From Devosia sp. (lineage in GTDB: Bacteria > Pseudomonadota > Alphaproteobacteria > Rhizobiales > Devosiaceae): a DNA stretch of 64,000 nucleotides. Numbering within the stretch: position 1 is the stretch's first letter; each line of letters starts with the position of its first letter. The notes beneath the pieces are model-generated. The model did no database searches. It was not told the origin of the DNA and saw nothing but the letters and a program-made list of their open reading frames with translations. Positions 1-64,000 of this stretch are shown here, in pieces. Where the stretch lies: positions 3,125,001 to 3,189,000 of the forward strand of contig CP051235.1 in the NCBI GenBank assembly GCA_017794705.1. Direction: 5' to 3'. A program made the translations under genes and the position numbers.

Positions 1-2
1 TG

Positions 3-74
3 ATCGGGCTGACCAGCGAACTCACCAATATCCACAGACTGACAGGGCGTGACGCGCCGACAGTGATCACCTGA
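3..74 (+). CDS. pgm: Phosphoglucomutase, C-terminal end only (partial)
   Basis: Only the last 23 codons are in the window, ending at TGA 72-74. The C-terminal residues TGRDAPTVIT closely match the conserved tail of the PGM1-type alpha-D-glucose phosphate phosphoglucomutase. That enzyme interconverts glucose-1-phosphate and glucose-6-phosphate and feeds glycogen synthesis. The gene lies 11 bases before glgX on the same strand, which fits the usual glg operon. The call rests on the tail motif and the neighbour, since no catalytic domain is visible. Confidence 0.75.
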   Translation: MGLTSELTNIHRLTGRDAPTVIT

Positions 75-85
75 CGGACCGCGCC

Positions 86-2107
86 ATGTCCCAGCCCTCG
101 CTGATCCCCCACAAGGGCGCACCTGCGCCGCTGGGCGCTTATGTCACTTCGTCCGGGGTGAACTTTGCTGTCTATTCCGAACATGCGACCTCAGTCTTTG
201 TCTGCCTCTTCGATGGTGACGACCACGAGGTCGCCCGAATAGCACTCGATGGGCATGAACATGACGTCTGGTTCGGGCTCATCGACATGGAACCGAAGCT
301 CAGGTACGGGCTGCGCGCTGACGGTCCGTTCAATCCCGATAAGGGCCACTATTTCGACCCGGAGAAGCTGCTGGTCGATCCGTACGCGCTGAGGATTGAC
401 CGTCCCTTCCGTCACGACCCGCGGCTGACATTTGCCCGCGGCGAGGCTGGCGACACGGCACCGCTCATGCCCAAGGCACTAATCGAGACGCATCTGCCAG
501 ATCCCGTTTCTCCCATGAATACCAGGCCGGGCGGGCTGACTTATGAGTTGAATGTCAAAGGCTTCACGCAACTTCATCCCAAACTGAATCAGGACGTCCG
601 CGGCACGGTTGCAGGGCTTACCGCCAAGCCGGTTCTAGCGCAACTCAAGTCCGTCGGCGCCGATGTCGTCGAACTGATGCCCATCGCCGCCTGGATCGAC
701 GAGCGCCATCTGCCGCCGCTCGGGCTCAGCAATGCCTGGGGTTACAACCCCGTGGGCTATTTCATTCCGGACCCGCGCCTGATGCCCAACGGCATTGCCG
801 ATTTGCGGGCAATGACCGACACCTACCGCGCCGCCGGGCTGCCGGTCATTCTGGACGTGGTCTACAACCACACCGGCGAAAGTGATCGTCATGGTGCGGT
901 GCTCAGCATGAAGGGGCTGGACGCGCTCACCTATTACCGGCACCGCCCGGGTGCGACCGGTCTGGAGCTCGTCAACGATGCGGGCACAGGCAATACGCTA
1001 CGCTGCGACCATCCAGCCGTTATGCGGCTTGTTCTCGACAGTCTGAAATTCTGGGTCCAGCGGGGCGGGGTCTCCGGGTTCCGGTTCGATCTGGCCCCGG
1101 TGCTGGGCAAAGGCGACAGTGGCTTTGTCACCGAGGCGGCGCTGCTTGAAGCGATGCGCTCCGATCCTGTGCTCAGCCAATGCTATCTCGTCGTCGAGCC
1201 GTGGGATGCGTCGGGCCATGCCTATCATCTCGGCGATTTCGGCCAGCCCTTTGCCGAATGGAATGACCGTTACCGCGATGACGTGCGAGCCTTCTGGCGT
1301 GGTGACGGTCACAAGATCGGTGATTTTGCCACCCGGCTCGCGGGGTCTTCTGACAAATTCGGCGGCAAGGGCCTGACCCCAGATGCCAGCGTCAACATGC
1401 TGGCGGTGCATGACGGGTTCACGCTCGCCGACACGGTTGCCTATGCCGAAAAGCACAATGAGCCGAACGGTGAGGGCAATCGTGACGGTCATTCGCACAA
1501 TCTGAGCTGGAACAATGGCGTCGAGGGCGCGACCGAAGACGCGCACGTGCTTGCCGCCCGCAACCGGGATGTCCGCGCTCTGCTGGCGACCCTGTTCGTC
1601 AGTCTCGGCACGCCGCTTATCCAGCAGGGCGACGAGTTCGGACGCACCCAGCGGGGCATGAACAATGGCTACGCCCAGGACAACGAAATCACGTGGGTGG
1701 ATTGGGCTTCGGCGCACCATGAACTCACCGCTTTCGTGGCCGCACTCAAGCAGTTCCGTGAAGCTCACCCGGCGCTGACCGCGGACCGGTTTCTCACTGG
1801 CAATTCCATAGATGGGATACGCGATGTCATCTGGTGGCACCGTAAAGGGCATGAGTTCACCGAAAAGGATTGGCATCATCCGCCGGCCGGCGTCATCGGC
1901 ATGCAACTGTGCCGTGAGCAGGATGAAGTGCTGGTCTGGTTCAACCGCAAGCACAAGGCAAAACCGGCGAGGCTGCCGCCACTTCAGTTGGCCCGCCGCG
2001 GCTGGAAGGTGGCGCTGAGCTCCACTGGCAAACTGCCGCGCATCGCAAAATCAGAACTGAAGCTGCCCGCCCGTTCGGTCATCATCATGGTGCCGCGCGA
2101 GCTCTGA
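86..2107 (+). CDS. glgX: Glycogen debranching enzyme GlgX
   Basis: 673-aa GH13-family isoamylase that hydrolyses alpha-1,6 branch points of phosphorylase-limited glycogen in the cytoplasm. An N-terminal CBM48-like beta domain (about residues 10-110) precedes the TIM barrel. Catalytic motifs are visible: DVVYNHT (about 257-263), GFRFDLA with the nucleophile Asp335, EPWD with the acid/base Glu371, and VHDGFTLAD near 440. Length is normal for GlgX. It follows pgm by 11 bp, so it is probably the last gene of a glg operon. An 18-bp perfect palindrome overlaps its stop codon and may help end transcription. Confidence 0.95.
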   Translation: MSQPSLIPHKGAPAPLGAYVTSSGVNFAVYSEHATSVFVCLFDGDDHEVARIALDGHEHDVWFGLIDMEPKLRYGLRADGPFNPDKGHYFDPEKLLVDPYALRIDRPFRHDPRLTFARGEAGDTAPLMPKALIETHLPDPVSPMNTRPGGLTYELNVKGFTQLHPKLNQDVRGTVAGLTAKPVLAQLKSVGADVVELMPIAAWIDERHLPPLGLSNAWGYNPVGYFIPDPRLMPNGIADLRAMTDTYRAAGLPVILDVVYNHTGESDRHGAVLSMKGLDALTYYRHRPGATGLELVNDAGTGNTLRCDHPAVMRLVLDSLKFWVQRGGVSGFRFDLAPVLGKGDSGFVTEAALLEAMRSDPVLSQCYLVVEPWDASGHAYHLGDFGQPFAEWNDRYRDDVRAFWRGDGHKIGDFATRLAGSSDKFGGKGLTPDASVNMLAVHDGFTLADTVAYAEKHNEPNGEGNRDGHSHNLSWNNGVEGATEDAHVLAARNRDVRALLATLFVSLGTPLIQQGDEFGRTQRGMNNGYAQDNEITWVDWASAHHELTAFVAALKQFREAHPALTADRFLTGNSIDGIRDVIWWHRKGHEFTEKDWHHPPAGVIGMQLCREQDEVLVWFNRKHKAKPARLPPLQLARRGWKVALSSTGKLPRIAKSELKLPARSVIIMVPREL

Positions 2108-2119
2108 CGCGCGTCAGAG
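2102..2119. terminator. Perfect palindrome between convergent glgX and DUF3995 gene
   Basis: CTCTGACGC followed directly by GCGTCAGAG gives a perfect 9+9 bp dyad. It spans the glgX stop codon and the end of the facing gene. There is no clear T-tract, so a role as a bidirectional terminator is only inferred from position. Confidence 0.35.
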
Positions 2120-2533
2120 AAACGGCCACGCGGTCAGATAGGCAAAGCCGACTGCCTCATAAAGGCAGAGTGGCGAATAGATTTTCCTGTCCATGCGGGC
2201 AAACGGTTCTGCCTGATGCGCCATACGCCAAAAGGGCAGATAGCCGATGATACCGCGTGCCAGAAACACAAGGGCAAGAAAAGCGCCACCGCCGCGCAGC
2301 ACCGAATCCGTCGAGAGGTCGGCGAGTGCAAGGCACCAGATACCGGCAACGAAAACCGCCAGCCCGACCAGGAACGAGCGCCAGCGCGGCGCCATCGGCT
2401 GACGCCCGATGACAGTATCGGCCAGCGCTTCCCGCGACTGGGCGGGGAAGGTGGAACCAAATGCCCACAGCATGTGGACCATGGTAATCGCCAGAAGCGG
2501 GATGAAGACCAGGGAGGCGATGCCGGCGATCAT
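2114..2533 (-). CDS. DUF3995-like small membrane protein
   Basis: About 139 aa with four predicted hydrophobic segments, including the N-terminal IASLVFIPLLAITMVHMLWAF, and a short MLWAFGSTFP stretch resembling DUF3995 proteins. Function is unknown. A longer reading starts at 2566 but overlaps the upstream ABM gene by 26 bp. The internal Met at 2533 gives a 7-bp gap to that gene and starts right at the first membrane segment, so it is preferred. It is the last gene of a small minus-strand run. Confidence 0.7.
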   Translation of the reverse strand: MIAGIASLVFIPLLAITMVHMLWAFGSTFPAQSREALADTVIGRQPMAPRWRSFLVGLAVFVAGIWCLALADLSTDSVLRGGGAFLALVFLARGIIGYLPFWRMAHQAEPFARMDRKIYSPLCLYEAVGFAYLTAWPFL

Positions 2534-2540
2534 GTTGAGG

Positions 2541-2837
2541 CTAGAGCTTTTCGACCTGACCGGCATGCACGATTTCGACAGACCGGCCCGAGATCAGTTT
2601 GCCGCTCGCTTCACGCCATTTTGCCATGTGTGCCGTTTCAAAGTGCGACTTCAGGTCTTCGCGGGTCTTCCAGCGTTCCACAAAGATCGCGGTTCCCGGA
2701 TCCGTCGTCGAAGCGGTCAGATCATAGGAAATGCAGCCGGGTTCCTGCCGCGTTGCCTTGATGCAGGTCTGCGCAGCGGCGATCAGTTCATCGCGTTTTT
2801 CAGGCGCGACAGTCAGTGTGGCAATGACGTAGATCAT
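2541..2837 (-). CDS. Antibiotic biosynthesis monooxygenase (ABM) domain protein
   Basis: 98-aa single-domain protein of the dimeric alpha-beta-barrel ABM/YgiN type. The motif order is typical: an N-terminal strand (MIYVIATLTV), EPGCISYDL near residue 34, FVERWKTREDLKSHFETAHM at about 52-71, and a C-terminal strand. YgiN-type proteins act as quinol monooxygenases or small stress-related oxygenases, but the substrate here cannot be told. The same-strand downstream gene encodes a DUF3995-like protein 7 bp away, suggesting co-transcription. Confidence 0.85.
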   Translation of the reverse strand: MIYVIATLTVAPEKRDELIAAAQTCIKATRQEPGCISYDLTASTTDPGTAIFVERWKTREDLKSHFETAHMAKWREASGKLISGRSVEIVHAGQVEKL

Positions 2838-2864
2838 TTCGGTGTTTGTCCCTTGAAGGCGGCG

Positions 2865-3305
2865 TCAGTTTGGTTTGGGCGCATTGTTCCGGTTGGCGGA
2901 ACGGCGTCTGTAGAAACCGATCGTATCCTCGATCATCTTGTCGAGCAGCTGTTCGCCCGAACCGACCTGCGGGTCGTCATTCTGAGTCTTGCAGATCACC
3001 GAGATCGCCAGAATCTCAATGGCGTAGGCGACCTTCTGATTACCCTTCTTGTGATGCTCGTTGCCCTGGTCCTTGAACGAATTGATCAGACCCGAATAGG
3101 CATGCTGGGAGAGGGCGGCTTTCAGTTCGGTCCAGGTTGTCAGGTTGGCCTTGTCCACCAGATGCGCGGCCAGCGAGCCGATGAGGTAAAGGGACTCAGG
3201 GTCCTTGTGCACATTCTGGCCCATGTCCATCATCACCGCCGCAAAGCGTTCCTTGAACAGCTTGCGCTTGTCCTCGGGGCTGATGTCCGGGGTCTCGTCA
3301 GTCAT
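2865..3305 (-). CDS. Conserved hypothetical protein
   Basis: 146 aa, soluble, mostly helical, charged N-terminus (MTDETPDISPEDKRKLFKER) and basic C-terminal tail (FYRRRSANRNN). I recognise no family. GGAG lies 9 bases before the ATG, supporting the start. It sits 27 bp upstream of the ABM gene on the same strand and may share its transcript. No signal peptide or membrane segment is seen. Confidence 0.75.
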   Translation of the reverse strand: MTDETPDISPEDKRKLFKERFAAVMMDMGQNVHKDPESLYLIGSLAAHLVDKANLTTWTELKAALSQHAYSGLINSFKDQGNEHHKKGNQKVAYAIEILAISVICKTQNDDPQVGSGEQLLDKMIEDTIGFYRRRSANRNNAPKPN

Positions 3306-3385
3306 GTGCGCCGGGCTCCAAATTTTGGTTCGGCGGACCTTCTAGCCGCTTAGCCATAGGGGCCGCAATGGCAAGGGCAAAAGAA

Positions 3386-3414
3386 AACCGGCCCGTCGGC
3401 GGAACGGGCCGGTT
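3386..3414 (-). terminator. Rho-independent terminator of ald
   Basis: AACCGGCCCG (3386-3395) pairs with CGGGCCGGTT (3405-3414) around a GC-rich loop. Read on the minus strand the stem is followed by TTTTCTTTT. It lies 22 bp past the ald stop codon. Confidence 0.85.
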
Positions 3415-3436
3415 AGCTTGGGAGGAGAATTCCCGA

Positions 3437-4573
3437 TCAGGCCGCGATGGGGGCTGGCTGATCGAGAGCATCTTCCAGATTCATGACCGGAAGATTCTGG
3501 GCCTCGCCGACCGGTGCACAGGTCAGGCGATGGGCATGCACGTTGAGCCCGTTGCGCAGGTGTGCATCGTCGCGCAGGGCCTGCCGCCAGCCCTTGTTCG
3601 CCAGATTGATGACGTGGGGCAGGGTGGCATTGTTCAGGGCATAGGTGGAGGTGCGGGCCACGCCACCGGGCATGTTCGCCACGCAATAGTGCACGATGCC
3701 GTCGACCACGTAGGTCGGCTCGTCGTGGGTGGTGGGTCTGGAGGTCGCGAAACACCCACCCTGGTCAATGGCGACATCGACCAGCACGGCGCCGGGCTGC
3801 ATGGTGCCCAGCATGTCGCGGCTGACCAGTTTGGGGGCGGCAGCGCCGGGCACCAGCACCGCGCCGACCACCAGGTCAGCCTCGGCAATCGCTGCGTCCA
3901 GCGTCGCCTTGTTGGAATAAAGCACCCGGGCAGACGCGCCGAAGTGGGAATTCAACCGCTCGAGAACCGTGTTGGACTTGTCGAGGATGGTCACGTCCGC
4001 CTGCATGCCGACCGCCATCTGCGCGGCGTTGAAGCCGACGACGCCGCCGCCAAGTACCACCACCTTGCCCGGATGCACGCCCGGCACACCGCCGAGCAGC
4101 ACGCCGCGGCCGCCATGCACCTTCTCCAGCGCAGCGGCACCGGCCTGTACGGCCATGCGGCCGGCAACCTGGCTCATCGGTTTCAGAAGCGGCAGGCCGC
4201 CCTGGGCGTCGGTGACGGTTTCATAGGCGATGCAGGTCGCGCCTGACGCCAGCAGGTCTTTTGTCTGTTCGGCATCGGGAGCGAGATGCAGGTAAGTGAA
4301 CAGAACCTGGCCGGGGCGCAGCATGGCGCGTTCGACGGCCTGAGGTTCCTTGACCTTGACGATCATCTCGGCCGCGTCGAACACCTGTTTGGCGTCGTTG
4401 GCGATGTTGGCGCCGACAGCGCGGTAATCGTTGTCAGTCGCGCCGATACCCAGACCGGCTTCGGTCTGGACAGTGACCTGGTGGCCACGATGCACCAGTT
4501 CAGCAGCGCTCTCGGGGGTCAGGCCGACGCGGTATTCGTGGGTCTTGATCTCTTTGGGCACGCCGATGTGCAT
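3437..4573 (-). CDS. ald: Alanine dehydrogenase
   Basis: 378-aa NAD-dependent enzyme that interconverts L-alanine with pyruvate and ammonium. From the ATG at 4573 the sequence starts MHIGVPKEIK. The family's key residues fall at the canonical numbers: Arg15, Lys75 (VKVKEP) and His96 (YLHLAP). The Rossmann glycine motif (VLGGGVVG) is in the middle. AGGAGG stands 9 bases before this ATG. A longer reading upstream to 4660 lacks such a site and would extend over the regulator's promoter. A strong terminator follows. The gene is divergent from an Lrp-type regulator that probably controls it. Confidence 0.96.
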   Translation of the reverse strand: MHIGVPKEIKTHEYRVGLTPESAAELVHRGHQVTVQTEAGLGIGATDNDYRAVGANIANDAKQVFDAAEMIVKVKEPQAVERAMLRPGQVLFTYLHLAPDAEQTKDLLASGATCIAYETVTDAQGGLPLLKPMSQVAGRMAVQAGAAALEKVHGGRGVLLGGVPGVHPGKVVVLGGGVVGFNAAQMAVGMQADVTILDKSNTVLERLNSHFGASARVLYSNKATLDAAIAEADLVVGAVLVPGAAAPKLVSRDMLGTMQPGAVLVDVAIDQGGCFATSRPTTHDEPTYVVDGIVHYCVANMPGGVARTSTYALNNATLPHVINLANKGWRQALRDDAHLRNGLNVHAHRLTCAPVGEAQNLPVMNLEDALDQPAPIAA

Positions 4574-4697
4574 TGTGCAGGTCCTCCTGGTTGGCGTTTC
4601 CGGCAGGATATCGCAGTTTTCGCGCCATTTTCTTGCAAACTCGGCTTGTGAGAGGTACATTTCGCATGATTTTTGCAGAAATGTGGGTCAGCGTGCA
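4574..4697. promoter_or_regulatory. ald / lrp-type divergent control region
   Basis: 124-bp gap between the two divergent starts, containing an AT-rich core (TTTCGCATGATTTTTGCAGA and neighbours, about 4659-4680) unlike the GC-rich genes around it. It must hold both promoters and, by analogy with other ald loci, the regulator's binding sites. No single operator could be fixed. Confidence 0.5.
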
Positions 4698-5162
4698 ATG
4701 AATTCCGAAGTTGATCAGATTGACCGCAAATTGCTGCTGGCAATTCAGACCGATTGCCAGCGCAGTGTGCAGCAGCTGGGCGAAGAGGTCGGTCTGTCGC
4801 CGTCCGCCTGTCACCGGCGGCTGAAATCGCTGGAGGAGCGCGGTTATGTTCTGGCTTACCGGGCCTGGCTCGATGCCGACAAGCTTGGCTATGCCATGCA
4901 ATTCTTCATCGAGGTGAGCCTGACCAGCCAGTCCGAATATGTGCTTGAGGCCTTTGAACGGGCGGTCAAGGACATTCCGGAAGTCCTGGAGTGCCATCTC
5001 ATGGCTGGCCAGTTCGACTATATCCTGCGGGTGGTGTGCCGCGATCACGAGGATTTCGAACGCCTGCACCGTCGGCTGGTGGCGCGCCTGCCGGGCGTGG
5101 CGCGGGTTCATTCCAACATGTCCATTCGTACGGTGAAGACGAGAACCGGCCTACCGCTCTGA
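4698..5162 (+). CDS. Lrp/AsnC family regulator, probably of ald
   Basis: 154 aa: N-terminal helix-turn-helix (about 5-60, with SPSACHRRLKSLEERGYV) and C-terminal RAM ligand-binding domain (about 70-145, with VLECHLMAGQFDYILRVVCRD in pieces). This is the size and order of Lrp/AsnC proteins, which bind amino acids and switch nearby genes. It faces ald across 124 bp, the classic AldR/ald layout, so alanine-responsive control of ald is inferred. The ATG at 4698 was chosen because the HTH begins a few residues later; longer readings run into the ald control region. Confidence 0.9.
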   Translation: MNSEVDQIDRKLLLAIQTDCQRSVQQLGEEVGLSPSACHRRLKSLEERGYVLAYRAWLDADKLGYAMQFFIEVSLTSQSEYVLEAFERAVKDIPEVLECHLMAGQFDYILRVVCRDHEDFERLHRRLVARLPGVARVHSNMSIRTVKTRTGLPL

Positions 5163-5262
5163 ATTTTCAGCCCAAATCATGGGTCAGAACTCCTTAACCC
5201 GAACTAGGTAATTTTACCGGTCAACGGGCCAGAACGGCCCCATGGGGCAGGAGTTATTCCGC

Positions 5263-7386
5263 ATGAAGCTTGATCTTGCGATCCACAAACGTCTGCGTAT
5301 CGCGACGTCTGTGTTGTTGATGGTTGTGGGCGTGCTGGCCGTTTCGGCTGCCGCCATCATCTTTGTTACCGACATGAACCTGAAGGCCGGCACGGCGGAG
5401 GTTGCGCGTCAGAATCAGGTCTCCAACCTGCGTGTCGCCGCAACGCTGTTTACCAAGGCCGTCCCAGGCAGTGCCGTGACGTGGAGCGAAAACAACGAGG
5501 TTGAATCGATCACGGCATGGTCCATTCCCGAATTCAACAATCACAACATGATTGACCAGATCACCCAGGTGACCGGCGAAACTGCCACGGTCTTCGCCTT
5601 CGATGCGGAAAGCCAGGATTTCTGGCGCATGACCACCAATATCATCAAGCCTGATGGCGAACGGGCGGTCGGCACCAATCTCGGTGAAGCAAGCGCCGCC
5701 TATCCGGTGGTGATGGCGGGTGAGACTTTCCTTGGCGAAGCCAACATTCTGGGCATTCCCTACTACACGGCCTACCAGCCGATCACCAATTCCGCTGGCG
5801 AAACCATCGGCATCCTTTATGTCGGCGTCGAGAAGGCCAAGATCACGGCCACGCAGAACGCGACGATGAACATGCTTTTGATCGTTTGCGGCGTGGTTTT
5901 TGCCGCCGCGGCCGGGTTGGTGTTCCTGGGCGTGCGCGCGTTGATGTCGCCCTTGCCGAAGCTGGCGTCGGTTATGCAGGATGTCACCAACGATCCCGAA
6001 AACGCTGAAGTGCCGTTCATCGACTACACCAATGACGTCGGCGCGATGGCGCGTGCTGTTGAGGTTTTCCGTGAGAACGGTGTGAAGATCTCGGCGATGA
6101 CGGAAGAGGAGAAGGCGGCTTCTGTGCAGCGGGCCAAGGACCGCTCGGCGATGATGGGGGAACTGCAGACGGCATTCGGCGAGGTGGTCGATGCGGCAGT
6201 GGCCGGGGATTTCTCGAAGCGGGTGACCGCCGAGTTCCCGGACAGGGAACTCAATGTGCTGGCGCAGAGTGTGAACTCTCTTGTCGAGACCGTCGAGCGG
6301 GGGCTCGGGGATACGGGCGAAGTGCTGTCGGCACTGGCCGAGCTGGATTTGAGCCGCCGGATGGTGGGCGATTATCACGGGGCGTTCGGCGAGTTGCGGG
6401 ATGACACCAATGCGGTGGCCGACAAGCTGAGCGATGTCATCACCCAGCTGCGCGATACCTCGCGCTCGCTGAAGGTGGCGACCGGCGAGATTCTTTCCGG
6501 CGCCAATGATCTTTCCGAACGCACCACCAAGCAGGCGGCCACGATCGAGGAGACCTCGGCGACCATGGAACAGCTGGCGACGACCGTTCTCGACAATGCC
6601 AAGGCGGCTGAAGGGGCATCGCAGAATGCCCTGTCGGTGAGTGCGGCGGCAGAAGAGGGTGGTCAGGTGATGGGGCAGGCGACAGAAGCCATGCAGCGCA
6701 TCACAAGTTCGTCGGCCAAGATCTCCAACATCATCGGCATGATCGATGACATTGCCTTCCAGACCAACCTTCTGGCGCTCAATGCGTCGGTGGAAGCGGC
6801 AAGAGCCGGTGAAGCGGGCAAGGGGTTCGCGGTGGTGGCGGTTGAAGTGCGCCGGCTGGCCCAGTCTGCTGCCGAAGCTTCCTCAGACGTCAAGGCGCTG
6901 ATCGAACAGTCGGCGACCGAAGTGGATGGCGGCTCGAAACTCGTTGCCGTCGCCTCCGAGAAGCTGATGAGCATGCTGGAAGCCGTCAAGCAGAACGCCG
7001 AACTGACCAAGGGCATTGCCACGGCCAGCCGCGAGCAGGCCAGTTCAATCGAAGAGGTCAATGCCGCGGTTCGGCTGATGGACGAGATGACCCAGCACAA
7101 TGCGGCGCTGGTGGAAGAGACCAATGCGGCGATCGAGCAGACCGAAGCCCAGGCCAACGAACTCGACCGGATCGTCGACGTGTTCCAGATCGACGGCGAG
7201 GCGCATCCGACGCCTGCCGAAACCCATGCCCCGCAATCCGCCATCAAGGGCTTGCAGGACAAGGTCAAGGCGGCCGCCAAGACCTATCTCAGCGGCAATC
7301 ACAAACCCAATGCCAAACCCACCCCTGCATCCACTCCCGCATCGCAAGGCAACGCTGCCCTTGATGCGGACTGGGAGGAGTTTTGA
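5263..7386 (+). CDS. Methyl-accepting chemotaxis protein with Cache sensor (MCP 1)
   Basis: 707-aa chemoreceptor. TM1 about 12-35; periplasmic single-Cache domain about 40-190 (sCache_3-like, with AVGTNLG and [18 protein letters not shown]); TM2 about 198-222; HAMP plus a second HAMP-like segment to about 380; then the coiled-coil signalling hairpin with the conserved tip [20 protein letters not shown]. The C-terminus ends DWEEF, an xWxxF tether for CheR/CheB. A longer start at 5242 exists, but AGGAG lies about 9 bases before the ATG at 5263. From about codon 259 onward the DNA is almost identical to MCP 3. No cheA or cheW is in the window. Confidence 0.93.
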
Positions 7387-7441
7387 GGGGCACATCTCCC
7401 CACAGGCACTGAAATAGAAAGGGCGCTTCGGCGCCCTTTTT
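6038..7441 (+). repeat. Long direct repeat, copy 1 (MCP signalling half plus terminator)
   Basis: This stretch is nearly identical to 11640-13056. Identity begins abruptly at TCGGCGCGATGG inside the HAMP region and runs through the signalling domain, stop codon and TTCG-loop terminator. Only scattered third-base changes and a 12-bp length difference near the end were seen. Confidence 0.9.
7418..7441 (+). terminator. Terminator of MCP 1
   Basis: GGGCGC-TTCG-GCGCCC stem-loop (7421-7436) with upstream AAA and downstream TTTTT. The UUCG tetraloop makes it a very stable intrinsic terminator. The same hairpin ends MCP 3. Confidence 0.93.
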
Positions 7442-7856
7442 GTTTCACTTTGTTTCGCCGACGCTACATCAGCATGAATTTGTTAGTAATTATGGCGTAT
7501 CAGGGTTGCGTTGAAGTTGGAAAGAACTTCTCGCAGGCAGTTCCCTGCACCCATTCCACGATGACCAAGGGAGCCGGTCATCAACGGCATTCTTCGCCGG
7601 GAAGGGTATTCCAATGCCACTCCGGTTGGCCCGGATGATGGCCGGTTCGTTCAAGAGCGCACCGGCAGACATCCAACCCTCCAAACGGACGCACCGGCGC
7701 ATTGGAAGTGGCTCGGCAATCTGATCTGTGCGGCGATTTCTGCTTGTTCCGGGGTTCCCCGGACGGCAGTGATCCGGCGCTTCGGCGCAGTTTTTTCCTC
7801 AAGTCCGGTAACTTTGGGGCGGCCGTGGGCCTTCCCCAATTCGAAAGGTTTGGGAA
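7442..7856 (+). promoter_or_regulatory. Leader region of MCP 2 with two tandem hairpins
   Basis: 415 bp without a credible gene. TCCGGGG-TT-CCCCGGA (7748-7763) is a perfect hairpin. It is followed by GCGC-TTCG-GCGC (7777-7788) and TTTTTT (7791-7796), which looks like an intrinsic terminator 60 bp before the MCP 2 start. The arrangement could be an attenuator or could end a short transcript. It matches no riboswitch I can recognise. Confidence 0.45.
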
Positions 7857-10193
7857 ATGAAAAAGGGTTTGTTGACCGCGCTCCCTACGTTGAAACTGCG
7901 TGGAAAAATTCTGTCCATCTCGGCGATCACGCTTGTCGCCATGTGCCTGATCGGCATCATCTTTTTCACGCAAAAGTCCGCGATCGACCGGCTGACGGCA
8001 ACCGAACGGGCCCAGGCGGTTCAGGTCGAGGGACTGATCGATTACCGCTCGGGTATCGAAGCGGCAGCGGGGGCAATCAAGGCCCTGGTCACCGAGCCGT
8101 CCGAGGCCAATGCTGAAAGCGTGGCCACGGTGATGGCAAACCTCACCGACATCCGCACGGAACTGACCATCCCCGACAGTCTCAGCGCGACCCTGGATGA
8201 TGCCGCGCCGCACATTCCTTCCCTGGTTGAAAAGATCACCAACCTGGGGCTGACCGAAGACCTGGGGTTCCAGGGGCAGTTGCGATCGAGTGTCCGGGCC
8301 GTTGAAGGCGTTCTCAATGACGCCCGTGAGGGTGGCATGCAGGTTGATGCCCTCATGGTCGAGATGCTGATGCTGCGCCGGCACGAAAAGGACTTCATCC
8401 TTCGGCTGAGTGCTTCTTATGTTGACCGGTTCAATCAGTCCCTCGCCGACTTCAATCAGCAGCTGGCCGTTTCCGCGATTCCCGCGGCACAGAAAAACGA
8501 GATCAGCGCATTGATGGCCACCTATGCGGAAGGGTTCGCAACGTTCAGTGCGGCGACACTGGACGCACGGACGGAACTGGCAACGCTTCTGGGCAAGGCA
8601 GACATCATTCTCAATGACGTCAAGGCAGCAGAGCAGGCCGCAACCGATATCCGCGTCGCCACCAGCCAGCAGCTTGAGGCTCAATGGGCCACTTTCAATG
8701 TGATCCTCTACGCCACGATCCTCGTGGCTGCGGCGCTGGCCCTGGGTCTGTCGCTGGTCATCGGCAAATCGATCGAACGGCCGGTCACGCGCCTCTCCCA
8801 AGTCATGCGTCAGCTGGCCAACGGCGAGTTCCGCGTTGAAGTCGAGGGCCGGGACAAGACTGACGAACTGGGCGACATGGCCCGGGCCGTTGAAGTGTTC
8901 CGCGAAAACGGGCTCAAGATGGAAGAGCTCAACGCCGAACAGGCCACGATCACCGAACGCGACCGGATCAGGTCCGATGCCATGGGCCGGCTGGTCGCCT
9001 CGCTTAACGAGGTCGTCGGCCAGGCGGCACGCGGCAATTTTGGCGGTCGTATTTCCGAACAGTTTGACGATGAGGACCTGGCCGGGGTGGCCAGTTCGGT
9101 CAACGGGCTGGTGGAAACGGTCGAGCGGGGTCTGGGTGAAACCGGCGAAGTGCTCGCCGCGCTTGCCGAAACCGATCTCAGCCAGCGGGTGACCGGTGAC
9201 TATGAAGGGGCCTTTGACCGGCTGAAGTCGGATACCAATGCAGTGGCCGAGAAGCTGACCGAGATTGTCGGCCAGCTCAAGGAAACCTCGCGCTCGCTGA
9301 AAGTGGCGACGGGCGAAATCCTTTCCGGTGCCAATGATCTTTCCGAACGCACCACCAAGCAGGCGGCGGCGATCGAGGAGACATCGGCAACGATGGATCA
9401 GCTGGCGACCACCGTCCTGGACAATGCCAAGGCGGCAGAAGGGGCCTCGCAGAATGCGGTCGCCGTCAGTTCCGCCGCCGAGGAAGGTGGCGAGGTCATG
9501 GGCCGGGCGACCGAGGCGATGCAGCGCATCACCTCCTCGTCGGCCAAGATCTCGAACATCATCGGGCTGATCGACGACATCGCCTTCCAGACCAACCTGC
9601 TGGCGCTCAATGCTTCTGTTGAGGCGGCCAGAGCCGGTGAAGCGGGCAAGGGCTTTGCGGTTGTCGCGGTTGAAGTCCGGCGTCTGGCCCAATCGGCTGC
9701 GGAGGCCTCTTCCGAGGTCAAGCAACTTATCGAGCAGTCGGCGACCGAAGTCGAGGACGGTTCGAAGCTCGTGGCCATAGCGTCCGAAAAGCTGATGAAC
9801 ATGCTGCAGGCAGTCAAGCAGAATGCCGACCTGACCCGCGGCATTGCCGCCGCCAGCCGCGAACAGGCATCCTCGATCGAAGAGGTCAATGCCGCCGTCC
9901 GTCAGATGGACGAAATGACCCAGCACAATGCGGCGCTGGTCGAGGAGACCAATGCGGCCATCGAACAGACCGAGGCCCAGGCCAGCGAACTTGATCGCAT
10001 CGTCGACGTGTTCAAGCTGACCGGCGGACACAAGCCGGCACAGCCTGTCCGGTCTGCCAATCCGGTCGCGGCCGGTATCCGGGGGCTGCACAACAAGGTC
10101 AAGGCCGCGGCCCAGACCTATCTCGGCGGTGGCTCAAAGACCCCCGCCACCCACGGCAATGCCGCGCTCGACCGCGAGTGGGAAGAGTTCTGA
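7857..10193 (+). CDS. Methyl-accepting chemotaxis protein with helical bimodular sensor (MCP 2)
   Basis: 778-aa chemoreceptor. TM1 about 19-38; long helical periplasmic region 40-280 carrying LMLRRHEKDF (171-180), the hallmark of HBM (helical bimodular) sensor domains; TM2 about 281-304; HAMP and a HAMP-like repeat to about 450; signalling hairpin to about 740. The C-terminus ends EWEEF, a CheR/CheB tether. HBM receptors known elsewhere sense small organic acids or related ligands, but the ligand here is unknown. The signalling half is related to MCPs 1 and 3 at protein level but clearly diverged in DNA. A weak GGGA lies just before the ATG. Confidence 0.93.
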   Translation: MKKGLLTALPTLKLRGKILSISAITLVAMCLIGIIFFTQKSAIDRLTATERAQAVQVEGLIDYRSGIEAAAGAIKALVTEPSEANAESVATVMANLTDIRTELTIPDSLSATLDDAAPHIPSLVEKITNLGLTEDLGFQGQLRSSVRAVEGVLNDAREGGMQVDALMVEMLMLRRHEKDFILRLSASYVDRFNQSLADFNQQLAVSAIPAAQKNEISALMATYAEGFATFSAATLDARTELATLLGKADIILNDVKAAEQAATDIRVATSQQLEAQWATFNVILYATILVAAALALGLSLVIGKSIERPVTRLSQVMRQLANGEFRVEVEGRDKTDELGDMARAVEVFRENGLKMEELNAEQATITERDRIRSDAMGRLVASLNEVVGQAARGNFGGRISEQFDDEDLAGVASSVNGLVETVERGLGETGEVLAALAETDLSQRVTGDYEGAFDRLKSDTNAVAEKLTEIVGQLKETSRSLKVATGEILSGANDLSERTTKQAAAIEETSATMDQLATTVLDNAKAAEGASQNAVAVSSAAEEGGEVMGRATEAMQRITSSSAKISNIIGLIDDIAFQTNLLALNASVEAARAGEAGKGFAVVAVEVRRLAQSAAEASSEVKQLIEQSATEVEDGSKLVAIASEKLMNMLQAVKQNADLTRGIAAASREQASSIEEVNAAVRQMDEMTQHNAALVEETNAAIEQTEAQASELDRIVDVFKLTGGHKPAQPVRSANPVAAGIRGLHNKVKAAAQTYLGGGSKTPATHGNAALDREWEEF

Positions 10194-10221
10194 GCCGATC
10201 TGGAGCCGTTATCGAAACGCG

Positions 10222-10246
10222 AAAGGGGCGCCACGGCGCCCTTTTC
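10222..10246 (+). terminator. Terminator of MCP 2
   Basis: GGGCGC (10226-10231) pairs with GCGCCC (10236-10241) around CACG, followed by TTTTC, 28 bp after the stop codon. Confidence 0.85.
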
Positions 10247-10362
10247 ATTAGCAAAATCAGATATCAAGCCGGTACCCAGGCAAACCTCACCGATTTTTAA
10301 GGGTTTAAGTCAAATATTCGCGGGTGGGGACGCTCCGAATAATGCGTTTGGGAGCAAACATC

Positions 10363-10929
10363 ATGAAGAAACTGATCCTTGCCGCCGCTCTGGTGGCAGC
10401 CGGCAGCGGCATAGCCGTCGCTGACGAATACACGGCGATTTTGACCGAACTGGCGAATACCCGCATTGCGGAAATCACGCAGAATGATCTGCTGATCTCG
10501 GCGATCGTCGCCCAGAATGGCATGACCTCAGGCTATGATCAGGCCACCATCGACGGGCTCGACCAGCAGTGGCGCGCCGAAGTCGACGCGGCCGACAAGC
10601 CTTTGATCAACGATGTTCTGGGCAATGATCTCAGCGCCTGGCTGATGCAGGTGCAGGAAGAAAGCCAGGGCCTGTTCACTGAAATCTTCGCCATGGATGG
10701 CGTGGGTCTGAACGTCGGCCAGTCTGGCGTCACCTCCGACTATTGGCAGGGCGACGAAGGCAAGTGGCAGAACACCTACGGCGTTGGCGCCGGTTCGGTG
10801 GATGTCAGCGAAGTGGAACTGGACGAATCCACCCAGACTTTCCAGAGCCAGGTCAGCGTGCCGGTCGTGGACGGTTCGGGCAATGTCATTGGTGCCGTGA
10901 CCTTCGGCGTCAACGTGGAAATGCTCTAG
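10363..10929 (+). CDS. Secreted PDC/Cache-like sensor domain protein
   Basis: 188 aa. A signal peptide ([20 protein letters not shown], cut before DEY) sends it to the periplasm. The rest resembles stand-alone PDC-sensor proteins of alphaproteobacteria: [28 protein letters not shown] and [11 protein letters not shown] near the C-terminus are strand motifs like those of Cache domains. There is no membrane or output domain. The ATG at 10363 has GGGAG about 9 bases upstream and starts right at the signal peptide. It ends 40 bp before MCP 3, so it may bind a ligand and dock on a chemoreceptor; that role is inferred. Confidence 0.85.
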
Positions 10930-10969
10930 GTCGAATAGTACCCCGAGGTCCGGCAAGAGGCTCAATGAA

Positions 10970-13000
10970 ATGAAGAAACTCTCCTTGAATGTAAAAGTGC
11001 TGGCGGTTGTCACTGTCGGCATCCTGGCACTGTCCATCGCCTTGATTACATTGAGCTCTCTGTCGGGCCTTCGGCAAATGTCGGAAGGCAACGCCGCCTT
11101 TTCTGCGCGCATTGCGCAACTGATCGCCGCCGAAAATGGCGGCAACATCAAATTCAACAAGGGTGAGAGCCTGCAACTCGCGTTCGACGAGTATGCGGCT
11201 GACCCCAGTTTCAATCTGGCCTATGCGCTGGCGTTCAGTTCCGATGGCAGCCTGTTGTCCGAATTTGCAGCCGATCCGGCGCTGTCTGCGCCCGGTCTCG
11301 ACATGGCCACCACCGCCTTTGAAAGCGGCGAGCAGCAGATCGTTGAAACCGACCGCTACCGGCTGATCGCTGTACCGGCCCGTTTCGGACCGGAAGGCAA
11401 TGTCGTCGGCGCCCTGGTGATGGGTTGGGACAAGGCGGCGACCATGGCGGGCGTCGTCAACGCAGCCGTCCAGAATGGTATTGTCGCGCTGGTGCTGGCG
11501 CTTGCGGTGCTGACCGGCCTGGCCTTCCTCCTGCAGCGGCTGGTGACCGGCCCGATCAAGAAGTTGACCGAATCTGCTGTGGCCATTTCCGATGCCAACT
11601 ATGAAGTCGAGGTGCCTGGAGCCGACCGCGGCGACGAACTCGGCGCGATGGCGCGTGCTGTTGAGGTTTTCCGTGAGAACGGTGTGAAGATCTCGGCGAT
11701 GACGGAAGAGGAGAAGGCGGCTTCTGTGCAGCGGGCCAAGGACCGCTCGGCGATGATGGGGGAACTGCAGACGGCATTCGGCGAGGTGGTCGATGCGGCA
11801 GTGGCCGGGGATTTCTCGAAGCGGGTGACCGCCGAGTTCCCGGACAGGGAACTCAATGTGCTGGCGCAGAGTGTGAACTCTCTTGTCGAGACCGTCGAGC
11901 GGGGGCTCGGGGATACGGGCGAAGTGCTGTCGGCACTGGCCGAGCTGGATTTGAGCCGCCGGATGGTGGGCGATTATCACGGGGCGTTCGGCGAGTTGCG
12001 GGATGACACCAATGCGGTGGCCGACAAGCTGAGCGATGTCATCACCCAGCTGCGCGATACCTCGCGCTCGCTGAAGGTGGCGACCGGCGAGATTCTTTCC
12101 GGCGCCAATGATCTTTCCGAACGCACCACCAAGCAGGCGGCCACGATCGAAGAGACCTCGGCGACCATGGAACAGCTGGCGACGACCGTTCTCGACAATG
12201 CCAAGGCGGCTGAAGGGGCATCGCAGAATGCCCTGTCGGTGAGTGCGGCGGCAGAAGAGGGTGGTCAGGTGATGGGGCAGGCGACAGAAGCCATGCAGCG
12301 CATCACAAGTTCGTCGGCCAAGATCTCCAACATCATCGGCATGATCGATGACATTGCCTTCCAGACCAACCTGCTGGCGCTCAATGCGTCGGTGGAAGCG
12401 GCAAGAGCCGGTGAAGCGGGCAAGGGGTTCGCGGTGGTGGCGGTTGAAGTGCGCCGGCTGGCCCAGTCTGCTGCCGAAGCTTCCTCAGACGTCAAGGCGC
12501 TGATCGAACAGTCGGCGACCGAAGTGGATGGCGGCTCGAAACTCGTTGCCGTCGCCTCCGAGAAGCTGATGAGCATGCTGGAAGCCGTCAAGCAGAACGC
12601 CGAACTGACCAAGGGCATTGCCACGGCCAGCCGCGAGCAGGCCAGTTCAATCGAAGAGGTCAATGCCGCGGTTCGGCTGATGGACGAGATGACCCAGCAC
12701 AATGCGGCGCTGGTGGAAGAGACCAATGCGGCGATCGAGCAGACCGAGGCGCAGGCCAACGAACTGGACCGCATCGTCGACGTCTTCCAGATCGACGGCG
12801 AGGCGCATCCGACACCCACCGAAACCCATGCCCCGCAATCCGCCATCAAGGGCTTGCAGGACAAGGTCAAGGCGGCCGCCAAGACCTATCTCAGCGGCGG
12901 CCACAAACCCGCACCCAAACCCGCCCCCGCATCCACTCCAGCATCCACTCCAGCATCCCAAGGCAATGCTGCCCTTGATGCGGACTGGGAGGAGTTTTGA
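10970..13000 (+). CDS. Methyl-accepting chemotaxis protein with short periplasmic sensor (MCP 3)
   Basis: 676-aa chemoreceptor. TM1 about 8-30; a compact periplasmic domain about 31-162 (single-Cache-like, family not certain); TM2 about 168-188; HAMP beginning [11 protein letters not shown]; then HAMP-like and signalling regions almost identical to MCP 1. The C-terminus ends DWEEF (CheR/CheB tether). The proline-alanine linker before it carries an extra ASTP repeat compared with MCP 1. It is probably co-transcribed with the upstream PDC-sensor gene. Confidence 0.93.
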
Positions 13001-13056
13001 GGGGACACATCTCCCCCTAGGCACTGAAATAGAAAGGGCGCTTCGGCGCCCTTTTT
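11640..13056 (+). repeat. Long direct repeat, copy 2 (MCP signalling half plus terminator)
   Basis: Second copy of the repeat at 6038-7441, offset about 5.6 kb in the same orientation. It includes the HAMP end, signalling domain, stop and terminator. A 12-bp addition (CCAGCATCCACT type) sits in the linker before the tail. The sensor halves upstream are unrelated. Confidence 0.9.
13033..13056 (+). terminator. Terminator of MCP 3
   Basis: GGGCGC (13036-13041), TTCG loop, GCGCCC (13046-13051), TTTTT. Same hairpin as after MCP 1. Confidence 0.92.
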
Positions 13057-13180
13057 GGTGTCAAAGTTCCGCGCCGGGGCCGGAAATGGCGCTGACCGGC
13101 GTTAAGCGGCGCTTAGCAGTTGAATCGTAAACTTCGGCCCAATTGAGCAATAGCCCGCGCACTGAGCAGTAGTGGTGGTC

Positions 13181-13726
13181 ATGTCATATGTGAACCTGAG
13201 CAAGCTGACTTTTCTGGTTGCCGACGGCAATTCGTTCTACCGCGAAATGTCGCGCCGCATCCTGCGCGGATTCGGTGCCGGCACGGTGCTGGAAGCCGCC
13301 AATGCCGCACAGGTGAAGTCGATCATGCTCACAAAGCCGGTCGACGTGCTGTTCTGCGACGCTGAACTGGAACGCGATAACGGGTTTGATGTGATCCATT
13401 CGATCCGGCTCGACAAGACGCATCCCCTGCGCGAGATCCCGATGCTGATCTCGACGGGTACCACCCGGGCGTCTCACATCAACCTGGCGCGTAATGCCGG
13501 GGCCAACATGGTGATCAAGAAGCCGATGGCGCCGATCACGCTTTACGATCGTCTCGCCTGGATATCGCAGCATCCACGACCCTTCTGGGAATCAGCGACC
13601 TATTTCGGGCCGGACCGGCGGGTGCGTGAATTGGCCGGATACAAGGGCCGCAACCGGCGCGTCAGCGCCATAAGCGAAGACAGTATCGATCAGGCATTCG
13701 AGGTGGGCAGCGATGCGGCAGCATAG
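13181..13726 (+). CDS. Receiver-domain protein (pair A) with GPDRR tail
   Basis: 181-aa CheY-like protein. Phosphoacceptor is Asp60 (LFCDAEL); the conserved Ser/Thr follows in MLISTG and the Lys in VIKKPM. The usual N-terminal acidic pair is reduced to VADGN. After the receiver comes a conserved tail, RPFWESATYFGPDRRVRE then KGRNRR, seen again in the second copy at 14351. No DNA-binding or enzyme domain follows. The stop overlaps the next gene by 14 bp. A GTG at 13172 is an alternative start. Close to chemoreceptors, so a chemotaxis or related role is inferred. Confidence 0.88.
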   Translation: MSYVNLSKLTFLVADGNSFYREMSRRILRGFGAGTVLEAANAAQVKSIMLTKPVDVLFCDAELERDNGFDVIHSIRLDKTHPLREIPMLISTGTTRASHINLARNAGANMVIKKPMAPITLYDRLAWISQHPRPFWESATYFGPDRRVRELAGYKGRNRRVSAISEDSIDQAFEVGSDAAA

Positions 13727-14234
13727 TCTGAAAAGGGACGACACCGAAGGCCGGCTCGTCGACGTGCGGCCAAAGTTCGCGGTTGAATCGGTGAAGCCGG
13801 GTGGCGTCAAGCGAACCGCGGCCCTCCGGCAGGCTGAAAACGTCATCCAGTCGTCGCGGGCCGAACTGGATGAACGTCTGTGCGCCTCCATCGCCGCTCT
13901 GGCCGAACTGACGTCTGACCTTGAACTCAAGCCTTCCACGAACGCGAAAGTGATCCAAACACTCCGGGACCATGCGCGTCAGCTGCGGGATTTTGGGTCG
14001 CTCGCCGGTTTCGAGATGGTCACCTCCATCGCGGCCATGTTGTGTGATGTCCTCAACGGCATGATGGACGGGCGCCTGCCGTTCCGGGTCGAAGTTGTGC
14101 GCTGTTTCGTTGATCCGCTTGAGCTTTTCTGCTGCGCGGAGCAGCGGGGCGTCAGCACGCTGGAAACGCCCGAGCTGATTGCCGGGCTTGAAGCCATGCA
14201 GCGTAAGTTGTTGCCCGACGCCGATCAGGCGTGA
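13713..14234 (+). CDS. Small helical partner protein of receiver (pair A), unknown function
   Basis: 173 aa, predicted almost all helix, no signal or membrane segment. Shares with the paralogue at 14886 an N-terminal motif (KPGGVKR, then an AE-rich helix) and a central motif (RDFGSLAGF...AMLCDVLN). I recognise no named family. The central helix resembles HPt domains superficially, but the His is not at the same place in the two copies. It overlaps the receiver gene by 14 bp, so the two are translationally coupled and probably bind each other. Confidence 0.8.
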   Translation: MRQHSLKRDDTEGRLVDVRPKFAVESVKPGGVKRTAALRQAENVIQSSRAELDERLCASIAALAELTSDLELKPSTNAKVIQTLRDHARQLRDFGSLAGFEMVTSIAAMLCDVLNGMMDGRLPFRVEVVRCFVDPLELFCCAEQRGVSTLETPELIAGLEAMQRKLLPDADQA

Positions 14235-14350
14235 CTTCCCTCCATGGCCGTATCCAGCCCGGTTAACTTCCCGGTTAACCGCTTCTTCATGGAATCCAAG
14301 AAAAATAGGGGTCATTACTTAACGCAAGCCGCCTAACGTTTGGACGCGAC

Positions 14351-14899
14351 ATGGCAGGTCAACTTAACCTGGATCAAACGATCTTTCTGGTTGCTGATTC
14401 GAGCAACTTCTACCGGGAGATGCTGCGCCGGATACTTTGGGGCTTCGGCGCCAAGGATGTGCTTGACGCGGCCGACGCTGCGACCGCCAAGTCGATCCTG
14501 GCGCTCCGCGAAGTCGACATCTTCATCTGCGATGCCGAACTCGAGGGCATGAACGGGTTTGATCTGGTGCGCAGCATCAGGTCCCTGAAGGAACATCCAC
14601 GCCGCTCCATCCCGATGCTGATTTCCACTGGCAGTACCAAGGTCAGCGACGTCAACCGCGCCCGCAATGCCGGCGCCCACATGGTCATCATGAAACCGGT
14701 TTCGCCCGCCGCCATCTACGACCGGCTGGTGTGGATATCCGAGACCGAACGTCCGTTCTGGGAATCCGACACCTATTATGGTCCGGACCGCCGGGTGCGG
14801 GCGCGCGACGATTTCAAGGGCGAGGACCGGCGCGGCGGCGGGTCGGCCGAGGACCAGATCGACGAGGCATTCAAGGTAAACCGGGATGAGCATGCCTGA
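14351..14899 (+). CDS. Receiver-domain protein (pair B) with GPDRR tail
   Basis: 182-aa CheY-like protein, paralogue of the 13181 gene. Phosphoacceptor Asp61 (FICDAELEGMNGFD); Ser/Thr in MLISTG; Lys in VIMKPV. The same tail follows: RPFWESDTYYGPDRRVRA then KGEDRR. Such paired DRR motifs recur at the ends of alphaproteobacterial receiver proteins, with unknown function. The stop overlaps the next gene by exactly 14 bp, as in pair A, showing that the two-gene unit was duplicated as a whole. Confidence 0.9.
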   Translation: MAGQLNLDQTIFLVADSSNFYREMLRRILWGFGAKDVLDAADAATAKSILALREVDIFICDAELEGMNGFDLVRSIRSLKEHPRRSIPMLISTGSTKVSDVNRARNAGAHMVIMKPVSPAAIYDRLVWISETERPFWESDTYYGPDRRVRARDDFKGEDRRGGGSAEDQIDEAFKVNRDEHA

Positions 14900-15395
14900 G
14901 GCCGAAAAACCGGCGGTGCCGCCGGGCCATCTGATAACCGTGCCATCCAAATTCGCTGCAGACGCGAAACGGCCAGGCGGCGTGAAGCGGGAGGTGGGTC
15001 TTCAGAGGGCCGAATCCACCCTGATTTCGGCCCACGCCGAGATCCGGCACGAACTCGATACGGCCTTCGAGGCGACGGTGCAGTTGGCCGGCAAGGTGCA
15101 ACAGGCGGACAGTCCCGATCCTTGCGAACTCGACCGTTTGCGCAGGAGCGCCCGGCACATGCGCGATGTCGGCACGCTGGCACATTATCCTCTGATCACT
15201 CTGATCAGCGCCATGCTGGTCGACATGCTCAACCGGCAACTGGCCGGCGAATACGGGCACCGGCCCGACGCGCTGGCGGTATTCACTGATGCGCTGGTGC
15301 TGGCCAGGAGCCAGAAGATGCGCGACGCCGGCCCCGAAGATGCGCCGAAACTCATGTCCGATCTCAACCGGATGATGGCATCGCTTGCCGCCTGA
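14886..15395 (+). CDS. Small helical partner protein of receiver (pair B), unknown function
   Basis: 169 aa, helical and soluble, paralogue of the 13713 gene. Shared motifs are RPGGVKR near residue 29, an E/A-rich helix, RDVGTLAHY near the middle and AMLVDMLNR after it. The C-terminal part is more diverged. No known domain could be assigned. Coupled to its receiver gene by a 14-bp overlap. A gap of about 90 bp and then the oxidoreductase gene follow. Confidence 0.8.
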   Translation: MSMPEAEKPAVPPGHLITVPSKFAADAKRPGGVKREVGLQRAESTLISAHAEIRHELDTAFEATVQLAGKVQQADSPDPCELDRLRRSARHMRDVGTLAHYPLITLISAMLVDMLNRQLAGEYGHRPDALAVFTDALVLARSQKMRDAGPEDAPKLMSDLNRMMASLAA

Positions 15396-15484
15396 ACGTT
15401 CCGCTGCATTCAAGATTGCGTCATTCTTCATAGTCAGGTTCATGCTTGCGGCCTAGATTGCCGTCAGCCGGGAGGAAGTCTGAC

Positions 15485-17698
15485 GTGTCAACAACCCTTC
15501 GCGAAAATGAGCGGCCTACCGTCGGCGGTGGTCCGAAAAAGGTGCTCTACACGCTGGCGACCGTCGGCCAGATCGGGGTCGGCCGTGCCGCCAAGGCGTT
15601 GACAGCGAAGAACACATGCAAGGCCTGCGCCTATGGCATGGGCGGGCAGCGCGGCGGCATGACCAACGAACTGGGCGAGTTTCCCTCGGTCTGCAACAAG
15701 AGCGTGCAGGCCCAATCGACCGATATCCAGCCCGCCATCCCACACGCGATTTTCGAGCATCCTCTTGTCGAATTGCAGGAACTGACCGGCCGGGAAATGG
15801 AGCGGTTGGGGCGGCTCAACACGCCACTGTTCAAGGCGAAGGACAGCGACCGGCTGCTGCCGGTCGACTGGGACTGGGCGCTGAAGCAGGCGGGTGAGCG
15901 GCTGCGCCAAACCGATCCGTCGCGCTCATTCTTTTATTCTTCGGGCCGCTCCTCAAACGAAGCCGGCTTCCTGTTCCAGCTTCTGGCGCGCGCCTATGGC
16001 ACCAACAATGTCAACAACTGCTCCTATTATTGCCATCAGGCGACCAGCGAGGGGCTGAAGACCACCCTGGGCACCGGCACCTCGACGGTGGAACTGGCGG
16101 ATTTGAAGGGCGCCGACCTGATTTTCGTGATCGGCGCCAATCCGTCCTCGAACCATCCGCGCTTCATCCACATGCTCAAGGCTTGCCGCGACAGGGGCGG
16201 CGAGGTGATCGTCATCAACCCGGCGAAGGAACCCGGCCTCGTTCGATTCGCCGTGCCCAAGAGCCCCGGCTCAATGCTTTCAGGCGGCACCGAGATCGCG
16301 TCCGACTATTTGCAGCCGCGCATCGGCGAGGATATTGCGTTGTTCAAGGGACTGGCCAAGGCGGTCGTAGAGCAGGGCGGACAGGACAAGGCGTTTATCG
16401 AAGCGCATGTTTCCGGTGCTGACGCCTTCCTGACCGACCTGAAACAGACCACCTGGGATGAAATCATCGCGCGCTCCGGCGTTTCCAAAGCGGATATCTC
16501 CCGCGTCGCCGCGACCTATGCGCGTGCCAAAAACGCCGTGTTCGCCTGGGGCATGGGGATGACGCACCATGTACACGGGGTCGCCAATGTCGAAATGATC
16601 GCCAACCTGGCGCTCTTGCGCGGCATGGCCGGCAAGCGCTTTGCGGGATTGCTGCCCTTGCGTGGCCATTCCAACGTGCAGGGCATCGGCACCATCGGGG
16701 TCAAGCCGGTGCTGGCCGAAGAAGTATTGCAGCGCCTTGAACAGACCACCGGGCTGAAGGCACCGGCGAGCGAAGGCATGGACACAATGGCCTGCCTCGA
16801 AGCGGCCGATGCGGGCAATATCGATGCCGCAGTGATCATGGGCGGCAACCTGTTCGAGGCGACGCCCGACACTGCTTTTGCCGAACGCGCGCTGTCGAAA
16901 ATTGGCCTGAAGGTCTTTTTGACCACCACGCTCAACCGCGGCCATGTTCATGGGCTCGAGGGCGGTGACACGCTGATCCTGCCGGTGACGGCGCGCGATG
17001 AGGAATGGCAACCCACCACCCAGGAGAGCATGTTCAATTATGTGCGGTTAAGCGATGGTGGCATCCGGCGGCTCGGCAATGTCCGGCCCGAAACCCATAT
17101 TCTCGCCGACCTCGCCAGCCACATGCTGCCTGATTCAGCAATTGACTTTGCCGCCTTCAAGCAGCACCGCAAACTGCGCGAAGCCATCGCCGCCACCGTG
17201 CCGGGCATGGAGGAACTTGCCGACATCGATGTCGCCAAACGTGAATTCCACATTCGCAATCGGGTGCTGCATACGCCGCAATTTGGTGGGCCGGAGGGCA
17301 GGGCGCAGATGCAGGTCGTCCCGCTGCCGCCGTACGCCGCGCCCGTTTCCGGCAAGCACATGCTGAAGCTGGCGACGGTACGCAGCGAGGGTCAGTTCAA
17401 CACGATCATCTACGAAGAACAGGACAGCTACCGCCGCAAGGCCGGCCGCCGCGCCATCATGCTCAACGCCGAAGACATGGCAGAGCTCGGGCTGACCGAA
17501 GGTGAAACCGTTGATGTGTGTTCCACGACCGGCCGGATGCCGGGGGCCAGGGCCATGCGGTACGACCTGCCGAAGGGCTCGGCGCTCGCCTATTATCCGG
17601 AAGCCAATGTATTGGTCAGCACAGCCGTTGATCCGCGCTCAAAGACCCCGGCCTTCAAGTCGGTTGATGTCTGGATCGAAAGGCAACAAGGCGCATGA
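15485..17698 (+). CDS. FdhF/YdeP-family molybdopterin oxidoreductase
   Basis: 737-aa formate-dehydrogenase-alpha-like enzyme (TIGR01701-type). An N-terminal Cys cluster, CKACAYGMGGQRGG, suggests an iron-sulfur site. The Mo-bisMGD region includes NCSYYCHQATSEGL, with a Cys at the position of the Mo-ligand Cys/Sec of FdhF, then GADLIFVIGANPSSNHPRF in pieces and a C-terminal molydopterin-dinucleotide-binding domain (about 640-735). True substrate is unknown; E. coli YdeP is tied to acid resistance. Start GTG 15485 has GGGAGGA 7 bases upstream and is preferred over a TTG at 15446. It overlaps the next gene by ATGA. Confidence 0.9.
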   Translation: MSTTLRENERPTVGGGPKKVLYTLATVGQIGVGRAAKALTAKNTCKACAYGMGGQRGGMTNELGEFPSVCNKSVQAQSTDIQPAIPHAIFEHPLVELQELTGREMERLGRLNTPLFKAKDSDRLLPVDWDWALKQAGERLRQTDPSRSFFYSSGRSSNEAGFLFQLLARAYGTNNVNNCSYYCHQATSEGLKTTLGTGTSTVELADLKGADLIFVIGANPSSNHPRFIHMLKACRDRGGEVIVINPAKEPGLVRFAVPKSPGSMLSGGTEIASDYLQPRIGEDIALFKGLAKAVVEQGGQDKAFIEAHVSGADAFLTDLKQTTWDEIIARSGVSKADISRVAATYARAKNAVFAWGMGMTHHVHGVANVEMIANLALLRGMAGKRFAGLLPLRGHSNVQGIGTIGVKPVLAEEVLQRLEQTTGLKAPASEGMDTMACLEAADAGNIDAAVIMGGNLFEATPDTAFAERALSKIGLKVFLTTTLNRGHVHGLEGGDTLILPVTARDEEWQPTTQESMFNYVRLSDGGIRRLGNVRPETHILADLASHMLPDSAIDFAAFKQHRKLREAIAATVPGMEELADIDVAKREFHIRNRVLHTPQFGGPEGRAQMQVVPLPPYAAPVSGKHMLKLATVRSEGQFNTIIYEEQDSYRRKAGRRAIMLNAEDMAELGLTEGETVDVCSTTGRMPGARAMRYDLPKGSALAYYPEANVLVSTAVDPRSKTPAFKSVDVWIERQQGA

Positions 17699-18395
17699 GC
17701 GGCTTTTCTCATTTCCCTCCGGTCACCCTGTCTTTTCTGAAGGGTATCACCGCGCACAATGACAAGGCGTGGTTCGATGCGCATCGAGCCGACTATGAGG
17801 CGGGCTATGTCGATTCGGGGCGACAGTTCGTTGAAGCGGTGGGTGAGCGGCTGAAGGCGATTTCTCCGGCAGTCCAGTTTTCGCCGAAGATCAACGGCTC
17901 GATCATGCGCATCAACCGCGACATTCGGTTCTCAAAGGACAAGTCGCCCTACAAGACGCACCTCGACCTCTGGTTCTGGCACGGCGAAAGGAAGGGCTGG
18001 ACGGCGCCGGGCTTTTATCTGCGGATCACGCCCGAGATCATTTACCTCGGCACTGGCATGCACGGGTTTGACAAGCCATGGCTGAGCGCATTTCGAGATG
18101 CGGTGGTCGACGAGGCGCAAGGCAAGCGGCTGGCCGAGACCGTGGCGCAGGTGGAAGCTGCCGGGCCGTATGAAGTCGGTGGTGCCACCCGCAAGCGCGT
18201 GCCCCAGGGTATCCCGCTGATCATGCCCGCGCCCGGTTCCTTCTGTATGAAGGTCTTTATTCCGGCATTGAGCTGCCGTCGCAGGCGGCGCTTGAGCCCG
18301 GGTTCGGCGAAATCTGCCTTCATCATTACAGTGCCACCTGGCCCATTTCGCGCTGGTTGCTCGCCGAAGTGGAACCTAAGGTGGTGCACGGCTGA
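17695..18395 (+). pseudogene. DUF2461 protein gene broken by a one-base frameshift
   Basis: Residues 1-172 follow the DUF2461 (TIGR02453) pattern: FLKGITAHNDKAWFDAHRADY in pieces, NRDIRFSKDKSPYKTH, GFYLRI. At 18207-18209 (GGG in CCCCAGGGTATCCC) the frame slips. Adding one G restores GYPADHARARFLLYEGLY and a good family C-terminus ending PISRWLLAEVEPKVVHG at 18395. Without it the open frame continues to 18462 with basic, unrelated residues. This is a single-base deletion or a sequencing error. The family's function is unknown. Its ATG overlaps the oxidoreductase stop. Confidence 0.8.
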
Positions 18396-18412
18396 TGTAT
18401 CAGGAGCGCGAA

Positions 18413-18745
18413 ATGACAAAATTCATGGTCACCTACATGGGAAGTTCGAAAGGGAAACTTGACGTCGACATGTCAGAAGTCGACGGTGCCGCCTTCATGC
18501 AGGCGTGGGCGGACTGGGCTGAAAAGCACAAGGCCAGCATAGTCGATGGCGGCGCACCTTTGGGCAAGACGAAACTTGCCACCTCAAGCGGGGTGACGGA
18601 TACGAAAAATGCCATCACCGGCTACACGATGGTCGAGGCCGACAGCCATGACGCGGCAGCGCAGATGTTTGTCGATCACCCACACGCCGTCATGATGAAG
18701 CTGCCAATCGAAATCATGGAAGTTCTGGATATTCCGGGCATGTAG
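18413..18745 (+). CDS. YCII-like small protein
   Basis: 110-aa soluble protein. MTKFMVTYMGSS at the start and GYTMVEADSHDAAAQMFVDHPH near 67-88 fit the ferredoxin-like YCII/DGPF fold, but the match is loose. AGGAG lies 6 bases before the ATG at 18413; a start at 18395 would overlap the broken DUF2461 gene. Function unknown. It may be read from the oxidoreductase transcript. Confidence 0.7.
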   Translation: MTKFMVTYMGSSKGKLDVDMSEVDGAAFMQAWADWAEKHKASIVDGGAPLGKTKLATSSGVTDTKNAITGYTMVEADSHDAAAQMFVDHPHAVMMKLPIEIMEVLDIPGM

Positions 18746-18753
18746 CGGTTGCG

Positions 18754-19671
18754 CTACTTGCGCATCGGATAGGCGACATAGGCCAGGCGCTGGCTGTCGG
18801 GCGACCAGGAATTGACGTTGATGGTGCCCTGTCCGCCAAAAAACGCTGTCAGGTCGCGCTGGTTGCCACCATCGGCGTCCATCATGCGCAGTTTAACATC
18901 CTTGTCGGGCGGATGGCCCAGCGTTCCCAGCGGGTAGCTGATGAAAAAAATATGGCTGCCATCCGGCGAGAAGTGCGGGAACCAGTTCACCCGGTCATCA
19001 AAGGTGATCTGCTGAACCTTCGAACCATCCGTCCGCATGCGAAAAACCTGGGCGTGCCCCGGTTTGCTGGCGGCGGCTTCTGAATTGAACCAGATCCATT
19101 CGCCGTCCGGTGAATACTCCGGCCCGTCGACCGGACACCCCGCGTCGTGGATCATCGTGTCGGGGCCGCCCGCGGCGGGGATGGTGTAAATCCTGGTGAT
19201 CACCTTGTCATCGCGGTCAAACTCCAGCCCGACATAGGCCAGGGTTTTGCCGTCAGGCGACACGCCATGCAGATAGTGGCGGAAGCGGCGGGAGGGGTCC
19301 TGATCATTGGTGATCTTGCGCGGCTTTCCGCCGTTCAGCGCGGCGGCGTAAATGTGCCCGTCATTGGCGCTGACATAGACGGTCTCGCTGTCCGGGGCGA
19401 GGCAATGGTCGTTGTTCAGGTCCTCGATCGGCGCCGTGTCGATGCGGATCGGACCCTCCGACCCATCCGGCGCGATTTTCCACAGCCGTCCGTCCCCGTT
19501 GAACACCAGCCATTTGCCATCCAGTGTCCAGTTCGGCGCCTCGATGACTTCGCCGGCCTCATAGATCGCGGTTTCGCCGCTGCCGTCGCGGTTGATGACC
19601 CGCAGTTCGGCGACCTGGCCGGGCTGCAGGGTGCGGCGGCGATGCGGATTTGGGCGCAAATGGACGGTCAT
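18754..19671 (-). CDS. TolB-like beta-propeller (PD40 repeats) protein
   Basis: 305 aa made almost wholly of WD40-like/PD40 repeats, each with a SPDG-type motif: VSPDGKTLAYV, YSPDGEWIWF, FSPDGSHIFF and a final SPDSQRLAYV. These are the blades of a TolB-type propeller. No signal peptide or N-terminal TolB domain is present, so it is probably cytoplasmic and not TolB itself. GGAGGAA stands 9 bases before the ATG at 19671; an upstream Met would add six residues. Ligand or partner unknown. Confidence 0.85.
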   Translation of the reverse strand: MTVHLRPNPHRRRTLQPGQVAELRVINRDGSGETAIYEAGEVIEAPNWTLDGKWLVFNGDGRLWKIAPDGSEGPIRIDTAPIEDLNNDHCLAPDSETVYVSANDGHIYAAALNGGKPRKITNDQDPSRRFRHYLHGVSPDGKTLAYVGLEFDRDDKVITRIYTIPAAGGPDTMIHDAGCPVDGPEYSPDGEWIWFNSEAAASKPGHAQVFRMRTDGSKVQQITFDDRVNWFPHFSPDGSHIFFISYPLGTLGHPPDKDVKLRMMDADGGNQRDLTAFFGGQGTINVNSWSPDSQRLAYVAYPMRK

Positions 19672-19931
19672 GGTTGAAGGTTCCTCCAATCAGCTTGGCA
19701 CGCTGTATTAACGATGAGATTAGCTTTCAGTTGGCGGCGACGCAATGCAAACACCGCACTGGACGCAAAAAAGCGGTCCAGAATCTGCACCAATTTCACG
19801 CAACATCCTCACCAGGTTGATTACTATTTATGCAACTGCGATTTTTGCCCGCATATAGTGCAAAATCCCCTTGCCTGCGGCTGATTGTGGTGCTGCACTG
19901 CGTTCAGATTGGCAATGACAGGGAGTTCTCC

Positions 19932-20954
19932 ATGACCAAATCTTTGTTGCGCACCACCCTGGCCGCCTTGGCCATCGTTCTGGGTGCACAGGCCGCGTTC
20001 GCGCAGGCAACCGACGTCAAGTTTTCACTCGACTGGCGCTTTGAAGGCCCGGCGGCCGGTTTCCTGCTGGCTGAGGACAATGGCTATTTCGCCGAAGAAG
20101 GCGTCAACGTCACCATCGACAATGGCAACGGTTCGGTCGAGGCGATCACCCGTGTGGCGACCGGCACCTATGACATGGGTTTCGGTGACATCAATTCGCT
20201 GGCCCGCCTGCTCGACGAAGATCCGTCCACGCCGGTCGTCGCGATCATGATGGTCTATGACACGCCGACATTTGCCGTGGTGGGCCGCAAATCTTTGGGC
20301 GTCACCGAAGATCCGGCCTCGCTTGAGGGCAAGACGTTGGGCGCACCACCGCCCGATGGTGCCTTCGCGCAGTGGCCGGCATTTGTTGAAGCGGCGGGCA
20401 TCGACACTTCCGGCATCACCATCGAAAGCATTGGTTTCCCCGTGCGTGAGCCGATGCTGGCGCAGGGTGAGGTGGACGCCGTGTTCGGCTTTGCCTTCTC
20501 GGTGATCCTCAATCTCAAGGCGCAGGGTGTTGCGGAGGACGATATTTCCGCCATCATGATGGCCGAGAACGGGCTCGACCTTTACGGCAACGCCATCATC
20601 GTCAATACTGATTTCGCGGCGGAAAACCCGGATGCGGTCAAAGGTGTCGTCGCCGCCCTGATCAAGGGCTTCTCCGATGCGGTCGCCGATCCGGAAGCGG
20701 GTGCCGATGCCGTGCTCGCCCGCAACGACATCCTCACCCGTGACATCGAAGTCGAACGGCTGCAGATGGCCAATTCGATGAATATCGCCACGCCCTACGT
20801 CATGGAAAATGGCTTCGGTGCTGTTGATATGGACCGGCTGGCCAGTTCGCTTGAGCAGCTGCAAACCTCGATGGGGCTGACGGGCACCGTCACCGCCGAA
20901 GACGTGTTCGATGCCAGCTATCTGCCGCCGGCAGAAGAGCGGATGTTCAACTAG
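19932..20954 (+). CDS. ABC transporter substrate-binding protein, NMT1/THI5-like
   Basis: 340 aa. Signal peptide MTKSLLRTTLAALAIVLGAQ then AAFA and cleavage before QATD. The mature part starts with KFSLDWRFEGPAAGFLLAEDNGYF in pieces and has the typical GDINSLARLLDED and PPPDGAFAQWPAFVEAAGI segments of THI5/SsuA-type binding proteins. These bind pyrimidine, thiamine precursors, riboflavin or sulfonates; the ligand cannot be decided. No TPP or FMN riboswitch was found upstream. First gene of a three-gene importer operon. Confidence 0.9.
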   Translation: MTKSLLRTTLAALAIVLGAQAAFAQATDVKFSLDWRFEGPAAGFLLAEDNGYFAEEGVNVTIDNGNGSVEAITRVATGTYDMGFGDINSLARLLDEDPSTPVVAIMMVYDTPTFAVVGRKSLGVTEDPASLEGKTLGAPPPDGAFAQWPAFVEAAGIDTSGITIESIGFPVREPMLAQGEVDAVFGFAFSVILNLKAQGVAEDDISAIMMAENGLDLYGNAIIVNTDFAAENPDAVKGVVAALIKGFSDAVADPEAGADAVLARNDILTRDIEVERLQMANSMNIATPYVMENGFGAVDMDRLASSLEQLQTSMGLTGTVTAEDVFDASYLPPAEERMFN

Positions 20955-20961
20955 ACGCTTT

Positions 20962-20989
20962 TGCGGGGCTGGTGCATTCCAGCCCCGCA
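20962..20989 (+). terminator. Stem-loop between binding-protein and ATPase genes
   Basis: TGCGGGGCTGG (20962-20972) pairs perfectly with CCAGCCCCGCA (20979-20989) around TGCATT. There is no T-run. Such intergenic hairpins commonly stabilise the upstream mRNA or stop most transcripts, giving more binding protein than ATPase; that effect is inferred. Confidence 0.7.
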
Positions 20990-21008
20990 TCTTTCGCCGG
21001 GACGGAAC

Positions 21009-21797
21009 ATGCAGCCGCTGGTTCAAATCGAGAATGTCGACATGCGTTACGGCGGGGCCGACGGCACACTGGCCGTCACCGGCCTCAACGTAAAGGTTGA
21101 AAAGGGCGAGTTCGCTGCCGTCGTCGGTCCATCGGGGTGCGGCAAGTCCACGCTGATGAAACTGGTCACCGGGTTGCACATCCCGCAACAGGGGCAGGTG
21201 ATCGTTTCGGGCGAGGAAGTGACCGAGCCGGTGTCGATCGTCGGCATGGCCTTTCAGAATCCGACTCTGCTGCCCTGGCGCACCACGCTCGACAATATCC
21301 TCCTGCCGCTCGAGATCGTGCAACGTCACCGAAAGCGGTTGCGCCGTCACCGCGATGAATATGTGGCCGAGGCAGAAAAGCTGCTCGAGACCGTCGGCCT
21401 CAAGGGTTTCGGTGACAAGTTTCCCTGGCAATTGTCAGGCGGCATGCAGCAGCGGGCGAGCCTTTGCCGTGCGCTCATCCATCAGCCGGAACTCCTGATG
21501 CTCGACGAGCCTTTTGCCGCCCTCGACGCCTTCACCCGGGAAGAGCTCTGGTGCGTCATCCGCGATCTGCATCAGGAGCAGGGGATCACCGTGGTGCTGG
21601 TCACCCATGACCTGCGTGAAGCGGTGTTTCTTGCGGACAAGATATTCGTGATGAGTGCCCGCCCGGGCCGCATCCTCAATGTCCACAAAATCGACACGCC
21701 GCGGCCGCGCGATCTCGATGTCATGTACACAACCGAATTCACCGAAAAGGTGCACGAGTTGCGCAACGAAATCGCCGAAGCGCGGGCTGTGGCATGA
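21009..21797 (+). CDS. ABC transporter ATP-binding protein (SsuB/TauB type)
   Basis: 262-aa ATPase. Walker A GPSGCGKST (40-48), Q-loop QNPTLLPW, signature LSGGMQQR, Walker B LLMLDEPF, D-loop and a switch His in VTHD are all present. Layout and length match the NrtD/SsuB/TauB import ATPases. An earlier in-frame Met at 20961 lies inside the hairpin, so the Met at 21009 is used. Stop overlaps the permease start by ATGA. Partner of the 19932 binding protein. Confidence 0.93.
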   Translation: MQPLVQIENVDMRYGGADGTLAVTGLNVKVEKGEFAAVVGPSGCGKSTLMKLVTGLHIPQQGQVIVSGEEVTEPVSIVGMAFQNPTLLPWRTTLDNILLPLEIVQRHRKRLRRHRDEYVAEAEKLLETVGLKGFGDKFPWQLSGGMQQRASLCRALIHQPELLMLDEPFAALDAFTREELWCVIRDLHQEQGITVVLVTHDLREAVFLADKIFVMSARPGRILNVHKIDTPRPRDLDVMYTTEFTEKVHELRNEIAEARAVA

Positions 21798-22576
21798 CCG
21801 GCTTCATGTCCCGCATTGACTGGCTGAAGGCAGCGCCGTGGCTTTACACGATCGGGCTGTTTGTCTTCTGGGAAGCGGCGGTTCGCCTGTTCTCGGTTTC
21901 GCAGATCATTCTGCCGCCACCTTCGGTCATCTTCGGCGCCATCATCCAGTATTGGCCGGCCATCTGGAAGAATTCCCTTCAAACGCTCTACACAACCACC
22001 GTCGGCTTCGTCATGGCAGTTGTGGGCGGGCTCGCGCTTGGCCTGTTGATCGGGTGGTCTCGCCAGATCTATGCCGGGCTTTATCCGCTCATGGTCGGCT
22101 TCAACGCCATTCCCAAGGTCGCCGTGGTCCCCATCCTCGTCATCTGGTTTGGCATCGGCACCATCCCGGCGATCCTCACCGCCTTTCTCATCGCTTTCTT
22201 CCCGATCGTTGTGAACGTGGCCACCGGCCTCGCCACTATCGAGCCGGAAGTCGAAGATGTGCTGCGGGCGCTCGGCGCCAAGAAGCTGGACATCATGCTC
22301 AAGGTCGGCATTCCCCGCTCGATGCCCTATTTCTTCGGCTCGCTGAAAGTGGCCATCACGCTGGCCTTTGTCGGCTCGGTCATTTCCGAAACCGTCGCCG
22401 CAAACTCCGGCCTCGGCTTCATGATGTCTGGGGCGCAAAGCCAGTTCAACGTGCCGCTGGTTTTTGCCGGCCTCATCATGCTCGCGATTGAAGGCATCGC
22501 CATGTATGCGCTGATGGCGTGGATCGAGCAGCGGATGACCGGCTGGGCGCACCGTTCCTCGACCATGGCGGGGTAG
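21794..22576 (+). CDS. ABC transporter permease (SsuC/TauC type)
   Basis: 260-aa inner-membrane permease with about six TM segments and the EAA-type coupling loop in LRALGAKKLDIMLKVGIPRSM in pieces (about 155-175). It belongs to the BPD_transp_1 family of NrtB/SsuC/TauC. It completes the importer with the ATPase and the secreted binding protein. It ends 34 bp before the convergent osmC. Confidence 0.92.
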   Translation: MTGFMSRIDWLKAAPWLYTIGLFVFWEAAVRLFSVSQIILPPPSVIFGAIIQYWPAIWKNSLQTLYTTTVGFVMAVVGGLALGLLIGWSRQIYAGLYPLMVGFNAIPKVAVVPILVIWFGIGTIPAILTAFLIAFFPIVVNVATGLATIEPEVEDVLRALGAKKLDIMLKVGIPRSMPYFFGSLKVAITLAFVGSVISETVAANSGLGFMMSGAQSQFNVPLVFAGLIMLAIEGIAMYALMAWIEQRMTGWAHRSSTMAG

Positions 22577-22609
22577 GCCAACGCCCACCCCGCCCCGAAA
22601 CGGGCAACC

Positions 22610-23038
22610 TCAGGCCAGCGTCGCGCTCAGGCTGACGTTGATCGCGCCCAATGCCTTCGACACCGGGCACTCCGCCTTCGCCTTTTCCGCCAGTTGCTGG
22701 AACTCGTCCTCGGAAATGCCGGGCACGCTGGCGGTCAGGTTCAGTTGGCTGCCGGTGATGCCTGTGCCGGGCACCAGTTCCACCTCGGCGGTCACGTCCA
22801 CCTTTTCCGCCGGATGACCCGCGTTGGCCAGAAACGCCGACAGTTGCATGGCAAAGCAGCCCGCGTGCGCCGCCGCGATCAATTCCTCGGGGTTGGTGCC
22901 TTCGGTCCCGTCCGCGTTCTCGAACCGGGTCTTGAATGAATAGGGCAGGGCATTGAACGCGCCGGACTTCGTCGCCGTCAGCGTTCCCGCGCCGGATTTC
23001 AGGTCACCGCTCCAAACGGCCTGGGCAGAACGTTTCAT
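22610..23038 (-). CDS. osmC: OsmC-family organic hydroperoxide reductase
   Basis: 142 aa. The catalytic cysteines are in [10 protein letters not shown] (Cys61) and AECPVSKAL (Cys124), placed as in Osm[14 protein letters not shown] is the family signature. OsmC reduces organic peroxides using thiols. An AAAGG-type RBS precedes the ATG. It is divergent from ettA across 127 bp. Confidence 0.93.
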
Positions 23039-23165
23039 ATCGAGAGCCTTTCAGTTCAAAGGAATGGTTTGATCACAATGGAGCAACGCATTGCAGGTGC
23101 AATCGGTTTCGACTAAACAGCGGCAAAACATTTCCCACCATAGACTATTGCGGAGTTGCAGCCTC

Positions 23166-24821
23166 ATGGCGCGCCAATTCATCTACCACATGTCCGGTCT
23201 TTCCAAGGCCTATCAGGGCGGCAAGAAGGTGCTGGACAATATCCATCTCAGCTTCTACCCCGATGCCAAGATCGGCGTTCTGGGGCCGAACGGCGCCGGC
23301 AAGTCCACCCTGTTGCGCATCATGGCGGGCATCGAGAAGGAATTCACCGGCGAAGCCTGGGCCGCGGACGGTGCCAGGATCGGCTACCTGCCGCAGGAAC
23401 CGCAGCTCGATCCTTCGCTCGATGTGCGCGGCAATGTCATGCTCGGCGTCAAGGAAAAGCAGGCCATCCTCGACCGTTACAACGAGCTGATGATGAACTA
23501 TTCCGACGAGACGGCGGAAGAGGGCGCAGCCCTGCAAGATCAGATAGATGCGGAAAATCTCTGGGATCTTGATTCAAAGGTCGAAATGGCGATGGATGCG
23601 CTGCGCTGCCCGACGGGCGATGCTTCCGTCGAGACGCTTTCGGGCGGTGAGAAGCGCCGCGTGGCGCTTTGCCAGTTGCTGCTGGCCGCACCCGATCTGC
23701 TGCTGCTTGACGAACCGACCAACCATCTCGATGCGGAAACCACCGCGTGGCTTGAAAAGCATCTGCGCGAGTTCGCCGGCGCCGTGTTGATCATTACCCA
23801 CGACCGCTATTTCCTCGACAATGTCACCGGCTGGATTCTTGAACTCGACCGCGGCCGTGGCATTCCCTACGAGGGCAATTATTCCGCCTATCTGGAGCAA
23901 AAAGCCAAGCGCTTCGCCCAGGAACAGCGCGAGGACGAGGCCCGTCTCAAGGTGCTGCAGCGCGAAGCCGAATGGATGGGCAAGAGCCCGCAGGCCCGCC
24001 AGGCCAAGTCCAAGGCCCGCATCCGCGCCTACGACGAACTGGTCAAGGTCAACGAAGAGCGCACTCGCTCATCCTCGGCCCAGATCATCATTCCGCCCGG
24101 TGAACGTCTGGGCCAGAATGTCATCAAGTTCGAAAACGTCTCCAAGGGCTTTGAAGACAGGCTGCTAATCGACGATCTCAGCTTCGAACTGCCCGCCGGC
24201 GGCATTGTCGGCGTTATCGGGCCGAACGGGGCGGGCAAGACCACCCTGTTCAAGATGATCACCGGGCAGGAACAGCCGGACAGCGGCACCATCACGATTG
24301 GGGATTCTGTCCACCTCGGCTATGTCGACCAGAGCCGCGATGCGCTCGACGCCAAAAAGACCGTCTGGGAGGAAATCTCGGAAGGCAATGACGTCTTCTA
24401 TCTCGGCAAGCGCGAGATGAACTCCCGCGCCTACACCTCCGCCTTCAACTTCAAGGGCGGCGACCAGCAGCAAAAGGTCGGTTCGCTCTCCGGCGGCCAG
24501 CGCAACCGCGTGCACCTGGCCAAGATGCTGAAGTCAGGCGCCAACGTGCTGCTGCTCGACGAACCGACCAACGATCTGGACACCGAAACCCTCGCCGCCC
24601 TTGAAGAGGCCCTCGAGGAATTCGCCGGCTGCGCCGTGATCATCTCCCACGACCGCATGTTCCTCGACCGCCTAGCCACCCACATGCTCGCCTTCGAAGG
24701 CAACAGTCATGTCGAATGGTTCGAAGGCAACTTCGAGGATTACGAGAAAGACAAGATCAGGCGGCTGGGACAGGACGCGGCAAACCCGCACCGAATCAAG
24801 TACAAGCCGCTGACGCGGTGA
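23166..24821 (+). CDS. ettA: Energy-dependent translational throttle protein EttA (ABC-F)
   Basis: 551-aa cytoplasmic ABC-F protein with two ATPase halves: Walker [10 protein letters not shown] at 40-48 and again near 350, two LSGG signatures and two LLLLDEPTN Walker B motifs, joined by a charged helical linker (about 240-310). It binds the ribosomal E site and gates early elongation by ATP/ADP state. Ends KYKPLTR, close to the EttA tail. An ATG at 23091 is upstream but out of the usual family start; [12 protein letters not shown] at 23166 is typical. Confidence 0.95.
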
Positions 24822-24830
24822 GGGAAGGCG

Positions 24831-25118
24831 TCATGCCCGGATGGAGGAGGTCAGATTCTCGATGTAGAGTTCGGCCGCATGTTTCGACTTGAAACACCCA
24901 ACGTCTTGATAGTCCGGTGTATGTTCTGCGGCGTCCGATGACCTCAAGACGAAAAACTCGAAGTCGGCTTCTTCGACTACATAGGTGAGGTCGTCGCTCT
25001 TAATGGGCGACATGTTTCGGGCGCCGCACTCCGGGCATTCGTCGTCGCACATGCACGACCATTCATCAGCCCAAGTCTCATTGCATTCCGCGCATTCGTA
25101 GTGATTTACAAACCACAT
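24831..25118 (-). CDS. Zinc-ribbon protein of unknown function
   Basis: 95 aa. Four or more Cys pairs near the N-terminus (CAECNETW, CMCDDECPECG) form a treble-clef or zinc-ribbon-like unit, followed by about 50 residues with no motif I recognise. GGGGG lies 5 bases before the ATG. It is 27 bp downstream of the DpnI-like gene on the same strand and shares its lower GC, so the two may form one operon and one acquired unit. Confidence 0.75.
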   Translation of the reverse strand: MWFVNHYECAECNETWADEWSCMCDDECPECGARNMSPIKSDDLTYVVEEADFEFFVLRSSDAAEHTPDYQDVGCFKSKHAAELYIENLTSSIRA

Positions 25119-25145
25119 TTGGCCCCCGCCTAAAAAGTGTGTTCG

Positions 25146-25913
25146 CTAAATTAGTTGATACTTCCCTCGTCCGGCGAAACTCAAGTATCCGTTGTCCCTA
25201 AGCACCTGCAATTGTTGGCGAATTTTGGGTCTAACGTTGTTGTTTTCAGGATAGATTTTCGAAAGATGCTTCTCAAAAGCATAAACTTCGTCCAGCCTGA
25301 ATTCCGGTGAGTTCAACGCCTCAACGCAATTCAGTACTTCAACCAACCAGCCTCTGCCTTCCAACGATTGGTTCTGGAGAAATCTGGTGCGCTCCCATCG
25401 GTCCCTGACTTCGTTTTTTGCAACCGGTGTGCCGTTCTTGATCAGGAAGAGCTTACCTGCTTCTGGGACCTTGCTTATCAGGATATTCGAGCCAACCCAG
25501 CCAGCACGCCGTGCTGTCGGCTTCAATGCTCTCCGCCGTTCCACTATGGCCGGGGTGAAGAAGTGTTTTGGCACGACAAGCAGGTTCTGCACTTGAAGAG
25601 CAGTGCCATCATAATTCATCAGAAGGAGATTGGGATTGGAGTTTGACTGGAGCCTTGCGATCTTGGTGTCATAGGCACCATCAGCAACCTTTTTGCCGAA
25701 CGCGGGCTTTTTATGGGCCTTAAGCTCAAACTCGTCGTTGCAGTTATCGCAATGAAAATCTGCGAGCGGCTTGTTGTTTGCGTATTGCGTCAATTTCGCA
25801 TGGCCGCAATTGGGGCAGTAGCCCCAGTCCGCAACCCATCGCTCTGTCCAAAACCGGGCTTTTTGAGAGCCACTTTCGAACGGGGTTTGTGATTCCTCGA
25901 AACCCATCTTCAT
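25146..25913 (-). CDS. DpnI-family methyl-directed restriction endonuclease
   Basis: About 255 aa, similar end to end to Streptococcus DpnI, which cuts Gm6ATC. Zinc-binding Cys33, Cys36, Cys55 and Cys58 flank the PD-(D/E)xK site: Asp52 (LADF), Glu63 and Lys65 (FELK). PTARRAGWVGSNI, NSNPNLLLMNY and the C-terminal winged helix KIRQQLQVLRDNGYLSFAGRGKYQ (in pieces) also match DpnI. The ATG at 25913 is chosen; a TTG two codons earlier is possible. No methylase gene is nearby, as expected for a type IIM enzyme. GC and codon use look lower than in neighbours, suggesting transfer. Confidence 0.92.
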   Translation of the reverse strand: MKMGFEESQTPFESGSQKARFWTERWVADWGYCPNCGHAKLTQYANNKPLADFHCDNCNDEFELKAHKKPAFGKKVADGAYDTKIARLQSNSNPNLLLMNYDGTALQVQNLLVVPKHFFTPAIVERRRALKPTARRAGWVGSNILISKVPEAGKLFLIKNGTPVAKNEVRDRWERTRFLQNQSLEGRGWLVEVLNCVEALNSPEFRLDEVYAFEKHLSKIYPENNNVRPKIRQQLQVLRDNGYLSFAGRGKYQLI

Positions 25914-26000
25914 CGTCAAATGCTATTCCAGAGCACTGTTCCCGCCAACCAGTTTCGTTTCTCGGGCCTCCGAAACGGCGCAAAAAGCCACAACCTTCAG

Positions 26001-26128
26001 CGTCACCCTCGGGCTTGACCCGAGGGTCCATGATCAGGCTGCACGCGGCACCGTCGTTCGTTTGAAGGAACGACCCACCATCGCGCTGAAGCCCTGCCTG
26101 GATACTCGGGTCGAGCCCGAGTATGACG
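26001..26128. repeat. Inverted pair of Rhizobiales-type palindromic repeat
   Basis: ACCCTCGGG (26005-26013) pairs with CCCGAGGGT (26019-26027), and ATACTCGGG (26102-26110) with CCCGAGTAT (26116-26124). The whole second unit is an inverted copy of the first, both bordered by CGTCA, so the two can also pair with each other. This CTCGGG-xxxxx-CCCGAG core is a common intergenic repeat in Hyphomicrobiales. Confidence 0.75.
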
Positions 26129-26155
26129 CGGGGGGAGAAGGGGCGCAGCTTGTTG

Positions 26156-26294
26156 CTCCCCTCCCCCTTGTGGGGAGGGGTTGGGGGTGGGGGTCGCGCG
26201 AAGCGCAATCAAAAATGCTGTGCTGCGTTGCCATTTCTTTTTGGCCCTTGCGGGCCAACCCCCCACCCTGACCCTCCCCACAAGGGGGAGGGAA
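26156..26294. repeat. Long inverted repeat of G/C-rich CTCCCC...GGGGAG type
   Basis: The arms CCTCCCCCTTGTGGGGAGGG (about 26158-26178) and its inverted copy (about 26272-26293) extend into TTGGGGGTGGGGG and its complement. They enclose about 60 bp. The same motif is a frequent intergenic element in rhizobial genomes. It can form a long hairpin or cruciform. Confidence 0.7.
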
Positions 26295-26299
26295 GGCGA

Positions 26300-26880
26300 G
26301 CGCTGAAAAAACTTATCCCCGCCCTCTGAGCCTGCCGTAGAGTCTTCCTCACAAGCCGCGCGTTGAGCTGAGGTGTACACGAGCACTTTGCGGGGTTTGG
26401 GCCGGTGTGGAACGGGAGTCGTCCCGTTTCAGGGTAAAGCGGTCAGGTAGCCCTCGGCCAGGGGGCAAGTGTAAGACGCTGCGCAGCCGTCTGATATGGG
26501 TTGCGCCTCTTGGGTTTACCCGGGAGATGCCCGTCTGGAAGGTCGGTCTAGAATCCGGCAACTGGACAAATCAGGGGCATGGCGCATCCGCGGGGCTCCG
26601 GAGGGCCCCGGCCTGTTCGCCATAGTCCACAAATCCCGGTTGCGCGGGGCGTTGTGCGCCTCACACTACCTACTAGGATCGAGGTGTTCACCGCCCCGCG
26701 CCCGCTCTGTTCACGTAGTTTCCTGTCATGGGAGGTTTGGTGTGCATGAAAATGGGCACGTGACATTGGCGGGGGTGCCGGGGACGGGAGCGCAGCGACC
26801 AACGGCGGCATCAAAAAGTGCGGGAGGTTTGGCATGGGTGAAATTCGACATGACCTTGAATCACTTATCGGCATAAGCTC
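26300..26880. other. GC-rich possibly structured non-coding stretch
   Basis: Hairpins include AACGGGA-GTCG-TCCCGTT (about 26409-26427), AGACG...CGTCT (about 26474-26492) and GCGCGGGGCG (about 26642-26651) pairing with CGCCCCGCGC further on. It could be a dispersed element or an RNA, but no known RNA family (6S, tmRNA, SRP, RNase P) matches. Strand unknown. Confidence 0.35.
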
Positions 26881-26903
26881 TCATATCGATTCAGGGGAGC
26901 AAC

Positions 26904-27773
26904 ATGGCACTTTCGTTCGACTGGAAGCCAAAACTCTTGTCGGCGGCGGACGAGGAGGTCTTCGAAGCCGCGCGTGAGGCCGAAACCTGCCAACTTGGAC
27001 CGCAAAGCCTGAAACAGGATGGAGTCCGGTCCGGCGAACTGCGCCGTGCGCGGCACATGGGAGGCAACTCCGGCGTCTGGCCGGACATTTCCCGCGACTA
27101 TTTCACCTACGTGCCTGCCGGTCTCGACCCCGCCAAACCGGCGAACCTGCTGGTCGTTCAGGACGCGCGCCTTTATCTGGCAGACCAGGTGGCGTTGCCA
27201 ACAGTTCTCGATAATCTGATTTCGGCGGGTGAACTCGAACCCACCATCGCCGTTCTGGCGGAGCCGGGGGACGTCAAGGATCAGCCCAAAGGATCGCGCG
27301 GCAACCGCAGTCGCGAATATGACGCTGTCAACGATATGTACGTCCGGTTTCTGCTCGGCGAATTGCTGCCGGAGGCGCTCGAAGGTTTGAATGTCACCAA
27401 AGACCCCAGGAAACGCGCCATTATGGGCATGAGTTCGGGAGGCATATGTGCGTTCAATGCCGCGTGGGAGCGGCCGGACCAGTTCGGCAAGGTGATCAGC
27501 CACGTCGGCAGCTACACAAACATTCAGGGTGGGCACATCTACCCCTCGCGCGTGCGCCAGAACGCCAAGCGCGAACTTCGGGTGTTCCTGCAGGGTGGCG
27601 TCAAGGATCTCAACAATGCCTTTGGAAACTGGCCGATCGCCAACCACGACATGGCGGCCGCGCTGGCCTACAGGAACTATGAGTTCCGCTTCGAATTCGG
27701 GCTGGGCGGTCATTCGATGGATCATGGCGGGGCCATCATGCCGCAAACGCTCAAATGGATTTTCCGGAAATGA
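26904..27773 (+). CDS. Enterochelin-esterase-like alpha/beta hydrolase
   Basis: 289 aa, cytoplasmic, Esterase-D/Fes-like. Nucleophile elbow GMSSG gives Ser177; RVFLQGGVKDL near 230 suits the acid; GGHSMDHGG at 268-276 carries the catalytic His (270 or 274). Such esterases act on siderophores or on other acyl esters, and no siderophore genes are nearby, so the substrate is open. Its stop overlaps the next hydrolase gene in an ATGA, so the two are co-translated. Confidence 0.85.
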   Translation: MALSFDWKPKLLSAADEEVFEAAREAETCQLGPQSLKQDGVRSGELRRARHMGGNSGVWPDISRDYFTYVPAGLDPAKPANLLVVQDARLYLADQVALPTVLDNLISAGELEPTIAVLAEPGDVKDQPKGSRGNRSREYDAVNDMYVRFLLGELLPEALEGLNVTKDPRKRAIMGMSSGGICAFNAAWERPDQFGKVISHVGSYTNIQGGHIYPSRVRQNAKRELRVFLQGGVKDLNNAFGNWPIANHDMAAALAYRNYEFRFEFGLGGHSMDHGGAIMPQTLKWIFRK

Positions 27774-28603
27774 ACCTGTCCGTCGGCACCGCCAGATTTG
27801 CCCTGGTCGACGAAGGCGAGGGCACTCCGATTGTCTTTCTGCACGCCGGGGTGGCCGATCATCGCATGTGGCTCGGCCAGATCGATCTGGCTGCGGACCT
27901 CGGGTTCCGCGCCATCGCCTACGACCGGCGGGGGTTTGGCGGTACGATCTGCGACCCGGACGAAGGCTTTTCGAACGTGGGCGATCTGGAAGCGCTGCTG
28001 GATGCGCTGCAGGTGCGCTCCGCCATTCTGGTCGGCTGTTCGCAGGGCGGGCGGATTGCGATTGATTTCGCGCTCGCGCATCCCGAGCGGGTGATTGCGT
28101 TGGTGCTGGTGTCGTCAGCGGTCAGCGGCGCCCCCGCCGATGAGGATTATCCGGACGCCTACCAGCCGCTGATCGCCGCCTACGAGATGGCGGAGGAATA
28201 TGATGATCCCGACATGATGAACAAGGTCGAGGCGCATGCCTGGCTCGACGGGCCGGGCACCCCCGGCAACCGGGTGACGGGGCCGTTGCGCGACCTGTTT
28301 TACGATATGAACGGCATTGCGCTGCGCCATCCCGAACTGACTGCCGAGGAAGAACCACCGTCCGCGTGGGACCGCATCAGTCGGCTCAATCAGCCGGCGC
28401 TTCTGGTCTCCGGGTCGCTGGACTGGAGCTACATTCTGGAGCGACACGACCATCTCGAAGCCGAAATGCCCAATGCTTTCGCTGCGATGATTGAGGACAC
28501 CGCACACCTGCCCAGCCTTGAGCGGCCCGACCTGTTCAATCCGCTGCTCGAGGAGTTTCTCGACGCGCTATTCGGATCAGACGAGGAAGAGGAGGACGAC
28601 TGA
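27770..28603 (+). CDS. Alpha/beta-fold hydrolase
   Basis: 277 aa. Oxyanion motif FLHAGVADHRMW near the N-terminus, nucleophile in VGCSQGG, Asp in VSGSLDWSY and a catalytic His in DTAHLPSLERPD give the full triad of the AB_hydrolase_1 family. Substrate unknown. A Met at 27755 is an alternative start, but the ATG at 27770 overlaps the previous stop as ATGA. Acidic tail (DEEEEDD). Confidence 0.9.
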   Translation: MNLSVGTARFALVDEGEGTPIVFLHAGVADHRMWLGQIDLAADLGFRAIAYDRRGFGGTICDPDEGFSNVGDLEALLDALQVRSAILVGCSQGGRIAIDFALAHPERVIALVLVSSAVSGAPADEDYPDAYQPLIAAYEMAEEYDDPDMMNKVEAHAWLDGPGTPGNRVTGPLRDLFYDMNGIALRHPELTAEEEPPSAWDRISRLNQPALLVSGSLDWSYILERHDHLEAEMPNAFAAMIEDTAHLPSLERPDLFNPLLEEFLDALFGSDEEEEDD

Positions 28604-28605
28604 GA

Positions 28606-29376
28606 TCAGGCGGAGACCTGCTGGTCCATTTCTTCGAGCTGCATTTCCCGCTTGCGGTCCAGCATTTCACGGACCGCTTCGAGATTGGCCTTGGATACGG
28701 GCAGGAGGGTGCCGTCGCTCAGGCGCAGCGCATGCCGGGCGCCATCTCGTTCCAGATCTTCGGCATGATTGGTGGCGGCCCAGTGCGAGCGGTGGGTCTG
28801 GACGCCGGGGAAATCCTCAAGTTCGTCCAGCGCATCGGCGAAACGCATGTGGACCATCGTCGAGCCTTCGACTGTGCGCACCGCAAGGTAATGGTCGGAC
28901 ATGGAAAGGCTGACCAGGTCGACGCCCAGGTTCGCCGGCAGGCGCTTGAAGAATGGGGCATAGGATTTGGGTTCGGGCAGCCAGACCTGCCGGCGCAGCG
29001 AGATGATCAGCATGCAGACAACCGCGACGCTGAACCAGACCAGCAGCGGGTCTGGAATGTTCTGCCGCAGATTGAGTTCGACGATGCTGACGACGACTGC
29101 CCCACCGACGGCGCCAACCGCGGCGCTCAGCCCCGCCTTGACCGGTCGCGACAGCGACGATGCCTGCCCCGGTGCAAACAGACTGTCTTCGGCAAGCGAG
29201 GCAAAAATGGCTACGCCGGCATTCACAATGGTCCAGTAGAGAAGCCGGTTGGGAATATCGAGGTCCTTGAAGGTGCCGAATGGCCCCAGCAGGGTGAAGA
29301 ATCCGGTCAAACCGAGATAGGCGGCAAACCGCCACCTGTCGAACACCAGCCTCACCATGCCCCAACGCAACTCCAT
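28606..29376 (-). CDS. Membrane-anchored LytTR-type transcription regulator
   Basis: 256 aa. Four hydrophobic segments (about 17-37, 46-63, 80-100, 112-130) are followed by a LytTR DNA-binding domain (about 145-240) with the strands LVSLSMSDHYLAVRT, then the helix before VQTHRSHWA and LLPVSKANL. There is no receiver or kinase, so this is the membrane-LytTR architecture; the signal is unknown. A second Met at 29358 is possible. It converges on the 27770 gene, with 2 bp between stops. Confidence 0.88.
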   Translation of the reverse strand: MELRWGMVRLVFDRWRFAAYLGLTGFFTLLGPFGTFKDLDIPNRLLYWTIVNAGVAIFASLAEDSLFAPGQASSLSRPVKAGLSAAVGAVGGAVVVSIVELNLRQNIPDPLLVWFSVAVVCMLIISLRRQVWLPEPKSYAPFFKRLPANLGVDLVSLSMSDHYLAVRTVEGSTMVHMRFADALDELEDFPGVQTHRSHWAATNHAEDLERDGARHALRLSDGTLLPVSKANLEAVREMLDRKREMQLEEMDQQVSA

Positions 29377-29400
29377 GCGTTCACTTTCGCGAATAATTTC

Positions 29401-29448
29401 TCACAGTCCACGAAAAAACTCGCGTTTTAGCGATCACATTTTGTCACA
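29401..29448. promoter_or_regulatory. Spaced TCACA repeats upstream of LytTR gene
   Basis: TCACA occurs at 29401-29405, 29434-29438 and 29444-29448, the last two exactly 10 bp apart and so on the same DNA face. They lie 25-72 bp before the LytTR gene start, inside a locally AT-rich stretch, and could be a regulator site. Confidence 0.3.
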
Positions 29449-29642
29449 CGCTGCTGCCATACGTGTCGGGCGGGCGTATGCATCCCGCGCCTGAATCGCG
29501 CCCGGCCGGAACAGGGAATGCCGGTCGGGTGCACTTTCATCAATTTCAGTGCGCAGCGCATCAGCATTGCTGATTGGCGCGGTAGGGCCGGCGCTGCTAG
29601 CATGCGCGCTCCTTCCAACATTTTCGGCTGCGGGGCAGATCA

Positions 29643-30572
29643 GTGGCGCAAGACCAATCGGCGGTTCCCGCCATTTCGGCCGACGACCGGCGCATGGGCG
29701 TTTTCGCGGCGCTCGGGGCCTATGGGGTCTGGGGATTCTTCCCGGTGCTGTTCCGGGCCCTGGAAAGCGTCAACCCGGTCGCCGTCGTTGCCAACCGGAT
29801 CGTCTGGTCATTCTTTCTGGTCGGCGCCATTCTCTGGCAGCGCGGCCGGATGCCGGAAGTCCGCGCCACGCTTTCCGACTGGCCGACAATGCGGGGCGTG
29901 CTGCTCTCGTCGTTGCTGCTTGCCATCAACTGGCTGGTGTTCGTTTGGGCCGTCGACATGGGCCGGGTGCTGGAAGTCAGCTTCGGCTATTTCATCAATC
30001 CGCTGGTCAGCGTTGCCATCGGCATGGTGCTGCTGGGGGAACGGCTCAACCGCTGGCAGACGCTGGCGATTGCGGTGGCCCTCATTGCCGTGGCCATCCA
30101 GGCGGCAGGTCTGGGGCAATTTCCGCTGGTCAGCGTGACGCTTGCCCTGTCATTCGGCTTTTATGGCTACATTCGCAAAACGGTTTCCGTGGGGTCGGCG
30201 CCCGGCCTTTTTGTCGAAACGCTTGTCATGCTGCCGCTGGCTGCCGGTTACATTTTGTACACGCTGATGACCGAGGGCAGCGGACCCTACGCCGATCTCT
30301 GGCTGCTGTTCCTGCTCGTTCTGACCGGTCCGGCCACTTCCGGGGCGCTGATATTGTTCGCCTATGCCGCCCGGCGCCTGCCGCTGTCGCTGATCGGCAT
30401 GTTCCAGTACATCGCTCCGTCACTGCATTTCGTCATTGCCATCTGGTGGTTCGGCGAACCTCTCAATCTCATTCAGTTGCTGAGTTTCGCGCTGATCTGG
30501 GTATCATTGGCCATCTACACCGGCGATTCATACAATCGCCGTCCGAAGAAGGTGATGCCCGCGCATGGTTGA
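29643..30572 (+). CDS. rarD: EamA-family transporter RarD
   Basis: 309-aa inner-membrane protein with about ten TM segments in two EamA halves. The start of the first half, GVFAALGAYGVWGFFPVLFRAL in pieces, and VANRIVWSFF are typical of RarD (TIGR00688). It is linked to chloramphenicol resistance in early literature, but the substrate is not established. GTG start; a downstream ATG at 29694 is an alternative. Overlaps the MOSC gene by 8 bp. Confidence 0.9.
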   Translation: MAQDQSAVPAISADDRRMGVFAALGAYGVWGFFPVLFRALESVNPVAVVANRIVWSFFLVGAILWQRGRMPEVRATLSDWPTMRGVLLSSLLLAINWLVFVWAVDMGRVLEVSFGYFINPLVSVAIGMVLLGERLNRWQTLAIAVALIAVAIQAAGLGQFPLVSVTLALSFGFYGYIRKTVSVGSAPGLFVETLVMLPLAAGYILYTLMTEGSGPYADLWLLFLLVLTGPATSGALILFAYAARRLPLSLIGMFQYIAPSLHFVIAIWWFGEPLNLIQLLSFALIWVSLAIYTGDSYNRRPKKVMPAHG

Positions 30573-31146
30573 GTTTATTCCCGCTGCCAAGAAGTCCGGT
30601 ACCGTGACCGGAGTTTATGCAGCCCTGGGAGACAGTTTTGTATCCAGTCCCGTCGACAGTCTGGAACTGACCTATGAAGGCATTCCGGGCGACAATCATG
30701 CCGGTAACCTGCGCAAGAGCGGCGGCCGGGAGCCCTGGTATCCGCGCGGTACCGAGATGCGCAACGAACGGCAGCTGTCGCTGCTCGGCGCCGAGGAACT
30801 GGTGGAAGTCGCCGCAGCGCTTGAGATCGATGAGCTCAATCCGGGCTGGATCGGCGGCAATATCGTCATCAAAGGCATTCCGCATTTTTCGCTTTTGCCG
30901 GCCCGCACCATCCTGTTCTTCGAGGGCGGCGTATCGATCCGCATCGACGGCGACAACGGCCCCTGCCGCATCGCCGGCCGGTCAATTGCTGATCATGTGC
31001 CGGGGCGGGACGATCTAGAAATGACGTTTCCGAATCTGGCCAAACACAAGCGCGGGCTGGTCGGCTGGGTCGAGCGCGAGGGGACAATCGAGCCGGGTGA
31101 ACAGGTGACGGCCCGCATCTGGGAACAGTGGATTTATCCGGTCTGA
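30565..31146 (+). CDS. MOSC domain protein
   Basis: 193 aa with one MOSC domain (about 15-160), the beta-rich fold shared with molybdenum-cofactor sulfurase C-termini. The Cys in NGPCRIAGR (near 133) and GWIGGNIVIKGI fit the family, which carries sulfur or handles N-hydroxylated compounds. Partner enzyme not in the immediate region. Possibly co-transcribed with rarD. Confidence 0.88.
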   Translation: MVEFIPAAKKSGTVTGVYAALGDSFVSSPVDSLELTYEGIPGDNHAGNLRKSGGREPWYPRGTEMRNERQLSLLGAEELVEVAAALEIDELNPGWIGGNIVIKGIPHFSLLPARTILFFEGGVSIRIDGDNGPCRIAGRSIADHVPGRDDLEMTFPNLAKHKRGLVGWVEREGTIEPGEQVTARIWEQWIYPV

Positions 31147-31163
31147 TCGGCCAGAACAGTTTC

Positions 31164-31970
31164 ATGGGACGCAAACTCGACGAACCCGCTGTCGCGGATG
31201 TCTACAACAGGGCGCTGGATCTGGAAGCCGCCGGACGCATTGACGAGGCGGTCGCTGCGTACCGGCATCTGCTCGAGCTCGATCCGGCGGATCATGGCGG
31301 CGCCGGGGTGCGGCTTGCGGCGCTCGGGCATGGTCCGGCGCCCGGCAAGGCACCCGAGGCTTATGTCGAAACCCTGTTCGACCAAAACGCCCACCGGTTC
31401 GAGGATGTGCTGGTCGATGCGCTTGGTTATGGTGTGCCCGCGCTGATGGCGGAGGCACTCGCCGCCCTGAAACTGGGTCCATACCAGCGCATGCTGGACC
31501 TGGGCTGCGGCACCGGCCTTGCAGCCGAAGCCATGCGCGACCGGGTCGAGGAAATCATCGGTCTCGATATCAGTTCTCGCATGATCGACATTTGCGAGGA
31601 AAAGGACATCTACGAGGGCCTCTACTGCGGCGAGGTCGAGGAATTCCTCGAAGACAATGACGAGCCACCTTTTGACCTGATCACCGCCTGCGATGTGCTG
31701 CCGTACATCGGCGATGTGCGTGCCATGTTCGCAGGGGTGGCGGCTGCTCTGACGCCAAAGGGCGTGTTCAGTTTTTCGTCGGAGATTCTGTCTGATCAGT
31801 CCGGTGAATATGCGGTCAGCGCTGGTCATCGCTATGTGCACAGTGAATCATACTTGCGCCGCCAGCTGGATTTGGCCGGGTTTGAGGTGCTCGGCCTCAC
31901 TGAAATCAACGTGCGCATGGAAAATGATGCGCCGTCGCCCGGTCACCTGGTCGTGGCCCGGCTTCGCTGA
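31164..31970 (+). CDS. SAM-dependent methyltransferase with TPR-like N-terminus
   Basis: 268 aa. The first about 60 residues form a helical, TPR-like arm (YNRALDLEAAGRIDEAVAAY), then a class I methyltransferase domain with motif I LDLGCGTGL and IIGLDISSRM. The substrate is unknown. A Met at 31128 overlaps the MOSC gene by 19 bp and is less likely. Ends 17 bp before the PfkB gene. Confidence 0.85.
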   Translation: MGRKLDEPAVADVYNRALDLEAAGRIDEAVAAYRHLLELDPADHGGAGVRLAALGHGPAPGKAPEAYVETLFDQNAHRFEDVLVDALGYGVPALMAEALAALKLGPYQRMLDLGCGTGLAAEAMRDRVEEIIGLDISSRMIDICEEKDIYEGLYCGEVEEFLEDNDEPPFDLITACDVLPYIGDVRAMFAGVAAALTPKGVFSFSSEILSDQSGEYAVSAGHRYVHSESYLRRQLDLAGFEVLGLTEINVRMENDAPSPGHLVVARLR

Positions 31971-31987
31971 GAATTGACGAGGCATAT

Positions 31988-32908
31988 GTGAGCGTTCCAA
32001 AAATCCTCTGCGTTGGCGCCCTGACGATGGATACGATCTACCGGCTGGACAAATTGCCGGACGGACCGGGCAAATTCATCCCGCTTGATGCGGTGGAAGT
32101 CGCAGAAGGCATGGCCGCGGCTCAGGCCGCGAGCATTGTACGGCTGGGCGGCGCGTCAGTGTTCTGGGCCAATCGCGGCGACGATGCCACAGGCCAGCGG
32201 CTGGTCGACCAGATTGCCGCCGAAGGTGTCGACTGCAGCCACGTGCGCCTCCGCAAGGAATGTCAGTCAGCGATTTCAACGATCTTCATGGACCGGGCGG
32301 GGGAGCGCACCATTGTTCCCTATTATGACCCGCGCCTGATGGCCGCGCCGGAAAGTCTGCCCGATCTGGACTTTGCTGAGCTTGGCGCGGTCATGGTCGA
32401 CGTGCGCTGGCCCGAGGCCGCCGAACTGGCGCTGAAAGAGGCCCAGCGGGTTGGCATTCCGGGCATACTTGATGCCGACGTGGCGCAAATCGACGTGCTG
32501 GAGCGATTGATGCCGCTTGCCTCTCATGTGGTGGCGTCGGAACCGGCCGCGCGGCAATTCACCGATGCTGACACTACTGTCGATGCGGTGATGGCGCTGG
32601 CCGACTGGCATGCCGGTTTTGTTGCCGTGACCTCGGGCGAAGATGGCTGCAGATGGTTCAACCGCAAGACCAACAGTCTGCGCCACACGCATGCAGTCAA
32701 AGTGGACGCGGTGGATACGCTGGCGGCAGGTGACGTGTTCCACGCGGGTTTCGCGGCGGCGCTGGTAGAAGGCCAAAGCGAAGAAGCCGCGATCAGGTTT
32801 GCCTCGGCGGCGGCGGCGCTGAAGTGTTCGCGCTTTGGCGGGCGGCTGGGCTGTCCGACGCGGGCCGAACTTGTCGAACAGGGGTTTCCGCCTGCACCGG
32901 CTAATTGA
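31988..32908 (+). CDS. PfkB-family sugar kinase
   Basis: 306 aa. N-terminal VGALTMDTIY and GMAAAQAASIVRLGG, and C-terminal signature DTLAAGDVFHAGF with the catalytic base Asp249, give a ribokinase/PfkB fold that phosphorylates a sugar or nucleoside using ATP. The exact substrate is unclear. Start is GTG at 31988 with a GAGG about 7 bases upstream. Stop overlaps the end of convergent oxyR by 8 bp. Confidence 0.88.
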   Translation: MSVPKILCVGALTMDTIYRLDKLPDGPGKFIPLDAVEVAEGMAAAQAASIVRLGGASVFWANRGDDATGQRLVDQIAAEGVDCSHVRLRKECQSAISTIFMDRAGERTIVPYYDPRLMAAPESLPDLDFAELGAVMVDVRWPEAAELALKEAQRVGIPGILDADVAQIDVLERLMPLASHVVASEPAARQFTDADTTVDAVMALADWHAGFVAVTSGEDGCRWFNRKTNSLRHTHAVKVDAVDTLAAGDVFHAGFAAALVEGQSEEAAIRFASAAAALKCSRFGGRLGCPTRAELVEQGFPPAPAN

Positions 32909-33815
32909 CCGGCAGGCTGGCCGACAGATGCCGTTCGCCGGCGTCCACCGCGATTGTCCGGACCTTTTGAAACAGCGCTCCGAACGGGGAAGTTTTTTGC
33001 CAGACCAGCGACAGGATACGTTCTGCCCCCGGCGCCGCGAGCGGATGAATGGCGATACGCGGGTCGGCCGCTTCCTTCTTGAGGCTGATTGCGGGAAGCA
33101 GGGTCAGCCCCTGGCCGTTGGCCACGAATTCAACGATCGTCGAGAGGGACGTGGCGGCAACCATGCCGGCATTGGCGCCGCGCATGGCACAGGCCTCCAT
33201 CGCCTGTTCGCGGAAACAATGACCTTCATCAAGCAACAGGATCTGGTCCTGCGGCAGTTCCTTGAGGCGAATCGGCGTTTCAATGCTCGCCTCCCGCTGC
33301 AGCGCCGCAACGAACGGGTCGGCGAACAGCGGCGCCACTTCCAGACGCGAGGCTTCGGGCGGCTCGGTGGCGATCAGTGCCAGGTCGAGTTCACCAGCAT
33401 CAAGTTGCGCCAGCAACCGGTCGGTATGCCCCTCGCGCACGTCAAAGCTGACCCCGTCCAGTTCCTTGCGCAGGGCAGGGTAGATTTCCGGCAGCAAGTA
33501 AGGGGCGACTGTGGGGATCAGTCCGAAGCGGATGGCCCGGCGCGGGGTGCCGCCGTGTTCGGCAGCGAACCGCGCAAGGGCATCACTGTCGGAGATGATG
33601 CGCTCGGCATAAGCGAGAAACTCCCGCCCAAACGGGGTGACGCGCACGTCCCGGCTGCGCCGCTCGAACAGGGGCGCGTTGCAGGCAAACTCGAGCTGTT
33701 TGATCTGCTGGGAGAGGGCGGACTGGGTGATGTGACAATTTTCCGCAGCCCGGCCGAAGTGCCCGGTTTCCGCGACGGCAAGCGCGTAGCGTAGCTGTTT
33801 GAGGGTATAATCCAT
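32901..33815 (-). CDS. oxyR: Hydrogen peroxide sensor OxyR
   Basis: 304-aa LysR-type regulator: HTH 1-60 (SALSQQIKQLE) and effector domain 95-290. The redox pair is preserved: Cys200 in DEGHCFREQ and Cys209 in MEACAM, matching E. coli Cys199/Cys208, so it forms a disulfide on peroxide. It lies divergent from katG, its classic target, across about 100 bp. Confidence 0.96.
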   Translation of the reverse strand: MDYTLKQLRYALAVAETGHFGRAAENCHITQSALSQQIKQLEFACNAPLFERRSRDVRVTPFGREFLAYAERIISDSDALARFAAEHGGTPRRAIRFGLIPTVAPYLLPEIYPALRKELDGVSFDVREGHTDRLLAQLDAGELDLALIATEPPEASRLEVAPLFADPFVAALQREASIETPIRLKELPQDQILLLDEGHCFREQAMEACAMRGANAGMVAATSLSTIVEFVANGQGLTLLPAISLKKEAADPRIAIHPLAAPGAERILSLVWQKTSPFGALFQKVRTIAVDAGERHLSASLPVN

Positions 33816-36143
<2,328 letters not shown>

Positions 36144-36154
36144 AAATGAGCGTG

Positions 36155-36180
36155 CCCCGGCCGGTGCAGCCCGGCCGGGG
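36155..36180 (+). terminator. GC-rich hairpin after katG
   Basis: CCCCGGCCGG (36155-36164) pairs with CCGGCCGGGG (36171-36180) around TGCAGC, 12 bp after the stop codon. No T-tract follows, so it may act as a terminator only with help or as an mRNA stabiliser. Confidence 0.55.
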
Positions 36181-36306
36181 TACAAGTTGCCCACGGGCAT
36201 CGAAATTCCCCTAAAATTTGAATCAATTCCGGTTCACGCTTTTCAACCGTGATGGAGAGTTTGCTTTTAGGTTGGCCCTTCAAACGTCGGGCATTTGGAG
36301 GCAAAC

Positions 36307-37440
36307 ATGCTGGAATCTGACGACCAATCACGCGCGTTCGATACGTTTCGAGCCTTGCGTGGAGAAGCCGATGCGGTCGAGCGCGACCAATTGTTCCGGA
36401 ACATGGCGCAATTGTTTTCGTTCGTTTCCGATCGTTGCGACGACACGCAGGTCAGCCAGTATGACGAGGTATTGTGCAACCTGGCCGAACTGGTCGAGGC
36501 AGAAGCGCGGGCGCAGGTCGCCAGCATGCTGGCTCCGCTGGCCCGGGCACCGGGCACGGTTGTGGTCAAGCTGGCCAATGATTCAATCGAGGTGGCGCGG
36601 CCGCTTCTGGAATTCTCCAGCGTCCTCAGCGACGATGATCTGATCGAGATTGCCTCCGGCCGTTCCGAGGAACACCGTTCGGCGATTGCCGGGCGGGCGA
36701 CCGTCACGGACCGTGTCGGAGAGGCCATCGTTGAACATGGTGATGTGCAATCCGTCAGCCGTCTGGTCGACAACGCCAATGCCGAAATCGATGACAGGAC
36801 CATGGCCAAGATCGTTGAAAAGGCGGCAGACAGTCAGTCGCTGACCGAACGGCTGCAAACCCGTCCGCACGTGGACTGGCGCGCGCTCGAAGTGCATATC
36901 GGTGCTGCCGGCATGACGGTTCTGAAAAAGCTCGGCGAAAGCCAGCGCCCGGTCGACAAGGACAAGCTGCAGCAGGCCAGCAATGTGGTCTACAAGCGCA
37001 TGCGCAATCAGGCCGGGTTCAACGCCTCGGAATGGAAAGTGGCATGGGGTCAGGTCAAGGGCCTAAACGACCGCCGTCAGTTGAACATGAACACGCTGAC
37101 CCGTTTCGGGCGCTTCGGCTACGGACACCATCTGGCCGCGGCGATGACCGTTCTGCTGCAGATCCAGCCGGAAGTCTTTCTCAAATGGCTGGCTTCGCAG
37201 GACTATATGGCCATGACCGTTGCCGCCCGTTCGCTGGGACTGGCACCGGAACTTTTTGAGCAGGCCATGTCCATTCTGCCCTGGCACGACCAGCCCGAGC
37301 AACAGGACATCGACAATTCAAAGGCGCGGTTCGAAACACTGGACGGTGAAGAGGCCGCGGGCATTTTTGATCTTTGGCGCTCGCATGCCTTCCGCCGGCG
37401 CATGGCGTCGGCGGATGAGCCTGCTGCCGTCAATGGCTGA
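36307..37440 (+). CDS. DUF2336 domain protein
   Basis: 377 aa, alpha-helical. The central region repeats short helix pairs such as VLSDDDLIEIASGRSEEHRSAIAGR in pieces and VTDRVGEAIVEHGD, as in DUF2336 proteins found widely in alphaproteobacteria with unknown function. GGAGG lies 5 bases before the ATG at 36307; a TTG four codons earlier is possible. Stands alone between terminators. Confidence 0.88.
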   Translation: MLESDDQSRAFDTFRALRGEADAVERDQLFRNMAQLFSFVSDRCDDTQVSQYDEVLCNLAELVEAEARAQVASMLAPLARAPGTVVVKLANDSIEVARPLLEFSSVLSDDDLIEIASGRSEEHRSAIAGRATVTDRVGEAIVEHGDVQSVSRLVDNANAEIDDRTMAKIVEKAADSQSLTERLQTRPHVDWRALEVHIGAAGMTVLKKLGESQRPVDKDKLQQASNVVYKRMRNQAGFNASEWKVAWGQVKGLNDRRQLNMNTLTRFGRFGYGHHLAAAMTVLLQIQPEVFLKWLASQDYMAMTVAARSLGLAPELFEQAMSILPWHDQPEQQDIDNSKARFETLDGEEAAGIFDLWRSHAFRRRMASADEPAAVNG

Positions 37441-37485
37441 CAAGCAAGCGGTCTGATCCGCTTCAGGAAGCAGCGGAGGACGATC

Positions 37486-37523
37486 TGCCGCCGGGATTGC
37501 TTGCCCCGGCGGCATTTCTTTTT
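37486..37523 (+). terminator. Rho-independent terminator after the DUF2336 gene
   Basis: TGCCGCCGGG (37486-37495) pairs perfectly with CCCGGCGGCA (37505-37514), then TTTCTTTTT. A clear intrinsic terminator. Confidence 0.9.
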
Positions 37524-37558
37524 CGCCGGCGAGTTTATGCTGGACCTAGTCGGATTCG

Positions 37559-37584
37559 ATCATATAAAGATATCTTTATATGAT
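37559..37584. promoter_or_regulatory. Perfect 26-bp operator palindrome of SahR type
   Basis: The half-site ATCATATAAAGAT (37559-37571) is followed by its exact reverse complement (37572-37584). It resembles the ATAAAGATATCTTTAT operator of SahR-type ArsR regulators of methionine-cycle genes. It overlaps the first candidate start codon of the regulator gene (37580), which favours the ATG at 37595 and suggests autoregulation. Confidence 0.8.
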
Positions 37585-37594
37585 TGGAGACGGC

Positions 37595-38557
37595 ATGGCC
37601 GGGTTCGAGCAAATCGTGGGTCTGTTGAAGGCGGCGGGTGAAACCACCCGGCTGCGCCTTCTGGCCGTGCTTGCCGAAGGCGAACTGTCGGTCAAGGACA
37701 TCACCGAGATCGTCGGTCAGAGCCAGCCACGGGTGTCCCGTCATCTCAAACTGTTGGCTGATGCCGGGCTCGTCTCGCGTCACGCAGAGGGCGCCTGGGC
37801 TTATTACCGGCTGGCGGAGGGTGGTGAGCCGGGTCAACTGGCGCGCTGGCTTGCGGACCATATCGATGCGGCCGACCCGCTGCTGATCGCCGACAAGCGG
37901 GCGCTTCAGCGCGTGCGCCTCGAGCAGGAAGCCGCCGCTGCCGCTTTCTTTGCCGGCGTCGCCGAAAGCTGGGACAGGTTGCGTGGATTGCATGTCCCCG
38001 AAGCGGCAATTGAACAGCAGATTCTGGATGTCGTCGGTGATCGCAAACTGAGCCTCGTGCTTGATCTGGGCACCGGGACGGGCCGCATGCTTGAACTTCT
38101 CGCGGACCGCTACACACGGGGCCTGGGTATTGATTCCAGCCGCGAGATGCTCGGTGTTGCCCGCGCGAAGCTGACCGCTGCCGGGATAACCCATGCCCAG
38201 GTAAGGTTGGGTGACATCAGTGCGATGGAACCGGGAGGTGAGCCGGCAGACCTGATCATCTTCCATCAGGTGCTGCACTATTTCGATGACCCGGGCCGGA
38301 TCATTTCACCGGCAAGGCGGGCGCTTTCGCCGCATGGGCGGATGCTTGTCGTTGATTTCGCACCGCACCGGCTGGAGTTCCTGCGCGACGAGCAGGCACA
38401 TCGCCGCCTCGGGATTTCCAGCGACCAGATGTCCGGCTGGGCAGACGCCTGCGGGCTGGCTTCCAGCGAAATCAAACAGTTCCCAAGTGACAACGGCAAG
38501 GAAGGGCTGACCGTTTGCCTTTGGCAATTGCAGCCGGCTTCCGAGGAGAAGAGCCGA
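37595..38557 (+). CDS. SahR-like ArsR-type regulator fused to methyltransferase domain
   Basis: About 321 aa. N-terminal ArsR winged helix (about 5-85: TRLRLLAVLAEGELSV, QSQPRVSRHLKLL), then a class I methyltransferase domain (about 135-300) with LDLGTGTGRMLELL and GIDSSREML. This fusion is the SahR architecture, which senses S-adenosylhomocysteine and represses methionine-cycle genes. GGAG lies 6 bases before the ATG at 37595; the ATG at 37580 is inside the operator. The stop TGA (38558-38560) overlaps metF's ATG. The 26-bp palindrome is at its promoter. Confidence 0.9.
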
Positions 38558-39468
38558 TGAGTGTTGAACCGCAAAACATAGACCGGGCCAGCCGCCGGAC
38601 GGGTGCCGAACACCCGCCGATCGCCATGTCGTTCGAGTTCTTCCCGCCTAAATCAGATGAGGCCGAGGATCGGTTCTGGGGCAGCTTGCACAGGCTGGCG
38701 CCGCTGCGGCCCCGCTTTGTGTCGGTCACTTATGGAGCAGGGGGGTCAACCCGTGAGCGGACCTTGCGGATGGTCTCCAAAATCACCGGCGAAACCGGCA
38801 TTGACGCTGCCGCGCATCTGACGTGTGTTGGTGCCTCACGCGAAGAAGTGGACGAAGTCGTGCGTGGGTACGCGGCAGCGGGTGTGAACCGGATCGTGGC
38901 CTTGCGCGGCGATCCGCCGGGCGGGGTCGGGGCGCCATTCGAGGCGCGTGAAGACGGCTATCAGAATGCCGCCGACCTCGTGGCAGGCATACGCCGGCTG
39001 GGCGACTTCGATATTTCGGTCGCCGCCTATCCGGAGAAACACCCGCAAAGCGCTGACTGGGATGCAGACATTGACAATCTGAAGCGCAAGATTGACGCCG
39101 GGGCCGATCGCGCCATCACCCAGATGTTTTTCAACAACGCAGACTACTGGCGGTTCGCCGACCGGGCACGTGCTGCCGGGATCAACGCCCCGATCGTGCC
39201 GGGCATCCAGCCGATCCACAGTTTCAAGCAGGTGTCTGGATTTGCCGCCAAGTGCGGGACTTCAGTGCCGGGCTGGCTGGCCGAGCGGTTCGCCGGGCTG
39301 GAAAACGAGCCGGAAACGCATGCTCTTGTCGCAGCTGCAGTGGCTGCGGAACAGGTCACCGAACTGCTCGACAGCGGCGTACGTGAGTTTCATTTCTACA
39401 CGATGAACCGGTCGAACCTTGTTCTGGCGCTGGCGCGGGTGCTGGGGCAGATGCCGGCGGGCAGGTAA
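38557..39468 (+). CDS. metF: 5,10-methylenetetrahydrofolate reductase
   Basis: 303-aa flavoenzyme that makes 5-methyl-THF for methionine synthesis. SFEFFPPKSDEAE has the family's catalytic Glu, VSVTYGAGGSTRERT and ALRGDPPGG follow, and ITQMFFNNADYWRF lies near 200. Start ATG at 38557 overlaps the SahR-like stop (ATGA), so both are on one transcript under the palindrome. GAGGAGAAG stands upstream. Confidence 0.95.
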   Translation: MSVEPQNIDRASRRTGAEHPPIAMSFEFFPPKSDEAEDRFWGSLHRLAPLRPRFVSVTYGAGGSTRERTLRMVSKITGETGIDAAAHLTCVGASREEVDEVVRGYAAAGVNRIVALRGDPPGGVGAPFEAREDGYQNAADLVAGIRRLGDFDISVAAYPEKHPQSADWDADIDNLKRKIDAGADRAITQMFFNNADYWRFADRARAAGINAPIVPGIQPIHSFKQVSGFAAKCGTSVPGWLAERFAGLENEPETHALVAAAVAAEQVTELLDSGVREFHFYTMNRSNLVLALARVLGQMPAGR

Positions 39469-39560
39469 CGCCAGGCAGGGTTGCATTAACCACATTGTCG
39501 CCGCTTTCCCGCGCAAAAAACCAAGCTTGGCGGGGGCGTCAAAAATGCGGAGTTGCAGCC

Positions 39561-40376
39561 ATGTTTTCGCAGCTTGCCCATGCACCCAGAATCGGTGCCG
39601 CCGTGGCCTTCGGTTTGATCGCAACAGGGATCGCCGTTTCTGAAAGTCTGACCTGGGATTCCCCGGTGCCACAGATGCAGGCGCCGGAAATCGCCGATTT
39701 CGGGCCGCCGATGCCCTCTGATGTCGCCGACGACAAACCCAAGGCGAAAGTGGTCAACCTTGCGGACGCCGAAGCGGTTGATTCCGAAGAAGTCAATCTG
39801 AACACGGCGGTTGGTGCCCCGGAGATCGCCTTGCGCATGCTTTATGGCACGGGCGAAGATTTGGCGGTTGAGCAGCCGGTCGAGATTGCCGAGCCTACCG
39901 AGGTCCGCACAATTGAACTGCCGCGCCGGGATGACGAACTCGATGCGCTGGGCCGTCCTGTGGATACGCCTGATCAGTATGAGTTGGCCGCCCTGCCGTC
40001 TCCCGAGAATGCGCCGGAAACCACCGAACAGATTTCCCCGATTGACGAGAACCTGGTTGCGCCCATCCCGGCACCTGCCTATCGCCGTCCGATCGTGTCG
40101 TACCTTGTGGAGGCCGACTTCGTGGATCCGCCGGTGACCGATTCTTCCAGTCTCGATCCGTTTGTGACGGGCAATGTATCAGCTTATCAGAGCCCCTATC
40201 CGGCTGAGTTTCAGACGCCCTTCACTGTCGACGACAACTGGCCGCGTCGCCTTGATCAGGTGGTGACGGTGCAAGGGCAGGCAAGCGTGATCGATCAATT
40301 GTCGGCTGACAATCTGTTCCTTGGTGACTGGGTGGAAGTCCGCGAAGGCGGCCGCAGCCGGGTTGTTGCACAATAG
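39561..40376 (+). CDS. Exported or membrane-anchored hypothetical protein
   Basis: 271 aa. One N-terminal hydrophobic segment (RIGAAVAFGLIATGIAVSE, about 11-29) then an acidic, Pro/Glu-rich region to about 170 and a C-terminal part with PFTVDDNWPRR and a short basic tail. I recognise no family. GGAG lies 8 bases before the ATG at 39561. Probably a secreted or single-pass envelope protein. Confidence 0.75.
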   Translation: MFSQLAHAPRIGAAVAFGLIATGIAVSESLTWDSPVPQMQAPEIADFGPPMPSDVADDKPKAKVVNLADAEAVDSEEVNLNTAVGAPEIALRMLYGTGEDLAVEQPVEIAEPTEVRTIELPRRDDELDALGRPVDTPDQYELAALPSPENAPETTEQISPIDENLVAPIPAPAYRRPIVSYLVEADFVDPPVTDSSSLDPFVTGNVSAYQSPYPAEFQTPFTVDDNWPRRLDQVVTVQGQASVIDQLSADNLFLGDWVEVREGGRSRVVAQ

Positions 40377-40498
40377 ATGCCGGCAGAGATGCGCGCTAAA
40401 TTACGGGGCGGGGGTTGAACCCGCGGCAGCAGGTTTTACATTCAGGGCCTTGGGACGAAGGCCAGCGCACACCTGTGTCAGCCGCAACGGGGCATATC

Positions 40499-41170
40499 AT
40501 GTCGGTCTGGCAGCGCATCGGCGGCACCATTTCCTCGATTTCCAACGCGCTCGACCCGGACAATTGGCTGCCCGGAGGGCGGGATGCCGCCTTCACCCTG
40601 GCGCTGGTCGCCCTGGCCGCAAAGATGGCGGTGGCCGACGGCGTTGTCTCCTCGTCCGAGGAAAGGGTGTTCAGACGGCTGGTGAATGCGCCGGCGGCTG
40701 ATCTTGTTGAGATAGAGCGGTTTTTCGAGCTCGCCCAGCAGGATGTGGCGGGATACGAAACCTACGCGCGAAAAATCCGCAAGCTTTTCGATGAGCAGCC
40801 GCAAACGCTGGAGCACGTGCTTGATGCCTTGTTCCACATTGCGTCCGCAGACGGCTACATTCACGAGGGCGAACTCGGGTATCTGCAGGACATCGGCGCG
40901 ATCTTCGGTTTTGAGGGCGCGCGTTTCGAGCAGATTGCAGCGCAGTTTGTGCGCGATGATTCCGGGCCGGATCCCTACAAGGTGCTCGGCCTTTCGCCTC
41001 AAGCCGATACGGACGAAATCAGGCGCGTCTATCGTTCGCTGATCGCCGAACACCATCCGGACAGGCTGATCGCCAAAGGTGTGCCGGTTGAACTCATCTC
41101 CATTGCGACGGCACGGGTTGCGGCGATAAATGCGGCCTATGATCAGGTCATGCGCCGGATTCCGGCGTGA
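40499..41170 (+). CDS. TerB-like and DnaJ domain protein (DjlA-like)
   Basis: 223 aa. N-terminal TerB/DjlA-like helical domain (about 30-150, VALAAKMAVADGVVSSSEE) and a C-terminal J-domain (about 162-222) with the HPD motif in HHPDRLIA. J-domain proteins stimulate DnaK. No membrane anchor at the N-terminus, unlike E. coli DjlA. It directly precedes rnpB. Confidence 0.9.
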   Translation: MSVWQRIGGTISSISNALDPDNWLPGGRDAAFTLALVALAAKMAVADGVVSSSEERVFRRLVNAPAADLVEIERFFELAQQDVAGYETYARKIRKLFDEQPQTLEHVLDALFHIASADGYIHEGELGYLQDIGAIFGFEGARFEQIAAQFVRDDSGPDPYKVLGLSPQADTDEIRRVYRSLIAEHHPDRLIAKGVPVELISIATARVAAINAAYDQVMRRIPA

Positions 41171-41204
41171 TCGGGGCCAACGCCCTTGTCCTGCCGAGGT
41201 GCAA

Positions 41205-41592
41205 TCTATAGATAAGCCCGGCCAGTTGACCGGGTGACCGCTGTTTGCGTGCAGGCAGAGGAAAGTCCGGGCTCCACGGAAAGACGGTGCCGGATAACGT
41301 CCGGCGGGGGTGACCCCAGGGAAAGTGCCACAGAAAGCAAACTACCCGGTTCCGGCCGGGAAAAGGTGAAAGGGTGCGGTAAGAGCGCACCGGGCGCCTG
41401 GCAACAGGGGCCGCACGGCAAACCCCACCGGGAGCAAAACCAAATAGGGACGGCGCGGGCGATGAGCCCGCCTTTTTCCGGGGCAGCCGTCCGGGTTGGT
41501 TGCAACAGGTGTCCGGCAACGGGCACCGCAGATGAATGGTCACCACGTCATGGCCCTCGGGCTGTGGCCTTACAGAACCCGGCTTACAGGTT
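41205..41592 (+). ncRNA. rnpB: RNase P RNA
   Basis: The catalytic RNA that trims tRNA 5' ends. The conserved 5' block CAGAGGAAAGTCCGGGCTCC (41256-41275), ACAGAAA near 41331, and the 3' block TACAGAACCCGGCTTACAG (41571-41589) are unmistakable. 5' TAAGCC (41213-41218) pairs with 3' GGCTTA as stem P1. Ends are approximate. Confidence 0.96.
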
Positions 41593-41608
41593 GGCTGGCT
41601 TGAAATGG

Positions 41609-41650
41609 GGGCGTGCTTCGGGAAGAACCGGAGCACGCCCTTACCGTTTC
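41609..41650 (+). terminator. Terminator of rnpB
   Basis: GGGCGTGCT (41609-41617) pairs with AGCACGCCC (41632-41640), followed by TTACCGTTTC. A stable stem, with a weak T-rich end. Confidence 0.75.
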
Positions 41651-41727
41651 TCCTGGAATTATCTTTAACGTTCTCAGATAGTTAGCTTCCGAAAAGTCGA
41701 AAATGTGCGACCATATGTAAATAATAT

Positions 41728-41756
41728 TTGACATAGAGTCTGTAATTGCATACCTA
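41728..41756 (+). promoter_or_regulatory. Sigma70-like promoter before small membrane protein gene
   Basis: TTGACA (41728-41733), 17-bp spacer, TACCTA (41751-41756), within an AT-rich gap. The start codon is at 41802. Confidence 0.6.
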
Positions 41757-41801
41757 AGGTCAACGAAACTGCACAGGCGCACGACGCCGATGGAGAATGA
41801 A

Positions 41802-42251
41802 ATGACCTATGAAGACCGCAACAACCTTGTTGCCATATTCAACAATCTGATCGTCAGCGGGTATTTCGTCTGGCGGATCTACGGGATGTATCTCGAGGGC
41901 GCTTTCGAGGGACCTGGCGGGTTAAGCCTCTGGGCGCAGACAGTGCTCTGGGTGATCCCGGTTTCGATCGTGTCGGTGATTGTTTTGACGATCATCTTCA
42001 ACATCATGTTTGCCATTGCTTTGCGCGATCCCAATCCGGAAATGGTGTCTGACGAACGCGATAGGCAATTCGGCCGCCGTTCGATCATGACCGCAGTAGC
42101 GGTTGCCAGCGCCGGCTTCATCCTGTCGCTTGTGATCCTGGCGCTGGGCTGGGATGTATTTTATGCCCTCAACCTGATCCTCGTCGGCTTCGTGCTCGCC
42201 GATCTGATCGGCAGCCTGGTGAAGTTCATTTCCTACCGCAGGGGGTATTGA
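41802..42251 (+). CDS. Small four-TM membrane protein, probably DUF2178-like
   Basis: 149 aa, four hydrophobic segments (about 15-35, 45-70, 90-112, 118-140) with a [11 protein letters not shown] loop at about 82-92, typical of membrane proteins paired with XRE regulators. Function unknown. Start ATG at 41802 has GGAGA upstream; another ATG is four codons earlier. The HTH gene begins 1 bp after its stop. Confidence 0.8.
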
Positions 42252-42252
42252 G

Positions 42253-42474
42253 GTGGCCCAGCTTCAGATCACCAACAATATCCGGCGTTTGCGCTTCGAC
42301 AATGATGAGATGACACAAAAGGAATTGGCGGAGCGGGTCGGGGTCACGCGCCAGACCATCCTCGCCATAGAGGCGGCCAAATATTCGCCGTCCCTGGAAC
42401 TGGCGTTCCAGATCGCTGCCGTGTTCGGCGTGCCTCTGAACGAAGTATTCGAGTGGCACGGCAAGGCGAAATAG
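42253..42474 (+). CDS. XRE-family HTH regulator
   Basis: 73 aa, just one helix-turn-helix domain ([26 protein letters not shown]) of the YozG/Cro type. GTG start directly after the membrane gene's stop; the pair is usual for DUF2178-like operons. Probably controls its own operon. Confidence 0.92.
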
Positions 42475-42571
42475 CCTGCCCAACTAACGACTAAACCAAA
42501 ACCAAACCGCACACCGCACCGGGGCAAAGCCACCGGACAGGAAAGGTGTGCCCAATCAAAGGACGACCAAA

Positions 42572-43282
42572 ATGAACAATCTCAAGACAACTGCCCGCAT
42601 TACGGGCCTGCTTTATCTGGCCCTCGGTGTCACCGGAATGCTCGGGTTCATGACCATCCGCCCGATGCTCTATGATGCAACTGACGCGGCTGCTACCCTG
42701 GCAAATCTGTCCCAGGAACCGTGGCTGGCCCAAATCGGGGTCGCATTGGAATTGGGCGTTGTGCTCACTCAGGCGCTCGTCGCCTTCAGCTTTTACCGCT
42801 TGTTCCGCACGGTCGACAATTTTGCCGCCGGTGCCATAGCCGGGTTCGGCATGATGAATGCCGCCGCCATCCTGGTCAGCAGCATGTTCCTCGCTGTAGC
42901 CCAGCAATTGGCTGTTGATCCGGGGATCGGCCTTGGAGAAGCAACCGCGGGCACCGCACAGCTCATGTACGAACTGAGTTCAGCTGCCTGGAGTAGTGGT
43001 GGGCTGTTCTTCGGCCTGTGGCTGATTCCGATGGGCTACGTGGTCTTGGTGTCGGGGTGGATGCCCCGTCTGCTTGGTTACATCCTGGTATTCGGCGGGA
43101 TTGGCTACGTGCTCAGCGCCTTTGCACCGCTTTTGCCTGCTGCGTACTCCGGTACTGCCGAAATGGCTCTGGCCCTTCTGGCGACGGTCGGCGAGCTTTG
43201 GATGATCGGCTATCTGCTGACTTTTGGGGTGCGTTCATCTGCCGGTGAGACTGAAGACTCGCTGTCTCTGACGGCCGCCTAG
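42572..43282 (+). CDS. DUF4386 membrane protein
   Basis: 236 aa with about six TM segments. ARITGLLYLALGVTGMLG at the start and SFYRLFRTVD in the middle match the DUF4386 family; no function known. AAGGA lies 8 bases before the ATG at 42572. It sits where mraZ might be expected before the dcw cluster, but is unrelated to it. Confidence 0.85.
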   Translation: MNNLKTTARITGLLYLALGVTGMLGFMTIRPMLYDATDAAATLANLSQEPWLAQIGVALELGVVLTQALVAFSFYRLFRTVDNFAAGAIAGFGMMNAAAILVSSMFLAVAQQLAVDPGIGLGEATAGTAQLMYELSSAAWSSGGLFFGLWLIPMGYVVLVSGWMPRLLGYILVFGGIGYVLSAFAPLLPAAYSGTAEMALALLATVGELWMIGYLLTFGVRSSAGETEDSLSLTAA

Positions 43283-43290
43283 CTCAATTG

Positions 43291-43400
43291 GTCCGCAACT
43301 TCTTTTGGGAAACAGAATCTTAAAGCTCGATCGGCAATATGATCCTTCAAATGGCCGAGTACTGGCCGAATGAGTGTGATCGAGTAGAGTAGTTGCGGAC
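43291..43400 (+). promoter_or_regulatory. Nested inverted repeats upstream of rsmH
   Basis: GTCCGCAACT (43291-43300) pairs with AGTTGCGGAC (43391-43400). Inside, CTCGATC (43326-43332) pairs with GATCGAG (43378-43384), and TCGGC (43331-43335) with GCCGA (43365-43369). The outer arm ends 2 bp before the rsmH ATG. It could be a folded leader or a small inserted element; no known RNA family fits. Confidence 0.5.
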
Positions 43401-43401
43401 A

Positions 43402-44406
43402 ATGCCGGGCCCGACAGGCGGAACACAAAGCGGATCCATGCCGCATGTCCCGGTTCTTCTGGACGAAGTGCTGGAGGCACTTCATCCGGTTCAAGGTAAG
43501 CGCGTGGTCGACGGCACTTTTGGTGCCGGCGGCTATTCGCGCGCTCTGCTGGCGGCGGGTGCCGAACTCATCGGTATCGATCGCGACCCGAGTGTGCTCG
43601 CGTTCGCAGAGGGCCTTTCTGCCGAATATCCGGACCATTTCACGTTCATCAGCGGCACTTTTTCCGAACTGGACACGCTGGCGGCCGACGCGGGGCCCAT
43701 CGATGCAGTGGTGCTGGATATCGGCGTCAGTTCCATGCAACTCGACGAGGCCGGGCGCGGCTTTTCGTTCATGCGGGACGGGCCGCTCGACATGCGGATG
43801 TCGCAATCGGGCGTGAGCGCGGCCGATCTGGTCAACACACTTGATGAAACGGATCTCGCCAACCTGTTGTTCGGGCTTGGCGAAGAGCGCAAGTCGCGCC
43901 GGATTGCCAAGGCCGTGGTCGCCTCGCGCTCAGAACGGTCAATTGAGACTACCGCGCAGCTTGCCGCCATTATCGAAAGCGCGATCGGGCGTCGACCGGG
44001 GGATATGCATCCGGCCACCCGCAGTTTTCAGGCGTTGCGTATCGCGGTGAACAGGGAATTTGACCAGCTGGTACAGGCCCTGTTCGCCGCTGAACGATTG
44101 CTGGGCGAAGGGGGCGTGCTGGTTGTTGTGACCTTCCATTCGCTGGAAGACCGCATCGTCAAACGCTTCTTCGCGCAAAATGAACCCGGAGCGAAAGGTT
44201 CGCGCCATTTGCCACGCGGTGAAGAATCCCGGGCGCGCTGGTCGCCGGTCGCCAAGGCCAGGAAGCCGGGTAGGGTGGAGATCGAGCGCAATCCGCGGTC
44301 GCGTTCCGCGGTCATTCGAAGCGCTGTGCGTACAGGTGCGGCGGCCCGGCCATTCAGCACCAAAGGGCTGGGCGTTCCGGGCACGAACTGGCGGGACGTG
44401 GCATGA
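43402..44406 (+). CDS. rsmH: 16S rRNA (cytosine1402-N4)-methyltransferase RsmH
   Basis: 334-aa methyltransferase, first gene of the dcw cluster. HVPVLLDEVLEAL opens the fold, VDGTFGAGGYSRALL is the SAM motif, and VVLDIGVSSMQLDEAGRGFSF in pieces is the family signature. It modifies C1402 in the ribosomal P site. ATG at 43402 is preferred to a TTG at 43393. Stop overlaps ftsL by ATGA. Confidence 0.96.
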   Translation: MPGPTGGTQSGSMPHVPVLLDEVLEALHPVQGKRVVDGTFGAGGYSRALLAAGAELIGIDRDPSVLAFAEGLSAEYPDHFTFISGTFSELDTLAADAGPIDAVVLDIGVSSMQLDEAGRGFSFMRDGPLDMRMSQSGVSAADLVNTLDETDLANLLFGLGEERKSRRIAKAVVASRSERSIETTAQLAAIIESAIGRRPGDMHPATRSFQALRIAVNREFDQLVQALFAAERLLGEGGVLVVVTFHSLEDRIVKRFFAQNEPGAKGSRHLPRGEESRARWSPVAKARKPGRVEIERNPRSRSAVIRSAVRTGAAARPFSTKGLGVPGTNWRDVA

Positions 44407-44786
44407 TCCGCGGGCTCAATCTCTTTCTTTTCCTGATGGTTGGCGTGGCGCTTATCGGCGTCTACGGGCTGAAATACAGTTCGGAAAGCATCGCCGGCGA
44501 CAAGGCCGCCCTGAAGCGCGAAATCGCGCAGCAGAAGTCTGAACTGACTATTCTCGAGGCTGACTGGGCCTATCTGACCCAGCCGGCCCACATCGAACCA
44601 ATCATCATCCGGCATGCCGAGGTGCTCGGGCTGGAGCCAGTATCGGCACGTCAGTTCGGTTCGATCGAGGATATTCCGATGCGACCGGAGATCGTTGACG
44701 ATGCGGCGCTCACAGAATTGCTGCTGGCGCTGGACGCCGGATATGACCCGATTGGTGACAAACTCGAGGAGTTGCTGGCGCAATGA
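44403..44786 (+). CDS. ftsL: Cell division protein FtsL
   Basis: 127 aa, small bitopic protein: a TM (about 5-23), then a short coiled coil (KAALKREIAQQKSELTILEADWAYLTQP in pieces) in the periplasm. With FtsB and FtsQ it activates FtsWI. Overlaps both neighbours by ATGA, which fixes its identity and start. Confidence 0.9.
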   Translation: MIRGLNLFLFLMVGVALIGVYGLKYSSESIAGDKAALKREIAQQKSELTILEADWAYLTQPAHIEPIIIRHAEVLGLEPVSARQFGSIEDIPMRPEIVDDAALTELLLALDAGYDPIGDKLEELLAQ

Positions 44787-46525
44787 GTGCTGATGCCTTT
44801 GCCGACAGTGCGCCAATTGCCCTTGAAGGGGGACGCAAGGTTCGCAAGAACCTGACGCGCTCGCGCATCCAGTTTGCCATCGCAGGACTGACGCTGCTGT
44901 TCCTCATCATCGCGGGGCGGCTGGTCATGCTGGGCATGGCCGAGGCGGCCGATGGCTACAGCGGTGCTGTTGGCGGCGGGGCCAACCTGGTGCGCGCCGC
45001 CATCGTTGACCGGAACGGCGAGGAACTGGCGGTGGACATCAGCGTGCCCTCCATGTTTGCCGAACCGCGCAACATCATCGATGTCGACGAGGCGGTGGAA
45101 AAGCTGCACGCGGAAATGCCCGAACTCAGCCGGTCCTTTCTGCGCAGCAGGCTGGACGGCGACGAAGGTTTTGTGTGGCTGGCTCGCGAACTGACACCGG
45201 CTCAACAGAACCGGCTCTTCAATCTGGGCATTCCCGGCATCGACTTTGTGACTGAAAACAAACGATTTTATCCGGGTGGCACGACGGCGGCGCATATCCT
45301 CGGGGCGGTGAACATCGACAACCAGGGTATCGCGGGGATCGAACGGTTCCTCGATCGTGGCGGCAACATGATGTCCAGTGCAGAGGATCCGTCAGATCCC
45401 GTGTCCCTTTCCATTGACCTCAGGGTGCAGCACGCGATGCATGCCGAACTTGTCAGTTCGATGGAGCGCTATCAGGCTATAGCGGCGGGTGGTGTATTGC
45501 TCGATGTACACACGGGCGAAGTGATCGCCATGGCGTCCTTGCCGGACTTTGATCCGAACGAACCGGCCACGGCGTTGGAAGAAGGACGTTACAACCGGGT
45601 GACGGCGGGCACGTTCGAATTGGGATCGGTTTTCAAGACAGTGACCTTCGCCGGGGCACTTGATAGCGGTCTGGTATCGCTCACGGATAGTTTTGATGCC
45701 CGCTATGGCGTGCGTTTCGGGCGTTTCACCATTGACGATTTCCATGGTGAGCACCGCATTCTGACGGTGCCTGAAGTGTTCCGCTATTCGTCAAACATCG
45801 GCACAATCAGACTGATGCAGACATGGGGAAAGGACAATTTCCGCAGCTTCCTGACCCGTATCGGGTTCGATGCGCCGCTGCCTATTGAGCTTCCCGAGAC
45901 GAAGCGGTCCACCATCGCCGAAACGTTCTCTGAAGTGGGTGCCGCAACCGCATCGTTCGGCCAGGGACTGTCGATCACGCCGCTGCACATGGCCAGCGCG
46001 GTGGCGGCATTCGTCAACGGTGGCGACCTGTTGCCGGCCACGATGTTCCCGCGAAGCGCTGAAGAAGCTGCGGAGCTGGCCGTGCCGGTGATTTCCGAAG
46101 ACACGAGCGCGCGTATCCGCTATTTGCTGCGCCTTAACGCCCTCGAAGGGTCGGGTACGCGCATGAATGCGGCTGCCGAGGGCTATCGGGCTGGCGGCAA
46201 GACAGGCACGGCGGAAAAGGTTATAGACGGGCGCTACTCAACGACGAAAAACTTCAATACATTCGTTTCCGTTTTTCCGCTTGATGCGCCGCGATATGCT
46301 CTGGTTCTGTTTGTTGACGAGCCGCAGGCGGAAAACGAACGGACGGGACGCACTGCGGGGTGGAATGCGGGTGAAGCGTCGGGCAGGCTGATCGCAAGGG
46401 TGGCACCAATGCTTGGTGTTGCGCCGAACTTTTCAGAGGCGCTGGATTTGGCGCTGGTGCCGCCTGAGTTGCGCCGCGCCGAGCCGGAGGCCGTTCAGGC
46501 TCCCGTGCCGGTTGTTCGAAACTAG
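44783..46525 (+). CDS. ftsI: Peptidoglycan transpeptidase FtsI (PBP3)
   Basis: 580-aa division-specific penicillin-binding protein. TM anchor at about 28-48, dimerisation/pedestal domain, then transpeptidase motifs SVFK (Ser282, Lys285), SSN (336-338) and KTGT (473-476). It cross-links septal peptidoglycan with FtsW. ATG overlaps the ftsL stop. Confidence 0.96.
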   Translation: MSADAFADSAPIALEGGRKVRKNLTRSRIQFAIAGLTLLFLIIAGRLVMLGMAEAADGYSGAVGGGANLVRAAIVDRNGEELAVDISVPSMFAEPRNIIDVDEAVEKLHAEMPELSRSFLRSRLDGDEGFVWLARELTPAQQNRLFNLGIPGIDFVTENKRFYPGGTTAAHILGAVNIDNQGIAGIERFLDRGGNMMSSAEDPSDPVSLSIDLRVQHAMHAELVSSMERYQAIAAGGVLLDVHTGEVIAMASLPDFDPNEPATALEEGRYNRVTAGTFELGSVFKTVTFAGALDSGLVSLTDSFDARYGVRFGRFTIDDFHGEHRILTVPEVFRYSSNIGTIRLMQTWGKDNFRSFLTRIGFDAPLPIELPETKRSTIAETFSEVGAATASFGQGLSITPLHMASAVAAFVNGGDLLPATMFPRSAEEAAELAVPVISEDTSARIRYLLRLNALEGSGTRMNAAAEGYRAGGKTGTAEKVIDGRYSTTKNFNTFVSVFPLDAPRYALVLFVDEPQAENERTGRTAGWNAGEASGRLIARVAPMLGVAPNFSEALDLALVPPELRRAEPEAVQAPVPVVRN

Positions 46526-46539
46526 ACAAGGAAATTTGC

Positions 46540-47982
46540 GTGTCTCACTTGCTGGCCGATTTGTTGCAAGGTTCTGCCGAGGCAGGGTCGCTGGAGAATA
46601 TCCGCGTGACCGGGGTCAATGCGGACAGCCGGGCCATTGCCTTTGGTGATGCGTTCTTTGCGCTGCCGGGCAGCATGCAACATGGTGACACCTACGCGGC
46701 AAAGGCTGTCGAGCGCGGAGCGCGGGTGATCGTATCGGACAGGCCCTGCACGCCTGATCCAGGCGTTTCGGTGATCGTTGTAGATGACGTGCGCGGCGCC
46801 TATGCGCGAGCAGCCGCGATTGCTGCCGGGCCGCAGCCGGCTACCATGCTCGCCATAACCGGCACCAACGGCAAGACCTCGGTCGCCTCGTTCGTTCGGC
46901 AGATCTGGAGATCGGCAGGTCTGTCCGCCGCCTCAATCGGCACGCTGGGGGTGGACCGCGGGGATGTCATCGAAACCGGCTCGCTGACGACGCCGGACCC
47001 GCTTTCACTGCATATCGCGCTGGCCCGGTTGAAGTCGGAGGGCTGCGACCACGTGGTGATGGAAGCCTCCAGTCACGGGCTCGACCAGAGGCGGCTCGAC
47101 GGCGTCAAATTCCAAGCCGTGGGTTTCACCAACCTGTCTCGCGATCACCTCGATTACCATGCGGACATGCAGGAATATCGCGACGCCAAGCTTCGGTTGT
47201 TCAAGGAACTGCTCGTTGATGGCGGAGCTGCCATAATCAACGTGGACGATCCCGAACATATGCCTTTCATGATGTCGGCATTGGATCGCGGTTCAACGCT
47301 CCTGACTGTCGGGGAGGAGGGCGCGTTCATAGAAGTCAGTGAAGTAACCCGCGACGGCTGGGGTCAGCGGGTGAAGGGCAAGCTTGTCGGTGAACCCCTG
47401 GAGTTTCTTTTGCCGCTTGCTGGTGCTTTCCAGGTTTCCAATGCTGTGATGGCGGCGGCGCTGGTTCTGTCGAATGGGATGGACAAGGACATCGTTATCC
47501 CGGCGCTTGAAAAGCTGCAAGGCGCACGCGGGCGTTTGGAACGTGTGGCGACCCGGAACGGGGCTGCGATCTTTGTGGACTATGCCCACACGCCGGACGC
47601 GCTCGAAACTGCGCTGCAATCACTGCGCCCGTTCGCATCGGGCAAGCTCAAGGTGGTGTTTGGCGCCGGCGGTGACCGGGACAGGGGCAAGCGCCCTCTG
47701 ATGGGTGATGTGGCGAGCAAGAACGCTGATGAGGTGGTCGTCACCGACGACAATCCACGTACCGAGGATGCGGCGCTGATCCGCCGGGAGATCATGTCCG
47801 CGGCCACCGGTGCAACCGAGATTGGCGATAGAGCCGAAGCCATCCGGCAGGCCGTCAGCGGGCTGGAAAAGGGAGACGTTCTGCTGATTGCCGGCAAGGG
47901 CCACGAGGATTACCAGATTATCGGCAGCACGAAGCAACCCTTTTCAGACCATGAAGTTGTGCGCATGGCCCTAAGCGCCTGA
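46540..47982 (+). CDS. murE: UDP-MurNAc-tripeptide synthetase MurE
   Basis: 480 aa. ATP-binding GTNGKTS at about 109 and DDNPRTED near 405; the DNPR motif marks the meso-diaminopimelate-adding type. Start GTG at 46540 has AAGGA about 8 bases upstream. Second ligase of the precursor pathway present in the cluster. Confidence 0.95.
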   Translation: MSHLLADLLQGSAEAGSLENIRVTGVNADSRAIAFGDAFFALPGSMQHGDTYAAKAVERGARVIVSDRPCTPDPGVSVIVVDDVRGAYARAAAIAAGPQPATMLAITGTNGKTSVASFVRQIWRSAGLSAASIGTLGVDRGDVIETGSLTTPDPLSLHIALARLKSEGCDHVVMEASSHGLDQRRLDGVKFQAVGFTNLSRDHLDYHADMQEYRDAKLRLFKELLVDGGAAIINVDDPEHMPFMMSALDRGSTLLTVGEEGAFIEVSEVTRDGWGQRVKGKLVGEPLEFLLPLAGAFQVSNAVMAAALVLSNGMDKDIVIPALEKLQGARGRLERVATRNGAAIFVDYAHTPDALETALQSLRPFASGKLKVVFGAGGDRDRGKRPLMGDVASKNADEVVVTDDNPRTEDAALIRREIMSAATGATEIGDRAEAIRQAVSGLEKGDVLLIAGKGHEDYQIIGSTKQPFSDHEVVRMALSA

Positions 47983-47984
47983 TC

Positions 47985-49388
47985 ATGGGCGGTCTGTTCA
48001 CGCGTGACGAGATTTGCAGCGTAACTGGCGCAAGTCAGTTGGACCTGCAGCCGGCTGGTATCTCCTCGATTTCCATTGACTCCCGTTCGCTCGGCGACGA
48101 CGCCCTGTTCGTCGCAATAAAGGGCGAGCGTTTTAACGGACATGACTTTGTGCGGCAGGCGATCGACAATGGCGCCGCCGCCGCCCTGGTTTCCGCAGAC
48201 AAGGCTGGGAACTTCAAGGGCTTGCCGGTGTTTGTTGTACCCGATCCGCTAAGCGGTCTGGGTGATCTGGCGCGGTTTGCGCGTGCCAGGACCCAGGGGC
48301 GGATCGTGGGGGTCACAGGCAGCGTCGGCAAGACGACCACAAAGGAAGCGCTGCAGAAGGCCCTTTCGACTTTTGGTAGCACGCACTCCTCGATCAAAAG
48401 CTACAATAATCACTGGGGTGTGCCGCTGATGCTGGCCGGCCTGCCGCCAGACGCCAATTTCGGCATTTTTGAAATGGGCATGAACCACGCGGGTGAGATC
48501 ACACCACTAAGTCAGATGGTCCGGCCCGAGATCGCGGTCATCACGGCGATTGCGCCCGCGCATATCGGGTATCTGGGCTCGCTGGAAGCGATCGCAGGGG
48601 CAAAAGCCGAGATTTTTGCTGGCATGGAGCCTGGGGGGCTGGCGGTGATCAATGCCGACCATGGCCAATTGGATATTCTGCTGGATGCCGCCGAACGGAT
48701 GGGGCTCGAGACGTTGACTTACGGTTTTGCCGAGGCGGCAAATGTCGTGATCTCGGATTACGCGTCTTCAGAGTCCGGTTCCCGCGCAAAAGTCGGCTTT
48801 GTTGACCCGATTACGGTTTCATTGCCGGTGCAGGGGCGGCACATGATCTCGAATGCGGTTGCGGCTATCCTTGTCGCGGAACTGCTGGGGTTCGACCCTC
48901 AAAAAGCAGCCGATGCGCTGTGCGATTTCAGCGCTTCCGCCGGAAGGGGGCGGGTTGAAACTCTGGGCGATCCGTCCAATCCGCTTGTGCTGATCGATGA
49001 GAGCTACAACGCCAACCCCGCGTCGATGCGCGCTGCGCTGGAGACTTTTTCAGCGCGCAGAACGGCTTCCGGCCGCAAAATTCTGGTGTTGGGCGATATG
49101 CGCGAACTGGGAGAGCAGTCCGGGGAACTGCACCTTGGTCTGATCAACGCGATCGAGGCCGCCGGGGCAGACCAGGTGTTTCTTGTCGGGCCGGAGTTTG
49201 GCGCGGTTTCGCCAAGTCTGGCTGGCAAGGTAACCATCGCCGCAAAGGCTGACGCGGTTTCCGGGGTAGAAGAGGCGGTTTTGGATAGTCTTGCGGCTGG
49301 CGATGCTGTTATGCTCAAAGCATCGTTGGGTACCGGACTGGGCACATTGGTCGCTTCAATCCGACGCCGGTTCAACAGGGACGCGTAG
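47985..49388 (+). CDS. murF: UDP-MurNAc-pentapeptide synthetase MurF
   Basis: 467 aa. GSVGKTTTK near 112 (P-loop), ESYNANPASMRAAL near 335 and VLGDMRELG are typical of MurF, which adds D-Ala-D-Ala. ATG start 3 bp after murE's stop. N-terminal SIDSRSL matches MurE/F UDP-binding domains. Confidence 0.95.
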   Translation: MGGLFTRDEICSVTGASQLDLQPAGISSISIDSRSLGDDALFVAIKGERFNGHDFVRQAIDNGAAAALVSADKAGNFKGLPVFVVPDPLSGLGDLARFARARTQGRIVGVTGSVGKTTTKEALQKALSTFGSTHSSIKSYNNHWGVPLMLAGLPPDANFGIFEMGMNHAGEITPLSQMVRPEIAVITAIAPAHIGYLGSLEAIAGAKAEIFAGMEPGGLAVINADHGQLDILLDAAERMGLETLTYGFAEAANVVISDYASSESGSRAKVGFVDPITVSLPVQGRHMISNAVAAILVAELLGFDPQKAADALCDFSASAGRGRVETLGDPSNPLVLIDESYNANPASMRAALETFSARRTASGRKILVLGDMRELGEQSGELHLGLINAIEAAGADQVFLVGPEFGAVSPSLAGKVTIAAKADAVSGVEEAVLDSLAAGDAVMLKASLGTGLGTLVASIRRRFNRDA

Positions 49389-49416
49389 GGCAAGACCCGT
49401 CTGCGAATAGTGCTGA

Positions 49417-50502
49417 ATGTTTCATTTTCTCGAGCAGTTCGGGGACGGTTTCGCCCTCTTCAACGTTTTTCGCTACATCACCTTCCGAACCGGCGGGGCG
49501 GTGATCACCGCACTGTTTTTCGTATTTTTGTTTGGCCCGGCGATTATCCGCACGCTGAAAGTTCAGCAAGGCAAGGGCCAGCCCATTCGCGAAGATGGTC
49601 CTGTGGGGCATATCGTGGCCAAGGCGGGCACGCCCACCATGGGCGGGCTCATGATTCTCGCCGGTGCTGTTGCTTCGACGCTGCTTTGGGCTGACCTTGG
49701 CAATCTTTATGTCTGGATCGTGCTGCTGGTGACGATCGCCTTCGGCGCCATCGGTATGTATGACGACTATCTCAAGGTGAAACGCGCCACCCACAACGGA
49801 TTTGGCGGACGCCAGCGGCTGATGCTCGAAGGCATTATCGCGGTCATCGCCTGTTACGGAATTTCGATGGTGGCCGAAGGGCCTTACACCAATTCTCTGC
49901 TGTTCCCCTTCATCAAGGACTTCTCGATCAACCTGGGGTGGGGATTTGCGTTGTTTGGCGGGTTCGTGGTCGTCGCCGCAGGCAATTCGGTCAATCTGAC
50001 GGACGGGCTCGACGGACTGGCCATCGTGCCGGTGATGATCGCGGCCTCCTGCTTTGGGCTGATCGCCTATCTGGTGGGTAACCAGACCTTTGCTGACTAT
50101 CTGTTGGTCAATTTCGTGCCGGGCACCGGTGAACTCGCTGTCGTGTGTGGAGCGCTGATCGGGGCGGGACTGGGTTTCCTGTGGTTCAATGCGCCACCGG
50201 CGCAGATCTTCATGGGGGATACCGGTTCTTTGGCACTGGGCGGTGGCCTTGGTGCGATTGCCGTCGCGACGAAGCACGAAATCGTTCTGGCGATCGTGGG
50301 CGGGCTGTTCGTCCTGGAAACGGTCTCGGTGATCGTTCAGGTGGTCAGTTTCAGACTGACGGGTAAACGCGTGTTCAAGATGGCGCCCATTCATCACCAT
50401 TTCGAGCACCTGGGCTGGACCGAGAGTCAGATCGTGATCCGGTTCTGGATCATATCCTTCGTGCTGGCGCTTATCGGGCTGAGTTCACTCAAACTCCGCT
50501 AA
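49417..50502 (+). CDS. mraY: Phospho-MurNAc-pentapeptide transferase MraY
   Basis: 361-aa membrane enzyme, ten TM segments, that makes lipid I. Signature MYDDYLKV (Asp pair), [11 protein letters not shown] and the HHHFE motif near the end ([10 protein letters not shown]) are all present. It ends 4 bp before the 94-aa unknown gene that stands where murD normally is. Confidence 0.96.
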
Positions 50503-50506
50503 AGCG

Positions 50507-50791
50507 ATGCCCAAAGCCTTTGCGACAATCGAGCATTCCCAAAGCTACTACGCTTTCTATGACGAGTTGTTGGCGCACGTCCGTGCCGGGTTCGACGAGG
50601 TGCAGTCAGGCGTTCAGGGAGACGCGTGGATATGGATATTCCGCGATGGCGAGAAGGTTGCGGTGGACACGTTTTATTCCATGCAGTTCGAGATCAATTC
50701 TGACGCGGAATCGGCTTTGCTGCGCGATGTCATAGCGCACATCGGCCAGAAATACCCGGTTCGCCACTATGACGAACCTCGCGAGTTCTGA
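50507..50791 (+). CDS. Unknown 94-aa protein at the usual murD position
   Basis: 94 aa, soluble, mixed alpha/beta with WIWIFRDGEKVAVDTFYSM near the middle. I recognise no family. It starts 4 bp after mraY on the same strand and stands where murD is found in other dcw clusters, with ftsW 109 bp downstream. It has no ligase motif, so it does not replace MurD. The start MPKAFATIEHS is the only in-frame ATG near. Confidence 0.7.
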   Translation: MPKAFATIEHSQSYYAFYDELLAHVRAGFDEVQSGVQGDAWIWIFRDGEKVAVDTFYSMQFEINSDAESALLRDVIAHIGQKYPVRHYDEPREF

Positions 50792-50900
50792 ACTGCATAC
50801 TGTTCCGGCGCATACGCTAGCAAACTGGTAACCATGGCGGGTGTAGGCTGGCGCGATTGAAGCCTCTTTTTCGGGCGGCCGCGCTGGCGGCTGATGTTTG

Positions 50901-52061
50901 ATGTTTTCACGCGCCAGAAAAACCCCCCTTGCCGAATGGTGGTGGACCGTCGACCGTGAGTTGCTCGTGGCGCTGGTGCTGCTCATGCTGTGCGGCATCA
51001 CGCTGAGCTTTGCCGCCAGTCCACCGGTGGCGGAACGGTTGGGCCTATCGCCGTGGCACTTTGTCGTGCGGCATTCGCTGTTATCCATTCCGGCGCTCGC
51101 AATCATGATTGGCGTCAGTTTCATGAACCCGAAAATGGCGCGGGTCTCAGCTCTCATTGTGCTGATTGCGGGTCTGGTGATGATGGTCCTCACCTTGCGC
51201 TACGGCATTGAAGTGAAGGGTGCCCGGCGCTGGCTGTCGTTTGCCGGGCAGTCTTTGCAGCCGTCGGAATTCGTGAAGCCCGCCTTTGCGGTGATTGCCG
51301 GCTGGTTGTTTGCCGAGAAGATGGTGAAGCCGGAAATGCCGGCTCACACGATTGCCATTGCGCTGCTTGGTTCAATCGTAACGTTGCTCATGTTGCAGCC
51401 AGATTTTGGTCAGACTGTACTTGTGGTCGCGATCTGGACCGCGCTGTTATTTCTTTCAGGCATCTCGTGGGTGATCATTGGAATTCTGGGGCTGATCGCA
51501 ATGGCGGGAGCGTACGCTGCCTACGCGGCATTTCCACACATCGCGCGGCGCATTGATTCATTTCTTGGTCCAGATGGCGGGGGGTCTTATCAGGTCGACC
51601 GGGCGCTTGAATCGATGATGGAGGGAGGCTGGTTTGGCCGTGGACCGGGTGAAGCTATCGTTCGCCGCTATGTTCCTGACGCCCACGCCGACTTTGTCTT
51701 CTCCGCTGCCGCCGGGGAATTTGGTATTCTGTTCTGCATTGTGCTTGTGGGGCTGATCGGCTTCATTGTTTTACGGTCCATGCTGGGCGCGCAAAGTCAG
51801 CTAAATCTATTCTCGCGCCTCGCGGTCAGTGCCTTGACAATCCAGTTCGGTCTGCAGTCGGTCATCAATCTGTCAGTGAACCTCAGTCTTCTGCCCGCCA
51901 AGGGAATGACATTGCCTTTCGTTTCCTACGGAGGCACTTCCATGCTGGCGACGGCCTATGCGATGGGGCTGATCCTCGCCCTCTCGCGGCGCAAGCCTGA
52001 GGAACGCCTGACGACCGGATTGCCGGCCTATCGAAGTGCTGTTGGCACCGAGGCGGCCTGA
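50901..52061 (+). CDS. ftsW: Peptidoglycan glycosyltransferase FtsW (SEDS family)
   Basis: 386 aa, ten TM segments. LQPSEFVKPAF, PLFKxx-like LQPDFGQT and YGGTSMLATAYAMGL match the SEDS family. Septal glycan polymerase, works with FtsI. ATG at 50901; a TTG codon precedes it. Follows a 109-bp gap, so it may have its own promoter. Confidence 0.95.
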   Translation: MFSRARKTPLAEWWWTVDRELLVALVLLMLCGITLSFAASPPVAERLGLSPWHFVVRHSLLSIPALAIMIGVSFMNPKMARVSALIVLIAGLVMMVLTLRYGIEVKGARRWLSFAGQSLQPSEFVKPAFAVIAGWLFAEKMVKPEMPAHTIAIALLGSIVTLLMLQPDFGQTVLVVAIWTALLFLSGISWVIIGILGLIAMAGAYAAYAAFPHIARRIDSFLGPDGGGSYQVDRALESMMEGGWFGRGPGEAIVRRYVPDAHADFVFSAAAGEFGILFCIVLVGLIGFIVLRSMLGAQSQLNLFSRLAVSALTIQFGLQSVINLSVNLSLLPAKGMTLPFVSYGGTSMLATAYAMGLILALSRRKPEERLTTGLPAYRSAVGTEAA

Positions 52062-52067
52062 TCCGCC

Positions 52068-53180
52068 ATGGGGCCAATCATGCTCATGGCAGGCGGTACC
52101 GGGGGGCATCTCTTCCCGGCCATGGCGCTCGCCGAGGAACTCAACCGGCGCGGCCATGAAGTGCATCTGGCGACCGACGAGCGGGTCGAGCACTACGGTC
52201 AGGATTTCCCGGCCCGCGAAACGCACGTCATCCGGTCGGCAACGCCATCCCTCCGCAACCCTTTCAAGTTTGTTTGGGGTGGCATGATCATTCTCGCGGG
52301 CATGGCGCAGTCGGTGGGTGTTCTTTCGCGCGTCAAGCCGTCAGTTGTCGTGGCGTTCGGCGGCTATCCGTGTTTTCCGCCGTTTCTGACGGCAAGCCTC
52401 ATGCGCATTCCAGGCGTACTGCACGAGCAGAACGCGGTGCTCGGGCGGGCCAACAGGGCGCTGGCGCGTTTCGCGGATGTGTTGGCGTTGCACTTCGAGG
52501 ATACACGTCATGCCGAGACCTTTTCGCTACGCAAAGAGGTCACCGGCAATCCGGTGCGTGATCGTGTCCGGAAATTGGCAGGCGTGGCGTACCCCGAATT
52601 GGGGCAAGGCAAACCGATCCGTCTGGTGGTGTTTGGCGGCAGCCAGGGCGCACGAGCATTTTCCGACATTGTTCCGGGCGCCATCACCGCGTTACCGGAA
52701 GAGCTCAGATCGCGTCTTGTAGTCACGCAACAGTGCCGCGCGGAGGATATCGATCGCGTGACGGCCGAATATGCCGCCGCGAAAGTGTCGGTTGAGCTTG
52801 GAACGTTTTTCACCGATCTGCCTGAGCGTATTTCCAGGGCTCATTTGGTGATCGGCCGGGCAGGGGCGTCGACGGTGGCTGAACTCGCCGTGCTGGGGAG
52901 GCCGGCCATTCTGGTGCCCTTGCCAGGATCGCTGGATCAGGATCAGCGGGCGAACGCGGAAGTGTTCGAAGATGCGGGCGGCGGTTGGCTCGTCGATCAG
53001 GCCACGCTTTCACCGCAAACGCTTTGCACAAGGCTGACGGATTTGCTTGGCAATGCGGAATCGCTGAAAAGCGCTGCAGCCGCCGCAAAATCCGTCGGGC
53101 ATGCCGACGCCGTTGAGCGTCTCGCAGATATTGTTGAGGGCCTGGCCGAGCGCCGAGCCAAGGGGAGTTCAAAGTCCTGA
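52068..53180 (+). CDS. murG: UDP-GlcNAc transferase MurG
   Basis: 370-aa GT28 enzyme that turns lipid I to lipid [19 protein letters not shown] and [12 protein letters not shown] are the donor/acceptor-binding motifs; [11 protein letters not shown] is in the C-domain. ATG 6 bp after ftsW stop. Acts at the cytoplasmic face of the membrane. Confidence 0.96.
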
Positions 53181-53181
53181 A

Positions 53182-54606
53182 ATGAAGATGCCGCAGGAAA
53201 TCGGGCCGGTCCACTTTGTGGGTATTGGCGGAATTGGCATGAGCGGGATCGCCGAGATCCTGCACACCCAGGGCTATACCGTGCGCGGCTCCGACATGGC
53301 CGCCAATCCGAATGTGCAGCGACTGCAGGGAATGGGGATCGAGGTGGAAATCGGCCAGCGTGCCGAAAACCTCAAGGATGCCGCGGTTGTGGTGATTTCT
53401 TCGGCCATCAAGTCTTCAAATCCCGAGTTGATCGAAGCGCGGAGGCGGGCCCTGCCGGTCGTGCGTCGAGCCGAAATGCTGGCCGAGATCATGAGGTTCA
53501 AGAATGCCATCGCGATCGGCGGAACGCATGGCAAGACCACAACCACTTCGCTGGTGTCGGCGCTTCTGGATGCGGGCAATCTCGAGCCGACTGTCATCAA
53601 CGGCGGCATCATCAACGCCTATGGCACCAATGCGCGCTTGGGCAACGGTGACTGGATGGTAGTCGAGGCTGATGAGAGCGACGGGACCTTCGTCAAGCTG
53701 CCGGCAGACGTGGCCGTGGTGACCAATATCGATCCTGAGCATCTCGATCACTATGGCGACTTCGACGGGGTCAAAGACGCATTCTACGCATTTGTGGAGA
53801 ATGTGCCGTTCTACGGGTTTGCGGTAATGTGCTTGGACCACCCCGAAGTGCAGGCGCTGGTCGGTGAGATCGAGGACCGCAAGGTCGTCACCTACGGCAC
53901 CAATCCTCAGGCTGACGTGCGCATCGTGAATGCGCGGACCGAAGGGTCGTCAACCTACTTCGATGTAGTGGCGCGGGATCGTCTGGCCAAGACCGAGAAG
54001 ACGATTACCGACCTCGAATTGCCCATGCCGGGGCGGCACAATGTATTGAACGCGACTGCCGCGATCGCCGTGGCCGATCAGTTGGGTGTGACCGCTGACC
54101 AGATCCGGGCGGGCCTTAAGGGTTTCGGCGGGGTCAAGCGCCGCTTCACCCAGACCGGCGAAGTCAATGGCGTGCGGATCATCGACGACTACGGGCATCA
54201 TCCGGTGGAGATCAACTCGGTTTTGCAGGCGGCGCGTCAGTCGGCGTCCGGTGCCGTGATCGCGGTTGTTCAGCCGCACCGCTATACGCGGTTGCACGAC
54301 CTGTTTGCCGAATTTTCGGCCTGTTTCAACGATGCGGACACCGTGGTTGTGGCGCCGGTCTATCCGGCCGGTGAAACGCCAATCGAGGGTGTGAACCATC
54401 ACGAACTGGCGCGCCGCATTCGCGCCTGGGGGCATCGTGACGTTCACGTTCTGGATGACGAGAGCCAATTGGCACAAATGATCAAGGACATTGCCAAACC
54501 TGGCGATTATGTCGTCTGTCTTGGCGCTGGGTCGATCACGCAATGGGCTGGACGGCTGCCTGGTGAACTGGAAATCCTGACGGGGCGGGCGGAGGCAACC
54601 GCGTGA
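53182..54606 (+). CDS. murC: UDP-MurNAc-L-alanine ligase MurC
   Basis: 474 aa. N-terminal [15 protein letters not shown] (Rossmann), [10 protein letters not shown] (P-loop) and [11 protein letters not shown] are classic. GGGGAG lies upstream of the ATG at 53182. The next gene is ddl, 55 bp on: murB, often here in Rhizobiales, is missing. Confidence 0.96.
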
Positions 54607-54661
54607 CTTGCGGCCGCCTGACATTCTTCGCTTCGGCTGAAATTCTCACGGGAGCGGTTTG

Positions 54662-55585
54662 ATGGCCGTCAAACATGTCGCGGTGCTCATGGGCGGCTGG
54701 TCTGTCGAGCGCGAAGTGTCACTCAAGACCGGCGATTTCTATGCCAAATACGCGGAAGCCGCCGGGTATCGGGTTTCCAAGGTGGATGTCGGCCGCGACG
54801 TTGCCCGGGTCCTGACCAAGCTCAAACCCGATATCGTCATTAACGGATTGCATGGCAAATTCGGAGAGGACGGCACAATCCAGGGGCTGCTGGAGGTGCT
54901 GGGCATTCCGTACACGCACTCGGGTGTTCTGGCTTCCGCGACCGCGATGAACAAGCACTACGCCAAGATTGCCTTCAAGAGCGCGGGCATTCCTGTAACC
55001 AACCATATCGTGGCGCATCGCTCCGAGATTGCGAGCCGTCACCTGATGCCACCGCCCTATGTGGTGAAGCCGGTGGCAGAGGGATCGAGTTACGGGGTGT
55101 TTCTTGTCAAGTCCGACACCAGCCATCCGCCGCAGGAAATCCTGCGAGAGGACTGGCGGGGCAGTGACGAGATGATGGTCGAGCGGTTCATACCCGGACG
55201 CGAGTTGACCTGCGCGGTGATGGGTGATGTCGCCATGGGGGTGACGGAAATCGTCACCGACCTGAGTTTTTACAATTACGAGGCCAAGTACGAGGTTGGC
55301 GGGTCAAAACATGTGATTCCCGCAGACATTTCACCGAATGTTTACCAGAATATTCAGAAGATGGCCCTCAAGGCACATGAGGTGCTGGGGTGCCGCGGCG
55401 TCACGCGCGCGGATTTCCGCTTCAACGACCGGGCGGGGCAGGATGGTGAGTTGGTGTGTCTCGAGGTCAATACGCAGCCGGGGATGACGTCAACGTCGCT
55501 GGTGCCCGAGCAGGCGTTGCACGCTGGGCATACCCTGGAAGAACTGGTGACGTGGATCGTGGAGGACGCGGGTTGCAACAGATAG
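54662..55585 (+). CDS. ddl: D-alanine-D-alanine ligase
   Basis: 307-aa ATP-grasp enzyme making the dipeptide for MurF. VLMGGWSVEREVSL, NGLHGKFGEDGTIQG and the C-terminal LEVNTQPGMT are family marks. ATG at 54662 with GGGAG 8 bases upstream; a TTG at 54659 is an alternative. Overlaps ftsQ by 13 bp. Confidence 0.95.
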   Translation: MAVKHVAVLMGGWSVEREVSLKTGDFYAKYAEAAGYRVSKVDVGRDVARVLTKLKPDIVINGLHGKFGEDGTIQGLLEVLGIPYTHSGVLASATAMNKHYAKIAFKSAGIPVTNHIVAHRSEIASRHLMPPPYVVKPVAEGSSYGVFLVKSDTSHPPQEILREDWRGSDEMMVERFIPGRELTCAVMGDVAMGVTEIVTDLSFYNYEAKYEVGGSKHVIPADISPNVYQNIQKMALKAHEVLGCRGVTRADFRFNDRAGQDGELVCLEVNTQPGMTSTSLVPEQALHAGHTLEELVTWIVEDAGCNR

Positions 55586-56448
55586 GCCGCAAGCCCCTGC
55601 TGACGGCAACGGTTGCGCCTGCGCAGTATCTGCCGGTGCCGACCCGGTTTGCCGGGCCGCGGGCGCTGGTGCCGGTTTCGCGCGCGTGGGTCTTGCATCG
55701 CAAACTGATTGTGAGATTGCTGGTGGCGTTGGCTCTGGCAATGGTACTTGGCGGCGCGTTCCACATGCGCGGCGGCATCATCAGTGCGACGCAGACTGTG
55801 GGCGATCTGTTCGCGGGACGGTTTGCCGCTGCGGGGTTTGGTATATCCGAGATTGCGATTTCAGGTCAGGCCCTGACCCGGGAGCGCGAGGTGCTTGAGG
55901 CACTGGCAATCACGCCCGACACGACGATTTTCGAGTTCGATGCGCAGGCGGCCCGCGACCGGGTGGCAGAACTGCCGGCGGTTGCCGAAGTCTCCTTGCG
56001 CAAGGTCTATCCCGATCGGCTGATTGTCGAGGTGACCGAGGTGGTGCCGGTGGCGCGGTGGCGAATTGACGGGGTCACCTTTTTGATAGACGGCGCCGGA
56101 AACCAGATTGCCGAAGCCAGCTTTGCGGATGACAGCCTGCCGCTGGTGATCGGCGATGGTGCCGCGGATGACGCCATGGTGATGATCCAGGCGCTTGGGC
56201 GGCACGCCAGCCTGGAAGTGGGGCTGGTGGCGCTGAGCCGGATCGCCGACCGGCGCTGGGACATGATTTACGACACTGGGCTTCGTGTACGCCTGCCCGA
56301 AGCCGGCATGGCTCAGGCGTTGCAACAGCTTGAAGCCCAGCATACTGCGCACCAGCTGCTGAACCGTGACGTTCAACTCATCGACCTGCGGGCGCCGGGC
56401 GTTATGGCCATCCGCCCGACAGTGCGCGACGAAGAAGACGGCGCTTAG
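55573..56448 (+). CDS. ftsQ: Cell division protein FtsQ
   Basis: About 291 aa, bitopic: a TM at about 47-66 (LIVRLLVALALAMVLGGAF), then POTRA (about 90-160, ITPDTTIFEFDA, VSLRKVYPDRLIVEVTE) and FtsQ domains. Best start is TTG at 55573, with GGAGG (55561-55565) 7 bases upstream, overlapping ddl by 13 bp. An open frame from 55456 would overlap ddl by 130 bp and is rejected. It links FtsBL to the ring. Confidence 0.9.
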   Translation: MQQIGRKPLLTATVAPAQYLPVPTRFAGPRALVPVSRAWVLHRKLIVRLLVALALAMVLGGAFHMRGGIISATQTVGDLFAGRFAAAGFGISEIAISGQALTREREVLEALAITPDTTIFEFDAQAARDRVAELPAVAEVSLRKVYPDRLIVEVTEVVPVARWRIDGVTFLIDGAGNQIAEASFADDSLPLVIGDGAADDAMVMIQALGRHASLEVGLVALSRIADRRWDMIYDTGLRVRLPEAGMAQALQQLEAQHTAHQLLNRDVQLIDLRAPGVMAIRPTVRDEEDGA

Positions 56449-56461
56449 GATTTGATGCGGA

Positions 56462-57778
56462 ATGATTACTGACGCCATGACTGCCCGCTTGAGGCCCGTT
56501 CAACCCGGCAAGACATCGCTGGTGACCGTGCTCGATGTCGGCTCGACAAAGATAGCATGCGCCATTGCGCGTCTGGTGCCGCGGCCGGAAGGCAAGGCGC
56601 TGCGCGACCGCACCCATATCGTTGAGATCATCGGTTTCGGCTATGGCCCCTCCGCCGGCGTGAAGAGCGGCGTGATCAGCGATCTGGCCAAGGCGGAGCA
56701 CGCGATCCGCGCGGTCGTCGGCATGGCCGAGCGCTCCGCCGGGGTTACCGTTGAATCCGTCATTGTGAACGTCACGGCTGGCCGCCTGTCGTCAGAGACC
56801 TTTTCGGCCTCCGTATCGCTTGCCGGTACCGAGGTTGAAAAAGGCGACGTTTGGCGAGTGCTGCAGGCGGTCAACGAGCGTTCCGTTCGCGCTGAGCGTT
56901 CCGTGGTGCACGCTCTGCCGATCTCCTATGCGCTGGACGGCCAGAAGGGCGTCAGCAATCCGCTGGGCATGGTCGGAGACCAGCTGGGCATTGATGTTTC
57001 GGTGATCACGGCCGAGACGCTGGCCATGCGAAACATCGAACTGGTGCTCAACCGCTGCCATCTTCAGGTTGAGGCGATCGTGGCAACGCCCTACGCGAGC
57101 GGCTTGGCGACGTTGGTCGACGACGAAGCCAAGCTGGGTGTGGCTGTCGTGGACTTCGGGGGCGCGACGACAACGGTCTCCGTCTTCAACCACGGGCGGC
57201 TGGTTTACGCTGATGCAATCGCCATCGGCGGGCACCATCTGACCCTTGATCTGGCGCGACAACTATCGGTGGGCGTTGAAGACGCGGAGCGTCTGAAGAC
57301 CTTCTTTGGCGGTGTGTTGCCCGGGCTGACAGATGAACGTGACCTGGTGCCGGTCTCGCCGGTCGGGTCGGGCTCCGAGGACGTGCCGCTGCAAATACCA
57401 CGCGCGACGCTGACCCGGATCATTAGACCGCGGATCGAGGAAATACTCACCGCTGTCCGTGACCGGATGCAGGCGACCGGCATGATGGATGTGTGTGGAC
57501 GCCGCTTCGTGCTGACGGGTGGGGCCAGCGAACTCACAGGTTTGCCTGAGCTGGCCCGCCGTATGCTGGCACGCAACGTCAGGGCAGGGCGGCCGGTTGG
57601 GGTGTCCGGATTGCCGCAGCTGGCCAAGGGCCCCGCGTTCTCCGCGATCACTGGCATGCTGGTTTACCCTCAGGTGTGCGGGATCGAATATTCGGATCCG
57701 CACCGGGGCCGCAAGCTGACCGGGACCGACGGCTATTTGTCGCGTGTTGGCAACTGGTTGCGGTCGGGCTTTGCGTGA
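56462..57778 (+). CDS. ftsA: Cell division protein FtsA
   Basis: 438-aa actin-like ATPase that tethers FtsZ filaments to the membrane. VLDVGSTKIACAI (phosphate-1), SVIVNVTAGRLSS, VVDFGGATTTVSVF (phosphate-2) and LTGGASELTGL (adenosine loop) are present. Long C-terminal tail ends in an amphipathic part typical of FtsA. ATG at 56462 is used; another is at 56480. Confidence 0.95.
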   Translation: MITDAMTARLRPVQPGKTSLVTVLDVGSTKIACAIARLVPRPEGKALRDRTHIVEIIGFGYGPSAGVKSGVISDLAKAEHAIRAVVGMAERSAGVTVESVIVNVTAGRLSSETFSASVSLAGTEVEKGDVWRVLQAVNERSVRAERSVVHALPISYALDGQKGVSNPLGMVGDQLGIDVSVITAETLAMRNIELVLNRCHLQVEAIVATPYASGLATLVDDEAKLGVAVVDFGGATTTVSVFNHGRLVYADAIAIGGHHLTLDLARQLSVGVEDAERLKTFFGGVLPGLTDERDLVPVSPVGSGSEDVPLQIPRATLTRIIRPRIEEILTAVRDRMQATGMMDVCGRRFVLTGGASELTGLPELARRMLARNVRAGRPVGVSGLPQLAKGPAFSAITGMLVYPQVCGIEYSDPHRGRKLTGTDGYLSRVGNWLRSGFA

Positions 57779-57789
57779 ACGGTTTATGT

Positions 57790-57804
57790 TTAACCGTCGG
57801 TAAC
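57790..57804 (+). promoter_or_regulatory. CtrA-like site upstream of ftsZ
   Basis: TTAA (57790-57793), 7-bp spacer, TAAC (57801-57804): one base from the TTAA-N7-TTAA consensus of CtrA. It lies in the ftsA-ftsZ gap, 120 bp before the ftsZ ATG. A second TTAACG stretch is close to 57872. Plausible for cell-cycle control of ftsZ, not proven. Confidence 0.4.
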
Positions 57805-57922
57805 CGCCGGGTGCGGCATTTCGCAAAATGCGTCAAAGATTAAGCAAACCGGTGGCTTTGTTAGGCGTCGGTTAACGATTTGATGAGTAAATCTGGGCTC
57901 AAACACGATGATGAGGCCAGTA

Positions 57923-59557
57923 ATGAGCATCAATCTTACCATTCCCGACATTCAAGAGTTGAAGCCACGTATCACCGTGTTTGGTGTGGGTGGTGCCGGC
58001 GGAAACGCCGTCAACAACATGATCAATTCCGGTCTCGACGGCGTTGATTTCGTTGTCGCCAATACGGATGCGCAGGCACTGGCCCTCAGCAAGGCCAACC
58101 GCATTGTGCAACTCGGCGTCGGGGTAACCGAGGGTCTTGGCGCGGGGTCGCATCCTGAAGTGGGCAGGGCCGCCGCCGAAGAGTCCATGGACGAGATCAA
58201 TGATCATCTGTCCGGCGCGCACATGGCTTTCATCACCGCAGGGATGGGCGGCGGCACCGGTACCGGTGCAGCGCCGGTAGTTGCCCGCGCGGCACGGGAG
58301 CAGGGCATCCTGACCGTGGGCGTGGTGACCAAGCCATTCCACTTCGAGGGTCAGCGCCGGATGAAACTGGCCGAGGACGGGATTGATGAACTTCATCGTC
58401 ACGTCGATACGCTGATCGTCATCCCGAACCAGAACCTGTTCCGGGTGGCAAACGAGAAGACCACCTTCGCCGATGCGTTCGGCATGGCCGACGAAGTGCT
58501 TTACTCCGGCGTGGCCTGCATCACCGACCTGATGGTCAAAGAGGGCCTGATCAATCTCGACTTTGCCGACGTGCGCGCTGTCATGCGCGGCATGGGCAAG
58601 GCGATGATGGGCACAGGCGAGGCTTCTGGCGAAGACCGGGCACGTCACGCTGCCGAGGCCGCAATTTCCAATCCGCTGCTGGACGATGTTTCGGTGCAGG
58701 GGGCTCGCGGCCTGCTGATTTCCATCACCGGCGGCCAGGATCTGACGCTCTATGAGGTGGACGAGGCCGCAAGCCGCATTCGCGAAGAAGTCGGTTCGGA
58801 AGCCAATATCATCCTTGGTGCGACGTTCGACGACAACCTCGAAGGCACAATTCGGGTTTCGGTTGTGGCAACTGGAACCGAAGCGACCATGGTTCAGGCC
58901 ATGGACCCGGCACAGCCTAATTCAAACCGTGCTCCGCTGACCTACACCAAGCCTGCTGCGCCCGCCCAACCGGCTGCAGAGAAAATCGCTCAGCCGGCCG
59001 TTGCAGAAGACGACGACTTTGAAGCCGCCATGGCGAGTGCAGTTTCCGCACGGGCCAGCAGCGTAGCCTCGGAGCGGAAGGAAGATGTGACTGTCGAGCC
59101 CTACATCCCGTCGGCCCAGCCCACCACAGCCATGGACGACGAGCCGCGTTCAGCTGAACGCCCGATGCCCAGCGCTTACGTGCCGCAGAATGCGCAGCGC
59201 CCGCAGGGTGGCCAGCGCATGCCGCGTACAGATGAACTTCCCAACGTCGGACGCAAGCTGATGCAACCGGCTGAAAAGTCCGAATCGATGAACGCGCCAC
59301 GCGCCCTGTTCCGCCGTCTGGCTTCGAACGTGGGACTCAATCTCAAGCATGAAGTGCAGGCCCGGCAGGAGCCGCGGACCGAGCCAGCTGACGATCTGGA
59401 TGCGCGCAATGCCATTGAGCAGCCGCGTCCCCGGGCCGCTGCGCCTCAGCCCGGTGCTGCTGGCCAGTCCGACGCCCATGGCCGTCCCGCACCTGCCCAA
59501 AAAGAGGGCAATTCGGAGCAATTGGAGATACCCGCATTCTTGCGCAAACACGGTTGA
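57923..59557 (+). CDS. ftsZ: Cell division GTPase FtsZ
   Basis: 544 aa, longer than the E. coli protein because of a disordered, Pro/Ala/Gln-rich linker (about 325-530) usual in Rhizobiales. [13 protein letters not shown] and the tubulin motif [10 protein letters not shown] are present; the C-terminal peptide ends [11 protein letters not shown], which binds FtsA. ATG at 57923 with GAGG upstream; a Met at 57908 is an alternative. Followed by a strong terminator. Confidence 0.97.
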
Positions 59558-59633
59558 TTGCACCCGTTGCCTCGTGCAGGTGTGTCATTTTTATCATCGG
59601 CTGCTGAAGGCGAGCGGTCGAATTCACAAATGG

Positions 59634-59665
59634 TTCCCGGTACGGGTTTCGTGCCGGGAATTTTT
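59634..59665 (+). terminator. Terminator of ftsZ
   Basis: TTCCCGGTACG (59634-59644) pairs with CGTGCCGGGAA (59650-59660), loop GGTTT, then TTTTT. Eleven-pair stem, classic intrinsic terminator. Confidence 0.93.
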
Positions 59666-59706
59666 GTGATTTAGGTTGGTTAACAAGGCTTGATTTGGGA
59701 TTTGTG

Positions 59707-60663
59707 ATGTTGCGGCTTTCAGCACGTCAGTGCACCTTGGGCGGATCGCTTGAATTCAGCGGTGTAGGGGTTCACAGCGCAGTTCCAGTCAATCTCCGGA
59801 TCGACCCCGCCCCCGCCGACTCAGGCTACCAGATCACCCGTATTCTCAAGGACGGGACCCGAGTGGGCCCGGTACAAATTCACTTCTCGCGTGTCACCCG
59901 CACCACGCTTTGCACGACCCTTGATCTCGGAAATTCTACCAGCGTGGCGACCGTTGAACATGTCGTTTCAGCGCTCAGTGGTCTCGGAGTGGACAATGCC
60001 CACATCACGGTGGACAGCGAAGAGTGCCCGATCCTCGACGGAAGTGCAGGTCGGTATGTGGCAGCCATCATTGACTGCGGCATTGATGTGCAGCCGGCGA
60101 CGCGAAAGTACCTGAAAGTCACCCGGGCCGTCACCGTTCGCAACAACGACGCCTTCGCTGCGCTGGAGCCCTACAATGGCCGTTCGCTCGACCTTGAGAT
60201 CGATTTCGACAACAAGGTGATTGGCCGTCAGCGGATGATTTTCGACTGGACGCCCCGCCGGTTTGCCGAAGACGTTGCACCAGCACGCACGTTCGGCTTT
60301 GCCCGTGACAGGCAGGCACTGCAGCAGGCGGGATATGCCTTGGGGTCGTCGCTGGAGAACTCAATCCTTGTCCAGGACGAGGCGATCCTCAATCCGGGCG
60401 AGTTGCGCTACGAGGACGAGTTCGTGCGACACAAGCTGCTCGACGCCATCGGCGATCTGGCGCTTGGCGGTATGCCGATCTACGGCCGGTTCCGGTCCTA
60501 CAAGGGCGGGCACGGGCTGAACGCGCTGGTGCTCTCCAGCCTGTTGGCCAGCGAGGCAAACTATGAAGTGGTTTCCGCGGAAGACCTGCCGCTGGCCTTC
60601 GATTCCCTTGACGATCTTCCCGAAGGCTTGAACGTGAAACCCTACCTTCGGTCAGTGGGTTAG
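59707..60663 (+). CDS. lpxC: UDP-3-O-acyl-N-acetylglucosamine deacetylase LpxC
   Basis: 318-aa zinc amidase that commits precursor to lipid A. TVEHVVSAL carries the first His ligand (His85), FVRHKLLDAIGDLALGG the His and Asp ligands. LILDGSAGRYV-type segment (CPILDGSAG) also matches. ATG at 59707; a TTG at 59695 is less likely. Confidence 0.96.
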   Translation: MLRLSARQCTLGGSLEFSGVGVHSAVPVNLRIDPAPADSGYQITRILKDGTRVGPVQIHFSRVTRTTLCTTLDLGNSTSVATVEHVVSALSGLGVDNAHITVDSEECPILDGSAGRYVAAIIDCGIDVQPATRKYLKVTRAVTVRNNDAFAALEPYNGRSLDLEIDFDNKVIGRQRMIFDWTPRRFAEDVAPARTFGFARDRQALQQAGYALGSSLENSILVQDEAILNPGELRYEDEFVRHKLLDAIGDLALGGMPIYGRFRSYKGGHGLNALVLSSLLASEANYEVVSAEDLPLAFDSLDDLPEGLNVKPYLRSVG

Positions 60664-60765
60664 ACTATAGTCGCCTTAATGTTGATCGAATTGACCTCTA
60701 GGCGGCACTGACCTATCGAAGTGGCCGAAACGAGTGGGAATGGGCAAATCGTGAGCGACGCCGGT

Positions 60766-61602
60766 ATGAAAGTCTCTGTTTTGCGTGCGGTACGCCTTTG
60801 CGCCGTTCTGGTCCTTGCCGCTTCGCTGTCAGCGTGCTCGGGGTTCAATCTCTTCGGCCCGACCAAGATCGTCGAGGAAGAGATCATTCCGCCTGAGGTT
60901 CTCTATCAGACCGCGCTCGACGACATGGACCGCCAGTATTTTCAGGCTGCCCTCGACGGATTGGCCAAGCTGGAGCGTCAGCATCCTTATTCCGAGTATG
61001 CGGAAAAGGCCAAGCTGATGACGACCTACGCCAACTTCCGCATCGGCCGGTACGAAGATACGGTTCTTGCTGCAGACCGCTATCTGGCCCTTTACCCGTC
61101 GTCCCCCGAAGTGCCTTACATTCTCTATCTGAAGGGCAACTCCTATTTCGCTCAGATCAAGGACATCACGCGCGACCAGCAGTTGGCGCAGGATTCGCTT
61201 GATACGTTCAGGCTGCTGGTTTCGACCTATCCGGATTCCGAATATGTGTCCGAGGCGCAGGAGAACATCCGGCTGGCGAATGACCAGTTGGCCGGCAAGG
61301 AAATGTCCGTGGGCCGGTACTATCTGGGCAACGGGCAGTACACGGCCGCCATCAACCGGTTCCGTACGGTGGTGGAAGATTTCCAGACTTCTTCGCATAT
61401 CGAAGAAGCGCTTTACCGCCTGACCGAGGCCTACCTGAAGCTGGGTCTTGTGGCCGAAGCGCAGTCCGCCGCTGCGGTTCTGGGGCTGAACTATTCGTCC
61501 AGCGAATGGTATGAAAAATCCTACGCCCTGCTGCAACAGCAGGGTCTGGTGCCGCAGCCCATCCAGGGCAACTGGCTGACGGAAAGCACGCAAGCGGCTT
61601 GA
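60766..61602 (+). CDS. bamD: Outer membrane assembly lipoprotein BamD
   Basis: 278 aa. Lipoprotein signal VLVLAASLSAC with Cys24 as the lipidated residue, then TPR-like helical repeats (YFQAALDGLAKLERQHPYSEYA in pieces, YQTALDDM). BamD works with BamA in inserting outer-membrane beta barrels. Several starts are possible (GTG 60721, GTG 60751, ATG 60766); the last gives a normal 23-residue signal. Confidence 0.92.
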   Translation: MKVSVLRAVRLCAVLVLAASLSACSGFNLFGPTKIVEEEIIPPEVLYQTALDDMDRQYFQAALDGLAKLERQHPYSEYAEKAKLMTTYANFRIGRYEDTVLAADRYLALYPSSPEVPYILYLKGNSYFAQIKDITRDQQLAQDSLDTFRLLVSTYPDSEYVSEAQENIRLANDQLAGKEMSVGRYYLGNGQYTAAINRFRTVVEDFQTSSHIEEALYRLTEAYLKLGLVAEAQSAAAVLGLNYSSSEWYEKSYALLQQQGLVPQPIQGNWLTESTQAA

Positions 61603-61715
61603 CGTTGTTCTCGTTTTGTTTTCTACTCGCACGGCTGACGCCGGTGGTTTGGCATGTCCGGTTTCAGGTTGACCAAACCGCATATGCTGCCGTGTGAAAT
61701 GGGATACGGGCCAAG

Positions 61716-63386
61716 ATGCTGAGTGCGCTGTCGGTTCGAAACATTGTTCTGATTGACCAGTTGGACCTGGCCTTCGAGGACGGGCTGATCGTGTTGACCG
61801 GCGAGACGGGCGCCGGCAAGTCCATTCTTCTCGACGCATTGACGCTGGCTCTGGGTGGACGCGGGGACCAGTCGCTGGTTCGTGAAGGGGCGGACAGCGG
61901 CCAGGTGGTCGCCGTTTTCATGGTCGACGAGACTCATCCGGCGCGTGTGTTGCTCCGCGAAAGCGATATCCACGATGATGCCGAACTGATCCTGCGCCGC
62001 GTGCAGCACAGTGATGGCCGCACGCGCGCCATGATCAACGATCAACCAGTTTCCGCAGGACTGATGCGGCAGATCGGGTCGATGCTGGTGGAAATCCACG
62101 GCCAGCATGATGACCGGGCGCTGGTCGATGTGGCGACGCATCGCAGCCTGCTGGATGCGCATGGGCGGCTGGAAGATTTGGTTGGCGCGGTTCGTGACGC
62201 CTACAAGGTGCATGCTGAGGCCGCTTCGGCAGAACGCGCTCAGGCCCGCACGGTGGAACAGGCGGCGCGCGAAGAGGAGTTCGCCCGGCATGCCGTCGAT
62301 GAGCTTTCGGCCTTCGGGCTGGAGGAAGGCGAAGAGGATCGCCTGTCCGACCGGCGGCATTATCTGATGCAGCTTGAAAAAGCGGCTGACGAAGTGCGCG
62401 ATGCCGACGAGATTTTGAACGGCCCCGCTGCACCCGACGCGGCATTGGGCACCTTGTTACGACGATTGCAGCGCAAGGCGGCCACTGATGGCGCGCTGTT
62501 TCAGCCCTTGCTGGATGGGTTGGAGGAGAGCCTGGATGCAATTGGGCGGGCGCAGCAGGCGCTTGAACAAATCCAGCGGGACATGGATTTCGACCCGCAC
62601 GAACTGGAAAAGGTCGAAGAGCGCCTTTTTGCCCTGCGTGCATTGGCGCGCAAACACGGCACAAGCTGCGACGGACTGCGCGACGTGCTGGCGCGCTATC
62701 AGGCCGACCTCGAGACGCTGCAAAGCGGAGAAGTGCTGCTGACGGAATTGAAGAAGAAGTCTCGGGCTGCTCTTGATGCCTATCACAAGGCGGCGGGCGC
62801 ATTGTCGTCCGCTCGCAGTGTGGCGGCGGAATCTTTGAGTGCTGCGGTTCATGCAGAATTGCCGGATCTGAAACTTGGCAATGCTCGGTTCATCGTTGAT
62901 CATCAGGTTGACGAGAGCCGTGAGGCCGCAAGTGGCTACGACCAAATGGCTTTTCACGTGCAGACCAACCCCGGAACCGCTGCCGGGCCAATGATGAAAG
63001 TGGCGTCGGGTGGTGAACTCTCGCGTTTCCTTTTGGCTCTGAAAGTGGTTCTGGCAGACCGCGGTTCGGCCCCGGTGCTGATCTTCGATGAAATCGACAC
63101 CGGTGTGGGCGGCGCCGTGGCCGACGCGATGGGCCGACGGCTGGCGCGGCTGTCGGAAACCGTGCAGGTGCTTACAGTCACCCATGCGCCGCAGGTTGCG
63201 GCCCGCGCCGACCGTCATATGCTGATTGAAAAGCAGTTGGTGGATGAAGGCGCCTTCACGCGGACGCATGTCAGGCCGCTTGATGAAAAGGGCCGGGGTG
63301 AGGAAATTGCGCGTATGCTGGCGGGTGCGGAAGTGACTGAAGAGGCTCGTGCTGCCGCGCGCCGCTTGATTTCCGAGGTAGGTTGA
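61716..63386 (+). CDS. recN: DNA repair protein RecN
   Basis: 556-aa SMC-like ATPase for double-strand-break repair. GETGAGKSILLDAL (Walker A), a coiled-coil middle, and VASGGELSRFLLALK with LIFDEIDTGVGG near the C-terminus are its markers. ATG at 61716. Next gene begins 0 bp after its stop. Confidence 0.95.
   Translation: MLSALSVRNIVLIDQLDLAFEDGLIVLTGETGAGKSILLDALTLALGGRGDQSLVREGADSGQVVAVFMVDETHPARVLLRESDIHDDAELILRRVQHSDGRTRAMINDQPVSAGLMRQIGSMLVEIHGQHDDRALVDVATHRSLLDAHGRLEDLVGAVRDAYKVHAEAASAERAQARTVEQAAREEEFARHAVDELSAFGLEEGEEDRLSDRRHYLMQLEKAADEVRDADEILNGPAAPDAALGTLLRRLQRKAATDGALFQPLLDGLEESLDAIGRAQQALEQIQRDMDFDPHELEKVEERLFALRALARKHGTSCDGLRDVLARYQADLETLQSGEVLLTELKKKSRAALDAYHKAAGALSSARSVAAESLSAAVHAELPDLKLGNARFIVDHQVDESREAASGYDQMAFHVQTNPGTAAGPMMKVASGGELSRFLLALKVVLADRGSAPVLIFDEIDTGVGGAVADAMGRRLARLSETVQVLTVTHAPQVAARADRHMLIEKQLVDEGAFTRTHVRPLDEKGRGEEIARMLAGAEVTEEARAAARRLISEVG

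Positions 63387-64000
<614 letters not shown>

Follow-up and report, generated by a model that had tools for sequence, protein, structure and literature searches.

Known DpnI-type systems and the locus in Devosia

Among the closest described relatives of the locus reported here is that of R.DpnI (dpnC) in Streptococcus pneumoniae, a type IIM enzyme acting at Gm6A|TC in a Dam-less host, whose gene lies at the DpnI/DpnII/DpnIII exchange locus and whose natural operon partner we take to be DpnD; no relevant description of the function of DpnD/PcfM was found in the literature searched. DpnI genes without a methylase were described long ago as well, namely the drg genes (dam-replacing gene; NmeBII) of Neisseria (PMC4269198, PMC516771), whose point of insertion is the dam locus, next to leuS, in carriers without Dam activity and have a GC content of 40.5%, compared with 52% (PMC4269198). 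In addition, the winged-helix fusion m6A-dependent endonucleases HhiV4I and Ahi29725I sense Dam methylation with the winged helix and need no cognate methylase (PMC11037411). PADLOC holds a model for the type II methyl-directed restriction enzyme (mREase_II), which covers the nuclease only.

The window, that is, the whole stretch of 64,000 nucleotides from Devosia sp. analysed here (positions 3,125,001–3,189,000 of one 3.31 Mb contig), carries a dpnI homologue at 25146–25913 on the minus strand. It shares with R.DpnI the two-domain architecture, homology over the full length, the functional residues and a host without detected Dam. The main differences are the sequence itself (45% identity), the adjacent small gene, which codes for a 95-aa acidic zinc-ribbon protein (ZRP) instead of DpnD, and the location beside ettA. 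The ORF adjacent to dpnI has no match to PF14207 (DpnD/PcfM-like) and could not be aligned to the DpnD found in Sulfurovum (L156), and the pneumococcal dpnC-dpnD cassette is thus not what is present in the window. With drg it has in common the GC content below that of the genome and the lack of a methylase, but the surrounding ORFs contain no methylase remnant and the neighbours are ettA, an esterase gene and a hydrolase gene, unlike a dam-replacing insertion of the Neisseria type. As for HhiV4I and Ahi29725I, their nuclease domains are HNH or GIY-YIG, whereas that of the window is PD-(D/E)xK. An earlier note on this DNA had spoken of a nuclease without methylase, which is misleading if it is taken to mean a solitary gene, because the conserved ZRP gene adjoins.

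A full-length DpnI homologue

The dpnI reading frame of the window is intact, starts with ATG at 25913 (a TTG 6 bp upstream is also possible) and encodes 255 amino acids, with an N-terminal catalytic domain containing zinc-type cysteines (DpnI, PF06044, E = 4.7e-67) followed by a C-terminal winged helix (DpnI_C, PF17726, E = 2.8e-29), which is the full-length architecture of the DpnI family. The protein also matches PADLOC mREase_II (E = 3.6e-91), and its residues 10–253 match the solved R.DpnI (PDB 4esj/4kyw, i-Evalue 1.3e-74), the identity quoted above extending across 242 aligned residues. Residues were compared in the alignment with R.DpnI according to the roles given in PMC4117772: the active-site residues D53, E64 and K66 (also L65), the base-readout residues S17, Q18, N48 and R126, the methyl-pocket residues L129, R135, W138 and G140 and the winged-helix residues K229 and R231 are all retained, and the sole differing position among those compared is N77, which has no reported effect on specificity in R.DpnI (PMC4117772). 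Moreover, with the exception of S17, the functional positions are nearly invariant in 80 named DpnI homologues. The cysteines C34, C37, C56 and C59, which we presume to bind zinc, are likewise all retained. Judged from its sequence, the ORF is a full-length DpnI homologue and an orthologue of R.DpnI, and the match that the earlier note had drawn, including the PD-(D/E)xK residues, the zinc cysteines and the winged helix, is borne out by the two Pfam domains, the structure match and the kept residues.

From these residues the nuclease very probably has DpnI-type specificity. That it now acts on a different methylated site, or has lost its activity, might be argued from an identity of only 45% and from the decay common among its relatives, as in the interrupted homologues L075, L079 and L083; with the ORF intact and the residues reading G, C and the methyl groups all kept, such a change or loss appears improbable.

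The dpnI frame is interrupted or truncated, by decay or by sequencing error, in L107, L129, L148 and L154 as well as in L075 and L083, where it is frameshifted, and in L079, where it is shortened to 60 residues. In the Hyphomicrobiales there are also short DpnI-like proteins of about 150–200 aa (L015, L016, L017 and L018, also L084–L087), which consist of the catalytic domain only, without the winged helix, and in which E64 is replaced by Q (D...QVK), yet the RRAGW methyl-pocket motif is kept. These short proteins are a separate subfamily.

Methylases of the host and GATC sites

The methylases of the genome to which the window belongs were surveyed by family searches that covered CcrM, Dam (TIGR00571), D12-class and N6_Mtase proteins, and the genome completeness is given as 93%. 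A CcrM of 376 aa is encoded where it usually lies, between rnhB-like and mutY-like ORFs. Within the families searched, no protein lies above the TIGR00571 cut-off for Dam (114.85), the best one being the D12-class methylase with 51 bits, and N6_Mtase gave only a fragmentary match of 22 bits. The D12-class methylase is represented by one protein of 352 aa (L002:1033-2091, also in L088), which in the PDB search is closer to 7m6b than to DpnM, and which has no FNVPFG motif and DPPF for DPPY, whereas four true Dam proteins have both FNVPFG and DPPY. This protein is an orphan methylase without the Dam TRD motif. The earlier note had expected CcrM to be present and Dam to be missing, and had set in advance the finding of a Dam-type methylase as the result that would speak against it; within the families searched, CcrM was found and Dam was not.

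With CcrM present and no Dam found, the host's own GATC sites should be unmethylated. There is no avoidance of GATC in the window (451 sites seen, 426 expected under a Markov model). By geometry, methylation of GANTC by CcrM gives neither Gm6ATC nor a doubly methylated ApT step, and DpnI and CcrM should therefore be compatible, with which their coexistence in this genome agrees. Dam above the cut-off was found in none of 23 DpnI carriers. In a draw of 399 genomes across the phylum, Dam is present in 74 and DpnI in 9, and no genome exceeds the cut-offs for the two together, a comparison that is underpowered (P = 0.15).

In one Flavobacterium MAG (L153:8961-12295), an intact dpnI, with a 68-aa ORF beside it, has directly upstream a Dam-like methylase that seems to be intact (FNVPIG, DPPY) and downstream a truncated one resembling DpnA. 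An active Dam together with an active DpnI would be self-destructive, and the MAG may be a chimera or the methylase inactive.

A zinc-ribbon gene beside dpnI

The ZRP gene is located at 24831–25118 on the minus strand, 27 bp downstream of dpnI and on the same strand, so placed that the two genes may be co-transcribed. The product is acidic (pI 4.2, net charge -15) and has no match in Pfam, NCBIfam, PADLOC or PHROGs at default thresholds. Its AlphaFold2 model (pLDDT 94) has an N-terminal zinc ribbon followed by a C-terminal beta-beta-beta-alpha domain, and a structure search of the PDB with it gave no significant match. Against viral structures, the best match is a protein of Pseudomonas phage KPP25 (E = 1e-3), and small phage proteins match part of ZRP with about 2 angstrom over about 50 residues at weak E-values, while in the sequences of phages, plasmids and viral contigs the matches are to the zinc-ribbon half only. 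An alignment of 33 sequences has 12 invariant and 16 nearly invariant columns, and most of the invariant ones are cysteines and tryptophans of the N-terminal half. ZRP and the DpnD/PcfM-like proteins are likewise small proteins encoded beside dpnI, but they have no detectable sequence similarity, and ZRP has the N-terminal zinc ribbon.

The two genes are conserved neighbours and are inherited together. In the family, dpnI occurs in 10 of 136 genomes, and ZRP adjoins it in eight of the nine genomes that bear ZRP (Fisher 1.7e-10); in an order-wide draw of 398 genomes, ZRP is found in three of the four genomes with a full-type dpnI (Fisher 3.8e-6). Among the named Hyphomicrobiales dpnI loci, ZRP is adjacent in 34 of 39, downstream in 30 and upstream in 4, and in a Rhodobacterales locus it is upstream as well. 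The adjacency is seen both at ettA and in contexts without ettA. Furthermore, the identity matrices of DpnI and ZRP over 37 loci are correlated (r = 0.85), whereas 2000 permutations gave no value above 0.47; the correlation may partly reflect species history. Considering all this, ZRP is likely to be a functional part of the module.

The other view is that DpnI stands alone and that ZRP is an unrelated gene travelling with it, for example a second defence or regulatory passenger at a variable site. Purified R.DpnI works in vitro as a single protein (PMC4117772), and each of the two genes occurs without the other: two full-length ZRP copies without dpnI lie on apparent mobile elements in the order-wide draw (G196 and G365), and ZRP is absent from 5 of the 39 Hyphomicrobiales dpnI loci, one of which (L122) lies beside ettA. 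It follows from the former, together with a third such case (G051), that ZRP need not act through DpnI, and from the latter that DpnI can exist without ZRP. Nevertheless, the co-occurrence of dpnI and ZRP is very strong, and the two have stayed adjacent across many genera, whichever of the gene orders is present and whatever the genomic context, which makes co-travelling alone rather unlikely. As to the kind of partner that ZRP would be, its position mostly downstream of dpnI is unusual for an antitoxin or a controller protein.

The third case is an ettA site (G051, L097:622-1607) that has ZRP and a CopG-like/RelE-like toxin-antitoxin-like pair but lacks dpnI, as if dpnI had been lost from the site or replaced there.

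The ettA site and the origin of the module

The 3' end of an ABC-F (EttA-type) gene at 23166–24821 on the plus strand converges on the ZRP gene; it is genome context outside the module. In nine of the ten family carriers, dpnI is beside ettA or a few kb from it on the same contig, and ettA adjoins the module in 13 named loci too, from Devosia, Mesorhizobium, Chelativorans, Rhizobiaceae, Oricola, Agrobacterium and Afifellaceae. At its other end, the occupied site is bounded by an alpha/beta hydrolase gene (27755–28603, plus strand), the orthologue of which follows ettA within about 0.9 kb in the non-carriers L040, L042, L044, L050 and L051. This indicates a variable site that is either occupied or empty. 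The ABC-F gene, the esterase gene and the hydrolase gene were judged to be ordinary neighbours.

Between dpnI and the next gene there are two different REP-like palindromes in tandem (26007–26295, no strand assigned): an imperfect palindrome pair of the CGGGCTTGACCCGAGGGTCCA type, an extragenic repeat at 26007–26122, and a 45-bp inverted repeat with 80% complementarity, a REP-like extragenic palindrome at 26156–26295. Related 12-mers are present in other Hyphomicrobiales loci, and nothing found links either palindrome to the module.

The GC content of dpnI is 0.50, compared with 0.606 for the window, and none of 1265 windows of 768 bp has a lower value. The carriers in the family are patchy as well, being spread over 5 of 16 genera. 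The low GC and the palindromes are real, and the earlier note had taken the low GC together with the repeats to suggest that the gene was acquired. If this genome had recently obtained the gene from a low-GC donor, which would be compatible with the function of DpnI, both the GC content and the patchy distribution could be explained. However, dpnI genes in general share the GC deficit, since it is found relative to the flanks in all 35 ZRP-type loci measured (mean -0.104); the gene tree, with SH-aLRT as the only support values, groups the window gene with Devosia within an essentially alphaproteobacterial clade of 60 rows; and the same ettA site is used in several families. Recent acquisition is therefore unlikely and was rejected on the gene tree and the general GC deficit, while the findings agree better with a gene that has long resided in Alphaproteobacteria, or has repeatedly been exchanged among them, at a shared site. 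DpnI homologues are not rare but common in Alphaproteobacteria, to which 57 of the best 80 named dpnI loci belong, in a set that was retrieved with an alphaproteobacterial query and whose clade counts are not a census. A scan of genome contigs for DpnI relatives returned 0 with a single-protein query and 545 with an alignment query, and among plasmids and phages two Neisseria records cover most of the protein, the others being winged-helix-only fragments.

Small genes beside dpnI in other clades

Small genes of several other, mutually unrelated families lie beside dpnI in other clades. A 72-aa acidic family occurs at nine loci of Caulobacterales, Maricaulales and related bacteria, and a 63-aa family at eight loci, mostly of Patescibacteria; in Sulfurovum (L156), a true DpnD/PcfM is encoded beside dpnI (PF14207, E = 9.2e-13). 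The predicted fold of the 72-aa family is beta-beta-alpha-beta-beta, and a DpnD/PcfM-like phage protein is among its better named structural matches (TM 0.55/0.65, E = 0.22), which is only a hint that the modelled fold is DpnD/PcfM-like. No alignment was obtained between ZRP and the small families of the other clades. A tentative generalization would be that DpnI-type restriction has two components, in which the nuclease stays nearly constant and the small adjacent partner has been replaced several times while doing the same job, such as sparing the host; the partners would then be ZRP in Hyphomicrobiales, the 72-aa acidic protein in Caulobacterales/Maricaulales, DpnD in Sulfurovum and the 63-aa protein in Patescibacteria.

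The loci with small genes beside dpnI were grouped into one set of nine (L131, L132, L136, L138, L145, L150, L157, L162 and L171), one of eight (L152, L160, L163, L165, L168, L169, L175 and L177) and several smaller ones (L164/L172/L173, L142/L154, L144/L166 and L149/L159). In addition, at three loci, two from Patescibacteria and one from Dehalococcoidia (L160:8321-9293, L165:6844-7838 and L175:2330-3381), dpnI starts where a truncated fragment (72–94 aa) of a beta-class adenine methylase resembling DpnA ends, or overlaps it. At these loci dpnI appears to have integrated into a methylase gene, in parallel to Neisseria drg in dam.

Proposed function and significance

The reading that we favour, with fair assurance and on the strength of the homologies and gene neighbourhoods described above, is that of a methylation-dependent restriction module with two genes, one for a self-safe nuclease and one for ZRP. 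The best reading of the nuclease itself is a putative self-safe enzyme aimed at Dam-marked DNA. It would sense methylation with both the winged helix and the catalytic domain as it scans DNA, and would cut G(m6A)TC bluntly where both strands are methylated. In the host, where CcrM would mark GANTC and Dam would be missing, the abundant GATC sites would be unmethylated and uncut, and incoming DNA, whether of phages, of plasmids or taken up by transformation, would be destroyed if it came from Dam+ bacteria or from Dam-encoding phages. For ZRP, the reading that we prefer is that it would modulate the nuclease, either through contact with DpnI or through competition for the surface with which DpnI binds DNA, resulting in fewer off-target cuts or a tuned activity; we regard such modulation as possible rather than probable.

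A main role in gene regulation or physiology has been proposed for the gonococcal Drg, since N. gonorrhoeae deleted for drg had an altered biofilm and a changed expression of 195 genes (PMC4269198). No mechanism is known for such a role, and the patchy distribution within the family argues against a housekeeping gene, so that we consider it most improbable for the Devosia locus, in comparison with restriction of Dam-marked DNA.

In the papers searched, a body of literature without most subscription papers and REBASE, no description of ZRP as a partner of DpnI was found. The nuclease is a known one, and what it forms with ZRP is apparently an undescribed two-gene module; the presence of the same small zinc-ribbon gene beside dpnI in most relatives suggests a second component. 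DpnI is among the most used enzymes in molecular biology, and the conserved partner occurs in genetically tractable rhizobia (Bradyrhizobium and Mesorhizobium), where the question of the partner is directly testable. For the carriers of the module, the prediction is that DNA from Dam+ E. coli should transform them poorly and that Dam- donors should help.
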